Below are positions 1 through 64,000 of a stretch of DNA of 64,000 bases, in pieces. A program made the translations under genes and the position numbers. The notes under the pieces are model-generated. The model searched no databases. It saw only the letters and a program-made list of their open reading frames with translations, and was not told where the DNA came from. Source of the stretch: Christiangramia sp. OXR-203 (GTDB taxonomy: Bacteria; Bacteroidota; Bacteroidia; Flavobacteriales; Flavobacteriaceae); the NCBI RefSeq assembly GCF_034372165.1, contig NZ_CP139698.1, positions 2,666,001 through 2,730,000 of the forward strand. The letters are read 5' to 3'. Numbering within the stretch: the stretch's first letter is position 1; the number at the start of each line of letters is the position of its first letter.

Positions 1-471
1 GGAGGTTATTATCTTTATATCACTACTGCGAGCCGACTTTCCCAAATTGCGGGTAAAATGGAGGATATGACAAACGACGTAAGCAACTTCATGAACTCTA
101 ATAATATTGAAATGACTGGCAAACCTTTTATTCTCTTCAATGAAAGAAATGAAGATAGAGGAACCGCCATTTATTCAGCAGCGTACTTTACTCCAAGTGA
201 GGTGATCACTCCTCAGGATAGCCAGGTACTGAACGGTTTTATGCCTAATCAAAAAACATTGAAAACCACCCTAAAAGGTGATTATGAATATCTACAGGAA
301 GCTTGGGATGCGGCTTACCTATATATTCAGGAGAATGACCTGGCAATTATGGAAGATGCTGAGTTATTCCAGGTACATGTTACCGGACCAAGGGACAATG
401 CGAATCCAGCCGAATGGATTACTCATTTATACATTCCTCTGGGAGAAAAAGAAACAGTATTAGATGATTAA
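1..471 (+). CDS. Effector-binding (GyrI-like) domain protein, C-terminal part
   Basis: The reading frame is open from base 1, so the gene begins upstream of the window and only about 156 residues of its C-terminus are present. The visible part resembles the GyrI-like/AraC-type effector-binding fold: a segment rich in aromatic residues, a 'LKGDYEYLQEAWDAAYLYI' helix and a final 'EWITHLYIPL' strand. Bacteroidota often carry this domain behind an SRPBCC-type domain, which would lie outside the window. It overlaps crcB by 8 nt, so the two are probably co-translated. Ligand unknown. Confidence 0.6.
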   Translation, partial: GGYYLYITTASRLSQIAGKMEDMTNDVSNFMNSNNIEMTGKPFILFNERNEDRGTAIYSAAYFTPSEVITPQDSQVLNGFMPNQKTLKTTLKGDYEYLQEAWDAAYLYIQENDLAIMEDAELFQVHVTGPRDNANPAEWITHLYIPLGEKETVLDD

Positions 472-835
472 AAACCTGCTACTCGTCTTTCTTGGTGGTG
501 GTTTAGGATCCAGTCTGCGATATTTGATAAGCAAGTATTTAAATGACGGAGGTGTTATTCCCCAGGGAACTCTAGTAGTTAATGTTCTGGGTAGTTTTTT
601 GCTAGGGCTTGCCCTTGGATGGCTTACTAAGCAGGATATGCTTAATCATCCATTATACTTTCTTATAGCCATTGGTTTTTGTGGTGGTTTCACCACCTTC
701 AGCACCTTTTCGTTCGAAAATTTCAATATGATAAAATCTGGTGATTATATTTCATTCTCTATATACTTTTTAAGTAGTATCGTACTGGGAATTATCGCCA
801 TATTTCTCGGAATTATGCTTTCCAGACTTTTTTAA
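464..835 (+). CDS. crcB: CrcB/Fluc-type fluoride channel
   Basis: Small inner-membrane protein of 123 residues with four predicted transmembrane helices, the normal size for the Fluc/CrcB family, which exports fluoride as an antiparallel dimer. Visible family motifs are GGGLGSSLRY (residues 11-20, conserved Arg19), the pore Asn40 in VNVLGSFLLG, and GFCGGFTTFSTF (71-82) with the Phe and Thr residues of the fluoride pathway. ATG at 464 overlaps the upstream gene by 8 nt. No fluoride riboswitch can be placed because the leader is coding sequence. A hairpin terminator follows. Confidence 0.93.
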   Translation: MIKNLLLVFLGGGLGSSLRYLISKYLNDGGVIPQGTLVVNVLGSFLLGLALGWLTKQDMLNHPLYFLIAIGFCGGFTTFSTFSFENFNMIKSGDYISFSIYFLSSIVLGIIAIFLGIMLSRLF

Positions 836-880
836 GCGATTTTCAGATACATATATTTCGATTTTAAACATTTTATTTAT

Positions 881-908
881 ACACCCCTAAATTTATAGGG
901 GTGTTTTC
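881..908 (+). terminator. Intrinsic terminator after crcB
   Basis: Perfect 9-bp stem (881-889 with 896-904, ACACCCCTA/TAGGGGTGT), six-base loop, followed by a short T-rich tail. It separates crcB from the downstream PII gene. Confidence 0.75.
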
Positions 909-999
909 TATTTATATCATAAAAGTTGACTTGCTAGTTATATTTTAACAGGGTCTGTTAAAGTTTTTAATAACTTTAAACCTCTCTTAATCAACATTT

Positions 1000-1338
1000 A
1001 TGAAAAAAATTGAAGCAATTATTCGCAAGTCTGAGTTTGACAAGACCAAAGCAGCCCTGCACTCAATTGGAGTTACGTTTTTTAGCTACTGGGATGTTAC
1101 CGGAGTTGGAAATGAAAAGGTAGGTCATGTTTATCGTGGTGTATCGTACAGCACCGCAGATATTCAACGAAGATACCTGTCTATCGTGGTCACAGACAGT
1201 TTCTTGGACAAAACCATAGAAACATTAATGGACGCTGCTTATACCGGCAGCGTTGGAGATGGAAAGATCTTCGTGTCCACAATAGATGAAGCCTACCGAA
1301 TAAGAACCAAGGAAAAAGGTTCCGAATCACTCAAGTAA
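1000..1338 (+). CDS. PII-family nitrogen regulatory protein (GlnK/GlnB-like)
   Basis: 112 residues, the normal PII length. It senses ATP/ADP and 2-oxoglutarate and typically gates the ammonium channel encoded next to it (Amt starts 27 nt downstream). Seen: B-loop TGSVGDGKIF with Lys89, C-loop RIRT (Arg100, Arg102), and a T-loop that keeps Tyr50 in RGVSY. Unusual points: the T-loop looks about two residues shorter than enterobacterial GlnB, and the usual Gln39 region (GRQKGH) reads GNEKVGH, so 2-oxoglutarate/Mg binding may differ. Probably trimeric and cytosolic or bound to the Amt inner face. Confidence 0.9.
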   Translation: MKKIEAIIRKSEFDKTKAALHSIGVTFFSYWDVTGVGNEKVGHVYRGVSYSTADIQRRYLSIVVTDSFLDKTIETLMDAAYTGSVGDGKIFVSTIDEAYRIRTKEKGSESLK

Positions 1339-1365
1339 AAACTACAATTTCAACAGTAACTTATT

Positions 1366-2592
1366 ATGGAAGGAATATTAACTATCAATAACGTATGGAT
1401 GATGATCTGTACGGCACTCGTTTTCTTTATGCACATGGGCTTTGCTCTTTTAGAGATTGGTCTTACCAGGCAAAAGAATACGATTAACATATTATTTAAG
1501 AACCTGTTTATTATCACTGTAGGCCTGTTACTCTATTGCCTGCTTGGATTCAATTTGATGTATCCGGGAGAGTTCAATGGATATTTTGGTTTCGCAGGCT
1601 TTGGACTGGATAGTCCTCTTGCCGATGGAAGTCTAGATCTGGCCTACAGTGAAGGCTATACTTACTGGACAGATTTCCTATTTCAGGGAATGTTTGCAGC
1701 GACAGCAGCAACTATCGTTTCTGGTGCTGTAGCCGAAAGGATCAAACTAAACAGTTTTATGGTCTTTGTAATTCTCTATGTGGGAATTGTATATCCAATA
1801 GCCGGATCCTGGAAATGGGGTGGCGGATTCCTTGATGAAATGGGATTCTATGATTTTGCTGGTTCAACTCTTGTTCACTCTGTTGGTGGGTGGGCAGCTC
1901 TCGTTGCAATTTACCTTTTAGGAGCAAGAATTGGAAAATTCAAAGATGGTAAAATTGGAGCTTTTCCTGGTCATTCCATGCCTTTTGCCACTGCAGGAGT
2001 TTTGATCTTATGGTTAGGATGGTTTGGATTTAATGGAGGTTCAGTACTTTCTGCAGATCCAGAACTAACCTCATTAACCCTGGTAACAACCTGTCTTGCA
2101 GCAGCAGCAGGTGGAGTAGCCTCCTTTATATTCTCCAGCATCCTTTATAAGAACTACGATATCACTATGTTTTTAAATGGTATTCTGGGTGGATTGGTAG
2201 GAATCACTGCCGGTGCAGACCAGATGTCCCCAACAGATGCAATTCTTATTGGTGCGATCGCAGGTGTTATTATTGTAATGGGAGTCGCGTTTGTTGACAA
2301 ATTGAAACTGGACGATCCTGTAGGTGCCGTAGCCGTTCATTTGATCTGCGGAATATGGGGAACCCTTGCCGTAGGTATCTTCGGAAATATGGCGGGTATT
2401 GATCAGTTCATCACTCAACTTATTGGTGTTGGAGCTTATGCCGCTTTCTGTATAGTGACTTCATTTATCATATTCTATATTCTGAAGGTTACTCTTGGGC
2501 TAAGAGTTTCAGCAAAAGAAGAAACTGAAGGTCTGGACATCCATGAACATGGAATGGATGCCTATCCAGATTTCGGACTTAATCAGAAATAA
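1366..2592 (+). CDS. amt: Ammonium transporter (Amt/MEP family)
   Basis: 408-residue polytopic inner-membrane ammonium channel. The twin pore histidines are visible at His171 (STLVHSVGGW) and His325 (AVAVHLICGIWG), and the Phe-gate region appears as LWLGWFGFNGGS near 215-226. Membrane helices run almost the whole length, ending in a short charged cytosolic tail where PII docks. It is co-oriented with the PII gene 27 nt upstream, the usual glnK-amt pairing for ammonium uptake under nitrogen limitation. The N-terminus (MEGILTINNVWMMICTALVFFMHMG, split by a membrane helix) has no long signal peptide, common in Bacteroidota Amt. Confidence 0.96.
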   Translation: MEGILTINNVWMMICTALVFFMHMGFALLEIGLTRQKNTINILFKNLFIITVGLLLYCLLGFNLMYPGEFNGYFGFAGFGLDSPLADGSLDLAYSEGYTYWTDFLFQGMFAATAATIVSGAVAERIKLNSFMVFVILYVGIVYPIAGSWKWGGGFLDEMGFYDFAGSTLVHSVGGWAALVAIYLLGARIGKFKDGKIGAFPGHSMPFATAGVLILWLGWFGFNGGSVLSADPELTSLTLVTTCLAAAAGGVASFIFSSILYKNYDITMFLNGILGGLVGITAGADQMSPTDAILIGAIAGVIIVMGVAFVDKLKLDDPVGAVAVHLICGIWGTLAVGIFGNMAGIDQFITQLIGVGAYAAFCIVTSFIIFYILKVTLGLRVSAKEETEGLDIHEHGMDAYPDFGLNQK

Positions 2593-2608
2593 CAGCTAAA
2601 AATAGAAA

Positions 2609-2632
2609 CGGAGCGTTCCTCCAAACGCTCCG
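2609..2632 (+). terminator. Hairpin after amt
   Basis: 9-bp perfect stem CGGAGCGTT/AACGCTCCG (2609-2617 with 2624-2632) with a six-base loop. The T-tract that should follow is weak (ctatataatt), so it may be a partial terminator or a processing/stability hairpin that allows some readthrough into the porin-like gene. Confidence 0.5.
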
Positions 2633-2714
2633 CTATATAATTGCTAAACTTTAAAATACATTAAGTAATACCGTCGCTAAACGAATACACTAACAATGTT
2701 TTAATCTTAAAATT

Positions 2715-3815
2715 ATGCATGCAATTACATTTTCAAAATTAATAAAAATCTTCATTGTACCATGCCTCTTATTCTTCTCATTTAGCTTGCAGGCTCAGGA
2801 AAATGAAACAGAAGAAGCCTCAACATTTAGTATAAGCGGAAGTGTTGATGCCTATTTCAGAACAAATTTTAATGGGCTCAACCAATCTGAAGAGATCGTA
2901 GGTGGTGACGCCGTAACTCTAGATCCTGCCGCTCCCGCGACTTCCTTTGCCAATGATCCCGGTTTTGCCATTGGAATGGCAAATGTGATACTGGGCTACG
3001 AAAATGATAAAGTCGGCTTTGTTGCAGATCTGGTATTTGGACCCCGAGGTGAAGATGCTGTATTTCTATCCCAGGGTTCTGCCCAAATTGTGAATCAGTT
3101 ATACGCCTACTATAAAGTGAATAACGCACTAAAATTCACTTTAGGAAACTGGAACACTTATCTTGGTTACGAGGTAATTTCACCGGTAGCAAATTTCAAT
3201 TATTCTACCTCTTATATGTTCTCCTACGGACCTTTCTCTCACACTGGGATCAAAGCCGACTTTAGCTTTGACGATAACTGGACCGGGATGCTGGCCATCA
3301 TGAATCCTACTGACTATACAGAATACAACCCTATCGGGAAATATAGTTTTGGAGGGCAATTAGGTTACAGTAAAGACGGTGGAAGTGCCTTTCTAAATCT
3401 TCTCTATGGAGAGCAATCACTTTCAGATGACAGTCTATTTCAAATAGATCTAACCACGGGATGGGATCTAACCGACAGCTTCTACCTTGGATTGAATACT
3501 ACTTACCAGGATACTGATGGTGCAGGCTTCTATGGTGCAGCAATCTACCCGCAACTTTCACTTACATCCAATTTTGGTCTTGGCTTAAGAGCTGAGTACT
3601 TTAAAGAACTGGAAGACGGAGGTGTTGTTTATGGAGCAGACACCAGTATTACTGCTTTCACGCTAACCGGAAGTTACCAGACCGGCGGACTCATCATAAA
3701 ACCTGAATTGCGTCTGGATAGCGTTTCTGATGATTTCCCGGCATTTCTGGATCGGGACCTACAACCAAATAGTAATCTGGCTTCCTTTCTTGTCGCTGCT
3801 ATTTATGCATTCTAG
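2715..3815 (+). CDS. Outer-membrane beta-barrel porin-like protein (BBP2/OmpL-like)
   Basis: 366 residues with a signal peptide ending near LQAQ|E (about residue 28) followed by alternating beta strands typical of a beta-barrel, ending in the aromatic C-terminus IYAF used for Bam recognition. Motifs such as SGSVDAYFRTNFN, LGNWNTYLGYEV and TGIKADFSF match the putative beta-barrel porin-2 family, often found beside Amt genes in Bacteroidota. It sits 122 nt after amt, so it may carry nitrogenous solutes across the outer membrane (inference). Its stop shares a CTAG tetramer with the convergent gene. Confidence 0.78.
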   Translation: MHAITFSKLIKIFIVPCLLFFSFSLQAQENETEEASTFSISGSVDAYFRTNFNGLNQSEEIVGGDAVTLDPAAPATSFANDPGFAIGMANVILGYENDKVGFVADLVFGPRGEDAVFLSQGSAQIVNQLYAYYKVNNALKFTLGNWNTYLGYEVISPVANFNYSTSYMFSYGPFSHTGIKADFSFDDNWTGMLAIMNPTDYTEYNPIGKYSFGGQLGYSKDGGSAFLNLLYGEQSLSDDSLFQIDLTTGWDLTDSFYLGLNTTYQDTDGAGFYGAAIYPQLSLTSNFGLGLRAEYFKELEDGGVVYGADTSITAFTLTGSYQTGGLIIKPELRLDSVSDDFPAFLDRDLQPNSNLASFLVAAIYAF

Positions 3816-4426
3816 TTTTTAGTAAACTTTTTAACGCCGGCCGGTATTGCTGTTTCCAAATGATTCTCCTTAGGAGGAATGGGACAAGAATACCGGCCGC
3901 TGTATGCACAATAAGGATTGTATGCCCTATTAAAATCAATAGTTACTCTCTTCTCTTCAGGAATACTGAAGTCTAAATATCTCCCTCCATCATAAGTAGA
4001 AATTCCGTTGGTCTCATCTGTAAATGGCAGGAACAAATAATCGAAATATTCTGGATCTGATCTAAGATTTTGATTTTGATATAGATTCAGCATAAATTCT
4101 TTTCCCTTTAGTTCAAAATAAAGCTCTCCATATTTCACATAGGTTGAAGTTCTGGAAGTGCTTGTCTGCATTTCAAAAGGAGATTCCGATGGAGTTCTAA
4201 CAAATTCTGCTTCAACGATATAGGCAGTATCGATTGTGAAAAATTCCAGCCCATCAAAATTTTCCAGGTCTTCCTTTTCCAGTGGAGATTCTTCGGGATC
4301 TCTAAAATCTTCATTCATTTGCACTCGATACTCTTCCGAAGCTTTTACAGCTTCCGGCATTTGTGCATGTAACAAAGAGGATATGCAAAGAATAAGGATA
4401 AAAAAGATATTTCTGAGTGAAGACAT
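3812..4426 (-). CDS. DUF1684 family secreted protein
   Basis: 204 residues with a signal peptide (cleavage near LLHAQ). The DUF1684 signature is clear in the second half: FLPFTDETNG, TYDGGRYLD, then IDFNRAYNPYCAY and CPIPPKENHL. The family is widespread but its function is not established. The paired Cys residues around YNPYCAYSGRYSC could form a disulfide in the periplasm. Convergent with the porin-like gene, overlapping it by 4 nt. Confidence 0.85.
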   Translation of the reverse strand: MSSLRNIFFILILCISSLLHAQMPEAVKASEEYRVQMNEDFRDPEESPLEKEDLENFDGLEFFTIDTAYIVEAEFVRTPSESPFEMQTSTSRTSTYVKYGELYFELKGKEFMLNLYQNQNLRSDPEYFDYLFLPFTDETNGISTYDGGRYLDFSIPEEKRVTIDFNRAYNPYCAYSGRYSCPIPPKENHLETAIPAGVKKFTKN

Positions 4427-4476
4427 GTGATGTATTTAATTCCCAAAATAACCAATATCTACCAGAAAAATTGAAC

Positions 4477-4484
4477 TAATTTTG
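4477..4484 (+). promoter_or_regulatory. TAnnTTTG -7 element for the MFS gene
   Basis: TAATTTTG matches the Bacteroidota -7 consensus exactly and ends 15 nt before the ATG at 4500. No TTG is visible at the expected -33 distance. The TTG inside the element (4482) is in frame with the gene and can be mistaken for its start. Confidence 0.55.
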
Positions 4485-4499
4485 AGGCTTATCAATTCT

Positions 4500-5705
4500 A
4501 TGAAAAAGTTATTTGCATCCTATATCGATTCGTTCTCTGGACTAAGAAAAGAAATCTGGCTACTGGCTTTGATCACCCTGATTAATAGAGCAGGAACTAT
4601 GGTCATTCCTTTTCTTTCTCTGTATTTAACCAAGAGTCAGGGTTTCAGCCTGGAGCAGGTAGGATGGATACTCACATTCTTTGGGCTGGGATCTGTAACT
4701 GGCTCTTTTCTGGGCGGTAAGCTAACAGATATTTTCGGGCATTATAAAACCATGGCTGGTAGTTTGATTGGTAGCTCTGTATTATTCGTTCTACTTCAGT
4801 TTCCTCAGGATTTCTGGACGTTCTGCCTTGGAATTTACCTGGTCATGTCTATAGCAGATATCTTCAGACCTGCAGTGTTTGTTGCGATAAGCGCCTATAG
4901 CAAACCGCAGAACAGAACAAGATCCCTAACATTAATAAGACTGGCGATAAATCTGGGGTTTTCAGCAGGACCAGCGCTGGGAGGTTTAATTATAGCTACT
5001 GCTGGATATGATGGATTATTCTGGGTAGACGGTATTACATGCCTGTTTGCAGGTGTCCTATTGTTAAAACTACTTCATCCTAAGCGTGCTGTAGAAGAAC
5101 CTGAAGAGGAGATTACCAATACCGCTTCTGCATACCAGGATAAACTGTATTGGGTATTCATAGTAGCACTAATGCTGTTCGGACTGGTATTTATCCAGTA
5201 TTTCTCTACGGTGCCACTTTACTATTCCGAAGTGCATCAATTGAGCGAACTCGAAATCGGACTTATACTGGGACTGAATGGGTTCTTTATATTCCTGTTT
5301 GAAATGCCGCTGATCAAGTACCTGGAAAACCGAAATTTAGGAACGTTGAATTATGTCATATTCGGCGCCTTCCTAACCGCATTAAGTTTTCTGGTCATAA
5401 ACCTTACCGGTTGGGTAGGTATTATTATTGTTGGAATGCTTCTGGTTACTATTGGAGAAATGATCGCTTTTCCGTTTTCTAACTCTTTTGCTCTTATTAG
5501 ATCTCAAGGCAAAAAACGTGGCAGTTACATGGCGCTCTATAGTATCGCCTTTTCAGTCAGCCATATTTTTGGACATAACTCCGGAATGCAATTAATCGAT
5601 AATTTTGGTTACGACTTCACCTGGTACACTATGATGGGGCTCGCCGTTGTATGCATCCTGTTACTTATTCTTCTGAAGAAGTTTCTGGTGAGGGAAGCAG
5701 CTTAG
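4500..5705 (+). CDS. MFS transporter
   Basis: 401 residues from the ATG at 4500, about twelve transmembrane helices, one long central loop (around residues 195-215, acidic EEPEEEITN). The motif-A-like segment GSFLGGKLTDIFGHYKTM between helices 2 and 3 is a Major Facilitator hallmark; the closest general resemblance is to YdeE/MdtH-like drug or metabolite exporters. I chose 4500 over the in-frame TTG at 4482 because that TTG is part of the -7 promoter element. Substrate unknown. Ends in a 4-nt overlap with the convergent gene. Confidence 0.88.
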   Translation: MKKLFASYIDSFSGLRKEIWLLALITLINRAGTMVIPFLSLYLTKSQGFSLEQVGWILTFFGLGSVTGSFLGGKLTDIFGHYKTMAGSLIGSSVLFVLLQFPQDFWTFCLGIYLVMSIADIFRPAVFVAISAYSKPQNRTRSLTLIRLAINLGFSAGPALGGLIIATAGYDGLFWVDGITCLFAGVLLLKLLHPKRAVEEPEEEITNTASAYQDKLYWVFIVALMLFGLVFIQYFSTVPLYYSEVHQLSELEIGLILGLNGFFIFLFEMPLIKYLENRNLGTLNYVIFGAFLTALSFLVINLTGWVGIIIVGMLLVTIGEMIAFPFSNSFALIRSQGKKRGSYMALYSIAFSVSHIFGHNSGMQLIDNFGYDFTWYTMMGLAVVCILLLILLKKFLVREAA

Positions 5706-7102
5706 TATTTCGATTTTTTGAGATACTTCTGAATGATCGCATTGTATTCTTCAGAGAATTTCAAATCCAGAGTTCCATCGATGGAATACAATCTTTCATA
5801 GTCATCGTAACCGGTCTTCAGAAGATCTTCCAGGTACAAAAGAGCCGTTTCAGCATCCCCATCCAAAGAAGCCAGTGATATAATTTTGAAATAGGCTTCA
5901 GGGTCTTCTTTGTTGATTGCTGTTCTTAAAACACTTATAAAAATTCTGGCATCAATTCCTGCATTGGATTTCATGATATCATCGAACTGTCGCTTGGAGA
6001 GAAAGTCCAGATATCCCTTCAACCTGTAAGCCATATCAACTTTTGCCTTTTCAGAACTATTCTGAAGTTTCTCCAGACCATCCATTTGGTACGCCCACCA
6101 ACCGATATTTTGAAAGTTTTGCGTCATCACATCTGAAGTTAAAAGGTACTCATACTCTGCCTGTTGTTCGCGCTCATAAGAAACTGCCTGTTTAAAATCT
6201 CTTTTCTGAGCCGAATAACCCCTGGTACGCCTTACCTCTTTCATTCGATCTTTCACTTCGTCTTCGTAACCAAATTCTGCATACTTTTCTTTCATTCTCT
6301 CCAGGTTTTGATACGCAGAATAGTAATTCCTTGTACGCCTCAGACTTTCCACATAATCCAGTTCCTGCTGGTATAATTTAGAAATGAAATCTTTATCTGC
6401 CTGTCTTGTACCATCCTTTACTGCTTGTAGCGTAAAACCGGAAACTGCATTATAGATGACTGCACTGGAAGGCCAATCATTCTCCTTACCGTCAAAATAA
6501 TAGATTTCCGTTGGGAAATCTCGCTTGTCATAGAATTTAAGATAGCTTTCCATTTCGTACACCATATAATCCTGACTTGCTCCTATTCCAATAAACATAT
6601 ATGGCTCCTGATCATTCACAAATTTTGGATTGACGAATGAGTTATTAATAGCAAGGATTCCAGCCATGTTCCTATTCATCAGAGTAAGGGCAGAGGCGAT
6701 CTGTGCCCCTTCTGCCATGCCTGCAAAATAGATTTGCTCAGGATCAATTCCTAAAGTTCCTGTTACTACGTTCATCATGGATACTGAGGTATTTATTACA
6801 CTATCCAGAGACTTAGATTTTAAATCGAGTTCCAGGGCTGCAATTATATACCCCTGATCTTCCGCAGCCGGTCGAAAAAGATTTGCTGTACTAGTCGCCC
6901 TTCCTTTTGGATCAAAAATAAAAATAACCGGCCATTTTTTATCCTGAGAATATTGTGAAGGGGTATAAACTGCGAAAGTTTCACCTTTGGATCCAGGAAT
7001 ATTAATGCCTTTAGTAACATTGCCTTTGGCGATTCTCATCTCCTGTCCTACCATTAAAAGAGGGAGTATTAGGAAGAAGATGTACAGTAGAAGTCTTTTC
7101 AT
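5702..7102 (-). CDS. Secreted alpha/beta-hydrolase-fold protein with degenerate catalytic site
   Basis: 466 residues: signal peptide (about 1-19, ends MVGQ), an alpha/beta-hydrolase-like domain (about 30-235) beginning FAVYTPSQY and PVIFIFDPKGR, and a helical, charged C-terminal half (about 245-466) resembling TPR-like repeats. The nucleophile elbow where esterases have GxSxG reads GMAEG, so the serine is replaced by alanine, and the usual His region reads FDGKENDWP with no histidine. It therefore looks like a non-catalytic homologue, perhaps a binding or scaffolding protein of the periplasm. Function unknown. Confidence 0.65.
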   Translation of the reverse strand: MKRLLLYIFFLILPLLMVGQEMRIAKGNVTKGINIPGSKGETFAVYTPSQYSQDKKWPVIFIFDPKGRATSTANLFRPAAEDQGYIIAALELDLKSKSLDSVINTSVSMMNVVTGTLGIDPEQIYFAGMAEGAQIASALTLMNRNMAGILAINNSFVNPKFVNDQEPYMFIGIGASQDYMVYEMESYLKFYDKRDFPTEIYYFDGKENDWPSSAVIYNAVSGFTLQAVKDGTRQADKDFISKLYQQELDYVESLRRTRNYYSAYQNLERMKEKYAEFGYEDEVKDRMKEVRRTRGYSAQKRDFKQAVSYEREQQAEYEYLLTSDVMTQNFQNIGWWAYQMDGLEKLQNSSEKAKVDMAYRLKGYLDFLSKRQFDDIMKSNAGIDARIFISVLRTAINKEDPEAYFKIISLASLDGDAETALLYLEDLLKTGYDDYERLYSIDGTLDLKFSEEYNAIIQKYLKKSKY

Positions 7103-7152
7103 AGGTGTTCGAATATTGTTAAATATAATAATTGCATCACGAATTATTCCAT

Positions 7153-7184
7153 AAAAAAACCCGTAAGTAATAAACTTACGGGTT
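7153..7184 (-). terminator. Intrinsic terminator of the DUF1328-like gene
   Basis: Perfect 11-bp stem AACCCGTAAGT/ACTTACGGGTT (7158-7168 with 7174-7184), five-base loop. Read on the minus strand it is followed by a run of seven T, so it ends the 66-residue gene before the divergent-looking hydrolase start. Confidence 0.85.
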
Positions 7185-7205
7185 GGGGCACTTTGAATGT
7201 GTCTT

Positions 7206-7406
7206 TTATCTCCTTTTTACTGGCTGATATTTCATTTTTGGTTTCTCCGGAAAAAATAATTTCGCCATAAGAGAAATCACCAGTAGGTCTGCAAAAATCA
7301 GGAACATTATTCTAACTACTTCAATTCCGGAAAATGATAATCCGGTAAATCCAACTAATCCTGTTACTGCTGCAAGAACTAAAAATAATAGTGCTTTCTT
7401 CCTCAT
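7206..7406 (-). CDS. Small two-helix membrane protein, DUF1328/YtjA-like
   Basis: 66 residues with two hydrophobic helices (about 5-22 and 30-52) and a basic C-terminus. The pattern LVLAAVTGLVGFTGLSFSG then VRIMFLIFADLLVISL follows DUF1328 (YtjA) proteins, which are small stress-associated membrane proteins of unknown role. Transcribed alone, with its own -7 element upstream and a strong terminator downstream. Confidence 0.7.
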   Translation of the reverse strand: MRKKALLFLVLAAVTGLVGFTGLSFSGIEVVRIMFLIFADLLVISLMAKLFFPEKPKMKYQPVKRR

Positions 7407-7433
7407 GATACTTTTTACTTGTTTTGTTTAATA

Positions 7434-7441
7434 CAAATTTA
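7434..7441 (-). promoter_or_regulatory. TAnnTTTG -7 element for the DUF1328-like gene
   Basis: Minus-strand TAAATTTG, an exact consensus match, 27 nt upstream of the ATG at 7406. A TTG lies 27 nt further upstream, slightly beyond the usual 17-23 nt spacing. Confidence 0.5.
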
Positions 7442-7602
7442 AGTACGAATCTCATTATATTGTCCTAACAAAATTACAATTGGAATCTTTTTAACTAAGA
7501 ACCGGGTATTCTCAAATTAAAGTGTTAACAGAAAGAATTGAAAGTCATTATTTTAACAGTTTTTTCTGGCTCGTTTAGATTTGCTGGAAAAACTAAATAT
7601 TC

Positions 7603-8040
7603 TTATCGTGGTAGTATTGGCGCATCGTCCACAACTTTGGAAAGTATAATATGAGTTCTGGTTTCCCCATAGGTGATTAATTGATCAATGAGCTTTTCCA
7701 GGTGCACCTGATCTTTTAAGATCACCTCCATAATTATATTTTCGTTACCAGTTATACGATAACAATTGAGCACCTCTTTGTAGGTTGGAACGGTTTCTAA
7801 AAATGCTTTTAATCTTCCTGTAAATGCGCGCAAAGTAATTACCGCCCTTAGTTGATATCCGGTCTTCTGGTGACTGATATTGACTTTATAGGAATTTATC
7901 ACCCCCGCATCTTCCATTTTCTTCATTCTCTCAGCAACAGCCGGTGAACTCAACCCCACTTTTCTTCCTATCTCTGAAAACGAAGCTCTCGCATCTATTT
8001 GTAATTCCTGCAGGATCGCCCAGTTCAATTTATCAACCAT
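7603..8040 (-). CDS. Lrp/AsnC family transcriptional regulator
   Basis: 145 residues, the normal Lrp/AsnC size. Residues 1-60 form the helix-turn-helix (LNWAILQELQIDAR, FSEIGRKVGLSSPAVAERM), followed by the RAM/AsnC ligand-binding domain with CYRITGNENIIMEV in the position of the family's effector-binding loop. These proteins form octamers and respond to amino acids; this one's ligand is not evident. It is monocistronic and transcribed away from the 132-residue gene at 8157, so that gene and itself are candidate targets (inference). Confidence 0.92.
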   Translation of the reverse strand: MVDKLNWAILQELQIDARASFSEIGRKVGLSSPAVAERMKKMEDAGVINSYKVNISHQKTGYQLRAVITLRAFTGRLKAFLETVPTYKEVLNCYRITGNENIIMEVILKDQVHLEKLIDQLITYGETRTHIILSKVVDDAPILPR

Positions 8041-8156
8041 ATTTTTAAAGTATTATATAGCTATAAATTTAAATATTAAATATAATTCTATCATTTACAT
8101 TAACTTTTAAATGCATCTTTGATAAGTCTCTAGTAATTTAGAGGAAAATTTAAACG

Positions 8157-8555
8157 ATGTCATCCTCTTACGACAAGTCCCGACAGCCCAGCGAAGCATT
8201 ATATTCTAAGGCCCGGGAGATCATGAAGATATCCAAATCTGTATCAGATTATCTTTTGCCTGATGTATCTGGCTTAAATGATCATGGGTTGGAAGATAAG
8301 AGCGTTTATTTTACCGGTGATATCATTCGATATTCAGAATCACTTTTGCCGAATATTGCGAGGGCCGAAAATGAATTTTTTCAGGAAAGTAGAAAGCATT
8401 ATGTGCATGCCGTAAGTCTGCTTACCGAACGTTTAAATAAGCATTGCGAACACCTTGAACTTGCTAATAGCAACGGAACAGATTTCGTACGGCTTCTACG
8501 GAAAGAAATTCAGAAGTTTAGAAAATTACAAAGCGTCTGGCGACTATCCTTATAA
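8157..8555 (+). CDS. Hypothetical helical protein
   Basis: 132 residues, no signal peptide or membrane segment. It is predicted to be mostly alpha-helical with a charged C-terminal helix (RLLRKEIQKFRKLQSVWRLSL at the end) and an internal FFQESRKHY segment. I do not recognise a family. It starts 116 nt from the divergent Lrp-type regulator and ends just before a bidirectional terminator, so it is a single-gene unit that the regulator could control. Codon use looks like its neighbours. Confidence 0.65.
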   Translation: MSSSYDKSRQPSEALYSKAREIMKISKSVSDYLLPDVSGLNDHGLEDKSVYFTGDIIRYSESLLPNIARAENEFFQESRKHYVHAVSLLTERLNKHCEHLELANSNGTDFVRLLRKEIQKFRKLQSVWRLSL

Positions 8556-8565
8556 AGTTAGAAAA

Positions 8566-8597
8566 CAAAAAAATCCCGGTTTCCCGGGATTTTTTTA
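8566..8597. terminator. Bidirectional intrinsic terminator
   Basis: 9-bp stem AAATCCCGG/CCGGGATTT (8571-8579 with 8584-8592) with a TTTC loop, flanked by an A-run on the left and a T-run on the right, so it works for both the 132-residue gene (plus) and icmF (minus). Confidence 0.88.
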
Positions 8598-8618
8598 ATA
8601 TCTGAAATAATTCAGTAT

Positions 8619-11600
8619 TTACATATTTCTACGATACTGTCCACCCACCTCAAACAATGCATGAGTGATCTGTCCTAGCGAACAAACTTTCGTTGCCTCC
8701 ATTAATTCCTCGAAAAGGTTCTGATTGGTAACTGCTGCTTTTTGTATTCTTTCCAGCATTTCTTCAGCAGAATCCTCTTTAGCCTTATGTAAAGTTTCCA
8801 GAGTTTTGATCTGGTGTTCTTTTTCCTCTTCCGTAGCACGAATAACTTCACCCGGTGTTACCGTAGGAGAACCTGTAGAACTCAGGAAAGTATTAACTCC
8901 GATAATTGGGTAGTCTCCATTGTGCTTTAAAGTTTCATAGTACAGGCTTTCTTCCTGTATCTTTCCTCGCTGATACATAGTTTCCATAGCACCAAGCACT
9001 CCGCCACGTTCTGTGATTCGATCAAACTCAGTAAGCACAGCTTCTTCCACCAGGTTGGTCAATTCTTCGATAATGAACGATCCCTGGATAGGATTCTCAT
9101 TCTTAGCAAGCCCTAACTCCTTATTGATAATTAATTGTATAGCCATCGCTCTTCTTACTGAAGCTTCAGTAGGCGTGGTGATCGCTTCATCATAAGCATT
9201 GGTGTGCAATGAATTACAGTTATCGTAGATCGCATACAATGCCTGAAGGGTAGTTCTAATATCATTAAAATCAATTTCCTGCGCATGTAAAGACCTTCCT
9301 GAAGTTTGTATATGATACTTCAACATTTGAGCTCTGGAATTGGCTCCATACTTATGTTTTAAGGCTTTGGACCAGATTCTTCTGGCAACCCTACCAATCA
9401 CTGCATATTCCGGATCTACGCCGTTAGAGAAGAAGAACGAAAGGTTTGGACCAAATTTATTGATATCCATTCCCCTGCTTAAATAATATTCAACATACGT
9501 AAATCCATTTGCCAGGGTAAATGCCAATTGGGTTATTGGATTCGCACCAGCTTCAGCAATATGATATCCGGAAATAGAGACAGAATAGAAATTTCTAACC
9601 TTCTCTTCAATGAAATATTCCTGAACATCACCCATTAATCGTAGCGCAAATTCAGTAGAAAAAATACAAGTATTCTGAGCCTGATCTTCCTTTAAAATAT
9701 CTGCCTGAACGGTTCCTCTAACTACAGCTATAGTTTCAGCCTTGATCTTAGCATACACATCTTCTGGTAAAACCTGGTCACCGGTTAATCCCAGCAGCAT
9801 CAAGCCAAGTCCGTCATTTCCTTCTGGAAGGTCCCCACGGTATTGTGGTCTGTCAATACCAGCATCGTCATACAGCTCCTTCAGTTTTGCTTCTACTTTG
9901 TCTTCAAGACCATTCTCTTTGATGTACTTTTCACAATTCTGATCGATCGCGGCGTTCATGAAAAACCCAAGTAACATTGGAGCAGGACCATTAATGGTCA
10001 TACTCACAGAGGTCATCGCATCTGCAAGATCAAATCCAGAGTAAAGCTTTTTCGCATCATCAAGACAACATATAGATACTCCGGAATTACCAATCTTACC
10101 ATAAATATCTGGTCGGTGATCTGGATCATTTCCGTAGAGCGTAACCGAATCAAAAGCGGTAGACAGTCGTTTAGCCGGTAATCCCTGGCTTACGTAATGA
10201 AATCTTCTATTGGTTCTCTCCGGTCCACCTTCACCGGCAAACATTCTCGTTGGATCTTCACCAGTGCGCTTGAACGGGTAAAGTCCGGCAGTATAAGGAA
10301 ATTCTCCAGGAACATTTTCCTGAAGACACCATCCTAGAATATCGCCCCAGGCTTTATATTTTGGAAGCGCCACTTTCGGGATCTGCGTATGTGAAAGTGA
10401 CTCTGTATGAGTATCGATCTTGATCTCTTTATCGCGGACTTTAAAGCTATACACAGGTTCCGTATACTTATTCACTTTATCGTTCCACGCAAGAATCATC
10501 TCCCAGTTGTAGGGATCCAGATCCATCTTTACTTTATCGAATTCAGCAAAAAGCAATTTTAAAAATTCGGACTGATCTTCTTCTGAAACTTCTATGATCC
10601 CATCCTGATCGATTCCGTTTTTATCAAGGTATTTGGTTTGATCTTTACCAAACTCGGTTTTTATATTAGCAACGGTTTCGATGGTTTTATAGATTCCGTA
10701 GAGACGCTGAGCAACTTCAGTTTGAGTAGCAGCTGTTTCATCATAACCACGGTTATTTTCAGCAATTTCTGAAAGATAGCGAGTACGTTTTGGCGGAATC
10801 ACGAATATTTTCTCGCTCATTTCTTCTGAAATTTCAAAAGTAGAGCTCATCCCTGAATTTGTTTTCTCCTCTACAGCGTCCATAAGACTTCTGTAAAGCG
10901 TATTCATTCCAGGATCATTGAATTGAGAAGCGATGGTACCAAACACCGGAAGTTTCTCAGCATCTTCATGCCACAACTGGTGGTTTCTCTGGTATTGCTT
11001 TTTTACGTCACGCAAAGCATCCTGAGCTCCACGTTTATCGAATTTGTTGATCGCAACCAGATCTGCAAAATCAAGCATATCGATCTTTTCAAGCTGCGTT
11101 GCTGCACCAAATTCCGGAGTCATTACATATAATGACACATCTGAATGATCCATGATCTCTGTATCACTCTGCCCAATTCCTGAAGTTTCAAGAATGATAA
11201 GTTCATAACTGGCTGCTTTCAGCACATCGACAGCTTCTGCTACATGCTTGGACAATGCCAGGTTCGCCTGCCTTGTAGCAAGTGAACGCATAAAAACTCT
11301 AGGATGATTGATACTGTTCATCCTGATACGGTCACCAAGCAATGCACCTCCAGTTTTCTTTTTTGAAGGATCCACAGAAACGATCCCAATATGTTTTTCA
11401 GGAAAATCCATTAAAAATCTTCGAACCAGTTCGTCTACCAAACTTGATTTACCAGATCCACCTGTACCGGTAATTCCCAGAACAGGAGTTTTATTAGTGT
11501 CAAAATTGTTCTTATCAAAATGTTTCAGGAATTCCTCATGCCTGTTTTCAGCAAGTGAAATAAGACGGGAGATCGTGGTAACTTTTCTGGATTGCAGATT

Positions 11601-12074
11601 CTCGTTTACCTTGTCTGCTTCTTCAAGATCTGGAACCTGATTATCAACACGCTGGATCATATCATTGATCATCCCCTGCAAGCCCATTTCACGACCATCA
11701 TCTGGAGCGTAGATCCTGTCTATCCCGTAATCCATCAATTCCTTGATCTCATCTGGAAGGATCACTCCGCCTCCACCGCCGAAGATCTTGATATGTTCTG
11801 AACCTTTCTCTTTAAGCAGGTCATACATATATTTGAAGTATTCGGTGTGACCACCCTGGTAAGAAGTCATTGCAATCGCGTGTGCATCTTCCTGAATAGC
11901 ACAGTTTACCACCTCTTCCACACTTCTATCATGTCCAAGATGGATCACCTCAACTCCAGTAGCCTGGATGATCCTACGCATGATATTAATAGCGGCATCA
12001 TGACCATCGAACAGCGAGGCTGCGGTTACAATTCTTATTTTATTTTTAGGTTTATAAGGACTTTGTTGCTCCAT
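8619..12074 (-). CDS. icmF: Fused isobutyryl-CoA mutase IcmF (B12-dependent mutase with G-protein chaperone)
   Basis: 1151 residues with the IcmF order: B12-binding domain (about 12-140, DGH motif 23-25 with His25 as the cobalt ligand), MeaB/ArgK-type GTPase chaperone (about 170-420, P-loop [12 protein letters not shown] 200-211, NKFD 343-346), linker, then the TIM-barrel mutase (about 560-1090). In methylmalonyl-CoA mutase an Arg binds the substrate carboxylate; here the aligned segment EDQAQNT has Gln (Q800), as in isobutyryl/butyryl-CoA mutases, so a branched/linear acyl-CoA rearrangement is more likely than methylmalonyl-CoA. The fused chaperone loads and protects adenosylcobalamin. Cytosolic, single-gene unit. 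Confidence 0.93.
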
Positions 12075-12156
12075 ATTTAATTATATCAAGAATATTGACC
12101 TGCAATTTACGAAAATCGCAATGAAAATGAGATTTTAAAATTATTGAAAACTTAAA

Positions 12157-12184
12157 AAAAGCCACCTTGGGGGAGGTGGCTTTT
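12157..12184 (-). terminator. Orphan intrinsic terminator upstream of icmF
   Basis: 7-bp GC-rich stem GCCACCT/AGGTGGC (12161-12167 with 12174-12180) extended by A/T pairs; the minus-strand side is followed by seven T. It lies between two divergent genes, so no annotated gene needs it. It could be an attenuator in the icmF leader or the end of a small RNA. Confidence 0.75.
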
Positions 12185-12483
12185 AAGCAGGAATATGAAC
12201 TCGTAATATGCTGATGTATGAAAACAGTCTACTAATAATTCAGTACTCATGTTTTATATTAATATGGAAAAGTATTAATCAGGTGATCATAAATCAATCA
12301 TCATCCGTTCAACATAATTGATCTAAAACTGAAATTAGAAATAAAAATCATTAAATACCTTTAATCTAAAAACCTGTAAATCAGATCTATCTCGCTAAAA
12401 TACATCAGCAGAAGACATGAACAAAATCGATAGTTTTAATATTATTATAACTTTATGCGATGAAGCGTTAAAATTTTAGCAAG

Positions 12484-12491
12484 TATATTTG
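12484..12491 (+). promoter_or_regulatory. TAnnTTTG -7 element for the DUF4197 gene
   Basis: TATATTTG, exact consensus, 15 nt before the ATG at 12507. The TTG inside it (12489) is in frame but belongs to the promoter. Confidence 0.55.
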
Positions 12492-12506
12492 AGCAAATTA
12501 TTTACC

Positions 12507-13214
12507 ATGAAAAAGTTCCTCGGTCTACTACTAATATTCTCGTTAAGTTCCTGTGCAGAATTACAACAAATCGCAACTCAGATACCTTCAACTTATGGTG
12601 TAACAGATTCGGAGATCAATTCCGGACTAAAGCAGGCGCTTCAATTCGGGATAGATAAAGAAGTGACCAGTCTTGCTACTGAAGATGGATTCTTTAAAAA
12701 TGAACTTGTGCGTATAAGTTTGCCACCTGAATTGCAGAAAGTTGATAAGACTTTAAGAGATGTTGGATTGGATAATCTTGCAGATGAGGGTCTAAAAGTT
12801 CTTAACAGAGCCGCTGAAGATGCAGTAGGAGAAGCCATTCCTGTTTTTGCAACTGCGGTGAAAGAAATAAGTTTTGCAGATGCTCGAAATATTCTTTTAG
12901 GTGCAGACAACGCAGCAACAAATTATCTTACTTCAAAAACTCAAACACAGCTTTATGACAGGTTCAATCCCATCATCAATAACTCCTTAGAAAAAGTTGG
13001 AGCAAATAAAGTTTGGTCTAATCTCATACAAAAATATAATGCCATTCCTCTTACAAGTAAAGTGAATCCAGATCTTACCGATTATGTAACTAATGAAGCT
13101 CTTCAAGGAGTTTATCTTATGATTGAGAAAGAGGAAAAGGATATTAGAAATTCTTTGAACTCCAGAACTACAGACCTATTAAAACGTGTTTTTGCCTTAC
13201 AGGATAGATCCTAG
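12507..13214 (+). CDS. DUF4197 lipoprotein
   Basis: 235 residues from ATG 12507. The N-terminus MKKFLGLLLIFSLSSC is a lipoprotein signal with lipobox LSSC. The remainder is a helical domain matching DUF4197: repeated 'GLKQAL', 'VDKTLRDVGL', 'LNRAAEDAV...AIPVFATAVKEI', 'ARNILLGADNAATNYL' and a final KRVFALQD. Function is not known; the lipobox suggests anchoring to an envelope membrane. The start was set after the -7 element. Transcribed alone. Confidence 0.85.
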   Translation: MKKFLGLLLIFSLSSCAELQQIATQIPSTYGVTDSEINSGLKQALQFGIDKEVTSLATEDGFFKNELVRISLPPELQKVDKTLRDVGLDNLADEGLKVLNRAAEDAVGEAIPVFATAVKEISFADARNILLGADNAATNYLTSKTQTQLYDRFNPIINNSLEKVGANKVWSNLIQKYNAIPLTSKVNPDLTDYVTNEALQGVYLMIEKEEKDIRNSLNSRTTDLLKRVFALQDRS

Positions 13215-13316
13215 AATTCTTACATAAGATAAATTTTTAACACTTTCACTCTTATATACTTACTATTTTAAATTAAGCTTAACTCAACATTATCAATCTA
13301 TAAGCTATGTTAGTCT

Positions 13317-13324
13317 TAGCTTTG
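13317..13324 (+). promoter_or_regulatory. TAnnTTTG -7 element for the Lacal_2735-like gene
   Basis: TAGCTTTG, exact consensus. It lies downstream of the most 5' possible start (13307), which rules that start out. Confidence 0.5.
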
Positions 13325-13369
13325 TACCGTAGAGAGATGAAGATGGAGTGGAAAGCAATTAAGTATTAT

Positions 13370-13567
13370 ATGTTTAGAATTTTCGAAAATAAATCCAAGG
13401 AAGAACGTCTTTGTGAGAAGTACAGCAGATTGATGCAACGCGCTTACAAGATCGCTCTTATAGATAAAGAACAAAGTGATAAATTGAATTTTAGGGCCAA
13501 AAAGATTCTGGCTGAGCTTAGAAGAATGGATTGTTCAATGGTAGAAACTAGGAGTGAAACTGCCTGA
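13370..13567 (+). CDS. Lacal_2735-family small protein
   Basis: 65 residues from ATG 13370 (ATG codons at 13337 and 13343 are alternatives). MFRIFENKSKEERL...YSRLMQRAYKIALIDKEQSDKLNFRAKKIL follows the Lacal_2735 pattern of Flavobacteriia: short N-terminus 'MF-IF-K', then one amphipathic coiled-coil-like helical pair. Function unknown. The family N-terminus and the promoter position decide the start. It overlaps the convergent substrate-binding protein gene by 20 nt at the 3' end. Confidence 0.65.
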   Translation: MFRIFENKSKEERLCEKYSRLMQRAYKIALIDKEQSDKLNFRAKKILAELRRMDCSMVETRSETA

Positions 13568-14321
13568 AGTACTTTAAGGCTTTTAAAACACGGCTTCCAT
13601 ACCAGCTGAAGTATTCACCATCCACAAGTGTAACCTTTTCGGAAATTCCTGAGAAGGCTTTTTTATGTTTTTGTTCAAATGGAAAAGGTTCAGAACTCAG
13701 GAGAATCTCATCAATTTCCATAGTCCTTAAGGTATCAAGATCTGTTTCAGGGTATCTGTCCAAATTGAAAACATTTATCATCCTATTTAGAGCAAGCATT
13801 TCATTGATAAAGGTTCCCTGCCCTGCTACCATCAATGGTTTATTCCAGATAAAATAAGCTACTCTTCTAGGTTTCGAATCAGATACTATTTGCACCAGAT
13901 CCTGCCGGGAATTCTCGATATTCTGAATCAAAAAATCGGCTTCCTCTCTTTTATCAAACAACTCCCCATACATTCTAATAAGTTGAGCATTATCCTCCAG
14001 ATTGGCGACGGCTGAGCAATGAACAGGCGCGATTTCAGTTAGAGCTGTTACCATTTCACGGGTATTCTCCTCTTTATTACAAAGTATAATATCAGGTTTT
14101 AAATCCCTGACCTTCCTTAAATTCACTTTCTTAGTTCCTCCTAAGCTGGTTTTCTTATTCCTGAGTCCTTCAGGATGCACACAAAAATGGGTGACTCCCA
14201 CTATAGAATCTTCTAAATCAAGATCTACGAGTAATTCAGTTTGACTTGGAACTAGCGATATTATTCTCTTCGGAATTGAGGTGAGTTCAAAAGATCGGTG
14301 GAGTTGATCCTGAAACTGCAT
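13548..14321 (-). CDS. BtuF/FecB-like substrate-binding-fold protein without signal peptide
   Basis: 257 residues of the Peripla_BP_2 fold (helical-backbone metal/cobalamin binding proteins): PKRIISLVPSQTELLVDL at 17-34, the KVRDLKPDIILCNKEEN strand near 70-85 and the 'DEILLSSEPFPF' strand near 205. No signal peptide is visible, so unlike BtuF it should be cytosolic; such proteins are common in Bacteroidota without an adjacent ABC transporter. It is the last gene of prfA-pyrF-this, 3 nt after pyrF. The ligand is unproven (cobalamin is a guess from the family). Confidence 0.75.
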   Translation of the reverse strand: MQFQDQLHRSFELTSIPKRIISLVPSQTELLVDLDLEDSIVGVTHFCVHPEGLRNKKTSLGGTKKVNLRKVRDLKPDIILCNKEENTREMVTALTEIAPVHCSAVANLEDNAQLIRMYGELFDKREEADFLIQNIENSRQDLVQIVSDSKPRRVAYFIWNKPLMVAGQGTFINEMLALNRMINVFNLDRYPETDLDTLRTMEIDEILLSSEPFPFEQKHKKAFSGISEKVTLVDGEYFSWYGSRVLKALKYFRQFHS

Positions 14322-14324
14322 ATT

Positions 14325-15143
14325 TCAGAGCTTAGCTAATTCATCCTTCATCTGGATCTGAATAGCTTCAGCTTTTGCACCAGCGATTTCAGCAAAATTG
14401 GAAGAATCTGAAGCATAAATAATCTTACGGGAAGAATTTACGAGTAAACCCACGTTAGGAGTAATTCCGTATTTACAAACTTCCTCGAGACTTCCTCCCT
14501 GCGCACCAACACCTGGTACCAGCAAAAAGTTATCGGGAATCATCTTTCTAATTTCAGCAAGATAATCCGCTTTGGTAGCTCCCACTACGTACATCAAGTT
14601 TTCAGAATTATTCCAGTCTAAGGATGTTTTAATGACCTTTTTGTAAAGTTCTTCACCGTCAATATGCTGGGTCTGAAAGTCATAAGCTCCCTCATTGGAA
14701 GTAAGCGCAAGTAATATGGTATGCTTATTATCAAATTCGAGGAATGGTTCTACACTGTCCTTTCCCATATAAGGTGCAACGGTTATAGAATCGAAACCAA
14801 GGTCCTCAAAAAAAGCTTTCGCGTACATTCTGGAAGTATTTCCAATATCTCCACGCTTGGCATCAGCGATTGTATACAGCTCTGGGTATTCAGTATGCAG
14901 GTATTCGATCGTCTTTCTAAGACTTTTCCATCCACTGGCACCCAACGCTTCATAAAATGCAATATTAGGTTTATAAGCCACGCAAGATTGATGCGTAGCG
15001 TCAATTATGGCCTTATTAAAGCTAAATACAGGATCTTTTTCTGAAAGCAGGTAGGTTGGAATTTTGTCTATATCGGTATCCAGTCCCACGCACAAAAATG
15101 TTTGCTTTTTGAAAATTTGCTCAGTAAGCTCCTGTGAAGTCAT
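14325..15143 (-). CDS. pyrF: Orotidine 5'-phosphate decarboxylase (type 2)
   Basis: 272 residues, the longer 'type 2' OMP decarboxylase. The active-site motif DAKRGDIGNTS (about 95-105, catalytic Lys and Asp) and the N-terminal FLCVGLDTDIDKIP strand are clear, with PGVGAQGGS near the phosphate-binding end. It makes UMP in the last step of de novo pyrimidine synthesis in the cytosol. Located 17 nt after prfA and 3 nt before the next gene, so it is in the middle of an operon. Confidence 0.95.
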   Translation of the reverse strand: MTSQELTEQIFKKQTFLCVGLDTDIDKIPTYLLSEKDPVFSFNKAIIDATHQSCVAYKPNIAFYEALGASGWKSLRKTIEYLHTEYPELYTIADAKRGDIGNTSRMYAKAFFEDLGFDSITVAPYMGKDSVEPFLEFDNKHTILLALTSNEGAYDFQTQHIDGEELYKKVIKTSLDWNNSENLMYVVGATKADYLAEIRKMIPDNFLLVPGVGAQGGSLEEVCKYGITPNVGLLVNSSRKIIYASDSSNFAEIAGAKAEAIQIQMKDELAKL

Positions 15144-15160
15144 ATTAAATTAATTCAGAT

Positions 15161-16237
15161 TTAAAGAATATCAGAATTCTCTTTTAACTTTTCCGTATTC
15201 TCTGCCAGCTGCAATTCATCCACGATCTTTTGAATATCGCCATTAATTATATTGGACAGGTCGTAAAGCGTCAGGTTGATACGGTGATCTGTAACCCTAC
15301 TCTGAGCATAGTTATAGGTACGAATCTTAGCACTACGGTCACCACTGGAAACCATTGAGTTTCTTTTTGCAGCGTCGGCTTCCATTTTTTTAGCAAGCTC
15401 CTGCTCATATAATCTGGAACGTAAAACACGGAAAGCTTTTTCCTTATTCTTATGCTGCGATTTTTGATCCTGACATTGAGCTACCAAACCAGTAGGTTCG
15501 TGAGTTAAACGTACCGCAGAGTATGTGGTGTTTACTGACTGTCCTCCAGGTCCTGAAGAACAGAAATAATCAATTCTTACATCTTTTGGATCTATTTGAA
15601 CATCAAATTCTTCAGCTTCTGGCAACACCATAACGGTTGCGGCAGAAGTATGTACTCTGCCCTGAGTTTCGGTTTGAGGAACCCGTTGTACACGATGCAC
15701 TCCAGCTTCAAATTTCATGGTACCATACACATCTTCTCCGGAAACTTCAAAGATCATTTCTTTAAATCCTCCACTGGTACCTTCACTATAATCCACGATA
15801 TTATGCTTCCAGCCCCTACTTTCGACATATTTAGTATACATACGATATAGATCTCCAGCGAAAATGCTGGCTTCATCACCACCAGTACCACCTCGAATCT
15901 CTACGACCACGTTCTTAGAATCTTCCGGATCTTTTGGGATGAGCATCATTCTTATCTTATCCTCTAGCGCAGGAAGTTGATTTTTTGCTTCCTCCATTTG
16001 AAGTTTCGCCATTTCTGTCATTTCAGCATCGCTACCATCAGATATGATCTCTTCAGCTTCCGAAATGTTTTCAGTAAGACTTATATACTTCTCGCGTTCA
16101 TCCATCAATGCCCGAAGATCTTTATATTCTTTATTCAATTCGATATACCGCTTCTGGTCTGATATAACATCCGGCTGAATGATCAAATCATTCACCTCAT
16201 CAAACCTCTGCTTTACGATATTAAGTCTTTCAATCAT
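15161..16237 (-). CDS. prfA: Peptide chain release factor 1
   Basis: 358 residues, the usual RF1 length. The catalytic GGQ is in [10 protein letters not shown] (about 230), and the codon-recognition tripeptide position before [14 protein letters not shown] reads PQT, within the P-x-T pattern of RF1. It releases peptides at UAA and UAG. First gene of a three-gene operon with pyrF and the substrate-binding-fold gene; a TAAATTTG -7 element lies 24 nt upstream of the ATG. Confidence 0.96.
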
Positions 16238-16261
16238 ATATTCCTGCTGAATTTAGGCTAG

Positions 16262-16269
16262 CAAATTTA
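16262..16269 (-). promoter_or_regulatory. TAnnTTTG -7 element for prfA
   Basis: Minus-strand TAAATTTG, exact match, 24 nt upstream of the prfA ATG. No TTG at the expected -33 spacing. Confidence 0.5.
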
Positions 16270-16299
16270 CGATAATTTGGTTGAAATCATATAAAAGCT

Positions 16300-16998
16300 T
16301 TAAAGCCTTTCCATTTCCAATAATGGTTCATGATTTCTACTGAAAGTAGCAAATTTAACCAGTGAAACCATACCAATAATATAGAAAAATCTATCAGGAT
16401 AATAAAATTCGAAGAATTCCAGATAATAAGCTATAAATGACATTATATCTGAAAACACCAAACATAAAGCTCCTGCAGTAAAGAAAAAAGCAGTAGTATC
16501 AGAATATATATTACTATAGGATATCGCGGCGAGAACTAAAGTAATCATGGCACTTCCGTAGATATAAAACAGGAAATTCAGGTAGGAATAATCATATTTT
16601 TCAGGAATCATATCTACTAAAACATATAACATTCCAATATTCAGTGAAAAAACCAATGCAAATACAACTTTCTGAATAATGCTCATTTTTAAATCTTTAA
16701 TCTCGGGCAGGATGACCACTACAAAAGAAATGTATGCGGTGATACGTAATAGAAATGTAGCTGAATTGACATATGTGTTTTCGTAATTCAGTAAAAGAAC
16801 ATCAGAGGCTAGAAGTAATAGTATTGCGGCAAGAAGCAGTTTTTCAGATCTCTGTTTCCAAATTAATGCTAGAAAAAGGAGAAAAGTACTAATTAATCTA
16901 CTCCATCTAATCATTTCCAGATCATACTCAAAAATTATGAATGCATTTGCTAGTACTAAAATACCGGCTACAATTGGAAGAAAATTTTTAGAAAACAT
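16300..16998 (-). CDS. YhhN-like multipass membrane protein (copy 2)
   Basis: 232 residues with about eight transmembrane helices. Helix 3 ends in LLLASDVLLL and the late segment LCLVFSDIMSFIAYYLEF...YYPDRFFYIIGMVSL recalls the two 'SD' signatures of YhhN/TMEM86 (lysoplasmalogenase) proteins, but the match is distant and I cannot claim the enzyme activity. It is a tandem paralogue of the gene at 17070, in the same orientation, 71 nt downstream. Confidence 0.6.
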   Translation of the reverse strand: MFSKNFLPIVAGILVLANAFIIFEYDLEMIRWSRLISTFLLFLALIWKQRSEKLLLAAILLLLASDVLLLNYENTYVNSATFLLRITAYISFVVVILPEIKDLKMSIIQKVVFALVFSLNIGMLYVLVDMIPEKYDYSYLNFLFYIYGSAMITLVLAAISYSNIYSDTTAFFFTAGALCLVFSDIMSFIAYYLEFFEFYYPDRFFYIIGMVSLVKFATFSRNHEPLLEMERL

Positions 16999-17069
16999 CT
17001 TTGGTTATTTTTTTGAGAGGTATTTACGAATCTTAGGGAATCCTGGATTTAAATTACGGTTTTAAGTTA

Positions 17070-17762
17070 CTAAATTTCCGTTACAGACTCGTCCTCTTTT
17101 TTTTGAATCCATTTTTTCACAAAGACAACCAGCAGTGCGACTCCTATTATATTAACAATCCTGTCTGCATAATAAAACACCTTAAAATCTAAATAGTACG
17201 CATTATAGAATGTTAGGTCAGACAATACTAGGCATATTGAAATAACCACTAATAAGAAACCCTTAGTGTCCGCGTATCTGTTCAAATAAGATATGCAGGT
17301 TGAAACTAAGGCCAGGGATACTAACCCAAGGGTGTAAAACAGTATGGTAAAAATAATATCATTTTTGTAGCCCGGGATATATGTTGCCATATCATGCAAC
17401 ATATAGACATCCAATGCAACTATAAAACCAGTGATTATAAATGCAATCAAGTTTAACCGAAGACGTGAAAGGTAAGGATACAGAAAATTGATAATGGTCA
17501 GATATGCCAATATACGAACAACATATATAATATTTCGAACTATAGAATTCTCATAAAATATTAATAGTCCGTCACATAGTGTTAACAAAGAAAATGAAAT
17601 AAGTAATTTTTGATCTCTATTATATTTAAAAAAAAAGACCAGAAAAAAAACTACAGTTGCAAGTAGTCTAAACCACCTATCGGTTATTGAGTCCAAGTAA
17701 TAGATCGCAAGTATATTCGTAGCGATCATAACTAAAACCAGTAAGCCAAACCAGAATTTCAT
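17070..17762 (-). CDS. YhhN-like multipass membrane protein (copy 1)
   Basis: 230 residues, about eight membrane helices, aligning along its length with its neighbour: SLLTLCDGLLIFYENSIVRNIIYVVRILAYL corresponds in position to the neighbour's ASDVLLLNYENTYVNSATFLLRITAYI region (each split here by shared motifs YEN and R-I-AY), and ICLVLSDLTFYNAYYLDFKVFYYADRI to its SD-containing helix. Note that the first acidic signature is CD here instead of SD. Distantly YhhN-like; function unproven. Confidence 0.6.
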   Translation of the reverse strand: MKFWFGLLVLVMIATNILAIYYLDSITDRWFRLLATVVFFLVFFFKYNRDQKLLISFSLLTLCDGLLIFYENSIVRNIIYVVRILAYLTIINFLYPYLSRLRLNLIAFIITGFIVALDVYMLHDMATYIPGYKNDIIFTILFYTLGLVSLALVSTCISYLNRYADTKGFLLVVISICLVLSDLTFYNAYYLDFKVFYYADRIVNIIGVALLVVFVKKWIQKKEDESVTEI

Positions 17763-17830
17763 CTCAATTTTATAAAACTAATAACCTGGAATGCTCATTG
17801 CTCGAGGTTATTCGAAGTTAATTTGTATAC

Positions 17831-19012
17831 CTAACTATACTCAAACGTACCATATTCACTGTTAATTGTAAGCTTTTTACTTTCAGATGTTTCAACTCTT
17901 CCCACTACCTGAGCGTCTACATTAAAAGATCTTGAAATTTCTATCACCTTATCTGCATGAGCCTCATCAATATAAATTTCCATACGATGTCCCATATTAA
18001 AAACCTGATACATCTCTTTCCAGTCCGTTTTGCTTTCCTCCTGAATTAGTTTGAAAAGTGGTGGGGTAGGAAACATATTATCTTTTATAATATGCAAATC
18101 ATCAATAAAGTGCAGGATCTTTGTTTGCGCACCTCCACTACAGTGAACCATTCCATTAATATTCTCAGCTCCAATATCAGAAAGTAATTTCTGAATAACC
18201 GGCGCATAAGTTCTGGTAGGTGAAAGCACGAGCTTCCCTGCATCAATCGGACTATCATCTACAACATCGGTCAACTTCCTTGTACCTGAATAAATAAGTT
18301 CTTCAGGAATAGAACTATCAAAGCTTTCAGGATACTTTTCAGCTAAAACTTTAGAGAAAACATCATGGCGTGCAGAAGTAAGACCATTACTTCCCATTCC
18401 GCCATTATATTCACTTTCGTAGCTTGCTTGTCCTGAAGATGAAAGTCCTACGATAAGATTTCCAGGTTTGATATTCGCATTATCAATCACTTTATTCCGT
18501 GGCATTCTGGCTGTTACTGTAGAATCAACGATAATGGTTCTCACCAGGTCTCCAACATCTGCAGTCTCTCCACCAGTAGAATGTATTTCTACTCCGAATT
18601 TTCGTAATTCTGAAATCAATTCTTCTGTACCGTTAATAATCGCTGAAATTACTTCGCCCGGAATTAGGTTTTTATTCCGACCAATAGTGGAAGAAAGCAG
18701 AATATTACTGGTAGCTCCCACACACAAAAGATCATCTATATTCATAATCAAAGCATCCTGAGCAATCCCTTTCCAAACCGAAAGGTCTCCGGTTTCTTTC
18801 CAGTACATGTAAGCAAGAGATGATTTAGTCCCGGCACCATCGGCATGCATTATCAAACAATGTTCTTCACTTCCCGTTAGGTGATCTGGTACGATCTTAC
18901 AAAAAGCCTTCGGGAAAAGTCCTTTGTCTACATTCTTGATAGCGTTGTGAACATCCTCTTTTCCTGCAGATACACCCCTGCCTAAATACCTTTTGCTAAT
19001 TTCTTTGCTCAT
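17831..19012 (-). CDS. purM: Phosphoribosylformylglycinamidine cyclo-ligase (AIR synthetase)
   Basis: 393 residues, the longer form found in Bacteroidota (E. coli PurM is 345). PurM-fold motifs: HADGAGTKSSLAYMYW near 55-70, ALIMNIDDLLCVGA near 105-118, HSTGGETADVGD near 160, and a C-terminal domain with NMGHRMEIY. It closes the imidazole ring (FGAM to AIR, ATP-dependent) in purine synthesis. Single gene: a TATCTTTG -7 element is 20 nt upstream, and the curli operon terminator lies beyond that. Confidence 0.93.
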   Translation of the reverse strand: MSKEISKRYLGRGVSAGKEDVHNAIKNVDKGLFPKAFCKIVPDHLTGSEEHCLIMHADGAGTKSSLAYMYWKETGDLSVWKGIAQDALIMNIDDLLCVGATSNILLSSTIGRNKNLIPGEVISAIINGTEELISELRKFGVEIHSTGGETADVGDLVRTIIVDSTVTARMPRNKVIDNANIKPGNLIVGLSSSGQASYESEYNGGMGSNGLTSARHDVFSKVLAEKYPESFDSSIPEELIYSGTRKLTDVVDDSPIDAGKLVLSPTRTYAPVIQKLLSDIGAENINGMVHCSGGAQTKILHFIDDLHIIKDNMFPTPPLFKLIQEESKTDWKEMYQVFNMGHRMEIYIDEAHADKVIEISRSFNVDAQVVGRVETSESKKLTINSEYGTFEYS

Positions 19013-19031
19013 GAATATAACTTAGAATCCT

Positions 19032-19039
19032 CAAAGATA
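19032..19039 (-). promoter_or_regulatory. TAnnTTTG -7 element for purM
   Basis: Minus-strand TATCTTTG, exact consensus, 19 nt upstream of the purM ATG. Confidence 0.5.
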
Positions 19040-19079
19040 ATTAGTTTCAGGCTTCTGGGAAATTATACGACCTATTTAA

Positions 19080-19108
19080 ACAAAAAAACCACGCTAATAG
19101 CGTGGTTT
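19080..19108 (-). terminator. Intrinsic terminator of the curli operon
   Basis: 10-bp stem AAACCACGCT/AGCGTGGTTT (19086-19095 with 19099-19108); on the minus strand a seven-T run follows. The 33 bases around it match the glutamine synthetase terminator at 24857-24889 with one mismatch. Confidence 0.88.
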
Positions 19109-19130
19109 GATTTAGAAGATAGTTAAACAG

Positions 19131-20633
19131 TTATTCCCAATCGGGCATTTTAGCATTCTCGAGCAAAATCTCGCGGTCCTCTTCGAAAGTATTAAAGTTT
19201 TCATCGTACTTAACCTGGTAAATAGACTTGATTGCTTCAGCTTCACTTGAAGAATTTACAAAAACTACCGAAGCTTCGTTTGGAGCAAATCTGGGATCGA
19301 AATCATTGGTGCCATTTGGTTTTTCCTCACTAAGATTAAATGCTAAGTTTTTATCTCTGTCGTACACAAAAATTTTAGAATTCAATTGCCGAGCACCTAC
19401 AGATTGGTATCCAGAAACATCTAAACTGTAAAGAATATATCTATTATTTACCGAAATATCAATGCCGTCTAAAACTCCAGCTTCACCTTCGATAATTGTT
19501 TCTATTCTTTCACCTTGTTGATTGATTAAAAACAGGCTTCCGGAAAACCCATTAATGTCAGTCTCAAGAATAGCAATAAATTCTCCATTCTCACTTTCTC
19601 GAATATCCATTATATATCGATCTGACGGAGCTTCATAAATAATATCCTTCCCGCCACCGGAAATACCGGTTTTATATAATTTGTTGAAATTAGGAAAAAG
19701 TAAACTCTCTCCGTCATTAGCCCATGAGAAACCAATTCGGGAGAAATCTATTCCATTAACTGGAATGGAATTAGTGATTTGTTTCTTTTCTGAACCATTA
19801 TAATTCATGGTAAAGAGATGCAGTTCTCCACCTGAGTTTCCGAGATAGGCTACTTTTTCAATGGCTAGATTCTTTCTCGGCCTGAAGTTATTCTTTGATT
19901 CACTAGTTAAACTAGTATCATTTCCTTCGGTATCTGAAGAGAAAATAACATTATTCCCATCTACTTCCCTAACAAAGTAATAAGCGCTTGAAGCGCTTTC
20001 TAAAACATTGAAAGAACGTACTTCGCTAATTACAGTAGCGTTAATACTATCACTGACTTTTACCTGCCAGAAATATTTATAAGCACTATTCAAATTAGAA
20101 ACCGTAAATGTAGTATCTACTATATCAGAAAATCTTAGGATATCGTCATTCCTGTCATTGCGCAATTCCAATTGATACTTTAAGGAATCACCCTCAGGAT
20201 CTGTAGAATTCCACACGAATTCTACCGCATTAACTAGTACTGTAGCTGCATCCTCAGGGGAAAGTAATTCTGGAGTACTGGGTGCCCGGTTGTTCGCTGT
20301 AGATAGTTTTAGTTCAAAAATAACATTGACCTGACTACCTGCACGAACAATTGCTCCTTCAAAAGTGGTGACGTAACCGTCTTTCATGGCCTGAATTGAA
20401 TATTCTCCTTCCGGAATATCGTCAATAATAAATTCACCATTTTCGTCAGAAAAAACTGTTGATGAGGATGGATTGGTCGAAATTTTTACATTTTCAATGG
20501 GCTCATTAGAACCATCCATAACCACCATTCCCGTAACTTGTCCCGAACCGAAGGTTTCTATTGTCTCTTCACTACAGGAGATCAATAAACCGATAAAAGC
20601 TATTAATATAATTTTTGCAATTTTCATGCTCAT
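19131..20633 (-). CDS. Curli-operon lipoprotein with carboxypeptidase-regulatory-like, Fn3-like and beta-propeller regions
   Basis: 500 residues. Lipoprotein signal with lipobox LISC (about 17-20); a CarboxypepD_reg-like beta-sandwich (about 30-115, with GQVTGMVVMDGSNEPI and GEFIIDDIPEGEYSI); an Fn3-like domain (about 118-210, PSTPELLSPEDA, YKYFWQVKVSD); then a TolB/WD40-like beta-propeller (about 215-495) with blades such as GFSWANDGESLLF and DPRFAPNEASVVFV. It starts 5 nt after csgG, so it is part of the curli operon. A surface or periplasmic adaptor for amyloid subunits is plausible; no such role is established that I know of. A second in-frame ATG lies at 20627. Confidence 0.75.
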   Translation of the reverse strand: MSMKIAKIILIAFIGLLISCSEETIETFGSGQVTGMVVMDGSNEPIENVKISTNPSSSTVFSDENGEFIIDDIPEGEYSIQAMKDGYVTTFEGAIVRAGSQVNVIFELKLSTANNRAPSTPELLSPEDAATVLVNAVEFVWNSTDPEGDSLKYQLELRNDRNDDILRFSDIVDTTFTVSNLNSAYKYFWQVKVSDSINATVISEVRSFNVLESASSAYYFVREVDGNNVIFSSDTEGNDTSLTSESKNNFRPRKNLAIEKVAYLGNSGGELHLFTMNYNGSEKKQITNSIPVNGIDFSRIGFSWANDGESLLFPNFNKLYKTGISGGGKDIIYEAPSDRYIMDIRESENGEFIAILETDINGFSGSLFLINQQGERIETIIEGEAGVLDGIDISVNNRYILYSLDVSGYQSVGARQLNSKIFVYDRDKNLAFNLSEEKPNGTNDFDPRFAPNEASVVFVNSSSEAEAIKSIYQVKYDENFNTFEEDREILLENAKMPDWE

Positions 20634-20638
20634 TTATT

Positions 20639-22027
20639 TTAGTTTGACTTGGTAGACGGCATTGCGCCAAGATTGAAACTTACTCCTACACTGAAATTGA
20701 AATAGTGATCATCTCTATTTCCATTTATTACAAAATCAAGTTGATCGGAAAAAGTAATATTGTGTTCTGCGAAAGCCTTTAGGCTTACTTTAGGGCTTAA
20801 AAGGTATTCAAGACCTAGACCATATTGTGCCTTAAAAAAAGATGTATCGTTACCATCTGGAGCATTACTATCTATGCTAAAAAGATAACCAGCGCCAGCC
20901 TGCACGAAAGGACTTAAATCTTCATTTGGCAACACCAAAAAACCCGCATTAGCATCTACGCCCGTGTATTTCTGAGAAAAATGCGGATTATTGGATAATT
21001 CAAATGCATTTGCTCCAAGATTGATATAAAAACTATTGTTAAGATATTGAGAAAAGTCAACCTTGACCAGAGGACCTAGCTCCGGCGAGTTAAAATCGCC
21101 GCTTATTAGAGATCCGCCCAGATTAACTGTCAATGAACTGCTGTATGTTCTCTGAACCAATTTACCTCCGTAAACACTCTCCAGATCTGCTTCCTGCTTT
21201 TCCTGCCTGTAGGCTTGAATCAGCACATCCTGATCTTGTCCATCTTTAACTTTCCATAAATTATCCTCAACGCCTTCGATAATAAGGCCTTCCACTGCTT
21301 TTTCAATAGCTTCGGTTACTGCGAGCTGCACCGGTTCGTTTCTGGTTACACCAACTTCAGCCTCTAGCAGTCTTTGAAATTTTACATATTTAAATAAACT
21401 AGCATCAAGAGATTGAGACAATATCGTTTTGGAAACATATATATTCTTCAGTATTTTACCACTGGATGTCGAGATTGCGCGTAAATAAACAGTAACACGA
21501 TCCTGCCTGTATTGCGTACTTCCTCCAATTCCAAAATATCTGGCACCCATTCCCCCCGTTATAATATTAGTATCATAAGACACTATACCACCTTCAAGTA
21601 ATACACCAGCAAAAAGTAAGGGTGGTACTTGGGGTTCATTATCTTGAGCTCCCTGGTATTCCTGTCGAGTAGAACGAATAATATTTCGCTCATTTAAAAG
21701 ATTTCCTATATTTTCTCTCTCAATAGTAGTAAACCATCCCGAATTCTCGAGCGCATTGATAAGAATGGCAGTTCCTCCCTGAGTTACGGCTGTACTAAAC
21801 GTACTTCCGGACTGAGATGCTTTATACTGCCCGGTCAAATCTCGAAAATTATAAACTCCTACAACCACCTTCTCTGCAGGTTCCGGAAGCGTTTTTAGCT
21901 TCTCAGTTGTAGACGTATTCTCCCCAATTCTGGCTTCTCTAAAGTCTACGGGTTGATTGAGGTAGGTACTACAGGATAAACAGAGCAAGGAACTTAATCC
22001 TATCAGGCATAAATTTTTAATATTCAT
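20639..22027 (-). CDS. csgG: Curli secretion channel CsgG with C-terminal beta-barrel-like extension
   Basis: 462 residues against about 277 in E. coli. Residues 1-275 align strongly with CsgG: signal with Cys19, VGVYNFRDLTGQYK (57-69), STFSTAV (75-81), LLNERNIIRS (110-119), GGMGARYFGIG (158-168), FQRLLEAEVG (217-226), DVLIQAYR. CsgG is a nonameric outer-membrane channel for curlins. Residues about 292-462 are an added domain of alternating amphipathic strands ending SVGVSFNLG, like an OmpA/OMP_b-brl barrel. In the channel constriction, Phe56 is kept (Phe77) while the Asn55 and Tyr51 positions look like Thr76 and Gln72/Ser73. Follows csgF by 9 nt. Confidence 0.93.
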   Translation of the reverse strand: MNIKNLCLIGLSSLLCLSCSTYLNQPVDFREARIGENTSTTEKLKTLPEPAEKVVVGVYNFRDLTGQYKASQSGSTFSTAVTQGGTAILINALENSGWFTTIERENIGNLLNERNIIRSTRQEYQGAQDNEPQVPPLLFAGVLLEGGIVSYDTNIITGGMGARYFGIGGSTQYRQDRVTVYLRAISTSSGKILKNIYVSKTILSQSLDASLFKYVKFQRLLEAEVGVTRNEPVQLAVTEAIEKAVEGLIIEGVEDNLWKVKDGQDQDVLIQAYRQEKQEADLESVYGGKLVQRTYSSSLTVNLGGSLISGDFNSPELGPLVKVDFSQYLNNSFYINLGANAFELSNNPHFSQKYTGVDANAGFLVLPNEDLSPFVQAGAGYLFSIDSNAPDGNDTSFFKAQYGLGLEYLLSPKVSLKAFAEHNITFSDQLDFVINGNRDDHYFNFSVGVSFNLGAMPSTKSN

Positions 22028-22036
22028 GTATTTAGG

Positions 22037-22438
22037 TTAAGAATTAGGTATAGTTATTTGGGTTTGATCTCCAGTAGTGGTATCAAGAATGTCGATGACG
22101 AGCCCTCCATCAGAAGGATAAATATCTATAGCCAGATTCCCAAAAGTGTATCTTCCTTCTGTTAATTCTCCTTCACCAAATTGTGTGAAAAATAAATTTC
22201 GGCTTACCTGGCTCAAAAGCTGGCGATTTAAACTTTCGGTGAATTGATCCAGTTCAGATAAATCTTCACGTTCATCACGAGGTGCGGTAAAACTGTTTTG
22301 CGCCTGGGCCGAACTGAGCAACCATTGGTAATTAAAGGTATCTCCACCAAAAGCGGGGTTCTTGGGTGTGTATACCAGATCCTGTGCGCTCATTCCAAGG
22401 CAAGAGATTAAAATTGAAAAAAATATAAGTTTCTTCAT
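22037..22438 (-). CDS. csgF: Curli assembly factor CsgF
   Basis: 133 residues. After a signal peptide cleaved near GMSA|Q the mature N-terminus QDLVYTPKNPAFGG matches the E. coli CsgF segment that plugs into the CsgG barrel (RNPNFGG), followed by LLSSAQAQNSF (E. coli LLNSAQAQNSY) and a C-terminal DIYPSDGGLVIDILDTTTGDQT strand pair. CsgF sits at the outer face of CsgG and couples secretion to nucleation by the minor curlin. Between csgE (11 nt) and csgG (9 nt) in the operon. Confidence 0.93.
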   Translation of the reverse strand: MKKLIFFSILISCLGMSAQDLVYTPKNPAFGGDTFNYQWLLSSAQAQNSFTAPRDEREDLSELDQFTESLNRQLLSQVSRNLFFTQFGEGELTEGRYTFGNLAIDIYPSDGGLVIDILDTTTGDQTQITIPNS

Positions 22439-22449
22439 ATTTTCACTAG

Positions 22450-23187
22450 TTAGTATTGGTTAGTATATTCATTTCGATTCTCCAAATATTGAAGATACCT
22501 GGACACCTCGTTAATTGCTTTATCTGCATTCTCCCTCAAATAATCCAGTTTGGGACGCGCAAAAAATTGATAAACCACCCGGTCTTCAACTTCAACAATG
22601 AGCCTGGTAGTTCTTCCAAAACTTATAATCTCACCTACAGAAATCATGCGTTCACTTTCAAGTCCACTAAGCATGTATTGCTGATAAAAGAAATCATAAA
22701 AGTCTTTACCTGGTTTGGTTTTTGTGTTTTCGGTCACGAAACCTGTTAATTTGATTCCCTCATTGTTTTTTTGATAAGAAATCTCATCTCTGTTGGTCTC
22801 GTTTTCGTTTGATATTATCAACTTCCGGTTGGTACTAATAATATTTTCGTTATCATCTTTAAAGATTAGAAGGATGACTATTTCAGTACTGTCATTATGA
22901 CTAATAGAGGTTGAGGCTAGACTTTTTATTTCTGAAGCCTGGAGACTAAAAAAATTTGATTGTTTATTTATTGAATTGTTGTCTCCCTTTTTAATAACAG
23001 AAAGCTCATAAGATAAACTAAGAGCTGTATGGGTGAGATTCTTTGCAGATGCTGTTATAGTATAAAAATCACTTGATTTTTCCTGAATATTGATGACAGG
23101 TTCTACCTCTTTATTAAAGTTTTGAGAATAACTAGAACAGGCCGACAGAAGTAAAAGCAGAAAGGAGAATTTGGAAATCGATTCCAC
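22450..23187 (-). CDS. csgE: CsgE with N-terminal CsgC/CsgH-like beta domain
   Basis: 245 residues, about twice E. coli CsgE. Start is GTG. The signal ends in lipobox LSAC (14-17), suggesting a lipoprotein. Residues about 28-125 look like an all-beta domain with YTITASAKN, YELSVIKKG and LQASEIKSLAS, reminiscent of CsgC/CsgH amyloid inhibitors (inference, no CxC motif). Residues about 145-240 are CsgE: GFVTENTKTKPGKDFYDFF matches E. coli GLLTNHTVSSIGHDFYRAF, and VVYQFFARPKLDYLRE matches its VIFQTFLFPLKRDFE. CsgE caps CsgG and delivers curlin substrates. 7 nt after the minor curlin gene. Confidence 0.88.
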   Translation of the reverse strand: MESISKFSFLLLLLSACSSYSQNFNKEVEPVINIQEKSSDFYTITASAKNLTHTALSLSYELSVIKKGDNNSINKQSNFFSLQASEIKSLASTSISHNDSTEIVILLIFKDDNENIISTNRKLIISNENETNRDEISYQKNNEGIKLTGFVTENTKTKPGKDFYDFFYQQYMLSGLESERMISVGEIISFGRTTRLIVEVEDRVVYQFFARPKLDYLRENADKAINEVSRYLQYLENRNEYTNQY

Positions 23188-23194
23188 AGTTTAA

Positions 23195-23689
23195 TTACTT
23201 TATATTCTGAATAGTTAACATACGATCATCTCCGATAATTCTAATACTCATATTTTTACTGATGGCGTTGGCACCATTATTCTCAACATGCTGATTATTT
23301 CCCTCCTGAATAACCTCCAATTGGGTGCCAGGTTCGGAAAATATTGGAATATTTGAAAAATAATTATTGTCACCGTGTTGGCTGGCATTTAACTTATATC
23401 CTTCCACATTAACAATAGATTCTATATAATTTTCATCTCCACTTTGTAACAAACTCATTTCAATACCACTAGCATAAGACCTTGCAATAGCAGAATTATT
23501 ATTGCCAATTTGCTGAATATTGACAGCGCTTGAATTATTAATCAAATTATTCGCTGAGAAATTAGAATTTTTTATTTGTGCTATCATCTTATAAATTTCT
23601 ACATTAGGCTGAATATCCTGTGAAAAACAAGAGAAAGTTCCTAAACTTAGGAACGTTAGAATTATCAAATTTTTAGCAAGCGATTTCAT
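23195..23689 (-). CDS. Minor curlin / CsgB-like nucleator
   Basis: 164 residues with a signal peptide (about 1-24, CFSQ|D). Four or so curlin-type repeats with the QxGxxN core are visible: IQQIGNNNSAI, LLQSGDENYIES, ASQHGDNNYFSN, VIQEGNNQHVEN. Fewer and less regular repeats than the neighbouring major subunit, plus a charged C-terminus (RIIGDDRMLTIQNIK), fit a CsgB-like nucleator that stays at the cell surface. It starts 11 nt after the hairpin that separates it from the major subunit gene. Confidence 0.82.
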   Translation of the reverse strand: MKSLAKNLIILTFLSLGTFSCFSQDIQPNVEIYKMIAQIKNSNFSANNLINNSSAVNIQQIGNNNSAIARSYASGIEMSLLQSGDENYIESIVNVEGYKLNASQHGDNNYFSNIPIFSEPGTQLEVIQEGNNQHVENNGANAISKNMSIRIIGDDRMLTIQNIK

Positions 23690-23700
23690 TTTCTAAAATT

Positions 23701-23732
23701 TAAAAGCGGGAATTATTCAATTCCCGCTTTTA
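23701..23732 (-). terminator. Intercistronic hairpin between major and minor curlin genes
   Basis: Perfect 14-bp stem TAAAAGCGGGAATT/AATTCCCGCTTTTA (23701-23714 with 23719-23732) with a 4-base loop. Read on the minus strand it begins about 10 nt after the major curlin stop and ends in four T. It looks like a partial terminator or 3'-stabilising stem that would raise the amount of major subunit mRNA over the downstream genes. Confidence 0.75.
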
Positions 23733-23742
23733 CTAATATTAA

Positions 23743-24549
23743 TTATTCTGAATAATGTTGAAATACATTTGATGCATTCCCATTTCCACTTTGAATCACA
23801 CTACTAATATGATTTGTATCTGGAAGAAAACCTGAAGAAGATTGGGAAACAACACTAGAATTATAGTCCCCGGTTTGTAACACTTCTGATTCAAATTTCC
23901 ATCCACCATTTTGGTCAACATCAGAATAGTTACGATCCCCTTTTTGTTCAACTAAGGAAGTATGTGTAGACCCACGCTGATATACATTACTATTATTGTA
24001 ATTACCTATTTGAAGTACATCTGATTCATGATGTCCTCCTCCTTGCCAATCTACAGCATTGTTATTGTTTCCACGCTGAGTCTGGTAAGAACGAAGATTC
24101 AGACCAGATTGCTCTATAGATGCATAGTTGCTTTTACCTACTTGCAGTTGTTGAGCTTCTGAAGACCTAGTACCGTTACCTGAAGTCCACCCAGTAACGT
24201 CCTGTACAATGCTTGCAGAATTATAATCGCCTCTCTGCTCTTGAGACGCATCATTGTCTCCAGCATTTACAGTATTTGGATGTACAGTATTTTGTTGAGT
24301 TATTGCATAATTACGATCCCCTACTTGTTTTATATTTGCTGTATTTGCTTGAGCTTCTTGGTTTACTCGTGCACCGTTATAAAATCCCTTTTGATATACG
24401 GTCGAAACTAAAACAGAACCTACTTGATCAACATCAGATCCATTATTGTTTCCAATTTGATCAACATCACTGCTGTTTCCTGTTGGCCCTTGGGCAAAAG
24501 ACATTGCCCCAAACATTAGCGCTCCCGCGCAAAAAATCACTTTTTTCAT
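23743..24549 (-). CDS. csgA: Major curlin / CsgA-like amyloid subunit
   Basis: 268 residues: signal peptide cleaved near MSFAQ|G, then about ten repeats of the curlin type with QxGxxN cores (VDQIGNNNGSDVDQVG, IKQVGDRNYAITQQ, LQVGKSNYASIEQ, TQRGNNNNAVDWQ, LQIGNYNNSNVYQ, EQKGDRNYSDVDQ, LQTGDYNSSVVSQ, IQSGNGNASNVFQ). The composition is rich in N, Q, S, G and D, without Cys after the signal. It forms a stack of strand-loop-strand units in the extracellular fibre. First gene of the operon; the promoter must lie in 24550-24860. Confidence 0.9.
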   Translation of the reverse strand: MKKVIFCAGALMFGAMSFAQGPTGNSSDVDQIGNNNGSDVDQVGSVLVSTVYQKGFYNGARVNQEAQANTANIKQVGDRNYAITQQNTVHPNTVNAGDNDASQEQRGDYNSASIVQDVTGWTSGNGTRSSEAQQLQVGKSNYASIEQSGLNLRSYQTQRGNNNNAVDWQGGGHHESDVLQIGNYNNSNVYQRGSTHTSLVEQKGDRNYSDVDQNGGWKFESEVLQTGDYNSSVVSQSSSGFLPDTNHISSVIQSGNGNASNVFQHYSE

Positions 24550-24912
24550 AATTAATTAAATTTAGATTAGTATTGATTAAACAAAAAATTACACTTCCAA
24601 GATTCAGGGCATAGAATATTGGCTTAACTAATTGTCAAACAATGTTTTGGAAAACTAAAGTGTAGGGTTGTAATTGAATGCGGTAGGGTTAGTATTGCAA
24701 TCTTAATTACTTCTTCGAATATATTTAAGCTAAACAGTTATGAAAAAAAATATCGATGAATACCAGTAATAATTGTTGAAATACCATTTTCTGAAAAAAT
24801 ATTAGGTTAAAAACATGCCATTTAATAAAAATTAGGTGAAATCTCTATGATAATCTTAAACAAAAAAACCACGCTAAAAGCGTGGTTTTTCTTTTTTCTA
24901 AAACTTCAGAAA
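24550..24912. other. Promoter region of the curli operon and 3' region of glutamine synthetase
   Basis: 363 bases without a gene. The right end holds the glutamine synthetase terminator. The remaining ~310 bases upstream of the major curlin gene are AT-rich; I see no exact TAnnTTTG element here, only a near match (TAATTTTTTG on the minus strand around 24581-24590), which may mean activator-dependent expression. Confidence 0.6.
24861..24888 (-). terminator. Intrinsic terminator of glutamine synthetase
   Basis: Stem AAACCACGCT/AGCGTGGTTT (24866-24875 with 24879-24888), three-base loop, seven T on the minus strand side. Almost identical in sequence to the curli operon terminator at 19080-19108. 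Confidence 0.88.
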
Positions 24913-27099
24913 TTATCTTGTGAAAAGTAATTCTCTGTATTTAGCTAATGGCCAGATTTCATCATCTACCAATAACTCTAATTTATCACAGTGATATCTA
25001 ATTTCTTCGAAGTAAGGTTTCACATCATCACAATAGGCAAATGCTTTCTCTTCAGCATCTTCTAGTTTGTTGGCAATTTTTCTCGCTTCAATCATCGCAT
25101 TCACATTAGAATTGATACTGGCAATATGAGAAGAAATGCTTTCTATAATTTCCAATTGTTCCTTAGCGTGTCTCGCGAAATCATCAGCATAAATATCTTT
25201 CAATCCGCGTACATTCTTGATCAGGATATTCTGATATCTTATCGAAGTTGGTATGATGTGATTTCTGGCGATATCTCCAAGGATACGTCCTTCAATCTGA
25301 ATTCTCATCGCGTACTCTTCAAGCTCGATCTCGTGTCTTGCTTCGATCTCAGTCTCATTCATTACCCCAAGTTCCTTGTAAAGGGCAATTGTTTTCTTGC
25401 TTACCTGAGCTTTTAAAGCTAGTGGCGTAGTTCTGTTGTTACTAAGTCCACGTTTCTCTGCTTCTTTTTCCCATGGCTCACCATATCCATCTCCTTCAAA
25501 TCTAATTTTCTTAGATTTTTTAATGTATTCTCTCAGGACATTAAAGACGGCATCGTCTTTCTTCATCTTTTTGTCCTTGATAAGTTTATCAACCTCAACT
25601 TTAAATTCCTTAAGCTGCTTAGCTACGATACTGTTAAGTACGGTCATCGCCCCAGCACAGTTCGCAAGAGAACCAACTGCTCTAAATTCAAATTTATTCC
25701 CTGTAAAGGCAAATGGCGAAGTTCTGTTTCTATCAGTATTGTCAAGAAGAATTTCAGGAATCTTCCCAACTACATTCAATTTAAGATCTGTTTTTTCCTG
25801 AGGAGAGAGTTTACCATCAGTCACTTTTTCAAGTTCATCAAGAACTTTAGTCAGCTGACTTCCAATAAATACTGAAATGATTGCTGGTGGGGCCTCGTTA
25901 GCTCCAAGACGGTGGTCATTAGAAGCACTTGCAATCGCAGCTCTTAATAATTCCTCATTATCATAAACCGCTTTAATCGTGTTTACAAAGAATGTAAGGA
26001 ACTGAAGGTTCTTCATTGGCGTAGAACCTGGAGATAGTAAGTTTACTCCGGTATCTGTCGCTAATGACCAGTTATTATGTTTACCACTACCGTTAATTCC
26101 GGCAAATGGTTTTTCGTGCATTAATACGCTAAAATTATGTCTTTCACCAACTCTCTTCATCACATCCATGATCAATGAATTGTGATCTACAGAAAGGTTA
26201 GCTTCTTCAAAAACTGGAGCAAGCTCAAATTGGTTTGGTGCTACCTCGTTATGACGGGTTTTAACCGGAATACCAAGCTTCATACACTCGATCTCAAGAT
26301 CCATCATATAAGCGATCGCTCTTGAAGGTATAGAACCAAAATAGTGATCATCCAATTGCTGACCTTTCGCTGGAGAATGTCCTAATAATGTTCTTCCGGT
26401 TAAAGTAATATCAGGTCTTGAAGCTGTAAGTGCAGAATCAATCAGGAAATACTCCTGTTCCCATCCTAAAGTCGCGTTTACTTTCTTAACGTTCTTATCG
26501 AAGTATTTTGCAACATCTGTAGCTGCATTATCAACTGCCTGTAAAGCTCTGAGTAATGGTGTCTTATTATCAAGTGCCTCTCCTGTGTAAGCTACAAATA
26601 CTGTTGGAATGCATAATGTGGTCCCCCAGATAAAAGCTGGAGAAGTAGGATCCCATGCTGTATAACCTCTAGCTTCAAAAGTATTTCTAATTCCACCATT
26701 CGGGAAACTTGATGCATCTGGTTCCTGTTGAACAAGCTGTCCTCCACCAAACTTTTCGATTGCCGACCCATCACCCAAAGGCTCAAAGAAAGAATCATGT
26801 TTCTCTGCAGTTGCTCCCGTAAGAGGCTGGAACCAGTGAGTATAATGAGTAACTCCTTTAGAGATCGCCCATTCCTTCATTCCGGTAGAAATATGATCGG
26901 CTACATTGCGATCTATTTTCTTCCCGGTATTCATAGCTTCCACGACGTTCGTGTACGCTTCTTTGGTTAAAAACTGTCTCATTACAGTTTCATTGAAAAC
27001 ATTTTTTCCGAAAATTTCAGACCTTCTACGAGGTTCCTTGATCTTCACCGGCTTCCTGTTCAATGTTTCTTTTAAAGCTTGGAATCTTAAAGTTGACAT
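24913..27099 (-). CDS. glnN: Type III glutamine synthetase (GlnN)
   Basis: 728 residues, the size of GSIII enzymes (GSI is about 470). Conserved features: an N-terminal GSIII domain (HWFQPLTGATAEKHDSF near 85-100, FIWGTTLCIPTVFVAY near 155-170), catalytic WEQEYFLID, PVKTRHNEVAPNQFELAP and GINGSGKHNNWSL. It makes glutamine from glutamate, ammonia and ATP as a dodecamer and is the main ammonia-assimilation enzyme of many Bacteroidota. Fits with the PII/Amt module in the same window. Single-gene unit ended by a strong terminator. Confidence 0.96.
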   Translation of the reverse strand: MSTLRFQALKETLNRKPVKIKEPRRRSEIFGKNVFNETVMRQFLTKEAYTNVVEAMNTGKKIDRNVADHISTGMKEWAISKGVTHYTHWFQPLTGATAEKHDSFFEPLGDGSAIEKFGGGQLVQQEPDASSFPNGGIRNTFEARGYTAWDPTSPAFIWGTTLCIPTVFVAYTGEALDNKTPLLRALQAVDNAATDVAKYFDKNVKKVNATLGWEQEYFLIDSALTASRPDITLTGRTLLGHSPAKGQQLDDHYFGSIPSRAIAYMMDLEIECMKLGIPVKTRHNEVAPNQFELAPVFEEANLSVDHNSLIMDVMKRVGERHNFSVLMHEKPFAGINGSGKHNNWSLATDTGVNLLSPGSTPMKNLQFLTFFVNTIKAVYDNEELLRAAIASASNDHRLGANEAPPAIISVFIGSQLTKVLDELEKVTDGKLSPQEKTDLKLNVVGKIPEILLDNTDRNRTSPFAFTGNKFEFRAVGSLANCAGAMTVLNSIVAKQLKEFKVEVDKLIKDKKMKKDDAVFNVLREYIKKSKKIRFEGDGYGEPWEKEAEKRGLSNNRTTPLALKAQVSKKTIALYKELGVMNETEIEARHEIELEEYAMRIQIEGRILGDIARNHIIPTSIRYQNILIKNVRGLKDIYADDFARHAKEQLEIIESISSHIASINSNVNAMIEARKIANKLEDAEEKAFAYCDDVKPYFEEIRYHCDKLELLVDDEIWPLAKYRELLFTR

Positions 27100-27340
27100 G
27101 CTGAAATATTAATTGTGTTGGTTTATAAAAGATTGAATTATCAAATCATCAAATAATTCAGTAATTATCGATTGAAGATGCGAATATAAGCGATATGCAA
27201 CAAAAAAAGAGTGCAGATTTCGGAAAAAATGCATCCTCTTTAAGAAAACCCCCTATTTTTTTAGGGTTGTTTCTCAATTTTAACCAATAATTAATATTAT
27301 GCACCCCTTCTTCCGAAGGGATTTAAGAAGAAATTAAGAC

Positions 27341-28285
27341 CTATAGAATTGTGATCAGGATAAACGTAGCGTAAGCGGCAATAAGACCAAATCCCTCTTT
27401 TCTTCCCATTTCTGAAGGTTTCGGAATTAATAATAGTGGCAATAAGGCAAATGCGATTGCCAGCATCCAGATCATATCGTTCGAAAGAATTTCTGAAGAT
27501 TGCACGACTACAGGTTTGATTAAAGCGGTTAAACCTAAAACTGAAGCGATATTGAAAATATTGGAGCCAATTAAATTCCCTAACGAAATTGCTTTCTCCT
27601 TTTTCATTGCGGCGATCAGGGAAGCTGCCAGCTCTGGAACGCTCGTTCCAACAGCGATGATAGTCACAGAAACTACTCGTTCGCTAATACCTAATTGAGT
27701 GGCAAGATCTACTGCACCCATGACGAGTAATTCTGATCCTCCCCATAAAGCAAAAATTCCAATTAACAGCCAGATTCCTAATTTGATACTTCGAACATCC
27801 TGTAAAGACAGATCTACCTCATCTGCAACCACATTGTCCTTTCTTCTTGACCTTTTAATTAGTAGAAACATGTATCCTACAAGTCCGAGTAAGAGAATTC
27901 CACCTTCTATACGTGATAATACATCTCCACTTTGGAGAAAGAAATAGAGTACTATGGAGAATAACATCATTATTGGCCAGTTGATCCTATAGAAATCACG
28001 ATCGACCATTAAGGGAGAAACCATGGCCGTTAATCCCAGAACCAAACCAATATTAGCGATATTAGAACCTATTACATTACCTAAAGAAATATCTGAAAAA
28101 CCATCAATAGCTGCCTGCAGACTCACCAAAAGTTCTGGAGCTGAAGTAGCGAAGGAAACCACCGTAAGACCTACAACCATCCTGGAAATACTGAGTTTTA
28201 GTGAAATTGCTACAGAACTTCGAACTAAAAACTCTCCTCCTATTACCAAAAGGACAAAGCCAACAATTAGAAATACAACGCTCAT
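27341..28285 (-). CDS. Calcium/sodium:proton-type antiporter (CaCA family, YrbG-like)
   Basis: 314 residues, ten or eleven membrane helices in two inverted halves. The alpha-repeat motifs are both visible: TSAPELLVSL...GNVIGSNIANIGLVLGL (about 48-85) and GTSVPELAASL...GNLIGSNIFNIASVLGL (about 210-250). This is the K+-independent Na+/Ca2+ exchanger type seen in bacteria, sitting in the inner membrane. Monocistronic; the gap to glnN carries only weak hairpins (27246-27270, 27305-27320). Confidence 0.9.
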   Translation of the reverse strand: MSVVFLIVGFVLLVIGGEFLVRSSVAISLKLSISRMVVGLTVVSFATSAPELLVSLQAAIDGFSDISLGNVIGSNIANIGLVLGLTAMVSPLMVDRDFYRINWPIMMLFSIVLYFFLQSGDVLSRIEGGILLLGLVGYMFLLIKRSRRKDNVVADEVDLSLQDVRSIKLGIWLLIGIFALWGGSELLVMGAVDLATQLGISERVVSVTIIAVGTSVPELAASLIAAMKKEKAISLGNLIGSNIFNIASVLGLTALIKPVVVQSSEILSNDMIWMLAIAFALLPLLLIPKPSEMGRKEGFGLIAAYATFILITIL

Positions 28286-28440
28286 AGATGATATTTTTTG
28301 CGAAGATAGAGGAATTCATAGAATTGCAATTACTTTCTTTAAGTCTAAGAATTCAATGCCTTTAATGACCAATTTTCAGCCAAATATGTTATTTCGCTGA
28401 AATTGAATAATTTGTACCTTTCGAAAATATCTCATGTACA

Positions 28441-28593
28441 ATGAAAAAGTCAATTTTCAAGGCGCTTGCTAAGTTCAACAAGAAATTTTTACCTAGTTAC
28501 TCCAAAAAAGAATTGGATTTACAAAAAGCTTCAAAAGTCCAGATGGCTATTATAGGCTGGCGCCTATGGGTTACTAAAAACTCGCTGGACTAG
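28441..28593 (+). CDS. Conserved 50-residue protein (often mislabelled 'SsrA-binding')
   Basis: Translation from ATG 28441 gives 50 residues: basic start MKKSIFKALAKFNKKFLPSY, then KELDLQKASKVQM and the hydrophobic AIIGWRLWVTKNSLD. I recall near-identical small proteins across Flavobacteriia, sometimes annotated as SsrA-binding although they lack an SmpB fold. Function unknown; the pattern of a basic amphipathic N-terminus and a Trp-rich C-terminus could suggest RNA or membrane contact. Its TAG stop shares a CTAG tetramer with the apt stop on the other strand. Confidence 0.72.
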   Translation: MKKSIFKALAKFNKKFLPSYSKKELDLQKASKVQMAIIGWRLWVTKNSLD

Positions 28594-29102
28594 TAATGTA
28601 TTAGTGACTCTACCTCATAATTAGAAATCCGGTCTCTCCCGTTAAGAAAATCAAGTTCTATTAAGAAATTACACTGCACAATATTGCCTTTGCATTTTTC
28701 CACAAGTTTACAGGTGGCCAGAGCTGTTCCTCCGGTTGCAAGGACATCATCATGAATTAGCACATTTTCACCTTCCTGGATCGCATCCTGATGAATTTCA
28801 AGACTATCACTTCCATATTCCAGATCATATTCCTGCTTGAAAGTTTTAGCAGGTAGTTTACCCGGCTTTCTAACCGGAACGAAGCCTGCCTTTAGTTCCT
28901 GTGCCAGCAGACTGGCGAAAAAGAATCCCCTGGACTCCATTCCTACCACCTTATCTATTTTTGCGTCTGGAAGTTTGCCAATAAAATTTACAACAACTTC
29001 TTTCATAGCCTTGTGATCCAGCAAGAGCGGACTTATATCTTTATATCCTATTCCTTCCTTCGGAAAGTTCTCGATCTCGCGTATATAATTCTTCAATTCC
29101 AT
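28590..29102 (-). CDS. apt: Adenine phosphoribosyltransferase
   Basis: 170 residues, the normal Apt size. N-terminal IENFPKEGIGYKDISPLL and the PRPP-binding loop VLIHDDVLATGGTA (about 115-128) are diagnostic; the MESRGFFFASLLAQEL segment is also conserved. It salvages adenine to AMP. It lies 10 nt after the DUF2461 gene, so the two are probably one transcript. Confidence 0.96.
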   Translation of the reverse strand: MELKNYIREIENFPKEGIGYKDISPLLLDHKAMKEVVVNFIGKLPDAKIDKVVGMESRGFFFASLLAQELKAGFVPVRKPGKLPAKTFKQEYDLEYGSDSLEIHQDAIQEGENVLIHDDVLATGGTALATCKLVEKCKGNIVQCNFLIELDFLNGRDRISNYEVESLIHY

Positions 29103-29112
29103 ATTTTATAGA

Positions 29113-29766
29113 TCAAACTGTAATTGCTTTGTTCAAATATTTGCGGAAAGGTAGCATCTCCCTATAGATCTCTATCAGTTTTTCCTGAAAATCATTCTTC
29201 AGAATTTGTTTTTGAGTGAGGTCAACCTGAACAGCAAAAGTTTTATTCCGCAGTAGTTCAATATGTTGATGATCCTTGTCAAAGCCTTTGGGTGCGGTTT
29301 TAAGCTTTTCATCATGTACAAGTCCGCCGAATGTTTCCACAAATGAATTCTTTTCGATAATTTCTTTAAACTCGGCACCATTATAATCGATAGATGAACG
29401 TATACTATCAAGTATGGATTTTTTGGGACGGTAAAATCCGCCGGCTACAAAGCTTCCGTTGATCCCTATATGAATATAAAAATCTCCTTTTTCAGGCTTG
29501 TCATCCAGACCTGCGCCAAAATGGTCCTTGTATATTGGTTTATTAGGGTGAAACATCAGGTTATTGTTGATCCTGTTGATTGCTTTCTTACCTTCTGTTG
29601 GTGCATAATCTTCATCAATATTAGCCAATTTTATATCAAGCTCATTTAACCATAAGATGTATGAATCGCGAATATGATAGTATTCTTTACGATGTTCGTC
29701 CATCCACTCTTTCGAATTATTCTTGTTCAGATCTCTTAAAAAAGTGAACATTTTTTTAAAATCCAT
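29113..29766 (-). CDS. DUF2461 family protein
   Basis: 217 residues from ATG 29766 (a GTG at 29802 would add 12 residues of low similarity). Conserved DUF2461 features: FTFLRDLNKNNSKEWM at the N-terminus, KAINRINNNLMFHPNKPIYKDHFGAGL in the middle (quoted here in two halves of the family motif: INRINNNLMF and PNKPIYKDHF) and GGFYRPKKSIL. The family (also TIGR02453) is common in Bacteroidota; function unknown. Likely cytosolic, no signal peptide from this start. Confidence 0.83.
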   Translation of the reverse strand: MDFKKMFTFLRDLNKNNSKEWMDEHRKEYYHIRDSYILWLNELDIKLANIDEDYAPTEGKKAINRINNNLMFHPNKPIYKDHFGAGLDDKPEKGDFYIHIGINGSFVAGGFYRPKKSILDSIRSSIDYNGAEFKEIIEKNSFVETFGGLVHDEKLKTAPKGFDKDHQHIELLRNKTFAVQVDLTQKQILKNDFQEKLIEIYREMLPFRKYLNKAITV

Positions 29767-29955
29767 GTACAATATTTGAATTGTAAAGATCGCCAAAAAC
29801 ACCGGTATTGCAATAGTTAATCATGGTCCTACAAGATAGCTTTCTACTTATAAAATTGGAATACAGCTTATTACGTTCAAGTTTTATTCAATACCGTTAA
29901 TAATCTGACTGATTATATTTTATATTTATACGACCAACCTGTAAAATTCATTATT

Positions 29956-30303
29956 ATGATCTTCAAAAAACTGGGAGATGATATTTTCGCGCCTTCACCT
30001 AAGGCTATGGCACTAATAGATGCTAAAGATCCTAAATTCAACTACTACCTCTCTTCAAGAATTAGAGGACCTTTAATTGATCTGGACATTACCACTAAGA
30101 TCTTTCACAATAATGAAATGTTCGTGCGTAAATCTAGTTATCGGGTTAAGCTGGGACAAATCGAAAAGTGCGTCAAACAAAACCTTATAGAACACATGCT
30201 CCTATTAGGACTGCCGGAAGCAGAAATTCCAGATAGCCTGAAATCTGATGGGTTTAAGGCCGATGTCATTAAAAATATCAATCGGAGAATTTATACGGAT
30301 TAA
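29956..30303 (+). CDS. Hypothetical protein, 115 residues
   Basis: 115 residues from ATG 29956, no signal or membrane segment. The N-terminus MIFKKLGDDIFAPSPKAMALIDAKDP is followed by a mixed strand/helix region, with a basic C-terminus VIKNINRRIYTD. I do not recognise a family. Codon usage resembles its neighbours and it is alone between the DUF2461 promoter region and the tRNA-Arg terminator. Confidence 0.6.
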   Translation: MIFKKLGDDIFAPSPKAMALIDAKDPKFNYYLSSRIRGPLIDLDITTKIFHNNEMFVRKSSYRVKLGQIEKCVKQNLIEHMLLLGLPEAEIPDSLKSDGFKADVIKNINRRIYTD

Positions 30304-30370
30304 TCATAATTCCCCCTGGTAAGAAGCTCTGTTGAAAAACCGGGCTTTTTTTATTTCAGGTAAGACATAA

Positions 30371-30400
30371 AAAAAACTGCAACCTAAGTTGCAGTTTTTT
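30371..30400 (-). terminator. Intrinsic terminator of tRNA-Arg
   Basis: Perfect 13-bp stem (30371-30383 with 30388-30400, core ACTGCAAC/GTTGCAGT), 4-base loop; A- and T-runs on both sides allow termination from either strand. It begins 1 nt after the tRNA 3' end. Confidence 0.88.
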
Positions 30401-30401
30401 G

Positions 30402-30475
30402 TGACCTCGCCAGGATTCAAACCTGGAACCTCTTGAGCCGTAATCAAGTGCGCTATTCAGTTGCGCCACGAGGCC
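30402..30475 (-). tRNA. tRNA-Arg (anticodon ACG)
   Basis: 74-nt cloverleaf on the minus strand. Acceptor stem GGCCTCG pairs with CGAGGTC (one G-T), anticodon stem CTTGA/TCAAG encloses loop TTACGGC with anticodon ACG, and the T-arm contains GTTTGAATCC. Discriminator A; CCA is not encoded (ACAAAA follows), so it is added after transcription. A TATATTTG promoter element lies about 37 nt upstream. ACG is normally edited to ICG, which reads CGU/CGC/CGA. Confidence 0.96.
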
Positions 30476-30511
30476 TTTTAAATAGTGCTCTACTGTTTTG
30501 TAAAGCGGGTG

Positions 30512-30519
30512 CAAATATA
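30512..30519 (-). promoter_or_regulatory. TAnnTTTG -7 element for tRNA-Arg
   Basis: Minus-strand TATATTTG, identical to the element upstream of tRNA-Gly, 36 nt before the mature 5' end. Confidence 0.6.
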
Positions 30520-30560
30520 ATTGCTTTTTATAAAACTAAAAAGCCTTTTCAGAATAAAAT

Positions 30561-30586
30561 AAAAAAAAGGCGGATGAACCGCCTTT
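30561..30586 (-). terminator. Intrinsic terminator of the M57 protease gene
   Basis: 8-bp stem AAAGGCGG/CCGCCTTT (30566-30573 with 30579-30586), 5-base loop, eight T on the minus strand side. Confidence 0.85.
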
Positions 30587-30608
30587 CCTAGTGCCCAATG
30601 TTTGGTTT

Positions 30609-31442
30609 TTAGTATAAGTAGTTTAGGGCAACGGTATCATAATATCCAAATTCTCCGTCTTCGTTCCCACCAAAACAAGCCAGCATGATAGAATTCGAAT
30701 CAAAGCCTGTAGGCGTACCTGGAATATGGACTGCACCATCAGCTCCTGCAGATTCTCCACTTTGTCCACAGCTTTGGCGGCTAAACCAATCTGTATGTCT
30801 TAATCCTACTGCATGACCAATTTCGTGAGTCATCACATGTTCATTAGTGTTAGTGTCGTAGTTCTGCATACCTGAGAAAATCTGTACATATTTATATGGA
30901 TTTCCATTGCTAGGAAATCCTGCAACTCCTCCTGCCTGACCATTGTTGGTCTGGTAAACTACGATATCGTAGGGCTGGTAGTTAGTTCCGAAAGTGAGTG
31001 TAAAGGTAATTCCAAGATCCAGCGCATTGTAATTACCAATTGCATACTGTAAGGCAGTTCTCTGTTTACTGGATAAAGCCTGACTTCCTCCGGTGTACCC
31101 AATTACGTTCACAGTACGAGGTGAGCTCACCAGGTTGTTGGTTCGATACTGCTTATCTGTGATAGAAGACGCGGACATACTAAATAATTGGTCTTTAGTC
31201 ATGGCAATATCACCTTCGATAAGATAATTTTCGATAGAGCTTCCGTCGGGAAGCATCATCATTTGCTTTTCAACATGTTTTGAATTGAAATGGAGATCGG
31301 AAATTCTCTTAAGAACCTCTTTGGATATCTGATCTTCCTGAACTTTGGCAGTTTCTGGAGAAATTTCTGAAACATCTTCTTTTTCACAGGAAGCAAAGAA
31401 TAATACTCCCATGGATAGGGTAAGTAGTGTAATTTTTTTCAT
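30609..31442 (-). CDS. M57-type (HEIGH) zinc metalloprotease lipoprotein
   Basis: 277 residues: lipoprotein signal with lipobox FASC (about 16-19), a propeptide-like acidic region (about 20-105), then the catalytic domain. The zinc site is THEIGHAVGLRHTD (HExxHxxGxxH, near 205-218). Upstream strand VNVIGYTGGSQALSSKQRTAL and the downstream CG-rich region with two Cys (SCGQSG, LACFGG) fit the M57 'dual-action HEIGH' family of secreted proteases in Flavobacteriia. Probably surface-exposed. Single-gene unit. Confidence 0.86.
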   Translation of the reverse strand: MKKITLLTLSMGVLFFASCEKEDVSEISPETAKVQEDQISKEVLKRISDLHFNSKHVEKQMMMLPDGSSIENYLIEGDIAMTKDQLFSMSASSITDKQYRTNNLVSSPRTVNVIGYTGGSQALSSKQRTALQYAIGNYNALDLGITFTLTFGTNYQPYDIVVYQTNNGQAGGVAGFPSNGNPYKYVQIFSGMQNYDTNTNEHVMTHEIGHAVGLRHTDWFSRQSCGQSGESAGADGAVHIPGTPTGFDSNSIMLACFGGNEDGEFGYYDTVALNYLY

Positions 31443-31541
31443 AAGTAAGTTTAGGTTAATGGGGCACTTATAAAGTTAAACTACACTAAAAGATGTTTAT
31501 CTACTAATAAATTATGTTAAATGTAGGAATTTTCTGCAATG

Positions 31542-31817
31542 CTACACGATTTCAGCACTCAATCCTGCATCCAATAGTTTGGAGCATCTTGGCTTCAATT
31601 CATCATATGGACCGGTTTTTACAGTACATTTTCCCTTGTAATGAACCAGAATACTACATTGCTCAGCCTGTTCTGGAGTATGTTCACAAGCATAGATCAA
31701 TGTTTCGATTACATGATCAAAGGTATTGTAATCATCATTATATAAAACGATTTCGTTTTCACGCTGTTTTTGCGTTTTCAGGTCAACCTGTTCTAAAACT
31801 TCCTCTTTCGTACTCAT
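31542..31817 (-). CDS. clpS: ClpS-like adaptor for ClpAP
   Basis: 91 residues from ATG 31817 (a TTG 6 nt upstream is less likely). The core IVLYNDDYNTFDHVIETLIYACEHTPEQAEQCSILVHYKGK follows the ClpS fold (the motifs LYNDDYNTFDHV and AEQ...VHYKGK are the diagnostic parts), including the Asn-Asp-Asp ligand pocket that binds N-degron residues. It targets proteins to ClpA; a ClpP homologue is at 44214. A TATCTTTG -7 element is 29 nt upstream. Confidence 0.88.
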   Translation of the reverse strand: MSTKEEVLEQVDLKTQKQRENEIVLYNDDYNTFDHVIETLIYACEHTPEQAEQCSILVHYKGKCTVKTGPYDELKPRCSKLLDAGLSAEIV

Positions 31818-31846
31818 CTTCAACTTATTACAATTTCTGAAAGCTG

Positions 31847-31854
31847 CAAAGATA
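31847..31854 (-). promoter_or_regulatory. TAnnTTTG -7 element for clpS
   Basis: Minus-strand TATCTTTG in the 55-nt gap after prmA, so clpS can be transcribed separately from tpiA-prmA. Confidence 0.5.
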
Positions 31855-31872
31855 CAAATTAATGTAACATGC

Positions 31873-32706
31873 TTAAAATGAAAACTTTGCAGCTACCCAG
31901 TTATTTCTTTCAATGTGTTCTATAAATTTCAAGTCATGCTTTTCACATGCCGACTTTATAACCGAAAGGTCTTCGGTATAAAATCCACTAAAGAAGATAC
32001 TTCCTGATTCTTGCAGACATTCTACATAAGTAGCCATATCATTCAGCAAAATATTTCTATTGATATTGGCAAGAATTACATCGTATTTTCTACCAGGTAA
32101 TAACTCTGCTCCACCTTCTTCAACATTTATATCCTTACAATTGTTGCGTTCAATATTCTCCAGTGTATTCAAATAACACCAGTTATCGATATCAATCGCT
32201 TCCACAGGGTTTGCACCTTTCATTCTTGCTAAAATGGCAAGAACTCCAGTACCACATCCCATATCCAGTACAGATTTACCTTTCCAGTAGTTCTTTAAAA
32301 TATGCTGGATCATCATGTGAGTAGTAGAATGATGACCAGTACCAAATGACATTTTTGGTTCTATGACAATATCGAACCGGGTATTTGGCTTCTCATGAAA
32401 CGGTGCTCGAACGCTGCACTCATCGTCCACCAGTATAGGAGTGAAATTCTTTTCCCACTCCTCGTTCCAGTTTACCCGTTCAATTTTTTTCACCTCATAG
32501 TCAATACTGAATTCTTCAGACTTCAGGATTTGTACCTCATCCAGTAGATCAGCTGCGAATTGCTCTTCCGGCACATAAGCAGTAATGCCATCTACATTCT
32601 CAACAAAACTTTCAAAACCAAGTTCTCCTAGTTCTGCAATTAAAATTTCTGAAGCTGGAACGACCGGTTGTATCGTAAAATGATATTCGTAATAATGTCC
32701 AGTCAT
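31873..32706 (-). CDS. prmA: Ribosomal protein L11 methyltransferase
   Basis: 277 residues. SAM-binding motif I is VLDMGCGTGVLAI (about 140-152), preceded by the PrmA signature SFGTGHHSTTHMM and followed by ILANINRNIL (motif IV). The N-terminal ~100 residues form the L11-recognition domain. It trimethylates L11 in the ribosome. Its start codon shares one base with the tpiA stop, so translation is coupled. Confidence 0.94.
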   Translation of the reverse strand: MTGHYYEYHFTIQPVVPASEILIAELGELGFESFVENVDGITAYVPEEQFAADLLDEVQILKSEEFSIDYEVKKIERVNWNEEWEKNFTPILVDDECSVRAPFHEKPNTRFDIVIEPKMSFGTGHHSTTHMMIQHILKNYWKGKSVLDMGCGTGVLAILARMKGANPVEAIDIDNWCYLNTLENIERNNCKDINVEEGGAELLPGRKYDVILANINRNILLNDMATYVECLQESGSIFFSGFYTEDLSVIKSACEKHDLKFIEHIERNNWVAAKFSF

Positions 32707-33458
32707 TAAAATGAGTTTACAATCTCAAGAAAATCAACTGCTTTTAAGCTAGCTCCCCCAATCAGACCACCATCCACATCTTCTTTGGCAAAGATCTCCC
32801 TGGCGTTTGCCGGCTTTACACTACCTCCATAAAGGATGGAAGTATTTTCAGCCACACTCGCGCTTACATTGTCTTTTAATAGAGTACGAATATGTTTATG
32901 CATATCTTGTGCCTGTTCAGGGCTTGCAGTTTCACCGGTCCCAATTGCCCATACTGGTTCGTAGGCTAAAATGATATTTTTCCAGGCGTCTTCTGAAAGG
33001 TGAAATAAAGCTTCCTTTAACTGTGATTCTACTAAACTGAAGTGCTTGTCGTTTTTACGGTCTTCCAGCTCTTCTCCAAAGCAAAAGATCACTCGCATTT
33101 CTGCTGCGATCGCTGCGTCTACTTTCTTAGCCAGTTGCCCATTTGTTTCGTGAAAATATGCACGTCTCTCGCTATGCCCAAGAATAACCGTAGTCACACC
33201 AATACTTTGTAACATTTTTGCTGAAATTTCACCCGTAAAAGCGCCATTTTCACTTTCATGCATATTTTGAGCTGCAACGATAACGGGAGTATCCTTTAGT
33301 GCCTGGAAAGTAGGATATAGATTTGTAAAGGCTGGAGCTACCATAACAGTTGCTTCAGGTTCCTTAACCATTTGCATCTTCATTTCGCCAAGTAATTCTT
33401 CAGTCTCAGCAAGATCGTTATTCATTTTCCAGTTTCCGGCTACTATTTGTTCTCTCAT
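32706..33458 (-). CDS. tpiA: Triosephosphate isomerase
   Basis: 250 residues, normal TIM size. The active-site sequences are GNWKMN (Lys, about 8-13), ILGHSERR (His, about 95) and AYEPVWAIGTG (Glu, about 165), with the phosphate-binding GGSVKPAN and GGASLKA at the end. It interconverts DHAP and glyceraldehyde 3-phosphate in glycolysis. First gene of a tpiA-prmA pair with a TATATTTG element 57 nt upstream. Confidence 0.97.
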   Translation of the reverse strand: MREQIVAGNWKMNNDLAETEELLGEMKMQMVKEPEATVMVAPAFTNLYPTFQALKDTPVIVAAQNMHESENGAFTGEISAKMLQSIGVTTVILGHSERRAYFHETNGQLAKKVDAAIAAEMRVIFCFGEELEDRKNDKHFSLVESQLKEALFHLSEDAWKNIILAYEPVWAIGTGETASPEQAQDMHKHIRTLLKDNVSASVAENTSILYGGSVKPANAREIFAKEDVDGGLIGGASLKAVDFLEIVNSF

Positions 33459-33514
33459 GATAAATATATTTCAGTGATTGGATGCTCTCCTACTATAGGT
33501 TTCAGCATATAAGA

Positions 33515-33522
33515 CAAATATA
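33515..33522 (-). promoter_or_regulatory. TAnnTTTG -7 element for tpiA-prmA
   Basis: Minus-strand TATATTTG, 56 nt before the tpiA ATG. Confidence 0.5.
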
Positions 33523-33603
33523 AGGAAAGACTGAAATACGAAATCCTAAACCAGAGCTAAACCTTCAATTTTTAGGATTTTCAAAATATAAGATAGTAGA
33601 TGC

Positions 33604-34698
33604 TTATAATTCGATATCGCTAGCGTCGAACCAGTGTTTTTTCTGCTCCACAGTTCCGGATCTCAATACCAGGATACCGGGATTCGCTCTTACGATCGTT
33701 TTAAGCGCAGTTTCGTCTGCCTGATAAAAATCGAAATCGAGATCAAATTTCTCTTTTAGTTTAGCTTGAAGATTCTCACCAGATGCTGTGAGAGCAATCA
33801 CGCGATAATTCTTAGTCCGTGCTTCTTTTGCCAGGTCCTGGATCGCTTGATATCCTTCCATTTCAGTAGACCTTATGTTATACATAACGAACATCAGGAC
33901 TTTATCTGTAGTAAGAATATCTGTCGTAATATCACCCTCTGGACCTTCGATCACAAAATCATGAATTGGCGGTACATAGCCTTCTTCGATCTGTACCGTT
34001 TCAACGCCTATAAATTCTCCGGAAACCTGGGGATAGGCACCTTGATTGGTAATGATCTTCTCCTCACCTCCCACATTAAATTTCCATTGGTATTCATATA
34101 CAGGCTCCTGAGCACCTTCTGGCACCACCATCTTTTCAGCAATATTATTGCCAATCTTATAGGGTCTGAAATCAAGCAATGGAAGATGCATCAGGACATG
34201 ATAACAAAATGCGAAACATGCCATGAAGCTGAGGAAAATTGCCCATTTATGATATTTCTGCGGAAATAATGGCTCTATAAACTTCTGATTAAAGAATAAT
34301 ACCAAAATCAGTATCAGTAAGATAATATCTTTATAGAATGACTCCCACGGAGTAAGCGGAACAGCATCACCGAAACAACCACAATCTGTAACTTTATCGA
34401 AGTATGCCGAATAAAAAGTAAGAAATGTAAAGAAAACAATCATGAGCAGGAGGCTCCAGCTTGTAAATTTCCTTGCATACCCAATAAGCAGCATGATCCC
34501 AAGCACGAGCTCGAAGATCACGAGTAAAATAGCGATAACAAGAGCAAACGGTATAAGCGCCGGAATGTCCAGTACCGGTTCACTAAAATATTCCTGTAGT
34601 TTGTATGAAAAACCTACGGGATCATTCAGTTTAATGAATCCGCTGAAGATGAAAAGTACACCTACCAGGACTCTGCAAATACCTACTATTGCTTTCAT
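33604..34698 (-). CDS. DoxX/BT_3928-family membrane protein with thioredoxin-like C-terminus
   Basis: 364 residues. Residues 1-175 hold about five membrane helices of the DoxX/MauE type (GVLFIFSGFIKLNDPVGFSYKLQEYF near 13-40) with a DCGCFGD motif near 107 facing a membrane side. The C-terminal part (about 230-364) looks like a thioredoxin-type domain (KVLMFVMYNI, GILVLRSG) but lacks CxxC. BT_3928-like proteins of Bacteroidota have this shape; a role in quinone or redox chemistry is inferred. Follows the DUF1599 gene by 17 nt. Confidence 0.75.
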   Translation of the reverse strand: MKAIVGICRVLVGVLFIFSGFIKLNDPVGFSYKLQEYFSEPVLDIPALIPFALVIAILLVIFELVLGIMLLIGYARKFTSWSLLLMIVFFTFLTFYSAYFDKVTDCGCFGDAVPLTPWESFYKDIILLILILVLFFNQKFIEPLFPQKYHKWAIFLSFMACFAFCYHVLMHLPLLDFRPYKIGNNIAEKMVVPEGAQEPVYEYQWKFNVGGEEKIITNQGAYPQVSGEFIGVETVQIEEGYVPPIHDFVIEGPEGDITTDILTTDKVLMFVMYNIRSTEMEGYQAIQDLAKEARTKNYRVIALTASGENLQAKLKEKFDLDFDFYQADETALKTIVRANPGILVLRSGTVEQKKHWFDASDIEL

Positions 34699-34715
34699 AA
34701 GCTTTATTTTCTGAA

Positions 34716-35261
34716 TTATTTTTCAGCTTCCTGGAAATGGATCATGGCAAATACAGAATAATTGATCATATCCTGGTAATTTGCATCGATCCCTTCACTA
34801 ACCAGCGTTTTTCCCTGGTTGTCCTCAATTTGCTTCACCCTTAATAATTTCTGTAAGATAAGATCTGTAAGGGAACTAATTCGCATATCCCGCCATGCTT
34901 CGCCATAATCATGGTTTTTATCCATCATAAGCTGCTTGGTTGCGGCAATGTTCTTGTCATATAGATCTATTGCGTCCTGAGGTCCAAGATCGGGCTGATC
35001 TGCAATTCCCTTTTCAAGCTGAATCAATGCCATCACCGAATAATTAATAATCCCGATAAATTCAGACTTCTCATCTTCATCAACTTTTCGAACATCGCTT
35101 TCCTGAAGTTTTCTTATACGCTGTGCCTTGATAAAGATCTGATCTGTTAAGGAAGGTAATCGTAAAATGCGCCAGGCACATCCATAATCCTGCATTTTAT
35201 TCAGAAAAAGACTGCGACAAAGGCCAATGACATCATCGTATTGTTCGGAGGTATTTTGCAT
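34716..35261 (-). CDS. DUF1599 protein (two tandem repeats)
   Basis: 181 residues from ATG 35261. Two internal repeats are plain: CRSLFLNKMQDYGCAWRILRLPSLTDQIFIKAQRI (quoted by its motif pieces KMQDYG, AWRILR, SLTDQI) and KQLMMDKNHDYGEAWRDMRISSLTDLILQK (KNHDYG, AWRDMR, SLTDLI). Such all-helical proteins resemble nucleotide-processing MazG-like folds, but the function is unproven. Earlier in-frame starts up to 35414 were rejected because they would run through the promoter and into divergent folP. Confidence 0.85.
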   Translation of the reverse strand: MQNTSEQYDDVIGLCRSLFLNKMQDYGCAWRILRLPSLTDQIFIKAQRIRKLQESDVRKVDEDEKSEFIGIINYSVMALIQLEKGIADQPDLGPQDAIDLYDKNIAATKQLMMDKNHDYGEAWRDMRISSLTDLILQKLLRVKQIEDNQGKTLVSEGIDANYQDMINYSVFAMIHFQEAEK

Positions 35262-35308
35262 GAAGTAGCTGTAATTTGCGTAAATTTCGGTCAAATATTT
35301 CAGATAGT

Positions 35309-35316
35309 CAAAGTTA
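35309..35316 (-). promoter_or_regulatory. TAnnTTTG -7 element for the DUF1599 gene
   Basis: Minus-strand TAACTTTG, 48 nt before the chosen ATG, within the 82-nt divergent gap to folP. Confidence 0.5.
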
Positions 35317-35343
35317 TTTGCGCTACCAAAATTCAGCCATCTC

Positions 35344-36174
35344 ATGTTTATAAATTGCCGTGGTAATCTCATCGACCTCTCCAAGCCAAAAGTGATGGGG
35401 ATCATCAATATCACTCCAGATTCCTTTTTTGAGGGTAGTAGAAAACAAACAGATAAAGAGATCCTTTCCTCTGCTGAAAAAATGCTGAAGGAAGGTGCAA
35501 GCTTTCTGGATATTGGTGCTTACAGTTCCAGGCCTGGTGCACAGGATATTTCAGAAGAAGAAGAATTGGAACGAATGATTCCGAAGCTGAAGTTACTGGA
35601 ACAGCATTTTCCTGAAGTGAACTTTTCCGTAGACACCTTTAGATCCAGAGTCGCCAGAGAAGCTATTGAGAATGGTGCTGCAATAATCAATGATATTTCT
35701 GCTGGGAATCTCGATGCTCAAATGATTGAAACCATTGCCAGTCTTCAGGTGCCTTATATCATGATGCATATGAAAGGGACTCCGCAAACAATGAAAGACC
35801 TCAACCAATACGAGGATCTCACTGCAGATATTCTTTTTTACTTTTCTGAAAAGATCTCTGCAGCCAGAAAAGCCGGAATTAACGATCTAATTATTGATCC
35901 GGGATTTGGCTTTGCTAAGAACATTGCTCAAAATTTCGAACTACTGAATAAACTGGATCTTTTCAAAAATCTTGAACTTCCCATACTCGCAGGACTTTCA
36001 AGGAAAAGTCTGATCTGGAAGACCCTGAAGTCCACACCTGATAATGCTCTGAATGGCACAAGCATTTTAAATACTATCGCACTTAATAAAGGAGCTTCAA
36101 TTTTAAGGGTTCACGATGTAAAAGAGGCAATGGAATGTATCAAATTGACCAGTGAACTCAATAACTACGTTTAG
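35344..36174 (+). CDS. folP: Dihydropteroate synthase
   Basis: 276 residues, the usual DHPS size. GIINITPDSFFEGSR (about 17-31) and LDIGAYSSRPGA (about 55-66) are the pterin- and pABA-binding loops; DPGFGFAKN and LAGLSRKS complete the family signature. It joins DHPPP and pABA in folate synthesis and is the sulfonamide target. Probably co-transcribed with cdaA, 30 nt downstream. Confidence 0.95.
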   Translation: MFINCRGNLIDLSKPKVMGIINITPDSFFEGSRKQTDKEILSSAEKMLKEGASFLDIGAYSSRPGAQDISEEEELERMIPKLKLLEQHFPEVNFSVDTFRSRVAREAIENGAAIINDISAGNLDAQMIETIASLQVPYIMMHMKGTPQTMKDLNQYEDLTADILFYFSEKISAARKAGINDLIIDPGFGFAKNIAQNFELLNKLDLFKNLELPILAGLSRKSLIWKTLKSTPDNALNGTSILNTIALNKGASILRVHDVKEAMECIKLTSELNNYV

Positions 36175-36204
36175 TTTTTCTATTTTTACAAAAAACCACT
36201 GCAT

Positions 36205-36978
36205 TTGGACATCATAGATCTTCGCATCCTCGATATTCTAGATATTGTTTTTGTCGCCCTTCTACTCTACTACGTTTACAAACTGGTTAGAGGTACTGCG
36301 GCTGTTAACATTTTTATCGGGATTGTGGTTATTTACCTGGTTTGGCTGCTAACACAGCTACTTCAAATGGAATTACTTAGCAGTGTTCTGGGTGAATTCG
36401 TTGGGGTTGGAGTGTTTGCTCTAATCGTGGTTTTTCAGCAGGAGATCAGGAAATTCCTCTTAATGATTGGTTCTACAAACTTTACACAAAAAGGCCGATT
36501 CTTACGAAGCTTCAAAATTAGCAGGGATGATGTGCGCTCGAAATTAGATGTGGAAGCTATTATTGATGCTTGCGAAGCAATGGGTAAAACTTATACTGGC
36601 GCTTTGATGGTCATTCAAAAGAACAATAAACTTGACTTCGTAAAGAATACTGGAGATAAAATGAAGATCAAGCTGAATCAGCCTATCATTGAATCGATAT
36701 TTTTCAAAAACAGTCCGCTGCATGACGGTGCGATGGTCATCGAAGAAAGTATGATCACTGCGACCAGAGTGATTCTGCCTGTATCCAATGACAGATCCAT
36801 TCCTTTAAGATTCGGACTTAGACATCGTGCTGCCGTAGGAATTACTGAAAAAACTGATGCGCTAGCTTTGGTAGTTAGTGAAGAATCTGGACAAACCTCT
36901 TATATCAGGGATGGGCAGTTCGTGATGTTCGAAACGATGGACGAACTGAAGGTTAAGATCAAAGAAGACATAAGCTAA
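36205..36978 (+). CDS. cdaA: Diadenylate cyclase (CdaA type)
   Basis: 257 residues. Two or three N-terminal membrane helices (about 10-70) and then the DAC catalytic domain with the two essential motifs, HDGAMV (about 173) and RHRAA (about 208). It makes the second messenger c-di-AMP at the inner membrane, which in bacteria controls osmolyte transport and wall homeostasis. The start is a TTG at 36205: no ATG lies before the conserved N-terminal helix. 30 nt after folP, 6 nt before a DUF3667 gene. Confidence 0.93.
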   Translation: MDIIDLRILDILDIVFVALLLYYVYKLVRGTAAVNIFIGIVVIYLVWLLTQLLQMELLSSVLGEFVGVGVFALIVVFQQEIRKFLLMIGSTNFTQKGRFLRSFKISRDDVRSKLDVEAIIDACEAMGKTYTGALMVIQKNNKLDFVKNTGDKMKIKLNQPIIESIFFKNSPLHDGAMVIEESMITATRVILPVSNDRSIPLRFGLRHRAAVGITEKTDALALVVSEESGQTSYIRDGQFVMFETMDELKVKIKEDIS

Positions 36979-36984
36979 GAATAG

Positions 36985-37749
36985 ATGACGCATTGCAAAA
37001 ATTGCAATTTTGCCATTTCAGAAGAACAGAATTATTGCTCCAATTGTGGAGCGAAGATCATGCGCGACAAGCTTAGCGTTCCCTATCTTTTTAGAGAATT
37101 CTTTGAATCCTTCTGGAGTATTGATTCCAACAAACCTGTACTAACTTTTGTTGACCTTTTCCGTAGACCTGTGAATGTGATTCAGGGATATATTGAAGGC
37201 CTGCGTAAAAAATATATCAATCCTTACGGATACTTTACCATCGCGCTAACCCTGACTGGTCTATATACTTACGTTAACCTGAAATATTTTCCAGAATATT
37301 TGGAAGGAGGAGGTCTTGAGGTTAATACAGGAGAACGTGATATAACCAAAGAGGTCACCACGATGATCCTGGAACATATGAACCTTATCACATTCCTGTT
37401 CATCCCGGTAATCACCTTATTCTCCAGACTGGTCTTTTTAAAAAATAAGAAATACAATCTTGCCGAGCATTTGATTGTACACCTTTACGCTTACTCGCAT
37501 ATAAGTATCGTTTTTGCGATCCTTATTCTACTTTCATTCAGCAATCAGTCGCTTTTTGCAATTATGAATTATGTCAGTTTACCTTTTTACGTAATCTACT
37601 ACGGGTATATTTTCAAAAAGATGTATGATCTAAGCTTATGGAAGATAATACTTAAAAGTTTACTCTTTCTGCTTTTGCTTCTGCTTGTTTTCCTGATAGT
37701 TAGCCTCGTAATTGGTCCCTATATGGCCAAACTCAAGGGAGTTATTTAA
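36985..37749 (+). CDS. DUF3667 membrane protein with zinc ribbon (copy 1)
   Basis: 254 residues. A zinc ribbon at 4-25 (CKNCNF...CSNCGAK, two CxxC pairs) is followed by an FFESFWSIDSNKPVLTFVDLFRRPVNVIQGYI-type region (motifs DLFRRP and YIEGLRKKYINPYGYF) and about five membrane helices. This is the DUF3667 architecture of Bacteroidota; the role is unknown. A second copy is at 61498. It follows cdaA by 6 nt and ends in a TTAA stop overlap with the ABC transporter gene. Confidence 0.82.
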   Translation: MTHCKNCNFAISEEQNYCSNCGAKIMRDKLSVPYLFREFFESFWSIDSNKPVLTFVDLFRRPVNVIQGYIEGLRKKYINPYGYFTIALTLTGLYTYVNLKYFPEYLEGGGLEVNTGERDITKEVTTMILEHMNLITFLFIPVITLFSRLVFLKNKKYNLAEHLIVHLYAYSHISIVFAILILLSFSNQSLFAIMNYVSLPFYVIYYGYIFKKMYDLSLWKIILKSLLFLLLLLLVFLIVSLVIGPYMAKLKGVI

Positions 37750-39512
37750 ATACTCTCTTCTTCCTTGAACTGCACTTCATAAAGATTGCGGTAATATCCA
37801 TTGGTTTTCTGAAGCAAACTTTGATGGTTACCAATTTCCACAATTTTACCCTGATCCATTACAATGATCTTATCTGCTTTTTTAATGGTCGCAAGCCTAT
37901 GTGCGATAACGATGGAAGTTCTACCTTCAGTGATCTTATCTGTCGCGTCCTGTATAAGTTGTTCGCTATAGGAATCTACGGAAGATGTTGCTTCATCCAA
38001 CACAAGAATGCTTGGATTGCTTACATAAGCTCTTAAAAATGAGATCAACTGCCGCTGTCCTGAAGAAAGCATTGCTCCACGTTCCTTTACATTATAATAA
38101 TAACCGCCAGGAAGAGAATCTATAAATTCATGAATTCCAATTTGCTTTGCAGCCTTGATCACATCTTCATCTGAAATATCAGGGTTATCAAGATTGATAT
38201 TATTCATGATCGTATCTGCGAACAAAAATACATTCTGAAGAACCACGGCGATTTGAGATCTTAAAGATTTAAGCTCAAGATCCTTAATATCCTGCCCGTC
38301 TATTTCAATGACTCCACTATCAATTTCGTAAAATCTACTCAATAAATTTATGATGGTCGATTTTCCAGCACCGGTAGCTCCAACAATTGCCACAGTTTCC
38401 CCAGGTTCTACTCTAAAAGAGATTCCTTTTACAACTTCTTCCTCTGGAATATAACTAAATCTTACATCTTTAAATTCGATCTCTCCGTCAAGATGCTCTA
38501 CTGCAATAATTCCGTTATCTTCTATCGTAGATTCTGTATCCAGAATCCCGAATACCCGGTTAGCAGCGACCATTCCCATTTGCAACGTATTGAACTTATC
38601 GGCAATTTGTCGTAATGGCCTGAATAACATCTGACTCAATTCGATAAAAGCTACAATAATACCCAATGACATATCATCACCGGCAACTACCCGTAATCCA
38701 CCAAACCATACGATCAAACCTATGGTAATAGAAGTTGACATTTCAGCAATTGGAAAAAAGATGGAGTTATACCAAACCGTTTTCACCCATGCTTTTCTAT
38801 GTTTATCATTGATCTTCTTAAAGTTTTCGTATTCAGTTTTCTCGCGGGTAAACAACTGTACGATTTTCATCCCGGTGATACGTTCCTGTACAAAAGTGTT
38901 CAAATCTGCCACCTGAGTTCTAACTTCTTCAAAAGCCAGCTTCATTTTCTTCTGAAAGACTCTAGTTGCGTAGATGATAAAAGGTAAAACTGTAAGTACA
39001 AGCAAGGTTAGCTCCCAGCTTTTATAGAACATTACACCAATCACTACCAACATTTTCAGTAGATCTGAAATGATCATAAAAAGTCCCTGGCTAAAAATAC
39101 TGGCAATCGTTTCAATATCACTTACCGCCCTGGTCACCAATCTTCCAACTGCAGATTTATCATAATACTGCATTTTGAAGCCAAGCATATGCTTGAAGAG
39201 TTTTACCCGCAAATCACGAACAACTTCCTGCCCAAGCCAGTTGGCATAGTAGATAAAACAGAACTGGAAGATCACTTCCAGCACCAGTACCCCAATCATT
39301 AGGCTTACATAATATATAAGACTGTCAAAATCTGCCGGGATCAGGGCTTCATCTACAGTTTCCTGTAGTAAAATAGGCCTTAGAACTCCAAATAGAGAAA
39401 CAAGGATGGCCGCTACACCTACAAAATAGAATATTCGTTTATAGGGATTGGTATATCCAAGCAATCGCTTGAAAAGCGCCATATCAAATGCATTTCCTGT
39501 ATTAGATGCCAT
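37746..39512 (-). CDS. ABC-type exporter, MsbA/lipid A export-like half transporter
   Basis: 588 residues in the usual order: six-helix transmembrane domain (about 20-315), then ATPase domain with Walker A GATGAGKST (about 378), signature LSSGQRQL (about 480), Walker B ILVLDEATSS (about 505) and the H-loop VIAHRLATI. It would work as a homodimer in the inner membrane; substrate (lipid, peptide or drug) cannot be told from sequence. Its start overlaps the truA stop by 11 nt, so it is translated after truA. Confidence 0.93.
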   Translation of the reverse strand: MASNTGNAFDMALFKRLLGYTNPYKRIFYFVGVAAILVSLFGVLRPILLQETVDEALIPADFDSLIYYVSLMIGVLVLEVIFQFCFIYYANWLGQEVVRDLRVKLFKHMLGFKMQYYDKSAVGRLVTRAVSDIETIASIFSQGLFMIISDLLKMLVVIGVMFYKSWELTLLVLTVLPFIIYATRVFQKKMKLAFEEVRTQVADLNTFVQERITGMKIVQLFTREKTEYENFKKINDKHRKAWVKTVWYNSIFFPIAEMSTSITIGLIVWFGGLRVVAGDDMSLGIIVAFIELSQMLFRPLRQIADKFNTLQMGMVAANRVFGILDTESTIEDNGIIAVEHLDGEIEFKDVRFSYIPEEEVVKGISFRVEPGETVAIVGATGAGKSTIINLLSRFYEIDSGVIEIDGQDIKDLELKSLRSQIAVVLQNVFLFADTIMNNINLDNPDISDEDVIKAAKQIGIHEFIDSLPGGYYYNVKERGAMLSSGQRQLISFLRAYVSNPSILVLDEATSSVDSYSEQLIQDATDKITEGRTSIVIAHRLATIKKADKIIVMDQGKIVEIGNHQSLLQKTNGYYRNLYEVQFKEEESI

Positions 39513-40257
39513 CTAGTTCTCTTATCGTTTCAGGATATTCGATCCTGGTTAAATATAATCCATGTGCCGGTACTGAAGTTCCAGCTTTCCCCCTGTCTTT
39601 GCTCTTGATCACCTCGTGCATGTATTCCACAGGCTGTTTGCTTTGCCCAATTTCAAGCAAAGTTCCTACTATTGCCCGCACCATATTACGCAAAAATCGA
39701 TCTGCAGTGATATGAAAAATTAGCTTCCCATCCTTTTCGACCCATTTCGCTTCATCGATACGGCAGTTATATGTATGAACATCTGTCCGCGATTTGGAAA
39801 AACATTGAAAATCTGAGTACTCCTTCAGGATCTCTGCAGCTTGATTCATTTTTTCCAAATCAAGTTCATAGCGAAAATACCATGCCTGATCGTAATCAAA
39901 TACATCTTTATACTGAAGCAGATGATACTCGTAACTTCTCGCTACAGCATCAAATCTCGCATGAGCATCCTTCCTTACCGGAAATACTTCAGAAATTGCA
40001 ATATCCTTCGGAAGCATAGAATTTAGCTTATAAGCAAGTTCTTGGCAATTAAGTTCTTCCGAAGTATCAAAATGAGCGAACATTTGTCGTGCATGCACAC
40101 CGGCATCTGTCCTTCCAGCACCAACAATAGCTACTGAAAATGGGAACACCTTGCTTAGATTTTGTTCAAGAACCTCCTGAATACTAATAGAATCAGGTTG
40201 ATTTTGCCAGCCGTGATAAGCTTTACCGAAATATGAGAGCTTCAGGAAATACCTCAA
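39502..40257 (-). CDS. truA: tRNA pseudouridine synthase A
   Basis: 251 residues, normal TruA length. The catalytic Asp is in AGRTDAGVHA (about 46-55) and the RYFLKLSYFGKAYHGWQ N-terminus matches the family. It makes pseudouridine 38-40 in tRNA anticodon stems. The start is a TTG at 40257, which gives the canonical MRYFLKL opening; no ATG precedes it in frame near the promoter. First gene with the ABC exporter. Confidence 0.94.
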   Translation of the reverse strand: MRYFLKLSYFGKAYHGWQNQPDSISIQEVLEQNLSKVFPFSVAIVGAGRTDAGVHARQMFAHFDTSEELNCQELAYKLNSMLPKDIAISEVFPVRKDAHARFDAVARSYEYHLLQYKDVFDYDQAWYFRYELDLEKMNQAAEILKEYSDFQCFSKSRTDVHTYNCRIDEAKWVEKDGKLIFHITADRFLRNMVRAIVGTLLEIGQSKQPVEYMHEVIKSKDRGKAGTSVPAHGLYLTRIEYPETIRELDGI

Positions 40258-40286
40258 GTCAGCTTTATTTTTATATTAGCGAAATG

Positions 40287-40294
40287 CAAAGATA
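40287..40294 (-). promoter_or_regulatory. TAnnTTTG -7 element for truA
   Basis: Minus-strand TATCTTTG, 29 nt upstream of the truA TTG start. Confidence 0.5.
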
Positions 40295-40363
40295 AGGCAA
40301 TTATAGCAAGGAAAAAGGGCTGATTTCGCTTCCTTTGTTAAACGACTTTTAAAACTGAAAACT

Positions 40364-40852
40364 TTGAAGAAGATTCTATTACTAAGTGATACACATAGTC
40401 ATATAGACGAAAGAATTTTGCATTACGCCGGTGAGGCAGATGAAATTTGGCATGCGGGGGATATTGGTAAAACAGATGTCACCGATAAGCTGAAGCAAAT
40501 TGGACCGCTGCGTGCAGTTTACGGGAATATAGATGATGCTGAAATACGTAAAGAATTTCCATTAAACCAGCGTTTCATGTGTGAAGAGGTTGATGTCTGG
40601 ATCACTCACATTGGTGGCTACCCGGGAAAATATTCTCCAGCAATTCGGGAAGATATCAGGCAAAATCCCCCGAAACTATTCATTTGCGGTCATTCACATA
40701 TTCTGAAAGTAATGAACGATAAAAACCTCGGACTTTTACATATGAATCCAGGTGCGGCGGGGAAACATGGATTCCATAAGAAAAGAACCATGTTGCGCTT
40801 CCAGATCGATAAAAAAGAAATCAAGGAACTGGAAGTTATTGAATTGGAATAA
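40364..40852 (+). CDS. Metallophosphoesterase, YfcE family
   Basis: 162 residues, size of YfcE/MJ0936 phosphodiesterases. All metal-binding motifs are present: LLSDTHSH (7-14), HAGDIG (30-35), VYGNIDD (52-58), THIGGYPG (near 79) and CGHSH (near 104). A cytosolic two-metal (often Mn2+) phosphodiesterase; the natural substrate is unknown. The TTG at 40364 is taken as the real start since it places the DTHSH motif correctly and no ATG is closer. Confidence 0.9.
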   Translation: MKKILLLSDTHSHIDERILHYAGEADEIWHAGDIGKTDVTDKLKQIGPLRAVYGNIDDAEIRKEFPLNQRFMCEEVDVWITHIGGYPGKYSPAIREDIRQNPPKLFICGHSHILKVMNDKNLGLLHMNPGAAGKHGFHKKRTMLRFQIDKKEIKELEVIELE

Positions 40853-40856
40853 TTAA

Positions 40857-40885
40857 AAAACCCGAAGCTTTCGCTTCGGGTTTTT
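40857..40885. terminator. Bidirectional intrinsic terminator
   Basis: 10-bp stem AACCCGAAGC/GCTTCGGGTT (40859-40868 with 40873-40882) with TTTC loop and T/A runs on both sides; serves the phosphoesterase gene (plus) and the DUF4293 gene (minus). Confidence 0.88.
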
Positions 40886-40914
40886 CACGCACTAATACTA
40901 CTAAGATGATAGGC

Positions 40915-41325
40915 TTATCGTAATCGATCTACAGATTTTACGAGATCTTCGTCCTTCTTGATGGCCTTATTGGCCAAAACAATAAAAACGATAGAAATAA
41001 TAGGAAGAAACATCCCAATACCTTTCTCTGAGATATCCATCTCTCCAGGTAAAGTTAGAGACCAATAAACAAACACTCCTAGTAAAAAAAGATTTAATAT
41101 GATATTTAAACGCCCCAATACAAATTGAAGCTTTCTATTTTTAAACATAACGATACTCACCAGCGAAATTGCTGCTGAAGCAAGAAACATTCCCAGCGCG
41201 ATCAATACTTCGTGAGCATAGACAAATTCACCTGCTGAATTCTCCCAAAGCGGAAGAACAAAGATGAGTCCGGCACTCACAATAACCGCTAATAATAACC
41301 AAATAGTTTGTATTCTCTGAAGCAT
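40915..41325 (-). CDS. DUF4293 membrane protein
   Basis: 136 residues from ATG 41325, with four membrane helices. The MLQRIQTIWLLLAVI opening, the extracytoplasmic LPLWENSAG segment and the charged C-terminus LANKAIKKDEDLVKSVDRLR (final motif KKDEDLVKS) match DUF4293 of Bacteroidota; function unknown. Earlier in-frame starts (to 41415) are rejected because the -7 promoter lies between. Divergent from rho. Confidence 0.82.
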   Translation of the reverse strand: MLQRIQTIWLLLAVIVSAGLIFVLPLWENSAGEFVYAHEVLIALGMFLASAAISLVSIVMFKNRKLQFVLGRLNIILNLFLLGVFVYWSLTLPGEMDISEKGIGMFLPIISIVFIVLANKAIKKDEDLVKSVDRLR

Positions 41326-41344
41326 ATTTCCTGCGATTGCGGGA

Positions 41345-41352
41345 CAAAAATA
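41345..41352 (-). promoter_or_regulatory. TAnnTTTG -7 element for the DUF4293 gene
   Basis: Minus-strand TATTTTTG, 19 nt upstream of the ATG at 41325. Confidence 0.5.
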
Positions 41353-41518
41353 AAAGATTCTTTTTAGAATCATTGCGTAAAAGAATAAAATAAAGTTGTA
41401 TAATTGCAGTAACATTGCGTAACCTATTCAATACAGGTTACTTAAGTCTCCAAAACTTTTTATTCTTCTTCGAGAAGTTTTTAAATCAATCCAATCTTAT
41501 AATTATTTCACTGAATAG

Positions 41519-43234
41519 ATGTTCGAAATTTCAGAATTAAAAGCTAAAAAGCTTCCTGAACTTAAGGAAATTGCTCAATCGCTAAATGTTCCTAAGTATA
41601 AAACCCTTAAAAAACTGGATCTTGTTTACCAGATCCTGGACTATCAGGCCGCTAACCCAGCAAAAGTAAAAGAAGTACTTACAGAAGATAATGCCGAACC
41701 GGCTAAGCAGGAAACTAAAAAACCTTCAAAGGTTGGAAGTGAAAAAAAACCTGCAAAAACTCCTGCAAAAACTCCTGCCAAACCTGCTGCAAAAGCACCG
41801 AGGCCTTCCAGGAAAGAGTCTGATCCAAAGGAAGATAAGAAGGAATCAAGACAAAAAAGTACTCGCGAGCGTAGTCCTTCTAGCGGAAAAACTGATGACC
41901 GCAAAAAAAGCGACAACAGAAACGATAATCGCAACGATCGTAATGATCGTAATGATCGCAACGACAGTCGAAACGATCGCAATCACAACAATAATAGTAA
42001 TAGCGGAAACAACAAGAATGACCGTAACGATAACAGAAATGATAATCGTAACGACAATAAGAAAGGTAACAACGGAAATCGGGATAATCGTAACAGATAC
42101 CGTGAGCCGGATTACGAATTTGATGCTATCATCGAGAGCGAGGGTGTACTGGATATCATGCAGGATAACTATGGTTTCCTAAGATCTTCAGATTACAACT
42201 ACCTCACTTCTCCTGATGATATTTATGTATCACAATCACAAATAAGATTATTTGGTTTAAAGACAGGAGATACAGTACAGGGACAAATTAGACCTCCTAA
42301 AGAAGGAGAAAAATATTTCCCACTTATCAAGATCAATAAGATCAATGGACTGGATCCACAGGTCGTAAGAGACAGAGTTTCTTTTGAGCATCTTACACCA
42401 CTTTTCCCGAAAGAAAAATTCAACATTGCCGAAAAGCAAGCGACGATCTCTACAAGGGTGATGGATCTTTTTGCTCCCATTGGTAAAGGTCAGCGTGGGA
42501 TGATCGTATCTCAGCCTAAAACAGGTAAAACGATGTTATTAAAGGATATCGCAAATGCTATTGCGGCAAACCATCCTGAAGTATACCAGATCGTTCTATT
42601 GATCGATGAGCGTCCGGAAGAAGTTACTGATATGCAGCGTAATGTGAAAGGTGAAGTAGTTGCTTCCACTTTCGACAAAGAAGCTCACGAACATGTTAGA
42701 GTTGCAAATATCGTACTGGAAAAGGCTAAAAGACTGGTAGAATGTGGACATGATGTTGTGATTCTACTTGATTCTATCACCAGACTGGCTCGTGCTTACA
42801 ATACGGTACAACCTGCCAGCGGTAAAGTATTAAGTGGTGGTGTTGATGCAAATGCACTTCACAAACCAAAACGTTTCTTTGGTGCTGCACGTAATATTGA
42901 AAATGGAGGTTCTCTATCTATTATTGCTACCGCTCTTACAGAGACAGGATCAAAAATGGATGAAGTGATCTTTGAAGAATTTAAAGGAACCGGTAACATG
43001 GAACTGCAATTGGATAGAAGAATTTCCAACCGTAGAATATTCCCAGCTATCGACCTTGTTTCTTCAAGTACCCGTAGAGATGATCTATTGCTTGACGAAA
43101 ACAATGTTAAGCGCATGTGGGTACTACGTAAATATCTTGCTGACATGAACCCTATCGAAGCGATGGAATTTATTAATGACAAGATTAGAAACACTAGAAA
43201 TAATGAAGAGTTTTTAATTTCCATGAACGGGTAA
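41519..43234 (+). CDS. rho: Transcription termination factor Rho with long disordered insertion
   Basis: 571 residues against 419 in E. coli. An N-terminal Rho_N/SAP-like domain (about 1-45) is followed by a Lys/Ala/Pro-rich then Asn/Asp/Arg-rich low-complexity insertion (about 60-197, repeated NDRND and NDNRND), then the cold-shock-like RNA-binding domain ([14 protein letters not shown]) and the RecA-type ATPase with P-loop PKTGKTMLL (near 330) and Q/R loops. It terminates untranslated transcripts. Rho disordered regions are typical in Bacteroidota. Single gene with its own terminator. Confidence 0.97.
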
Positions 43235-43260
43235 TTAATTCTTTCTTATATAAATTCTGA

Positions 43261-43290
43261 AAAGCCTGAAACTAGATTTCAGGCTTTTTT
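43261..43290 (+). terminator. Intrinsic terminator of rho
   Basis: 11-bp stem AAAGCCTGAAA/TTTCAGGCTTT (43261-43271 with 43277-43287), 5-base loop, six T. Rho's own gene thus ends at a Rho-independent site. Confidence 0.88.
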
Positions 43291-43574
43291 ATGTAATAAG
43301 ATCAAGTAAAGTGAGAGCTTCGAATTCGTGTAAGATTACAGGCTACAGATCTTTTTCAAGGCATTCGCCTTTACCATTACAGTACAATTATTAAATCAGA
43401 AAGCCTAAAGACTAAGTTTTACAATATTGAATAGCTCTGATTACTTTCCGTAGCAAATACTTTCAGCATTCTAGATAATATAGTTTTAGACTGGAGATTC
43501 CTCCTATTGAGAGGTGAAATTTTAAAATTTCCGTAGTAATCTCGGAAGGCTTTAGACTCTAATTATCTGCAACA

Positions 43575-43600
43575 AAAAAGCCCTGTCGATTGACAGGGCT
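43575..43600 (-). terminator. Intrinsic terminator of tRNA-Gly
   Basis: 9-bp stem AGCCCTGTC/GACAGGGCT (43579-43587 with 43592-43600), 4-base loop, six T on the minus strand, 3 nt after the tRNA. Confidence 0.88.
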
Positions 43601-43603
43601 TAG

Positions 43604-43676
43604 AGCGGGAGACCGGGTTCGAACCGGCGACATTCAGCTTGGAAGGCTGACGCTCTACCAACTGAGCTACTCCCGC
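43604..43676 (-). tRNA. tRNA-Gly (anticodon TCC)
   Basis: 73-nt cloverleaf on the minus strand: acceptor GCGGGAG/CTCCCGC, D-arm AGCTCAGTTGGTAGAGC, anticodon loop CTTCCAA with anticodon TCC, T-arm GGTTCGAACC. Discriminator T, no encoded CCA. The promoter is TTG-N20-TATATTTG immediately upstream. Confidence 0.97.
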
Positions 43677-43685
43677 ATGCGGCGG

Positions 43686-43716
43686 CAAATATAAATGCTT
43701 TCTTTTGTATGTTCAA
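43686..43716 (-). promoter_or_regulatory. Promoter of tRNA-Gly (TTG-N20-TATATTTG)
   Basis: Minus strand: -33 TTG (43714-43716) and -7 TATATTTG (43686-43693) separated by 20 nt, a full match to the Bacteroidota housekeeping sigma consensus, 9 nt before the tRNA 5' end. Confidence 0.75.
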
Positions 43717-43722
43717 AGGAAA

Positions 43723-44175
43723 TCAAAGTTTTTTTAGAAAATGATAGCCACGAATAACAAAACCAAGATTCATGTAAAATTTATGTGATCTGAAATTTTC
43801 GACGTAACTGTTCAGCTCAATAGTTTCACACTGCTTTTTCTTCGCGTATTGATCTATAAACTGAAATAACTGTGTCCCAACACCCAGCCCCTGCAGGTCA
43901 TCATCTATATAAATATGATCTACTTCGCAGGTTCTTCCCGCATAATGCCGGGTCATGAACCATAATCCAAAAACACCTACAAGTTTTCCAGCTCTATAAA
44001 TACCGAAACACTCGTAATTCTGCTCAAACATTTCCAGCAATCTTTCTTTCAAAATCTCTGGTGGCAACGCCTGCGACTGCAGTTTTTCGAGGTAAGGCAG
44101 AACTAAGGAAAAATCAGTTTTTAAAATCTTGTTAAATGCCAGTTGCATACCTACCTTTTCCGTAAAAATAGTCAT
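43723..44175 (-). CDS. GNAT family N-acetyltransferase
   Basis: 150 residues (142 from a second ATG at 44148, which starts MQLAFNKIL). The acetyl-CoA signature appears as VDHIYIDDDLQGLGVGTQLF (motif A, Q/RxxGxG/A as LQGLGVG, about 88-104), followed by ETIELNSYVENFRSHKFYMNLGF, the classic N-acyltransferase tail (motifs NSYVEN and HKFYMNLGF). Substrate unknown. Divergent from clpP. Confidence 0.85.
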   Translation of the reverse strand: MTIFTEKVGMQLAFNKILKTDFSLVLPYLEKLQSQALPPEILKERLLEMFEQNYECFGIYRAGKLVGVFGLWFMTRHYAGRTCEVDHIYIDDDLQGLGVGTQLFQFIDQYAKKKQCETIELNSYVENFRSHKFYMNLGFVIRGYHFLKKL

Positions 44176-44213
44176 ATTTTTATCTATTACTTCAAGTACT
44201 ACAAATAAGAATT

Positions 44214-44774
44214 ATGGATACATCTAAGAATAAGCCTGGTAAGATCCAGGATCTAATTGACAATAAATTTCTGGAAGAACGCAAAATTTATCTTTGGGGA
44301 ATGGTCAATGATAAAACTGCGAAACATGTTATAGACAGACTGGAATATCTTGACCTGATGGGAGATGGAGAGATTCAGTTATTTATCAATAGCCCGGGTG
44401 GTTATGTAACCGATGGATTTGCTATTTATGATACCATCATGAGCATAAAATCACCAGTTTCAACAATTTGTACAGGTCTGGCAGCTTCAATGGGTTCTAT
44501 ATTACTTTCCGCAGGAGAAAAAGGAAGAAGATTTATACAACCGCATGCGAAAGTGATGATTCACCAACCTAGTGGCGGAGCAAGAGGTCAGGCTTCAAAT
44601 ATTGAGATCGCGGCTAATGAAATACTTAAAACCAAACATCTTAGTGCAGAGATCCTAGCTGAAAATTGTGGTACAACCACTGAAAAGGTGCTTAAAGATT
44701 TTAATCGCGACTACTGGATGGATGCTGATGAATCACTTGATTACGGAATAGTAGACGGAATTTTTAGAAAATAA
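44214..44774 (+). CDS. clpP: ClpP-family serine protease subunit
   Basis: 186 residues, no propeptide-like extension. Catalytic triad positions: Ser92 (GLAASMGS), His117 (MIHQPSGG), Asp166 (DFNRDYWMDADE). Forms a two-ring chamber that degrades substrates fed by ClpA or ClpX. The clpP/clpX operon of Bacteroidota usually has another clpP next to tig and clpX; this copy has no chaperone beside it, so it may be a second paralogue (inference). Operon with the acetyltransferase gene 1 nt downstream. Confidence 0.9.
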   Translation: MDTSKNKPGKIQDLIDNKFLEERKIYLWGMVNDKTAKHVIDRLEYLDLMGDGEIQLFINSPGGYVTDGFAIYDTIMSIKSPVSTICTGLAASMGSILLSAGEKGRRFIQPHAKVMIHQPSGGARGQASNIEIAANEILKTKHLSAEILAENCGTTTEKVLKDFNRDYWMDADESLDYGIVDGIFRK

Positions 44775-44775
44775 T

Positions 44776-45057
44776 ATGGAGATAAAACATAAAGAAAGCG
44801 ATAGCCGCGGAATGTTCTACATTGAGAAAGAGAACAGTCTTGTTGCTGAACTTACCTACCATAAGAAGGGTAATGTGATTACAATAGATCACACCGAGGT
44901 GAAGAGGGAGATGGAGAACCAGGGAATTGGTTCAAGCCTGCTGAAGGAAAGCGTTGAATTTGCTCGTAAGAATAATCTAAAGATCGACCCACTTTGTCCA
45001 TTTGCTGAAGTAAAATTTGATGAAAACCCGGAATATTCAGACGTTCGGGCTTCATAG
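44776..45057 (+). CDS. YjdJ-like GCN5 N-acetyltransferase
   Basis: 93 residues, a minimal GNAT domain of the YjdJ/NATD1 type: GMFYIEKENSLVAELTYHK, then TEVKREMENQGIGSSLLKESVEFAR with the acetyl-CoA loop ENQGIGSSL, and ending PLCPFAEVKFDENPEY (conserved C-P-F...Y). Small cytosolic acetyltransferase, target unknown. 1 nt after clpP and 11 nt before the L,D-transpeptidase. Confidence 0.88.
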   Translation: MEIKHKESDSRGMFYIEKENSLVAELTYHKKGNVITIDHTEVKREMENQGIGSSLLKESVEFARKNNLKIDPLCPFAEVKFDENPEYSDVRAS

Positions 45058-45068
45058 TTTCGTTTAGA

Positions 45069-46700
45069 ATGAAAACTAAACTACTCCTTGTGGGTTTGAT
45101 CTTAGGGATAATAAGCTTATCCTGTAAGGACGAACCGAAGCTGGAAGGAATCGAAGAGCGCAACGAAGTTGAAGAGATCAAAGAACTAACTTCGCAGGAT
45201 GACATAGAGGATTACTTTGAAGATACCGATAGCACTTCAACTAAATTATACAATTTTAAAAGCGTGAGTTCCTTTTATTCTCAAAGGGAATTCATGCCTT
45301 TATGGAATGACAAGGAAGCTCGGGAAGACCTTTTTCGCAGTATAGAAACCATCGAATATGATGGGTTATTTTTTGAGGATTATCACGGTGAAGAATTACA
45401 GAAACTATTATCTACACTCAGCAGCGAGAATGAAGAACAAAATCTAAGAGCTGAAATTCTTCTAACCGATGCCTTTATCGATCTTTCACATGACCTGGCC
45501 GTGGGTAAATTAAACCCGAAAGAAATTTACGAAATCTGGGGTACAGAGCTTAATACCGTAAATACTGAAAGCCTATTACAAAGACTCGAAAAAGGTGAAA
45601 AAGCTTCATATATTCTTGCTGAACTGGCTCCAGATCATGTAGTCTATAAAAGTTTAAAGAAAGCACTAAAGAGTTACCGGGATGATGGAATTATAGAAAA
45701 TTCCACCACTGTGATCGCTAGTGGCAAACTTATAAAACCCGGTGAAGACAGTGATAGAATCCCTGATATTGCGAGCCGGCTTTTCGAGCTTGGATACTAT
45801 AAAAAGAGTCCAGATTCTGTTGGAACCCGATACATTAAAGAACTACAAACTTCACTTGAAGATTTTCAAAAAGATCATGGTTTAAATACTGATGGCGTTA
45901 TTGGTAACACTACTATCGAGAACCTGAATCTTACATCAGAAGACCGATATCATCAAATTCTGGTTAATATGGAACGCTGGAGATGGTATCCCAGAGATCT
46001 TGGTAAACACTATATTCTAGTAAACATCCCTGATTATGAACTTTACGTGGTCAAAGATGGAGATACCATTAGAAATCACAAAACCATGGTGGGAACTGAA
46101 GCGAGAAAAACACCTGTTTTCTCTGATGAGATCGATTATATCATTTATAACCCGACCTGGACCATCCCTCCTACTATCATGAAAAATGATGTAATTCCGG
46201 GAGCTTCCAGAGATGTAGGTTATTTGCGAAAGAAGAATATCAGGATGTATGATCGTAGTGGAAAGGAAGTAGATCCTTCTAATGTGAATTGGAGTTCTTC
46301 CAGTCCCCAATCTTATACTTACCGTCAGCCGGCAGGACCATCGAATCCATTAGGACTGGTAAAGATCATCTATCCTAATGAATATATGATCTACCTGCAT
46401 GACACACCTTCAAAAAGCTTGTTCGAAAAAAATGCCCGGGCTCAAAGTTCTGGTTGTGTAAGAGTTGAAAATGTACTCGATCTTGCTAAATACCTGATTA
46501 GCGATCAGAAAGAATTCGACGATGAGAAGATCGAAAAAATCCTCAAATCTGGTAATACCACACAGATCCCTATGAAGCAGGAAATTAAGGTACATCACTT
46601 TTACTGGACCACCTATCAAAAAGAAGATACCACCAGGTTTATTGATGATATCTATGATCTTGATAAAAAGCTATGGAATTTACTAAAGCCTAAAGCTTAA
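45069..46700 (+). CDS. L,D-transpeptidase lipoprotein (YcbB/LdtD-like)
   Basis: 543 residues. Lipobox LSLSC (about 16-20); a scaffold domain (about 55-200); a peptidoglycan-binding domain with DFQKDHGLNTDGVIGNTTIENL (about 268-289; motif DGVIGNTT); then a YkuD catalytic domain (about 310-480) with HDTPSK and the nucleophile in SSGCVRVEN (Cys near 463). This is the LdtD/YcbB layout. It makes 3-3 or protein-peptidoglycan crosslinks in the periplasm. Convergent, 4-nt overlap with another YkuD-type gene. Confidence 0.93.
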   Translation: MKTKLLLVGLILGIISLSCKDEPKLEGIEERNEVEEIKELTSQDDIEDYFEDTDSTSTKLYNFKSVSSFYSQREFMPLWNDKEAREDLFRSIETIEYDGLFFEDYHGEELQKLLSTLSSENEEQNLRAEILLTDAFIDLSHDLAVGKLNPKEIYEIWGTELNTVNTESLLQRLEKGEKASYILAELAPDHVVYKSLKKALKSYRDDGIIENSTTVIASGKLIKPGEDSDRIPDIASRLFELGYYKKSPDSVGTRYIKELQTSLEDFQKDHGLNTDGVIGNTTIENLNLTSEDRYHQILVNMERWRWYPRDLGKHYILVNIPDYELYVVKDGDTIRNHKTMVGTEARKTPVFSDEIDYIIYNPTWTIPPTIMKNDVIPGASRDVGYLRKKNIRMYDRSGKEVDPSNVNWSSSSPQSYTYRQPAGPSNPLGLVKIIYPNEYMIYLHDTPSKSLFEKNARAQSSGCVRVENVLDLAKYLISDQKEFDDEKIEKILKSGNTTQIPMKQEIKVHHFYWTTYQKEDTTRFIDDIYDLDKKLWNLLKPKA

Positions 46701-47428
46701 GAATTTAAAAAACTGGAAGTTTCCAGATATTTGTCGTTAGATCGATGAATGTATACCACCGACTTTCCTTTAATTTTATGGATTAGATCTTTAGCTATCG
46801 TATTAGGAACGGCAGGACAACCATAGCTTCTTCCCAATCTTCCTAATCTATCAATAAATTGAGGTTCAGCATAATCTGCTCCATGAATTACAACATATCT
46901 TTTTCTGGCATTGGAATTAAATTTCTTTTCCATTCCGTCAATGAACAACGAAAGTCCGTTTTTTCCGAAGTAAGTTTCCCCAGTTACATAGAAACCCAGG
47001 GAGCTTTGAAGTGAATTTACAGTATTAGAAAATTTGGTCGCGAATTCTGCGCCTGTGTTTTTACCGTGCGCTACATAAGTATTGAATTCTACTTCTTCTG
47101 TATCCATATTAAGGATCCACATTCTCTTCTTAGTTGAAGAAAGGTCGAAGTCTACGACCGTTAATAAAGAATTACTGACCTTTCCAGCTTCATCTAATTT
47201 TTGATAGCCTTTGATCGCTTTTTCGAAAACCGATAATTCTGGCATCGTACTATTTTTCAGGGAAAAGCTTTCATATAATGCGAGTGTCTTTTCTTCGGAA
47301 GTAAGTTCAACCTCCTCCACTGGCTCTGACTCAATTACTATCTCTTTTGAATTGTCTATTTCAGATGCATTACTGAAAGCGAATGAGAAAATTAGTACTC
47401 CAATCACCGTCATAATTCTATACTTCAT
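46697..47428 (-). CDS. YkuD_2-type murein L,D-transpeptidase-like protein
   Basis: 243 residues: signal peptide (about 1-22), acidic linker (EIVIESEPVEEVELTSEEK, 19-residue stretch), then a catalytic domain with RMWILNMDTEEV and VVIHGADYAEPQF, ending in RLGRSYGCPAVP where Cys is the nucleophile (H...SxGCP). Matches the 'murein L,D-transpeptidase catalytic domain family' (YkuD_2). Periplasmic. It faces the larger L,D-transpeptidase with a TTAA stop overlap. Confidence 0.88.
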   Translation of the reverse strand: MKYRIMTVIGVLIFSFAFSNASEIDNSKEIVIESEPVEEVELTSEEKTLALYESFSLKNSTMPELSVFEKAIKGYQKLDEAGKVSNSLLTVVDFDLSSTKKRMWILNMDTEEVEFNTYVAHGKNTGAEFATKFSNTVNSLQSSLGFYVTGETYFGKNGLSLFIDGMEKKFNSNARKRYVVIHGADYAEPQFIDRLGRLGRSYGCPAVPNTIAKDLIHKIKGKSVVYIHRSNDKYLETSSFLNS

Positions 47429-47978
47429 ATAATTTTCGTTTTTAGGTTATTTGTTAAATAATTCCAAAAGTCTTGCCAACATACAAAATTTCAGAACTAA
47501 TCTCGAAATCAGTCAAATTTTAACAAGATTTGATACTGAAAGCTACTGCAATTGCTCTAAAAATAAGAATTGTTTGCTTGTGGTAAACGCTTCGGAAATG
47601 AAAAGATTGTTCCAAACTAACAATTGGGATATGTTAAATTTTTAAACCGCCAGTAGATATGAAATAGTGAAATTTTGTTAAGCTTACTTATTAGTCCACA
47701 CTTAGCAAACTGCCAAGAATGTTAGAATCGTCTTCCGAAGAATTATGAGAGATTTTATGAGTTGTGAATTAGAAGTTGATAGGTACAAATTAGCTGACAG
47801 CTGTATCATATTTGAAAGTTCCGGAATTCAATGAATTCTAAACAGATGATATTGATCGTCAGAGCATTTCATTACAGTTTATGCTTCATAAGAATTAGTT
47901 TTAATAAAATATTATAGTCTGCCCTTCAGTCATTCCCTGTAATTGTTTTTATCTTTATCGCTTAAACTACGACAATCG
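47429..47978. other. Gene-free region upstream of gpmI
   Basis: 550 bases. The longest frame, 47451-47645, starts with TTG, has an Asn/Cys-rich composition and no recognisable match, so I leave it out. A near-consensus -7 box TATCTTTA at 47950-47957 may serve gpmI. Otherwise AT-rich with no clear hairpin or repeat. Confidence 0.6.
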
Positions 47979-49496
47979 ATGAATAAGAAAGTTCTCCTAA
48001 TGATCCTGGATGGATGGGGTATTTCTCCTAATGAAGAAATATCTGCAGTTGCTAAAGCTAAAACTCCATTTATGGATTCGCTACCTGGAAAATTCCCGCA
48101 CGCTACTTTGAGGACTGATGGTCTTAATGTTGGTCTTCCTGAAGGACAAATGGGGAACAGTGAGGTTGGACATATGAATCTTGGAGCCGGGAGAGTTGTT
48201 TATCAGGATCTGGTAAAGATCAACATGGCGGTGGAAAAGAATACTCTAAAAGATGAACCAGTTTTGGAGTCGGCTTTTAGCTATGCGGTCAAAAATAATA
48301 AGCCAATTCATTTTATGGGATTGCTCAGTGATGGTGGAGTTCATTCTCATATCGACCATCTAAAAGGATTACTATCTGCAGCTGAAGAGGCTGGTGTACA
48401 AAAAAAATATGTGCACGCATTTACCGATGGTCGTGATGTAGATCCACATTCTGGTAAAGGTTTTGTAGAAGATCTACTCCCTCATTTAGAGTCAACAAAT
48501 TCTGAACTGGCCTCTGTGATTGGCAGGTATTATGCCATGGACAGGGACAACCGTTGGGAACGAGTTGAGAAAGCATATGATTTAATCGTTAAGGGAGAAG
48601 GTAAAACCACTCAAAATATTACAGCTGAAATTCAGAAAAGCTACGACAATGATATTTCAGATGAATTTATCGATCCTATAGTACTTACTGATGATAATGA
48701 TAATCCTGTTGCCAAGCTTAGTGAAAAGGATGTAGTGATCTATTTTAACTTCAGAACAGATCGCGGAAGACAACTTACCCAGGCGTTGTCACAAGATGAT
48801 TTCCCCGAATATGACATGAAAAAATTGACCTTATATTATGTCACCATGACTAAATATGATGATAGGTTTGAAAATGTAAATGTCATTTTTCAGAAATCTA
48901 ATATTAAAGCGACCCTAGGAGAAGTCCTTGAATATGAAGGCAAGAAGCAGATAAGGATTGCGGAAACTGAGAAATATCCCCATGTAACATTTTTCTTCTC
49001 TGGAGGTAGAGAAAAACCTTTTGCCGGTGAAAGAAGACTTATGTGTGATTCTCCGAAAGTTGCCACTTATGATCTTCAGCCGGAAATGAGCGCTTATGAC
49101 ATTACAGACAAAATCGTTCCAGAATTAGAGGGCGAGTCGGCAGATTTTATTTGTTTAAACTTTGCAAATCCAGATATGGTAGGTCATACCGGTAATTTTG
49201 ATGCTGCTGTCAAAGCTTGTGAAACCGTTGATATTTGTGCGAAAAAAGTAGCTGAAACTGCTTTTGAAAATGGCTATTCTGTCATTATAATCGCAGATCA
49301 TGGGAATAGTGAAACGATGAAGAATCCCGATGGTAGCGCAAATACTGCTCACACCACCAACCCGGTTCCGCTAATTTTGATGGATAGAGATATAAAATCC
49401 ATACGGGATGGTAAGCTTGGTAATATCGCTCCGACTATTTTAAAACTGATGGGAATTACCCAGCCAGATCTAATGACAGAAGACCCTTTAATCTAA
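47979..49496 (+). CDS. gpmI: 2,3-bisphosphoglycerate-independent phosphoglycerate mutase
   Basis: 505 residues from ATG 47979. Alkaline-phosphatase superfamily: metal-binding LMILDGWGI (6-14), the nucleophile Ser in GQMGNSEVGHMNLGAGR (about 58-74), the insert domain with the DGRDVDPHSG segment, and the metal-binding DHGNSE near 438. Mn2+-dependent cytosolic glycolytic enzyme (3-PG to 2-PG). ATG 47979 fits the MNKKVLL opening; an in-frame TTG at 47943 is less likely. Confidence 0.96.
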   Translation: MNKKVLLMILDGWGISPNEEISAVAKAKTPFMDSLPGKFPHATLRTDGLNVGLPEGQMGNSEVGHMNLGAGRVVYQDLVKINMAVEKNTLKDEPVLESAFSYAVKNNKPIHFMGLLSDGGVHSHIDHLKGLLSAAEEAGVQKKYVHAFTDGRDVDPHSGKGFVEDLLPHLESTNSELASVIGRYYAMDRDNRWERVEKAYDLIVKGEGKTTQNITAEIQKSYDNDISDEFIDPIVLTDDNDNPVAKLSEKDVVIYFNFRTDRGRQLTQALSQDDFPEYDMKKLTLYYVTMTKYDDRFENVNVIFQKSNIKATLGEVLEYEGKKQIRIAETEKYPHVTFFFSGGREKPFAGERRLMCDSPKVATYDLQPEMSAYDITDKIVPELEGESADFICLNFANPDMVGHTGNFDAAVKACETVDICAKKVAETAFENGYSVIIIADHGNSETMKNPDGSANTAHTTNPVPLILMDRDIKSIRDGKLGNIAPTILKLMGITQPDLMTEDPLI

Positions 49497-49501
49497 TTTT
49501 T

Positions 49502-50071
49502 ATGAAAAAGCTATTAATTATCATTGCAGCTTTTGCGGTGAGCTGTGGAAATAAAATGGACAATTCTAATCAGGATGTTGCCATGGATGAAATAGAAGAT
49601 TCAGTAGTTGAACAACAGGAAACCCAAAAGAATATGTTGCTTGGTGATTTTACTAAAGAAGAATTGCAACGAGCACCATTCAATAGCTGGTTTGATTCAA
49701 GGTATGAAAACTTCAAACCGGACACCGATGAAATGGCTACGATCAACGAAAATATTAAGGACTACGAAATCAAAGTTCTTATGGGTACATGGTGCGGTGA
49801 TAGCAAACGCGAACTGCCTAAATTCCTGAAGATTCTTAACGAAGCAGACTATGATTACGACAATCTGCAACTGGTCGCAGTAGATAGAAATAAAACAACG
49901 CCATCTGGCATTGAGAAGGACTTAGAGGTAACTAGAGTACCTACGATCATCTTTTACAAAAACGGGAAAGAAGTAAATCGCTTCGTAGAATATTCACAGG
50001 GTGAAAGTATAGAAGAAGACATTGCCAAGATCGTAGGCGGTAAGGAGTACAAAAATTCTTACGCAGATTAG
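49502..50071 (+). CDS. Thioredoxin-like lipoprotein with a single active-site Cys
   Basis: 189 residues. Lipobox AVSC (12-15), acidic linker, then a thioredoxin fold (about 85-180): the redox motif reads WCGDS instead of WCxxC, so only the first Cys is present, while the cis-proline VPTIIFY and the final strand are kept. It is probably envelope-anchored and may act as a peroxiredoxin-like, isomerase or binding protein rather than a dithiol oxidase. 5 nt after gpmI. Confidence 0.83.
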   Translation: MKKLLIIIAAFAVSCGNKMDNSNQDVAMDEIEDSVVEQQETQKNMLLGDFTKEELQRAPFNSWFDSRYENFKPDTDEMATINENIKDYEIKVLMGTWCGDSKRELPKFLKILNEADYDYDNLQLVAVDRNKTTPSGIEKDLEVTRVPTIIFYKNGKEVNRFVEYSQGESIEEDIAKIVGGKEYKNSYAD

Positions 50072-50111
50072 TAAGGAAAAGTTGCAAACTCTGTAATTAA
50101 AAAATTATAAC

Positions 50112-50119
50112 TAATTTTG
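50112..50119 (+). promoter_or_regulatory. TAnnTTTG -7 element 3 nt before the HAD gene start
   Basis: TAATTTTG, exact consensus, followed by TTT and then ATG at 50123, so transcription may start at or next to the initiation codon. Confidence 0.5.
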
Positions 50120-50122
50120 TTT

Positions 50123-50527
50123 ATGCCTAATTCTCTTACCATCGCAGTTGATTTCGACGGTACGATCGTAGAGAACCGATTTCCAGAAATTGGAAAACCT
50201 TTGCTATTTGCCTTTGAATCTCTTCGGAAATTACAGGAAGAAGGTCACAGATTAATACTTTGGACCTACAGAAGCGGAGAAAAACTTGATGAAGCTGTTA
50301 ATTTCTGCGAAAAGAATGGTTTAAAATTTTACGCAATTAATAGTAGTTACCCGGAAGAAGAATTTGATCAAAGTATTAGCAGGAAGATTCTTGCCGATAT
50401 TTTTATAGATGATCGTAATTACGGGGGAATGAAAGGTTGGGGAGAGATCTACCAATCACTTACATTAAACAAACAAGGAACCGAAACCGGTAAAAAGAAG
50501 AGATCAGGTCTCTTCAGAAGATTTTAA
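50123..50527 (+). CDS. HAD-like hydrolase, BT0820-type
   Basis: 134 residues from ATG 50123. The HAD motif I is AVDFDGTIVEN (8-18, nucleophile Asp), with LILWTYRSG as the motif II region and DIFIDDRNYGG as motif IV (acidic residues for Mg2+). No cap domain of note. Small phosphatases of this type occur in Bacteroidota; substrate unknown. The in-frame TTG at 50117 is inside the promoter element and was not used. 3 nt before map. Confidence 0.85.
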   Translation: MPNSLTIAVDFDGTIVENRFPEIGKPLLFAFESLRKLQEEGHRLILWTYRSGEKLDEAVNFCEKNGLKFYAINSSYPEEEFDQSISRKILADIFIDDRNYGGMKGWGEIYQSLTLNKQGTETGKKKRSGLFRRF

Positions 50528-50530
50528 AGT

Positions 50531-51346
50531 ATGATTATACCAAAATCCAGCGAAGAAATTGAACTACTAAGAGAAAGTGCGCTCATTGTAAGTAAGACTC
50601 TTGGAATGCTGGCGCCTGAAATTAAACCAGGTGTAACTACCCTACACTTAGATAAACTTGCAGAAGAATTTATACGTGATCATGGTGCTGTTCCAGGTTT
50701 TCTGGGACTTTATGATTTTCCCAATTCTTTATGCATGAGTCCTAATGCACAGGTAGTTCACGGTATACCTAACGACACTCCATTACAGGAAGGTGATATT
50801 ATAAGTATTGACTGTGGAGCTTTGAAAAACGGCTTTTACGGAGATCATGCCTACACATTTGCAGTAGGAACGATCGCTCCCGAGGTTGAGGAACTGTTGA
50901 AAGTCACAAAAGAGTCCCTGTATGAAGGAATTCGAGAATTCAAAGCAGGAAATCGCGTTGGTGATGTAGGATATGCAATTCAGAAATACACTGAGGACCG
51001 CGGCTATGGAGTCGTTCGCGAACTTGTGGGACATGGACTTGGTAAAACGATGCATGAGGATCCCGAAATGCCTAACTACGGTAAACGTGGCAGAGGTAAA
51101 AAATTTGTAGAAGGTATGGTCGTGGCTATAGAGCCTATGATCAATCTTGGAACTAAAAGAATTAAACAATTGCCCGATGGCTGGACAATACTAACCGCCG
51201 ATAATAAACCCAGTGCTCACTTCGAGCACGATGTCGCATTGATAGACGGCAAACCAGAATTACTATCAACATTTAAATACATTTATGAATCATTAAAAAT
51301 TAATTCAACAGAAGAAGACGAATTTAGAGCAAAAGTTTATGATTAA
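50531..51346 (+). CDS. map: Methionine aminopeptidase, type I
   Basis: 271 residues. All metal ligands are visible: DCGAL and YGDHAYTFAVG (two Asp), GHGLGKTMHEDPEMPNYG (His), EPMINLG (Glu), FEHDVALIDG (Glu). It removes N-terminal methionine from nascent proteins. The region about 250-271 (STEEDEFRAKVYD) is a short acidic tail. It overlaps the next gene by 8 nt. Confidence 0.95.
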   Translation: MIIPKSSEEIELLRESALIVSKTLGMLAPEIKPGVTTLHLDKLAEEFIRDHGAVPGFLGLYDFPNSLCMSPNAQVVHGIPNDTPLQEGDIISIDCGALKNGFYGDHAYTFAVGTIAPEVEELLKVTKESLYEGIREFKAGNRVGDVGYAIQKYTEDRGYGVVRELVGHGLGKTMHEDPEMPNYGKRGRGKKFVEGMVVAIEPMINLGTKRIKQLPDGWTILTADNKPSAHFEHDVALIDGKPELLSTFKYIYESLKINSTEEDEFRAKVYD

Positions 51347-51902
51347 AAGTTACAGACAGGAAATCTGGAAAACCCTACACAAAGATTCCTGGGAAGACCG
51401 CTTTATCTACAAAGTCTCAAATTTCGGAAGGATGATCAGTTATCTGAAAAACCCCGAAGGAGACTTGATGAATGGCGGAAAAGTAGGTGGATATTTAAAC
51501 TTCGCGGTAAAATTGAAGAATGGTAAGCACAAAACTTACTACATTCATCGCATTATTGCTGAAATGTTTTTAGAGAAAAAAGAAGGTGATCAGTATGTGA
51601 TTCACAAGAATTTTGTGAAGAATGACAATCGCGTTTCTAACTTGGCATGGGCCACCAAGGATGAATGGGTCCAACATCAATATAACAGTCCTAAAGTAAA
51701 GGAAAACAAGGAAAACAGAAGATTACGTAAAGTAACTTCTTACTCCAAGTTAACTTACGCACAAGCTGTTATTCTAAAGAAAAAGCTATTAGATCCTGAC
51801 AGGAAAACCCGTATTCGAGTACTGGCTAAGCAATTTGGTGTATCCGAAATGCAGCTATATCGTATCAAATCGGGCGAAAACTGGGGAGATATCGAAGTAT
51901 AG
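51339..51902 (+). CDS. NUMOD4/HNH-type protein, probably domesticated
   Basis: 187 residues. A NUMOD4-like N-terminus (IYKVSNFGRMISYLKN near 23-38; GGYLNFAVKLKNGK) followed by an HNH-like core: HRIIAEMFLEKK, VIHKNFVKNDNRVSNLAWATKDE (His and Asn of HNH kept, but a normal second metal ligand is not obvious), then a helix-turn-helix-like C-terminus (VLAKQFGVSEMQLYRIKSGENW, split by VSEMQLYRI). Overlaps map by 8 nt and has housekeeping codon use, so it looks like a resident operon gene rather than a mobile endonuclease. Function unknown. Confidence 0.78.
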   Translation: MIKSYRQEIWKTLHKDSWEDRFIYKVSNFGRMISYLKNPEGDLMNGGKVGGYLNFAVKLKNGKHKTYYIHRIIAEMFLEKKEGDQYVIHKNFVKNDNRVSNLAWATKDEWVQHQYNSPKVKENKENRRLRKVTSYSKLTYAQAVILKKKLLDPDRKTRIRVLAKQFGVSEMQLYRIKSGENWGDIEV

Positions 51903-51905
51903 CCA

Positions 51906-52670
51906 ATGAGCAATCTTTTTAAACTGGCCTTAAACAGTATTCCCAGGCCTGTACTTATTAGAGCCAGTTACTTGATAAGGCCGTTTTTAAAGATTTATCT
52001 TAAAGGCAACCGATATACTGATCCAATTGACGGTAGCAGTTTCCGAAAATTTCTTCCATATGGATATGAAGATCAGAGAGAAAATGTTCTCTCCCCTTCC
52101 ACTCTATCTTTGGAAAGGCATCGCCTACTTTGGATATACCTTCAGCAGCACACAGACTTTTTTACAAAAAAGCGTAAAGTACTCCACTTCGCACCGGAAC
52201 AGGCTTTTTATAAACGCTTCCGGAAATTGAAAAATCTTGAGTATACTTCTACAGATCTAAATTCACCGCTGGCAGATGTCAAAGCTGATATATGTGATCT
52301 ACCCTTCGCTGATTCCAGCTATGATTTTATTCTCTGTAATCACGTTCTGGAACATATCCCGGACGATTTTAAGGCAATGAAAGAATTGTACAGAGTTTTG
52401 AAACCAGGCGGTACGGCGATCCTTCAAATACCCCAGGACCTGAATAGAGCTGTGACATTTCAGGATGATACTATTACTGATCCCAAGCAAAGGGCCAAAA
52501 TATTTGGACAGTATGATCATGTCAGGATCTACGGTAGAGACTATTTTCAGAAGTTAAGGGAGGTAGGCTTTGAAGTAAACGAAGTAGATCTGAGTAAAGA
52601 CTTGAGTAGAAAAGAGTTAGATAAATACAGACTTGCGAAAGGAGAAATATTACCAGTTTGCAGCAAATGA
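51906..52670 (+). CDS. SAM-dependent methyltransferase
   Basis: 254 residues, class I methyltransferase-like. The SAM region is unusual but readable: KVLHFAPEQAFY (motif I is degenerate), YTSTDLNSPLAD, CDLPFADSSYDFILCNHVLEHIPDDFKAM (post-I to motif II: DFILCNHVLEH) and VLKPGGTAILQIP (motif III). The first ~60 residues are basic and could bind nucleic acid or membranes. Substrate unknown. 3 nt after the NUMOD4 gene, ending 4 nt before convergent apbE. Confidence 0.82.
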   Translation: MSNLFKLALNSIPRPVLIRASYLIRPFLKIYLKGNRYTDPIDGSSFRKFLPYGYEDQRENVLSPSTLSLERHRLLWIYLQQHTDFFTKKRKVLHFAPEQAFYKRFRKLKNLEYTSTDLNSPLADVKADICDLPFADSSYDFILCNHVLEHIPDDFKAMKELYRVLKPGGTAILQIPQDLNRAVTFQDDTITDPKQRAKIFGQYDHVRIYGRDYFQKLREVGFEVNEVDLSKDLSRKELDKYRLAKGEILPVCSK

Positions 52671-52674
52671 ATTA

Positions 52675-53688
52675 TTATTCCACCAGATTGGATTTAAATC
52701 CTGGTGTTACGTAAGTTTTGATAGCTCCATTTTCATCGGAATAGATCAGATACACTTCTATAGATTTTAGTTCCTTCAGCATACTAGCAGATCTATCCAG
52801 ACCCATAGCCATAAGAGCTGTAGCATAGCCATCTGCCATCATACAATTTTCAGCAATTACAGAAGCACTTAACAAATTGCTCTTTTCAGCAAAACCAGTT
52901 ATTGGATTCACAGTATGTACAAAGCGCTCTCCCGTAATAGAGTCCACCCGGTACTTTCTATAATTTCCAGATGTTGCCATAGCAGCGTCTTTAAGCATGA
53001 CCTTTGCATTAAACTGTCTTTGAGGACCTTCCTGTAATGGATGATCAATTCCCACCAACCATTCTTTACCAGATGATTTATTTTTACCCTTGGCTTTTAG
53101 TTCACCACCCAACTCGATCAAATAATCTGATACCCCATTATTTTCAAGGTACTGCCCAATAAGATCTATAGTATATCCTTTGGCAATCGCGTTAAAATCG
53201 AGGTAAACGTCTGGATTCTCTTTGAAGACAGTCTGGTCTTCATTAATCCTTACTTTGTTAAGACCCACCAGTTGGTTCAGGGAATCGAGTCGCTCTGCAT
53301 AAAGATCGGTTACAGGTTTGCCAGGACCAAAACCGTAAGCATTGACCAGAACTCCTACTGTTGGATCAAAAAAACCATTGCTTTCAGAATAAATTTTTTG
53401 TGAAGCCTCGAAAACCTTAATAAAATGTTGATCTACGGTTACACTAGAATCACCCCGATTGACCATGGAAATATCGGAATCCTGTTGATATGTACTCATG
53501 GATCCATTGATAAGTTCCACAATACTGTCCAAAGATTTAGTGAACTCAAGCTCCTCCTCAGAAAAGTATTGAACTGAATAGGTAGTTCCTAAAGCTTCAC
53601 CTTTAAAGGAAGCGATGTCCAGTCCACTCTTAGAATCGCAAGAAACCAGAGATAAAACAGAAATGATAAATATTGAAATACGATACAT
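52675..53688 (-). CDS. apbE: FAD:protein FMN transferase (ApbE)
   Basis: 337 residues. Lipobox VSC (about 15-17), then the ApbE fold: ALGTTYSVQYF, DPTVGVLVNAYGFGPGKP, DFNAIAKGYTIDLI and the C-terminal FVHTVNPITG (Mg2+/FAD site). It attaches FMN covalently to Thr of NqrB and NqrC in the envelope. Immediately adjacent (0 nt) to the 120-residue gene and downstream of nqrF, consistent with maturation of the complex encoded upstream. Confidence 0.94.
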   Translation of the reverse strand: MYRISIFIISVLSLVSCDSKSGLDIASFKGEALGTTYSVQYFSEEELEFTKSLDSIVELINGSMSTYQQDSDISMVNRGDSSVTVDQHFIKVFEASQKIYSESNGFFDPTVGVLVNAYGFGPGKPVTDLYAERLDSLNQLVGLNKVRINEDQTVFKENPDVYLDFNAIAKGYTIDLIGQYLENNGVSDYLIELGGELKAKGKNKSSGKEWLVGIDHPLQEGPQRQFNAKVMLKDAAMATSGNYRKYRVDSITGERFVHTVNPITGFAEKSNLLSASVIAENCMMADGYATALMAMGLDRSASMLKELKSIEVYLIYSDENGAIKTYVTPGFKSNLVE

Positions 53689-54045
53689 CTAAAATTCTTT
53701 CCAGCCAGAATAGTTTACAACATAATCTTCCTCATTAGAGACCGGTTTATCATAATCTGAAGAATTAGCCAGTCCTACACCAGCATAAAATGTTTTAGCG
53801 TTAAACTTTTCGGCATGTTCCTTTATATCTTTCATGAAAGCAGGATCAAAAGCCGTTGGATCATCTGGATACTCAATAGCTCTTACAATGACAAAATGCA
53901 ATTTTGTATCCTTCAGAGCTACAAATTGTGGATTTCGTCTTAGTTTGCTATTGACCCCTAAGAATTCATACCCGTTATCCTCGAGATCCTTACCAACGAT
54001 ATTCATCGCCAGGTTATGTAGTTCCTGTTCGTCTAATTTTGGCAT
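53689..54045 (-). CDS. Small nqr-linked protein of unknown function
   Basis: 118 residues from ATG 54045. A mixed alpha/beta protein with an LDEQELHNLAMNIVGKDL N-terminus (motif ELHNLAMN) and FYAGVGLANSSDYDKPVSNEEDYVVNY near the end (motif YAGVGLAN). Similar small proteins sit next to nqrF in Flavobacteriia and are sometimes called NqrF by mistake. No signal, no membrane segment. An accessory or quality-control factor of NQR is a guess. In-frame TTG at 54051 is part of the promoter and was rejected. Confidence 0.7.
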   Translation of the reverse strand: MPKLDEQELHNLAMNIVGKDLEDNGYEFLGVNSKLRRNPQFVALKDTKLHFVIVRAIEYPDDPTAFDPAFMKDIKEHAEKFNAKTFYAGVGLANSSDYDKPVSNEEDYVVNYSGWKEF

Positions 54046-54048
54046 ATA

Positions 54049-54056
54049 CAAAGATA
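54049..54056 (-). promoter_or_regulatory. TAnnTTTG -7 element 3 nt before the 120-residue gene
   Basis: Minus-strand TATCTTTG, then TAT, then the ATG at 54045. The -33 region falls inside the nqrF terminator stem. Confidence 0.5.
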
Positions 54057-54060
54057 AAAA

Positions 54061-54080
54061 AATCCCGCCGAAGCGGGATT
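54061..54080 (-). terminator. Intrinsic terminator after nqrF
   Basis: 8-bp stem AATCCCGC/GCGGGATT (54061-54068 with 54073-54080). On the minus strand the loop is TTCG, a stable tetraloop, and seven T follow, so nqrF transcripts end here and the downstream pair needs its own promoter or readthrough. Confidence 0.88.
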
Positions 54081-54087
54081 ATAATTA

Positions 54088-55374
54088 CTATCCTCCAAAG
54101 TCATCAAATCTGATGTTCTCAGGTGGCATACCGAAGTCTTCACCCATTTTCTGAACTGCTTTGTTCATCAATGGTGGACCACAGAAATATAGCTCGATAT
54201 CTTCCGGCTCTTCATGGTGAGAAAGATAATTATCTATTACAACCTGGTGTATAAAGCCTACAAATCCATCTCCTTCGTCATCAAGATTCGATTTAACTTT
54301 CCAGTTATCTTCTTCCATGGGCTCAGAAAGTGCCAGATAAAATTTGAAATTCGGGAAATCTCTTTCTAATGCTCTAAAGTGTTCTGTATAGAACAATTCT
54401 CTTTTAGATCTACCACCGTACCAGTAAGTTACTTTTCTACCGGTTTTCAAAGTTCTGAATAAGTGATATAAGTGAGATCTCATTGGTGCCATACCGGCGC
54501 CACCACCTACATAAAGCATTTCTGAATCGCTTTCATTGATGAAAAATTCACCATAAGGTCCGGAAATAACTACTTTATCACCTTTCTTCAAGCTAAAGAT
54601 ATAGGAAGAAGCGACTCCAGGGTTCACATCCATCCAATCGTCTTTTGCACGATCGAAGGGTGGGGTGGCAATACGTACATTTAACATGATCTCACGGCCT
54701 TCTGCTGGATAAGACGCCATTGAGTAGGCTCTTTCAACCAGTTCAGGGTTCTTCATTACCAGTGGCCATAATTTAAACTTGTCCCACTCATCTTTAAATT
54801 TATTCGGATCATCATGTTCTTCAGGGTGAGCAGTAATATCCATATCTTCAAATTTTACTTCCGTTTTAGGAATTTCAATTTGAATATAACCTCCGGCTTT
54901 ATAGTCCATTGGTTCAGGAATCTCTACTACAAACTCCTTAATGAATGAGGCTACGTTGTAATTTCTTACTACAGTTGCATCCCATTTCTTAATACCGAAA
55001 ACTTCTTCAGGAATGGTTATTTTCATGTCCTGCTTTACCTTTACCTGGCAACCAAGTCTCCATCCATTTGCAATTTCCTTTCTGGTAAAGTGTGGCTCTT
55101 CCGTAGGAAGAATTGCTCCACCACCATCTTCAACGATACATTTACACTGGATACAAGTTCCACCACCACCACAGGCAGAAGGAAGGAACAATTTATTATC
55201 TCCAAGAGTGGATAGCAAGGTTCCACCTGAACCTACTTCTATATCTTTTTCGTTGTTGACGTTGATTGTCACAGGTCCCGATGGTGATAATTTGGCCTTA
55301 GCTCCTAAGAGCATTGATACCAATAACAAAATCAAGACTAAGAATACTACTACACTAGCTATTATAACTGTCAT
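54088..55374 (-). CDS. nqrF: Na+-NQR subunit F (NADH dehydrogenase, FAD, [2Fe-2S])
   Basis: 428 residues: N-terminal membrane helix (about 5-24), a plant-type [2Fe-2S] domain with Cys68, Cys74, Cys77 and Cys109, then an FAD/NADH ferredoxin-reductase domain (about 130-428) with RAYSMAS (FAD), GGGAGMAP (NADH) and YFCGPPLM. It takes electrons from NADH and starts the Na+-pumping chain to quinone. Last structural gene before a terminator. 15 nt after nqrE. Confidence 0.97.
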
Positions 55375-55389
55375 AATCTTCTTTTACGA

Positions 55390-56004
55390 TTATAATTTAA
55401 TTCCCATAAAACTCATGAATCCAAGTGCCATTAGTCCGGTGATGATAAACGTGATACCAAGACCTTTTAATGGTGCAGGAACATTTGAGTATGCAATTTT
55501 TTCCCTGATGGCCGCAATGGCAAGGATAGCAAGGAACCATCCTATTCCACTACCAAGCCCATAAGTGATCGCTTCTGAAATTCCTCCAAAATCTTTTTGC
55601 TGCATAAAAAGTGAACCTCCTAGGATCGCACAGTTTACTGCAATAAGTGGAAGGAAAATACCAAGTGCACCGTACAAAGCCGGAGCAAATTTTTCAACAA
55701 TCATTTCCACAAGCTGTACCATGGATGCGATTACCGCAATGAACATGATAAAACTCAGGAAGCTTAGATCCACATTTGCATATTCAGCTCCAAGCCAGGA
55801 AAGTGCTCCAGGCTTCAAAAGATAATTATCCAGTAGAAAATTGATAGGCACAGTGATCGCCAGTACGAAGATCACAGCAGCACCTAAACCAACAGCTGTT
55901 TTTACAGTTTTAGATACCGCCAGGTAGGAACACATTCCCAGGAAGTAGGCAAATATCATATTCTCTATGAAAATACTTCTTACAAATAGATTAACTAATT
56001 CCAT
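55390..56004 (-). CDS. nqrE: Na+-NQR subunit E
   Basis: 204 residues, six membrane helices, homologous to NqrD and RnfA/RnfE. Short polar loops carry conserved [10 protein letters not shown] and [12 protein letters not shown] segments with Cys residues that help bind the intramembrane iron centre. Normal length. 29 nt after nqrD. Confidence 0.95.
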
Positions 56005-56033
56005 TCTTTATATACTTTTTTGCTGTACAGCTA

Positions 56034-56780
56034 TTAGTTTTGTTCGATTAGTTTACGATTTCTAGCACGTTGTACCCAGATGATCAATCCAACCACTATA
56101 AGTGCCATTGGAGAGAGTAGCATCAAACCGTTATTTTCATATCCTAAAGCATACAGTCCAGTAGACTCAGCCAACGTCGCTCCTTTATGTCCTAATACCT
56201 CGAAGCCAAAAAGTTTTCCAGATCCAAGCAATTCTCTAAAGAAAGCTACCACAACCAGAATTAAACCATAACCTGCAGCATTACCAATACCGTCAAGAAA
56301 GGACTTGTAAATTCCGTTCCCAAGAGCAAAGGCTTCCAAACGCCCCATTACAATACAGTTCGTAATAATAAGACCAACGAAAACCGACAATTGCTTGCTT
56401 ACATCAAAAGCATAGGCTTTTAAGATCTCACTTACCAGAATTACAAGAGAAGCAACAACAACCAGTTGAACAATGATCCTGATCCTACTTGGGATCAGGT
56501 TTCTTAGCATAGAAACGATCATGTTACTAAATGCCATTACCACCATTACAGCAATTGCCATTACTACGGCCGGTTCCAACTGCACGGTAATTGCCAGTGC
56601 AGAACAAATTCCCAGTACCTGAACGGTAATAGGGTTATTGTCATCTAATGGATCGGAAAGTAATTTTCTATTTCCTTTTGAAAGAAAATGCTCCCTTTCT
56701 TCAGAATTTGAAAGGAAAAGGATCATTTCCCGTTTCTTTTCTTCCTCTTTAGCAGAGTTGAATTTTTTCTCTTTAGCCAT
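56034..56780 (-). CDS. nqrD: Na+-NQR subunit D
   Basis: 248 residues. About the first 55 residues are a charged cytosolic extension ([19 protein letters not shown], motif EEEKKRE) not seen in the shorter Vibrio subunit (about 210 residues), then six membrane helices: [18 protein letters not shown] (motif GICSALAIT), [14 protein letters not shown], and [10 protein letters not shown]. Membrane partner of NqrE. Begins 2 nt after nqrC. Confidence 0.94.
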
Positions 56781-56782
56781 AT

Positions 56783-57526
56783 CTATCTAGTTGCTACTTT
56801 AAATCCTTTTTGCTGCTCGAAATAAGGTAAATAACGCTTTAATCTTTCTGAGATCATATCAGAAACACCATCACCTGTGATCGTTGCTCCTGAAATTGCA
56901 TCTACCTGATTATCGTCCTTATCTGAAACATCAATATTTCCTTTGACTACAGAAACTCCTACAAGATTACCATTGGAATCAAAGATCTTTTCATCAGCAA
57001 ATTTCTCCTTAAACCATTGTTTTGTAATTTCTGCACCAAGTCCCGGAGTTTCTCCAAGGTGGTCAAAGGTTGCACCTTTTACCGTGTTGATATCATCTTT
57101 TAAAGAAATATATCCAAAGATCGCATTCCAAAGTCCGTTTCCTCTTAGAGGAACGATATAATATCTGGAACCTTCAACTTCAGCTACATAAAGTGGAAAA
57201 ACCTGTTCTGCAACATCTTTTTTAATCTCTTTTGCCAGATCAACTTGAAATGCGTCTACAGATTCGTCTACAGTACCATCTTCAGTGATAGCTACTTCTT
57301 CTACGATATACTTATCATATAGCTCTTTTGCTCCATCTCTGTCGGTAGTAATTCCAACGGTAGAAAGGATATTCTGCATTTTCTCTTTACGCACATTCTC
57401 CATTTGTGTTGGCTGGAGAGAGATAGCGGCAAAGGCAAGTACAGCGGCAACTACAACAACCATGATCACAGAGAACATGAAGGTATAGCCATTGCTATTC
57501 GTCTTATTAACTGATTTTTGTTCCAT
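56783..57526 (-). CDS. nqrC: Na+-NQR subunit C (FMN-binding)
   Basis: 247 residues: one N-terminal membrane helix (about 13-33) and a periplasmic FMN-binding domain. Covalent FMN is attached through Thr215 in [19 protein letters not shown] and [12 protein letters not shown] are further conserved segments. ApbE, encoded nearby, performs the attachment. 2 nt gaps on both sides show tight operon packing. Confidence 0.95.
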
Positions 57527-57528
57527 AA

Positions 57529-58719
57529 CTAAACTGCTGTTTCTACTTGAGGGTTAGCATTTTTAAGTCTTTTCTTTCTTCTCTTCACATTAGATTCTAC
57601 CACGTAGTGATCGATCGTTGGTGCGAAAACATTCATAAGTAGAATACCTAACATTACACCTTCGGGATATGCCGGGTTGAATACTCTAATCATTACTGAA
57701 ATAAATCCTACAAGGAATCCATATATCCACTTACCTTTCATTGTTTGTGCTGCTGAAACCGGATCTGTTGCCATAAAGACAATACCGAAAGCAAGACCAC
57801 CAACAATAAGGTGAAGATACCATGGGAAATTCGTTAAGTTATTACCTTCAATACCCAAAGATGGTAGCGCATTGAAGATCAATCCCATCACTGCAGCTCC
57901 AATAAATGCACTTAGTATAATTCTCCAGCTACCTACTTTACTTAATACAAGTAGCAATGCACCTGCCAGAATACAGATCGCTGAAGTTTCAGCTATAGAT
58001 CCCGGGATCATTCCAGAGAACATATCTAGCGGTGTATAACCTGCCTCATTTCCAGCTGCAAGATTTCCAAGAATCGTTTCACCAGTTACTGCATCTACTT
58101 CATACGCATTACTAACCCAAACACTGTTTCCAGACATGTAAGTTGGGTAAGCGAAGAAGGCAAATGCACGTGCCGTAAGTGCAGGATTCAGAATATTCAT
58201 TCCAGTACCACCAAAAGCTTCTTTCCCAATTAGAACCGCGAACACTACTGAAAGTGCCACCATCCATAGCGGAATATCAATTGGCATGATCATAGGAATA
58301 AGTAAACCAGTTACCAGGTATCCTTCGTTCACTTCATGTCCTCTAAAGATCGCAAATGCGAATTCAATTCCAAGACCTACAGCATACGATACTGCGATCA
58401 TCGGTAAGATCTTTCCAGCACCATGCAGGAAAGCATCTATAAAAGGTACACCGTTCGCATACTCTGGCAATTGGTGAAGATATTGATATCCACCATTCCA
58501 GAATCCAAACAAAAGAGCTGGAACAAGAGCGATTACCACGGTAATCATAGTTCTCTTAAGATCCACTGCATCACGAATATGCGCTCCTTTTTGTGTAGTA
58601 TGATTTGGAGTAAATAAGAAAGTATCTAATGCATTTACTGCAGGAGCATATTTCTCGTACTTCTCGCCTTTGCTAAAAGGCTGTTTCATTTTATCTAATC
58701 TCTGTCTAATCCATTCCAT
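57529..58719 (-). CDS. nqrB: Na+-NQR subunit B (covalent FMN, membrane core)
   Basis: 396 residues with about ten membrane helices. FMN attachment Thr245 in PGSIAETSAICILAG; other conserved stretches are FGFWNGGYQYLHQ, EAFGGTGMNILNPALTARAF (18-20 residues, family signature) and FMATDPVSAAQT. It holds FMN and riboflavin and is part of the Na+ pathway. 13 nt after nqrA. Confidence 0.96.
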   Translation of the reverse strand: MEWIRQRLDKMKQPFSKGEKYEKYAPAVNALDTFLFTPNHTTQKGAHIRDAVDLKRTMITVVIALVPALLFGFWNGGYQYLHQLPEYANGVPFIDAFLHGAGKILPMIAVSYAVGLGIEFAFAIFRGHEVNEGYLVTGLLIPMIMPIDIPLWMVALSVVFAVLIGKEAFGGTGMNILNPALTARAFAFFAYPTYMSGNSVWVSNAYEVDAVTGETILGNLAAGNEAGYTPLDMFSGMIPGSIAETSAICILAGALLLVLSKVGSWRIILSAFIGAAVMGLIFNALPSLGIEGNNLTNFPWYLHLIVGGLAFGIVFMATDPVSAAQTMKGKWIYGFLVGFISVMIRVFNPAYPEGVMLGILLMNVFAPTIDHYVVESNVKRRKKRLKNANPQVETAV

Positions 58720-58732
58720 ATTCTTCAGCTTT

Positions 58733-60076
58733 TTAACCTACTTCGGTAATCATTAAATCAAGACCTAATCTTATTACTTCCTGAATCTCAATCTTGGAAG
58801 TGTTCACGTATTCTACCGTTGCGAAATCTTCAGGAGCTACCTCGTAGATCCCGAGATTTTCCATTTTCTCGATATCACCAGCCATACATGCTTTGATAAG
58901 CTGCATTGGATAGATATCCATCGGTAAAACCTCTTCCATTTCACCAGTTACCACCAATGCACGCTCTTCACCATTCAAATTCGTGGTTGGAGTGTATTTT
59001 TTATTCGGAAATAACCAGGACAAGGAAGTTCTGGAATGTGAATGTATGTTGTTATAGGTAAATGGTAACCATCCAAAGATTCGGTAATTGTCACCTTCAG
59101 GAATTAGCGTAAGCTCGTTTTCAAAGAAGCCTAAATACTGATTATTGCTTAACTGAGTTCCTGTGAACACATCACCAGAGATGATACGAGTACCTTCTGC
59201 AGCCTGACCAATAAGATCTGTAACATTAGCACCAATAATCGTTTGATAATATTTCCTGTTTTCAGCTTCACTTCCAACCACAGCAACCGTACGCTCAGCA
59301 CGATATTCCCCGGTTAGAAAAACATTACCAATAGTTGCCACGTCCTCTACTCCTACAGTCCAAACACGCTCTCCTCTATTTATAGGGTCAAGCTTATGAA
59401 TTTGAACACCTACGTTACCCGCAGGATGAGCTCCTTTTACATGATGAAGTTCAACACCCTGAATCCCTTTTAGATACTCAGCTGAAGAATCATCTACAGA
59501 AAGATGAACTTTACCAGGTGTAAGTTTTCTTAAAGCATCAATTCCCGCCTGGAATGCAGCAATCTTGTCTTTAATGATAAAACCTTTATCTGCCGCCAGA
59601 GGTGCAGTTGTTACCGCAGAAATAAAAATTGCCTTCGGAGTATCCTTGGGATCCGCTACAATGTCGTATGGTCTTTGATTAATAAAAGCACCGCAACCAC
59701 TTTCAAGAAGAAGTTCACGAACATCCTTTACATCAGCTTTAGCAGGATCCAGTTTTTTGAATTCACGATAAGTGTTTTCAGGATCTGCCTCGATGATTAT
59801 TTCGAGGATCCTTCTTTTGTCACCTCTTTTGATTTCTTTAAGAACACCACTAACTGGTGTTGTAAAGCGAATTTCCTCGGTATATTTCGAATAGAAAATC
59901 TCATCACCTGCAAGAAGCTTAGCTCCTTCTTTTACTACCATTTTTGGCACAACAGTGTGAAAATCTGGCGGTTTGATCGCGTAAGTTTTGGATCTCGGAG
60001 CCTTTACAAGCTCTTTTTCCGCCGCCCCTTCTAATCGCAGAGATAATCCTCTTTTAATTCGAATGTCTTTTGACAT
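58733..60076 (-). CDS. nqrA: Na+-NQR subunit A
   Basis: 447 residues, soluble quinone-side subunit on the cytosolic face, no membrane helix. Recognisable from IKRGLSLRLEGAAEK (7-21), PPDFHTVVPKMVVKEGAKLLAGD (motif VKEGAKLLAGD), GEYRAERTVAVVGS and the C-terminal LVVTGEMEEVLPMDIYPMQLI segment (motif PMDIYP). First gene of nqrABCDEF; a promoter TTG-N22-TAAATTTG lies 40 nt upstream. Confidence 0.95.
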   Translation of the reverse strand: MSKDIRIKRGLSLRLEGAAEKELVKAPRSKTYAIKPPDFHTVVPKMVVKEGAKLLAGDEIFYSKYTEEIRFTTPVSGVLKEIKRGDKRRILEIIIEADPENTYREFKKLDPAKADVKDVRELLLESGCGAFINQRPYDIVADPKDTPKAIFISAVTTAPLAADKGFIIKDKIAAFQAGIDALRKLTPGKVHLSVDDSSAEYLKGIQGVELHHVKGAHPAGNVGVQIHKLDPINRGERVWTVGVEDVATIGNVFLTGEYRAERTVAVVGSEAENRKYYQTIIGANVTDLIGQAAEGTRIISGDVFTGTQLSNNQYLGFFENELTLIPEGDNYRIFGWLPFTYNNIHSHSRTSLSWLFPNKKYTPTTNLNGEERALVVTGEMEEVLPMDIYPMQLIKACMAGDIEKMENLGIYEVAPEDFATVEYVNTSKIEIQEVIRLGLDLMITEVG

Positions 60077-60115
60077 AGGATGAAGTGTATGTTAAATTTT
60101 TAGTTTAAAGTCGGG

Positions 60116-60148
60116 CAAATTTAAGAATTTTCACTCCATTTATCCCAA
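60116..60148 (-). promoter_or_regulatory. Promoter of the nqr operon (TTG-N22-TAAATTTG)
   Basis: Minus strand: TTG (60146-60148) and TAAATTTG (60116-60123), spacing 22 nt, within the Bacteroidota range of 17-23, 39 nt before the nqrA ATG. Confidence 0.7.
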
Positions 60149-60212
60149 GAAATGTCAGAATTTTACTTTGGTCAACTGTTAAATTAAATGGATGCAAAAT
60201 GCTTATTTATAT

Positions 60213-60220
60213 TAACTTTG
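60213..60220 (+). promoter_or_regulatory. TAnnTTTG -7 element for the T9SS plug gene
   Basis: TAACTTTG, exact consensus, 17 nt before the ATG at 60238. It lies downstream of the earliest in-frame start (60199), which rules that start out. Confidence 0.55.
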
Positions 60221-60237
60221 CTATTTACTCAAACTTT

Positions 60238-61488
60238 ATGAAAGGCTTTCTTATAATCTTTACGTTTTGCCTGCTCCAGTCGAATATTTATGGGCAGGTT
60301 GTTAGAGAAACCTTGCCACCTCCGTTTATAAGAACCATTATTTTCCAGGGAGATTCCGTAGAGAATAAAGGAAATCCAATCATTCGTTTAGGTGCCAACC
60401 TTCAATTAAGTTTTGATGATATCATTGGGGATGAAGCCGATTACTATTACACGATCGAACATTATAATTTCGACTGGACTCCTTCTCAACTTACTAAAAA
60501 TGAATATCTCGAAGGTTTTGATGATGTTAGAATCATCAATTACCGAAATTCGCTAAACACCTTGCAACCCTATACTCATTACGAGCTTGATATTCCGAAT
60601 AAAAATGTACGCGGACTCAAGGTTTCGGGCAACTACATGATTAGCGTCTATAATGCTCAAAGAGAGAAGTTATTCTCGCGAAAATTCATGGTTTATGAAC
60701 CTGTAGCGCAAATTACTGCGGAAGTAAAAAGAGCCAGAAACCTTGAATTTATCGATGAAAAGCAAATTGTAAACTTCAGTATTAAATCTCCAGATCTGCT
60801 TCTGAAGAATCCTGACAGGAATGTCAAGGTAAGCCTCATTCAGAATTTTAATTTAAAAACTGCGAATACGGATCTTAAACCGCAATATACCATTGCCAAC
60901 GAACTCATCTATCGCTATGATACTGAATCTTCTTTTTGGGGTGGCAACGAATTTCTTCAGTTTGACAATAAAGAAATAAGAGTCACCAATGCTGATATTG
61001 CCAAGGTTGACATGCAACAGCTATATGTTCATTATCTTTTTATGGACATCACCAGGGACGGGCAGCCATACACGTACAATCCTGATATTAATGGAGGTTT
61101 TGTGGTAAGAAATGTGCTTGCAGAAGATTCAGACCTGGAAGCCGATTATGTATGGATGAGATTTACTTTACGAAATTATGATCCGCTAGACGGGAAACAA
61201 ATTCATTTGTATGGAGGGTTCAATAATTTTCAACTGGACGAAAGCACTAAGCTCGAGTATAATAAGGAGAGCGGTTATTATGAGCTAGCGAGATTGTTTA
61301 AACAAGGATATTATAACTACAAATATGTGGTGACAGGTCCAGACGGGATTGAAGATGGAGCAATTAGTGGAAACTATGATGAAACCGAGAACAATTATAC
61401 GATCCTCGCTTATTACAGAAGCCCGGGAGCACGTTATGACAGATTGATTGGTGCGGGAGGTGCGAATTCAAGAAACATTCGTAATTAA
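60238..61488 (+). CDS. Type IX secretion system plug protein (DUF5103 family)
   Basis: 416 residues from ATG 60238, signal peptide ending NIYGQ (about 20). Matches the family once called DUF5103 (T9SS plug): VRETLPPPFIRTIIFQ near 22-37, YYYTIEHYNFDWTPSQL near 68-84, GGFVVRNVL, FNNFQLDES and GYYNYKYVV. In Flavobacterium johnsoniae the plug protein closes the periplasmic end of the SprA translocon. It is not clustered with other T9SS genes here. Followed by DUF3667 and apaG. Confidence 0.88.
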   Translation: MKGFLIIFTFCLLQSNIYGQVVRETLPPPFIRTIIFQGDSVENKGNPIIRLGANLQLSFDDIIGDEADYYYTIEHYNFDWTPSQLTKNEYLEGFDDVRIINYRNSLNTLQPYTHYELDIPNKNVRGLKVSGNYMISVYNAQREKLFSRKFMVYEPVAQITAEVKRARNLEFIDEKQIVNFSIKSPDLLLKNPDRNVKVSLIQNFNLKTANTDLKPQYTIANELIYRYDTESSFWGGNEFLQFDNKEIRVTNADIAKVDMQQLYVHYLFMDITRDGQPYTYNPDINGGFVVRNVLAEDSDLEADYVWMRFTLRNYDPLDGKQIHLYGGFNNFQLDESTKLEYNKESGYYELARLFKQGYYNYKYVVTGPDGIEDGAISGNYDETENNYTILAYYRSPGARYDRLIGAGGANSRNIRN

Positions 61489-61497
61489 GCTGTTTAT

Positions 61498-62592
61498 ATG
61501 CCAGATACTGAAAATAAGATTGAAATTTACCAGTACAGAGGTCAGCATTGCTTAAACTGCGAATTACCTTTAGATAAAAACGACCGCTTTTGTCCCAATT
61601 GCGGACAATTAAATACCACTAAAAAACTTAGTTTTTCAGATCTGTTTAATGAATTTTTTTCGGGAGTATTTGCCTATGATTCCAGGTTTCAGAGAACTTT
61701 AAGAATACTCCTTTTCAGGCCAGGAAAAATTTCAAAAGATTATGTGGAAGGAAAGAGGACGAGGTACGCAAATCCCTTCAGGTTCTACCTGAGTGTTTCC
61801 ATTATATTCTTTCTGATCTTTAGCCTTAGCCTGGATCCTAGCGAAAGTTTTAGACGACAGGATCGGGATGAAAACTTGCTTTCAAAACTCGACCGCAAGG
61901 AATTGAGCGAGGCTTCTATGGATTCCATTAATAAAGTTTTGACCAGCGATGATGTTGGTTTGGACAGCATCCAGAATAATGTTTTCACTGAAACTTATAC
62001 TGAAAAGCTTGTGAGTCAGCAAGAACTTGACAGCATGAACTTTATGAATGCTTTTGCCAAAAAAGCAGATCTATACTATGCTTACCAGGATGAAACAGGA
62101 ATTTTCACCGCTTCCCGGGCGCTGGATAGTTTAAAGCACGAGCAAACCAATTACAATCTCTGGCTTTATAAGAAGGCAGTTGATGCAGGAACCTTTTCAA
62201 AAGACCCAGCGCTATTTATAAATTACTTTATAGGGAAGTTGCCTTTTATCATTTTCATCTTTTTGCCGGTATTCGCATTATTTATCTGGCTACTGTATTT
62301 AAGAAGAGACTTTAATTATATGGAGCACCTCATCTTTGCATTCCATGTACAAACAGTATTTTTCGTACTCTACAGTTTCGCGCTAATATTAGAAATTATT
62401 TTTAAATGGGAAATACTAACAACGCTGGCAAATCTTGTGTTTCTATTCTATTTATACAAAGCCATGCGTTTTTTCTACGGACAGAAACGTGTTAAAACGA
62501 TTTTAAAGTTTCTACTCCTGAACCTTATATTCTTTACATTAGCCACAGTCGCTGCAATAATATCATTACTCGCGTCTTTTTCAATTTATTGA
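61498..62592 (+). CDS. DUF3667 membrane protein with zinc ribbon (copy 2)
   Basis: 364 residues. Zinc ribbon at 16-38 (CLNCEL...CPNCGQ), then FSDLFNEFFSGVFAYD, RTLRILLFRPGKISKDYVEG (DUF3667 signature RPGKISKDYVEGKR) and about five membrane helices, with a ~130-residue extracytoplasmic or cytosolic loop (about 110-225) that copy 1 at 36985 lacks. Function unknown. 9 nt after the plug gene, 5 nt before apaG; the shared operon suggests an envelope role. Confidence 0.84.
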   Translation: MPDTENKIEIYQYRGQHCLNCELPLDKNDRFCPNCGQLNTTKKLSFSDLFNEFFSGVFAYDSRFQRTLRILLFRPGKISKDYVEGKRTRYANPFRFYLSVSIIFFLIFSLSLDPSESFRRQDRDENLLSKLDRKELSEASMDSINKVLTSDDVGLDSIQNNVFTETYTEKLVSQQELDSMNFMNAFAKKADLYYAYQDETGIFTASRALDSLKHEQTNYNLWLYKKAVDAGTFSKDPALFINYFIGKLPFIIFIFLPVFALFIWLLYLRRDFNYMEHLIFAFHVQTVFFVLYSFALILEIIFKWEILTTLANLVFLFYLYKAMRFFYGQKRVKTILKFLLLNLIFFTLATVAAIISLLASFSIY

Positions 62593-62597
62593 AACAT

Positions 62598-62984
62598 ATG
62601 ATTCAACAGGTTACAAAAGGTATTAAGATTTCTGTGGAAACCAGATTCGAAGGTAAGTTCTATAAGGACTTCCAGCTGAAGTATGCTTTTGCTTACCAGA
62701 TCACCATTGAAAACCAGAGTAACGATTCTGTTCAGTTAAAGTCAAGATTCTGGGAGATCAAGGATGCTTTAAGTGAAATCGAATATGTTTCAGGAGAAGG
62801 AGTGATTGGAAAAAAACCTGTTTTAAAACCGGGTGAAAGTCATACATACCAAAGTGGTTGCTTACTTACCGCACCTATTGGTTCCATGTCTGGATACTAT
62901 AACATGATCAATTTCACAACTACGAATGAATTTCAGGTAAGAATCCCACCCTTCAGACTTGCTGCTACCTTTGCTTTAAACTAG
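62598..62984 (+). CDS. apaG: ApaG/DUF525 protein
   Basis: 128 residues from ATG 62598 (a TTG 9 nt upstream would add three residues). The beta-sandwich signature is clear: GIKISVETRF, AYQITIENQSND, SRFWEIKDAL, VIGKKPVLKPGESHTYQSG (motif LKPGESHTYQSG) and GSMSGYY. In Proteobacteria ApaG is linked to ApaH and Mg/Co; its biochemical role is unsettled. Cytosolic. Overlaps the convergent gene by 20 nt. Confidence 0.92.
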   Translation: MIQQVTKGIKISVETRFEGKFYKDFQLKYAFAYQITIENQSNDSVQLKSRFWEIKDALSEIEYVSGEGVIGKKPVLKPGESHTYQSGCLLTAPIGSMSGYYNMINFTTTNEFQVRIPPFRLAATFALN

Positions 62985-63687
62985 TAAGGTATTCTTCAGA
63001 AGTATCTTTATTTATTAAATTTTGATATGAAAAATTAATCCCATCAGAGCCATTTGCAACCTGTGATATACTTTGAGTTTTCAGAAATCCACGGTCTATG
63101 ATCAATCCGTATTCCTTATTGCCCTCACCTGCACTTTTGTGAAATTTTAATAGACTCTCGGCTGTATAACCTTCAGCGCTTACTTCTTCAAACCACTGTT
63201 TTCGCTTTTTCTTCATTGCTTCAGAATAGAGCGGAGATGATGACCAGATATGTTGAGTTATAGGAATATATTCGTGTTTATAATTTTTTCCATCCCACAC
63301 CAGTTGCTGAAAGCATAAGCCATCATGCCATTCTACAATGATCATAGTAAATGGTTCAATGCCTTCGAAATTATATTTGTTTAGATATGATCGCAATCTA
63401 CACGCTGCAAGAAATTCTTTAACAACCACTCCCCTACTTTTTCGGTACTCAGGTTTGCGTTCGTGAGGTTTTTCAGCTCCATTCATAAGACATATACACC
63501 TGGAGTGCTCACTAACTCCCAGCCAGGTGCCTCCTGCCTGTTTATCTTTTGGGAAATATTGTCTTACACCTTCAAAGCGTTCCCATGCAGGTGAAAGGGT
63601 TTCTCGACCAACCGATTCATCCCGGTTAGAAGTTAATACAAAGCCAGACATAGACTCAGGACGGGGGACTAAAGTAACTGTGCACAT
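62965..63687 (-). CDS. NRDE/TANGO2-family protein
   Basis: 240 residues. N-terminal nucleophile-like start MCTVTLVPRP followed by FVLTSNRDES (the NRDE motif) and GTWLGVSEHSRCICLMNG. The TANGO2 family is widespread, and its members have been linked to haem handling, but the role in bacteria is not settled. Not exported (no signal). The 3' end overlaps apaG by 20 nt; divergent from the gene at 63826. Confidence 0.87.
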   Translation of the reverse strand: MCTVTLVPRPESMSGFVLTSNRDESVGRETLSPAWERFEGVRQYFPKDKQAGGTWLGVSEHSRCICLMNGAEKPHERKPEYRKSRGVVVKEFLAACRLRSYLNKYNFEGIEPFTMIIVEWHDGLCFQQLVWDGKNYKHEYIPITQHIWSSSPLYSEAMKKKRKQWFEEVSAEGYTAESLLKFHKSAGEGNKEYGLIIDRGFLKTQSISQVANGSDGINFSYQNLINKDTSEEYLTSLKQR

Positions 63688-63757
63688 GCTTTAAAATCAA
63701 AATTTTAATGAAATGTACAAAAAAAGTTAAGCTTAAGTAAAGGCAAGCCAGATGTTA

Positions 63758-63786
63758 TTGTGCGCAACTTAATTTTTTTACCTTTA
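63758..63786 (+). promoter_or_regulatory. Promoter of pruA (TTG-N18-TACCTTTA)
   Basis: -33 TTG (63758-63760) and -7 TACCTTTA (63779-63786, one mismatch to TAnnTTTG) with 18-nt spacing, 39 nt before the ATG. Confidence 0.6.
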
Positions 63787-63825
63787 TCGGAATTAGAAAT
63801 AAACGAAAAAACAAAATTTATATTT

Positions 63826-64000
63826 ATGGGAAAAGGATTTTTTCACGTACCAGTAGCGGTTAACGAAGAAGTAAAAAGTTACGCTCCGGGAAGCCCAGAA
63901 AGAGAAGAAGTATTACTTACTTATAAAGACCTTTGGAATGCGAATACTGAAGTTCCTCTTTATATAGGAGCTGAAGAAGTAAAAACCGGGAATACCAGAA
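63826..64000 (+). CDS. pruA: L-glutamate gamma-semialdehyde (P5C) dehydrogenase, N-terminus
   Basis: Only the first 58 residues are in the window. MGKGFFHVPVAVNEEVKSYAPGSPEREEVL (motif PVAVNEEVKSYAPGSPERE) and PLYIGAEEVKTGNT match the Bacteroidota form of delta-1-pyrroline-5-carboxylate dehydrogenase, which oxidises P5C/glutamate semialdehyde to glutamate with NAD+ in proline catabolism. The catalytic half lies past the end of the window, so it is a partial gene. Confidence 0.85.
   Translation, partial: MGKGFFHVPVAVNEEVKSYAPGSPEREEVLLTYKDLWNANTEVPLYIGAEEVKTGNTR

Follow-up and report, generated by a model that had tools for sequence, protein, structure and literature searches.

The 64-kb window (the whole stretch of DNA that was analysed) contains a curli locus of six genes on the minus strand, in which the curli context of csgG is complete, i.e. 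csgE, csgF and a gene for a subunit with curlin repeats are all present. The fifth of these genes appears in the ORF list as one minus-strand frame of 462 aa running from 22027 down to 20639, and the plus-strand reading of the same stretch is full of stops. The features of the locus, in the order of the genes, are as follows.

24864-24890: terminator-like stem behind the gene upstream of the curli genes (stem-loop scan)
23743..24549, minus strand: curli subunit with curlin repeats (PF07012, 7 stretches, E 2.2e-21)
23195..23689, minus strand: second curli-subunit-like protein with a weak repeat match (PF07012, E 0.061, under cut-off; NF007470, E 0.0087)
22450..23187, minus strand: fusion of CsgH (CsgC-like) and CsgE (NF041112 and PF10627; two domains in AlphaFold2; CsgC, 2xsk)
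22037..22438, minus strand: csgF (PF10614, E 1.3e-41)
20639..22027, minus strand: csgG-barrel fusion gene, 462 aa (ORF; Pfam CsgG and OMP_b-brl; match to E. coli CsgG)
19131..20633, minus strand: gene with a CarboxypepD_reg domain behind csgG, putative lipoprotein (PF13620, E 5.6e-12; weaker TolB-like propeller matches, TIGR02800, E 4.8e-7, under cut-off)
19086..19108, minus strand: terminator-like stem-loop after the last gene (stem-loop scan)

Judging from the common strand, the spacing and the terminator-like stems (7 such sites in the region versus 3.6 expected by chance, sd 2.1), the six genes probably constitute one operon. There is a single CsgG-domain match in the whole genome (3.4 Mb, one contig). 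The last gene, encoding the CarboxypepD_reg protein, is a candidate curli accessory gene. Of 80 named loci, 79 contain a relative of this protein at some position, and on a Spirosoma plasmid the gene directly following csgG is annotated as encoding a carboxypeptidase-regulatory-like protein. The curli operon seems to be patchily distributed within the genus; with the barrel of the window as single query, only one of the 11 further genomes of that genus gave a strong match.

The product of the csgE gene is itself composite. Its residues 38-114 match CsgH (NF041112, E 7.1e-8, 32.4 bits, just below the cut-off of 35) and residues 147-237 match CsgE (PF10627, E 2.3e-12). AlphaFold2 predicts two domains, a seven-stranded N-terminal half and a C-terminal half corresponding to CsgE; the former resembles CsgC (2xsk, TMt 0.81) and CsgH (2n59, TMt 0.67), and unrelated enzyme beta-sandwich domains match it too. 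Among 31 aligned relatives, picked as looking fused, CsgH was matched in 25 and CsgE in 30 at E<=0.01, and in the 80 named loci the two were fused in 63, carried by two frames in 13, unclear in three and not found in one. Such a fusion would couple an anti-aggregation chaperone to the pore cap. Bacteroidetes are described as being without csgC in the part of Dueholm et al. (2012, PMC3521004) that deals with the matter, and the corresponding part of Taylor et al. (2016, PMC4838910) places CsgH subfamilies in Bacteroidetes and does not use the word fusion.

Within the csgG gene itself the following elements can be distinguished.

21971..21973, minus strand: codon of Cys19, the presumed lipidated cysteine (Cys in 34/34 aligned proteins)
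21797..21826, minus strand: pore constriction loop, residues 68-77 (E. coli 48-56), by alignments one residue longer than in E. coli
21248..21889, minus strand: CsgG domain, residues 47-260 (PF03783)
21158..21247, minus strand: CsgG C-terminal helix and linker, residues 261-290 (AlphaFold2 helix 266-282; listed CsgG structures align to model residue 284 at most)
20663..21157, minus strand: predicted eight-stranded outer-membrane barrel, residues 291-455 (AlphaFold2 strands; Foldseek and VIA matches; PF13505)
21077..21100, minus strand: predicted extracellular loop L1, residues 310-317 (GDF/GDY; length 8 in 125/125; D311 in 116/125)
20708..20752, minus strand: predicted extracellular loop L4, residues 426-440, with an acidic signature (length 15 in 124/125; D428 in 123, D431 in 120, G436 in 125 and D440 in 125 of 125)

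Likeness to E. coli CsgG extends over the first ~284 of the 462 residues. Residues 37-274 align to solved E. coli CsgG (phmmer, E 2.7e-61) and residues 47-260 match Pfam CsgG (PF03783, E 4.2e-65, 219.4 bits, cut-off 20.8), which bears out the close CsgG match over residues 1-275 claimed in a preliminary description made from the sequence alone. All 34 aligned homologues match Pfam CsgG as well. Neither the E. coli-type CsgG equivalog NF011731 (221.2 bits, cut-off 505) nor the HfaB holdfast anchor NF037935 (35.7 bits, cut-off 300) was reached. In comparison with the type VIII secretion pore of E. coli (PDB 4uv3, 6l7a, 6l7c, 6si7), the whole CsgG part can be aligned (model 34..284 to 6l7c 14..262), and the conserved Cys, the aromatic residue at position 56 and the csgE-csgF-csgG neighbourhood are shared. 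The two differ in the constriction loop, in which Tyr51 and Asn55 are not kept here, and above all in length, given that E. coli CsgG ends at mature residue 262 (6l7c range) whereas here a predicted barrel of ~170 residues follows. Prediction was poor for parts of the CsgG domain, among them the pore hairpins (hairpin parts with pLDDT <50), as expected for a single-chain model. By its likeness to E. coli CsgG, the protein would form the nonameric 36-stranded pore.

At the N-terminus, the residue at -3 from the conserved Cys19 is Cys16, and a Cys at this position of the lipobox is atypical. Two or more acidic residues at +2 to +6 after Cys19 were found in none of the 34 aligned proteins, and any acidic residue in only one. 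A cluster of acidic residues after the Cys is what the pertinent part of PMC5080379 gives as the surface-export signal of lipoproteins. Since all 34 proteins are devoid of such a cluster, one would expect the lipid anchor to remain on the periplasmic face, and export of the CsgG-barrel protein as a surface lipoprotein is thought unlikely.

The residues that the preliminary description had assigned to the constriction (Phe56 kept, Asn55 replaced by Thr, Tyr51 by Gln/Ser) agree with the alignments. Phe56 corresponds to Phe77, Asn55 to Thr76 and Tyr51 to Ser71 or Gln72, the extra residue in the loop relative to E. coli leaving two choices. According to the relevant part of PMC6957492, Tyr51, Asn55 and Phe56 make three stacked rings in the E. 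coli pore; this three-ring constriction was not encountered here, the aromatic residue at 56 alone being kept. In 129 barrel-bearing CsgGs, position 51 was occupied by T (47), S (26), V (21), I (15), Q (10), A (4), K (3), L (2) or M (1), position 55 by T (84), S (36), N (6) or G (3) and position 56 by F (112), W (16) or Y (1), i.e. always by an aromatic residue. No aromatic residue was located strictly between 48 and 56 in any of them, and the loop was invariably 10 residues long. Among nine proteobacterial CsgGs, only the E. coli plasmid copy had Tyr51; position 56 was aromatic in eight and Leu in one, and the loop length was 9 in three. To judge from these alignments, the aromatic ring at 56 is the best-kept part of the constriction and the rest is no peculiarity of this protein. 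The claim of a specially altered constriction therefore had to be dropped, as Tyr51 is absent from 129/129 barrel-bearing and 8/9 proteobacterial sequences and the changes represent the norm of the group, mostly found in the nine proteobacterial CsgGs too. As for CsgF, its Asn17 is treated as the second gate of the E. coli pore in the part of PMC6957492 concerned, and the position is Phe in the protein described here. In 113 readable rows from Bacteroidota and Rhodothermota it was Phe in 93, Tyr in 5, Gly and Leu in 4 each, Thr in 3, Val in 2, and Pro and Ala in one each, and in 8 proteobacterial rows Leu in 5, Phe in 2 and Asn in one; 19 of 140 rows, those of the barrel-less family described below among them, had no readable motif and were left out of this count.

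The C-terminal extension was modelled with AlphaFold2 as part of a single chain, using an alignment of 34 homologues. In this model it resembles an eight-stranded barrel of the outer-membrane type and not a beta-sandwich, with strands at residues 297-309, 318-328, 333-346, 350-364, 371-384, 396-409, 414-425 and 441-453 following the CsgG helix at 266-282. Of the 16 ten-residue blocks between 291 and 450, 13 had a mean pLDDT of 84-96 and the other three stood at 67, 78 and 79; the pTM of the model was 0.52, and the placement of the barrel relative to CsgG is not readable from it. Pfam OMP_b-brl (PF13505) was matched at residues 317-451 (E 8.4e-9, 36.3 bits, cut-off 28.7) and in 25 of the 34 aligned homologues at E<=0.01. 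Foldseek returned CsgG structures on top and then OmpA, NspA, Ail, OprF, OmpW and OmpX amid further CsgG chains. With VIA-align, where families missing from the list are uninformative, model residues ~291-457 matched OmpA (Z 18.5, rmsd 2.6, 160 aligned), NspA (Z 17.5), OmpW (Z 17.4) and 9nh2 (Z 19.1), and the CsgG structures listed aligned up to residue 284 at most. The eight strands of the extension are amphipathic and joined on one side by short turns, and over the 34 homologues the mean difference between strand faces was 2.21 versus 0.93 in shuffled sequences, none of 5000 shuffles being as high. The ~170 extra residues with alternating amphipathic strands that had been read from the sequence were thus recovered, and of the 'barrels or beta-sandwiches' proposed for them, the barrel was upheld by PF13505, AlphaFold2 and the OmpA/NspA/OmpW matches and the sandwich was not. 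The last strand resembled a BAM signal, for which the pattern G-x-x-hydrophobic-x-hydrophobic was used, in 107 of 125 distinct proteins, the corresponding rates being 41% for segments after shuffling and 17% for windows in the CsgG domain; because so many shuffles carry it, the pattern is weak in any one protein. As an indirect sign, it fits a barrel that would insert into the outer membrane.

Likeness to OmpA, NspA and OmpW is one of fold (residues ~291-455, best rows Z 17-18.5), with 11-18% identity in those rows; the barrel described here differs in being fused behind a secretion pore, and no OmpA-type peptidoglycan domain was among the Pfam matches. The best-scoring barrel row, 9nh2, is Porin III of the Legionella Dot/Icm machine, according to its title an outer-membrane barrel of a secretion machine, though a porin of that machine and not a fusion with a pore protein. 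PorG is another small outer-membrane barrel of Bacteroidota, with a weak sequence match (E 6e-5) and a similar SD-x-LD loop, but the barrel here scores 22.9 bits against PorG (NF052316, cut-off 130), and PorG is a separate protein, found elsewhere in this genome at 259.5 bits. Matches to PF13505 exist in the genome itself, listed while a paralogue of origin was being sought. A close single-paralogue origin of the barrel was not found, the best profile matches outside CsgG among the fetched loci being only ~18-23 bits, and a plasmid search with the barrel alone returned four records, all four of them CsgG/HfaB proteins.

Conservation is unevenly distributed over the extension. Outer loops are usually the variable part of small outer-membrane barrels. 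Here the most conserved parts are L4 (2.31 bits) and strand 8 (2.20), the value for L1 being 1.88; near-invariant residues occur in L1, L4, strand 5 and turn T2, P373 and P367 also stand out, L4 carries 4.35 acidic residues per sequence, and L3 varies in length from 3 to 15 residues. Which loops face outside was deduced from the usual topology of such barrels. Part of the L4 motif (SD-x-LDG) recurs in the PorG of this genome, and L4 may accordingly be conserved for structural reasons, as a trait of the barrel type that is not specific to curli. Outward-facing residues are better conserved on strands 5-8 (1.60-2.19 bits) than on strands 1-4 (1.15-1.31), which could indicate a contact with CsgG, although strand 8 may owe its conservation solely to the BAM signal.

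The fusion of CsgG with a predicted barrel is real and is lineage-wide in its part of Bacteroidota. The closest named relative found was that of Joostella atrarenae, 80% identical over the CsgG domain and 67% in the best segment of the match, which points to a host of Flavobacteriaceae type. In the family sample, 17 of 60 genomes had a CsgG-domain match, and each of the 11 matches with E<1e-60, among them that of the window, lay in a frame of 463-523 residues. The phylum sample (395 genomes) gave a CsgF match in 50 genomes and, among the matches listed, a CsgG-domain match in 125. A strong CsgF match (E<=2e-29) was present in 41 of these genomes, own included, and the best CsgG frame was 454-552 residues long in all 41. 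Among the matches listed, curli-type CsgGs without a long frame were confined to one family of this sample (f18, which may be Chlorobiaceae, although this is a guess), where 10 genomes contained 11 of them, with frames of 296-344 residues, 281-294 bits against a curli-specific CsgG profile (curli-type proteins score at least 250 bits) and no barrel match; a csgF-like frame was found in the locus of each of the 11. The same family also holds a common, separate CsgG-domain paralogue that matches Pfam CsgG at ~E 1e-60 and yet scores 23-30 bits by the curli profile. Eight such matches (frames 244-338) were checked as possible barrel-less curli pores and set aside as paralogues on these scores, and nine matches from other families (E 1e-25 to 1e-41, frames 309-427) were likewise rejected as curli pores, with 5-26 bits and no barrel match.

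With barrel profiles built from the family, all 129 curli-type CsgG frames (125 distinct) outside f18 and Proteobacteria were matched, 80 of them coming from named loci that had been ranked by similarity to the full-length query and are hence biased towards the barrel. Nine proteobacterial plasmid CsgGs had none (0/9), with a CsgF match in all nine loci. Plasmids of Spirosoma, Hymenobacter and Salinibacter ruber (Rhodothermota) carry the same long gene, annotated as 'CsgG/HfaB family protein'. No separate barrel frame of at least 100 residues was detected at E<=0.01 in 160 loci. In a tree of the CsgG domain (73 rows), all 59 barrel-bearing rows fell to one side of a single branch (support 99/96), which was present in every one of 200 bootstrap trees. 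Of the five end branches flagged as long, four were proteobacterial and one was barrel-bearing. Barrel loss was not seen among the 59 rows. A single origin of the barrel is enough to account for this, though not proved.

Our explanation for the whole, to which we give a probability of about 0.6, is that each protomer adds a BAM-type barrel beside the shared pore, anchoring it and providing an acidic rim outside. About nine protomers would form a shared 36-stranded pore through which unfolded curli subunits pass, as in E. coli, and each would end in an eight-stranded OmpA/OmpW-like barrel of its own, so that nine satellites would surround the pore. The barrel would chiefly serve to bring each CsgG protomer into the outer membrane via the BAM machinery, to fix it there and to hold the ring together, the conserved acidic loops L1 and L4 would make up a surface rim holding CsgF and the first curli subunits, and the interior of the barrel probably carries no cargo. 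Standard barrel constants lead to a rough geometry with a pore radius of 31.6 Å and satellite centres at 49 Å, spaced 34 Å apart versus the 26 Å needed (up to 11 would fit); nine barrels fit sterically round the pore, the ring placement itself being what we infer. In an OmpA-type barrel both ends are in the periplasm, in keeping with a short linker behind the CsgG helix. For a barrel that serves a secretion ring there is a precedent in the type IX system, whose barrel PorG is given in a table of PMC7463736 as a binding partner of the PorK/N rings. Since the f18 proteins (11/11) and the nine proteobacterial CsgGs do without a barrel, neither secretion as such nor the use of CsgF requires it. 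E. coli CsgG appears in the relevant listing of PMC13067283 among the oligomeric pores that assemble without BamA. A more far-reaching version, that the curli pore of Bacteroidota and Rhodothermota is a ten-barrel assembly (the 36-stranded pore and nine eight-stranded barrels, 108 membrane strands) that has switched from BAM-independent to BAM-assisted assembly and holds CsgF and the growing fibres by a ring of acidic loops, is tentative, and we put it a little short of even odds.

The same barrel could be imagined as a surface platform first, the outer loops of which recruit CsgF, nucleator-like subunits or LPS, anchoring being a side effect in a CsgG that its lipid anchor and pore hairpins hold in any case. 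The top conservation of L4 and strand 8 within the extension, followed by L1, speaks for this, as do the fixed length and acidity of L4 and the fact that a strong CsgF goes together with a long CsgG frame in 41/41 genomes of the phylum sample. However, CsgF is used without any barrel in f18 (11/11 loci) and in nine proteobacterial loci, and L4 resembles PorG, so we regard this reading as unlikely, if still worth keeping in mind. Less probable again is a passive lineage relic or spacer that folds in the membrane and adds little to secretion. The lower conservation of strands 1-4, the variable length of L3 and the occurrence of CsgG elsewhere without a barrel would be in keeping with a relic, but the long frames persist in all 41 sampled CsgF-bearing genomes, from many families, the tree shows no loss of the barrel in the 59 rows that bear one, and L1, L4, strand 5 and turn T2 have near-invariant residues.

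An artefact, either a disordered tail or a neighbouring gene joined by sequencing error, had been named in the preliminary description as what might undo its reading, and we give it practically no weight. The domain is predicted as ordered, mostly with pLDDT 84-96, and the fusion recurs across many separate assemblies: in 11/11 strong CsgGs of the family sample, own included, in 80/80 named loci by barrel profile (a set biased by the full-length query that ranked it) and on the annotated plasmids of Spirosoma, Hymenobacter and Salinibacter, with no separate barrel frame of the size sought in the 160 loci.

In the open-licence literature on CsgG, Bacteroidota and barrel or C-terminal extensions, we found no description of a CsgG-barrel fusion. 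Pfam architecture lists presumably show the combination of CsgG and barrel. The domain 'Surface Ag 2', which we take to be of barrel type, may mark an earlier trace of such fusions. It is listed in the CsgG row of a table in a survey of pore families, the passages concerned offering no discussion of it (PMC4827864). Curli systems have been reported in Bacteroidetes by Dueholm et al. (2012, PMC3521004), where, in the part concerned, the size of CsgG is unaffected by differences in the size of CsgA; the main text, as far as it was covered, has no 'C-terminal', 'fusion' or 'barrel', and its lone 'extension' is an alignment setting.

The CsgG of E. coli is the best-known curli pore and belongs to the small number of outer-membrane pores for which BamA-independent assembly is listed. 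It is also used in nanopore sequencing. If the curli CsgGs of Bacteroidota carry a BAM-type barrel on each protomer, the rule derived from E. coli may not hold in a phylum that is large and of ecological importance. The assembly of a nine-fold pore whose subunits must each fold a barrel of their own would then become a direct experimental question. Such proteins would offer naturally multi-anchored CsgG scaffolds, together with a natural comparison, with and without barrel, for the assembly of the pore.
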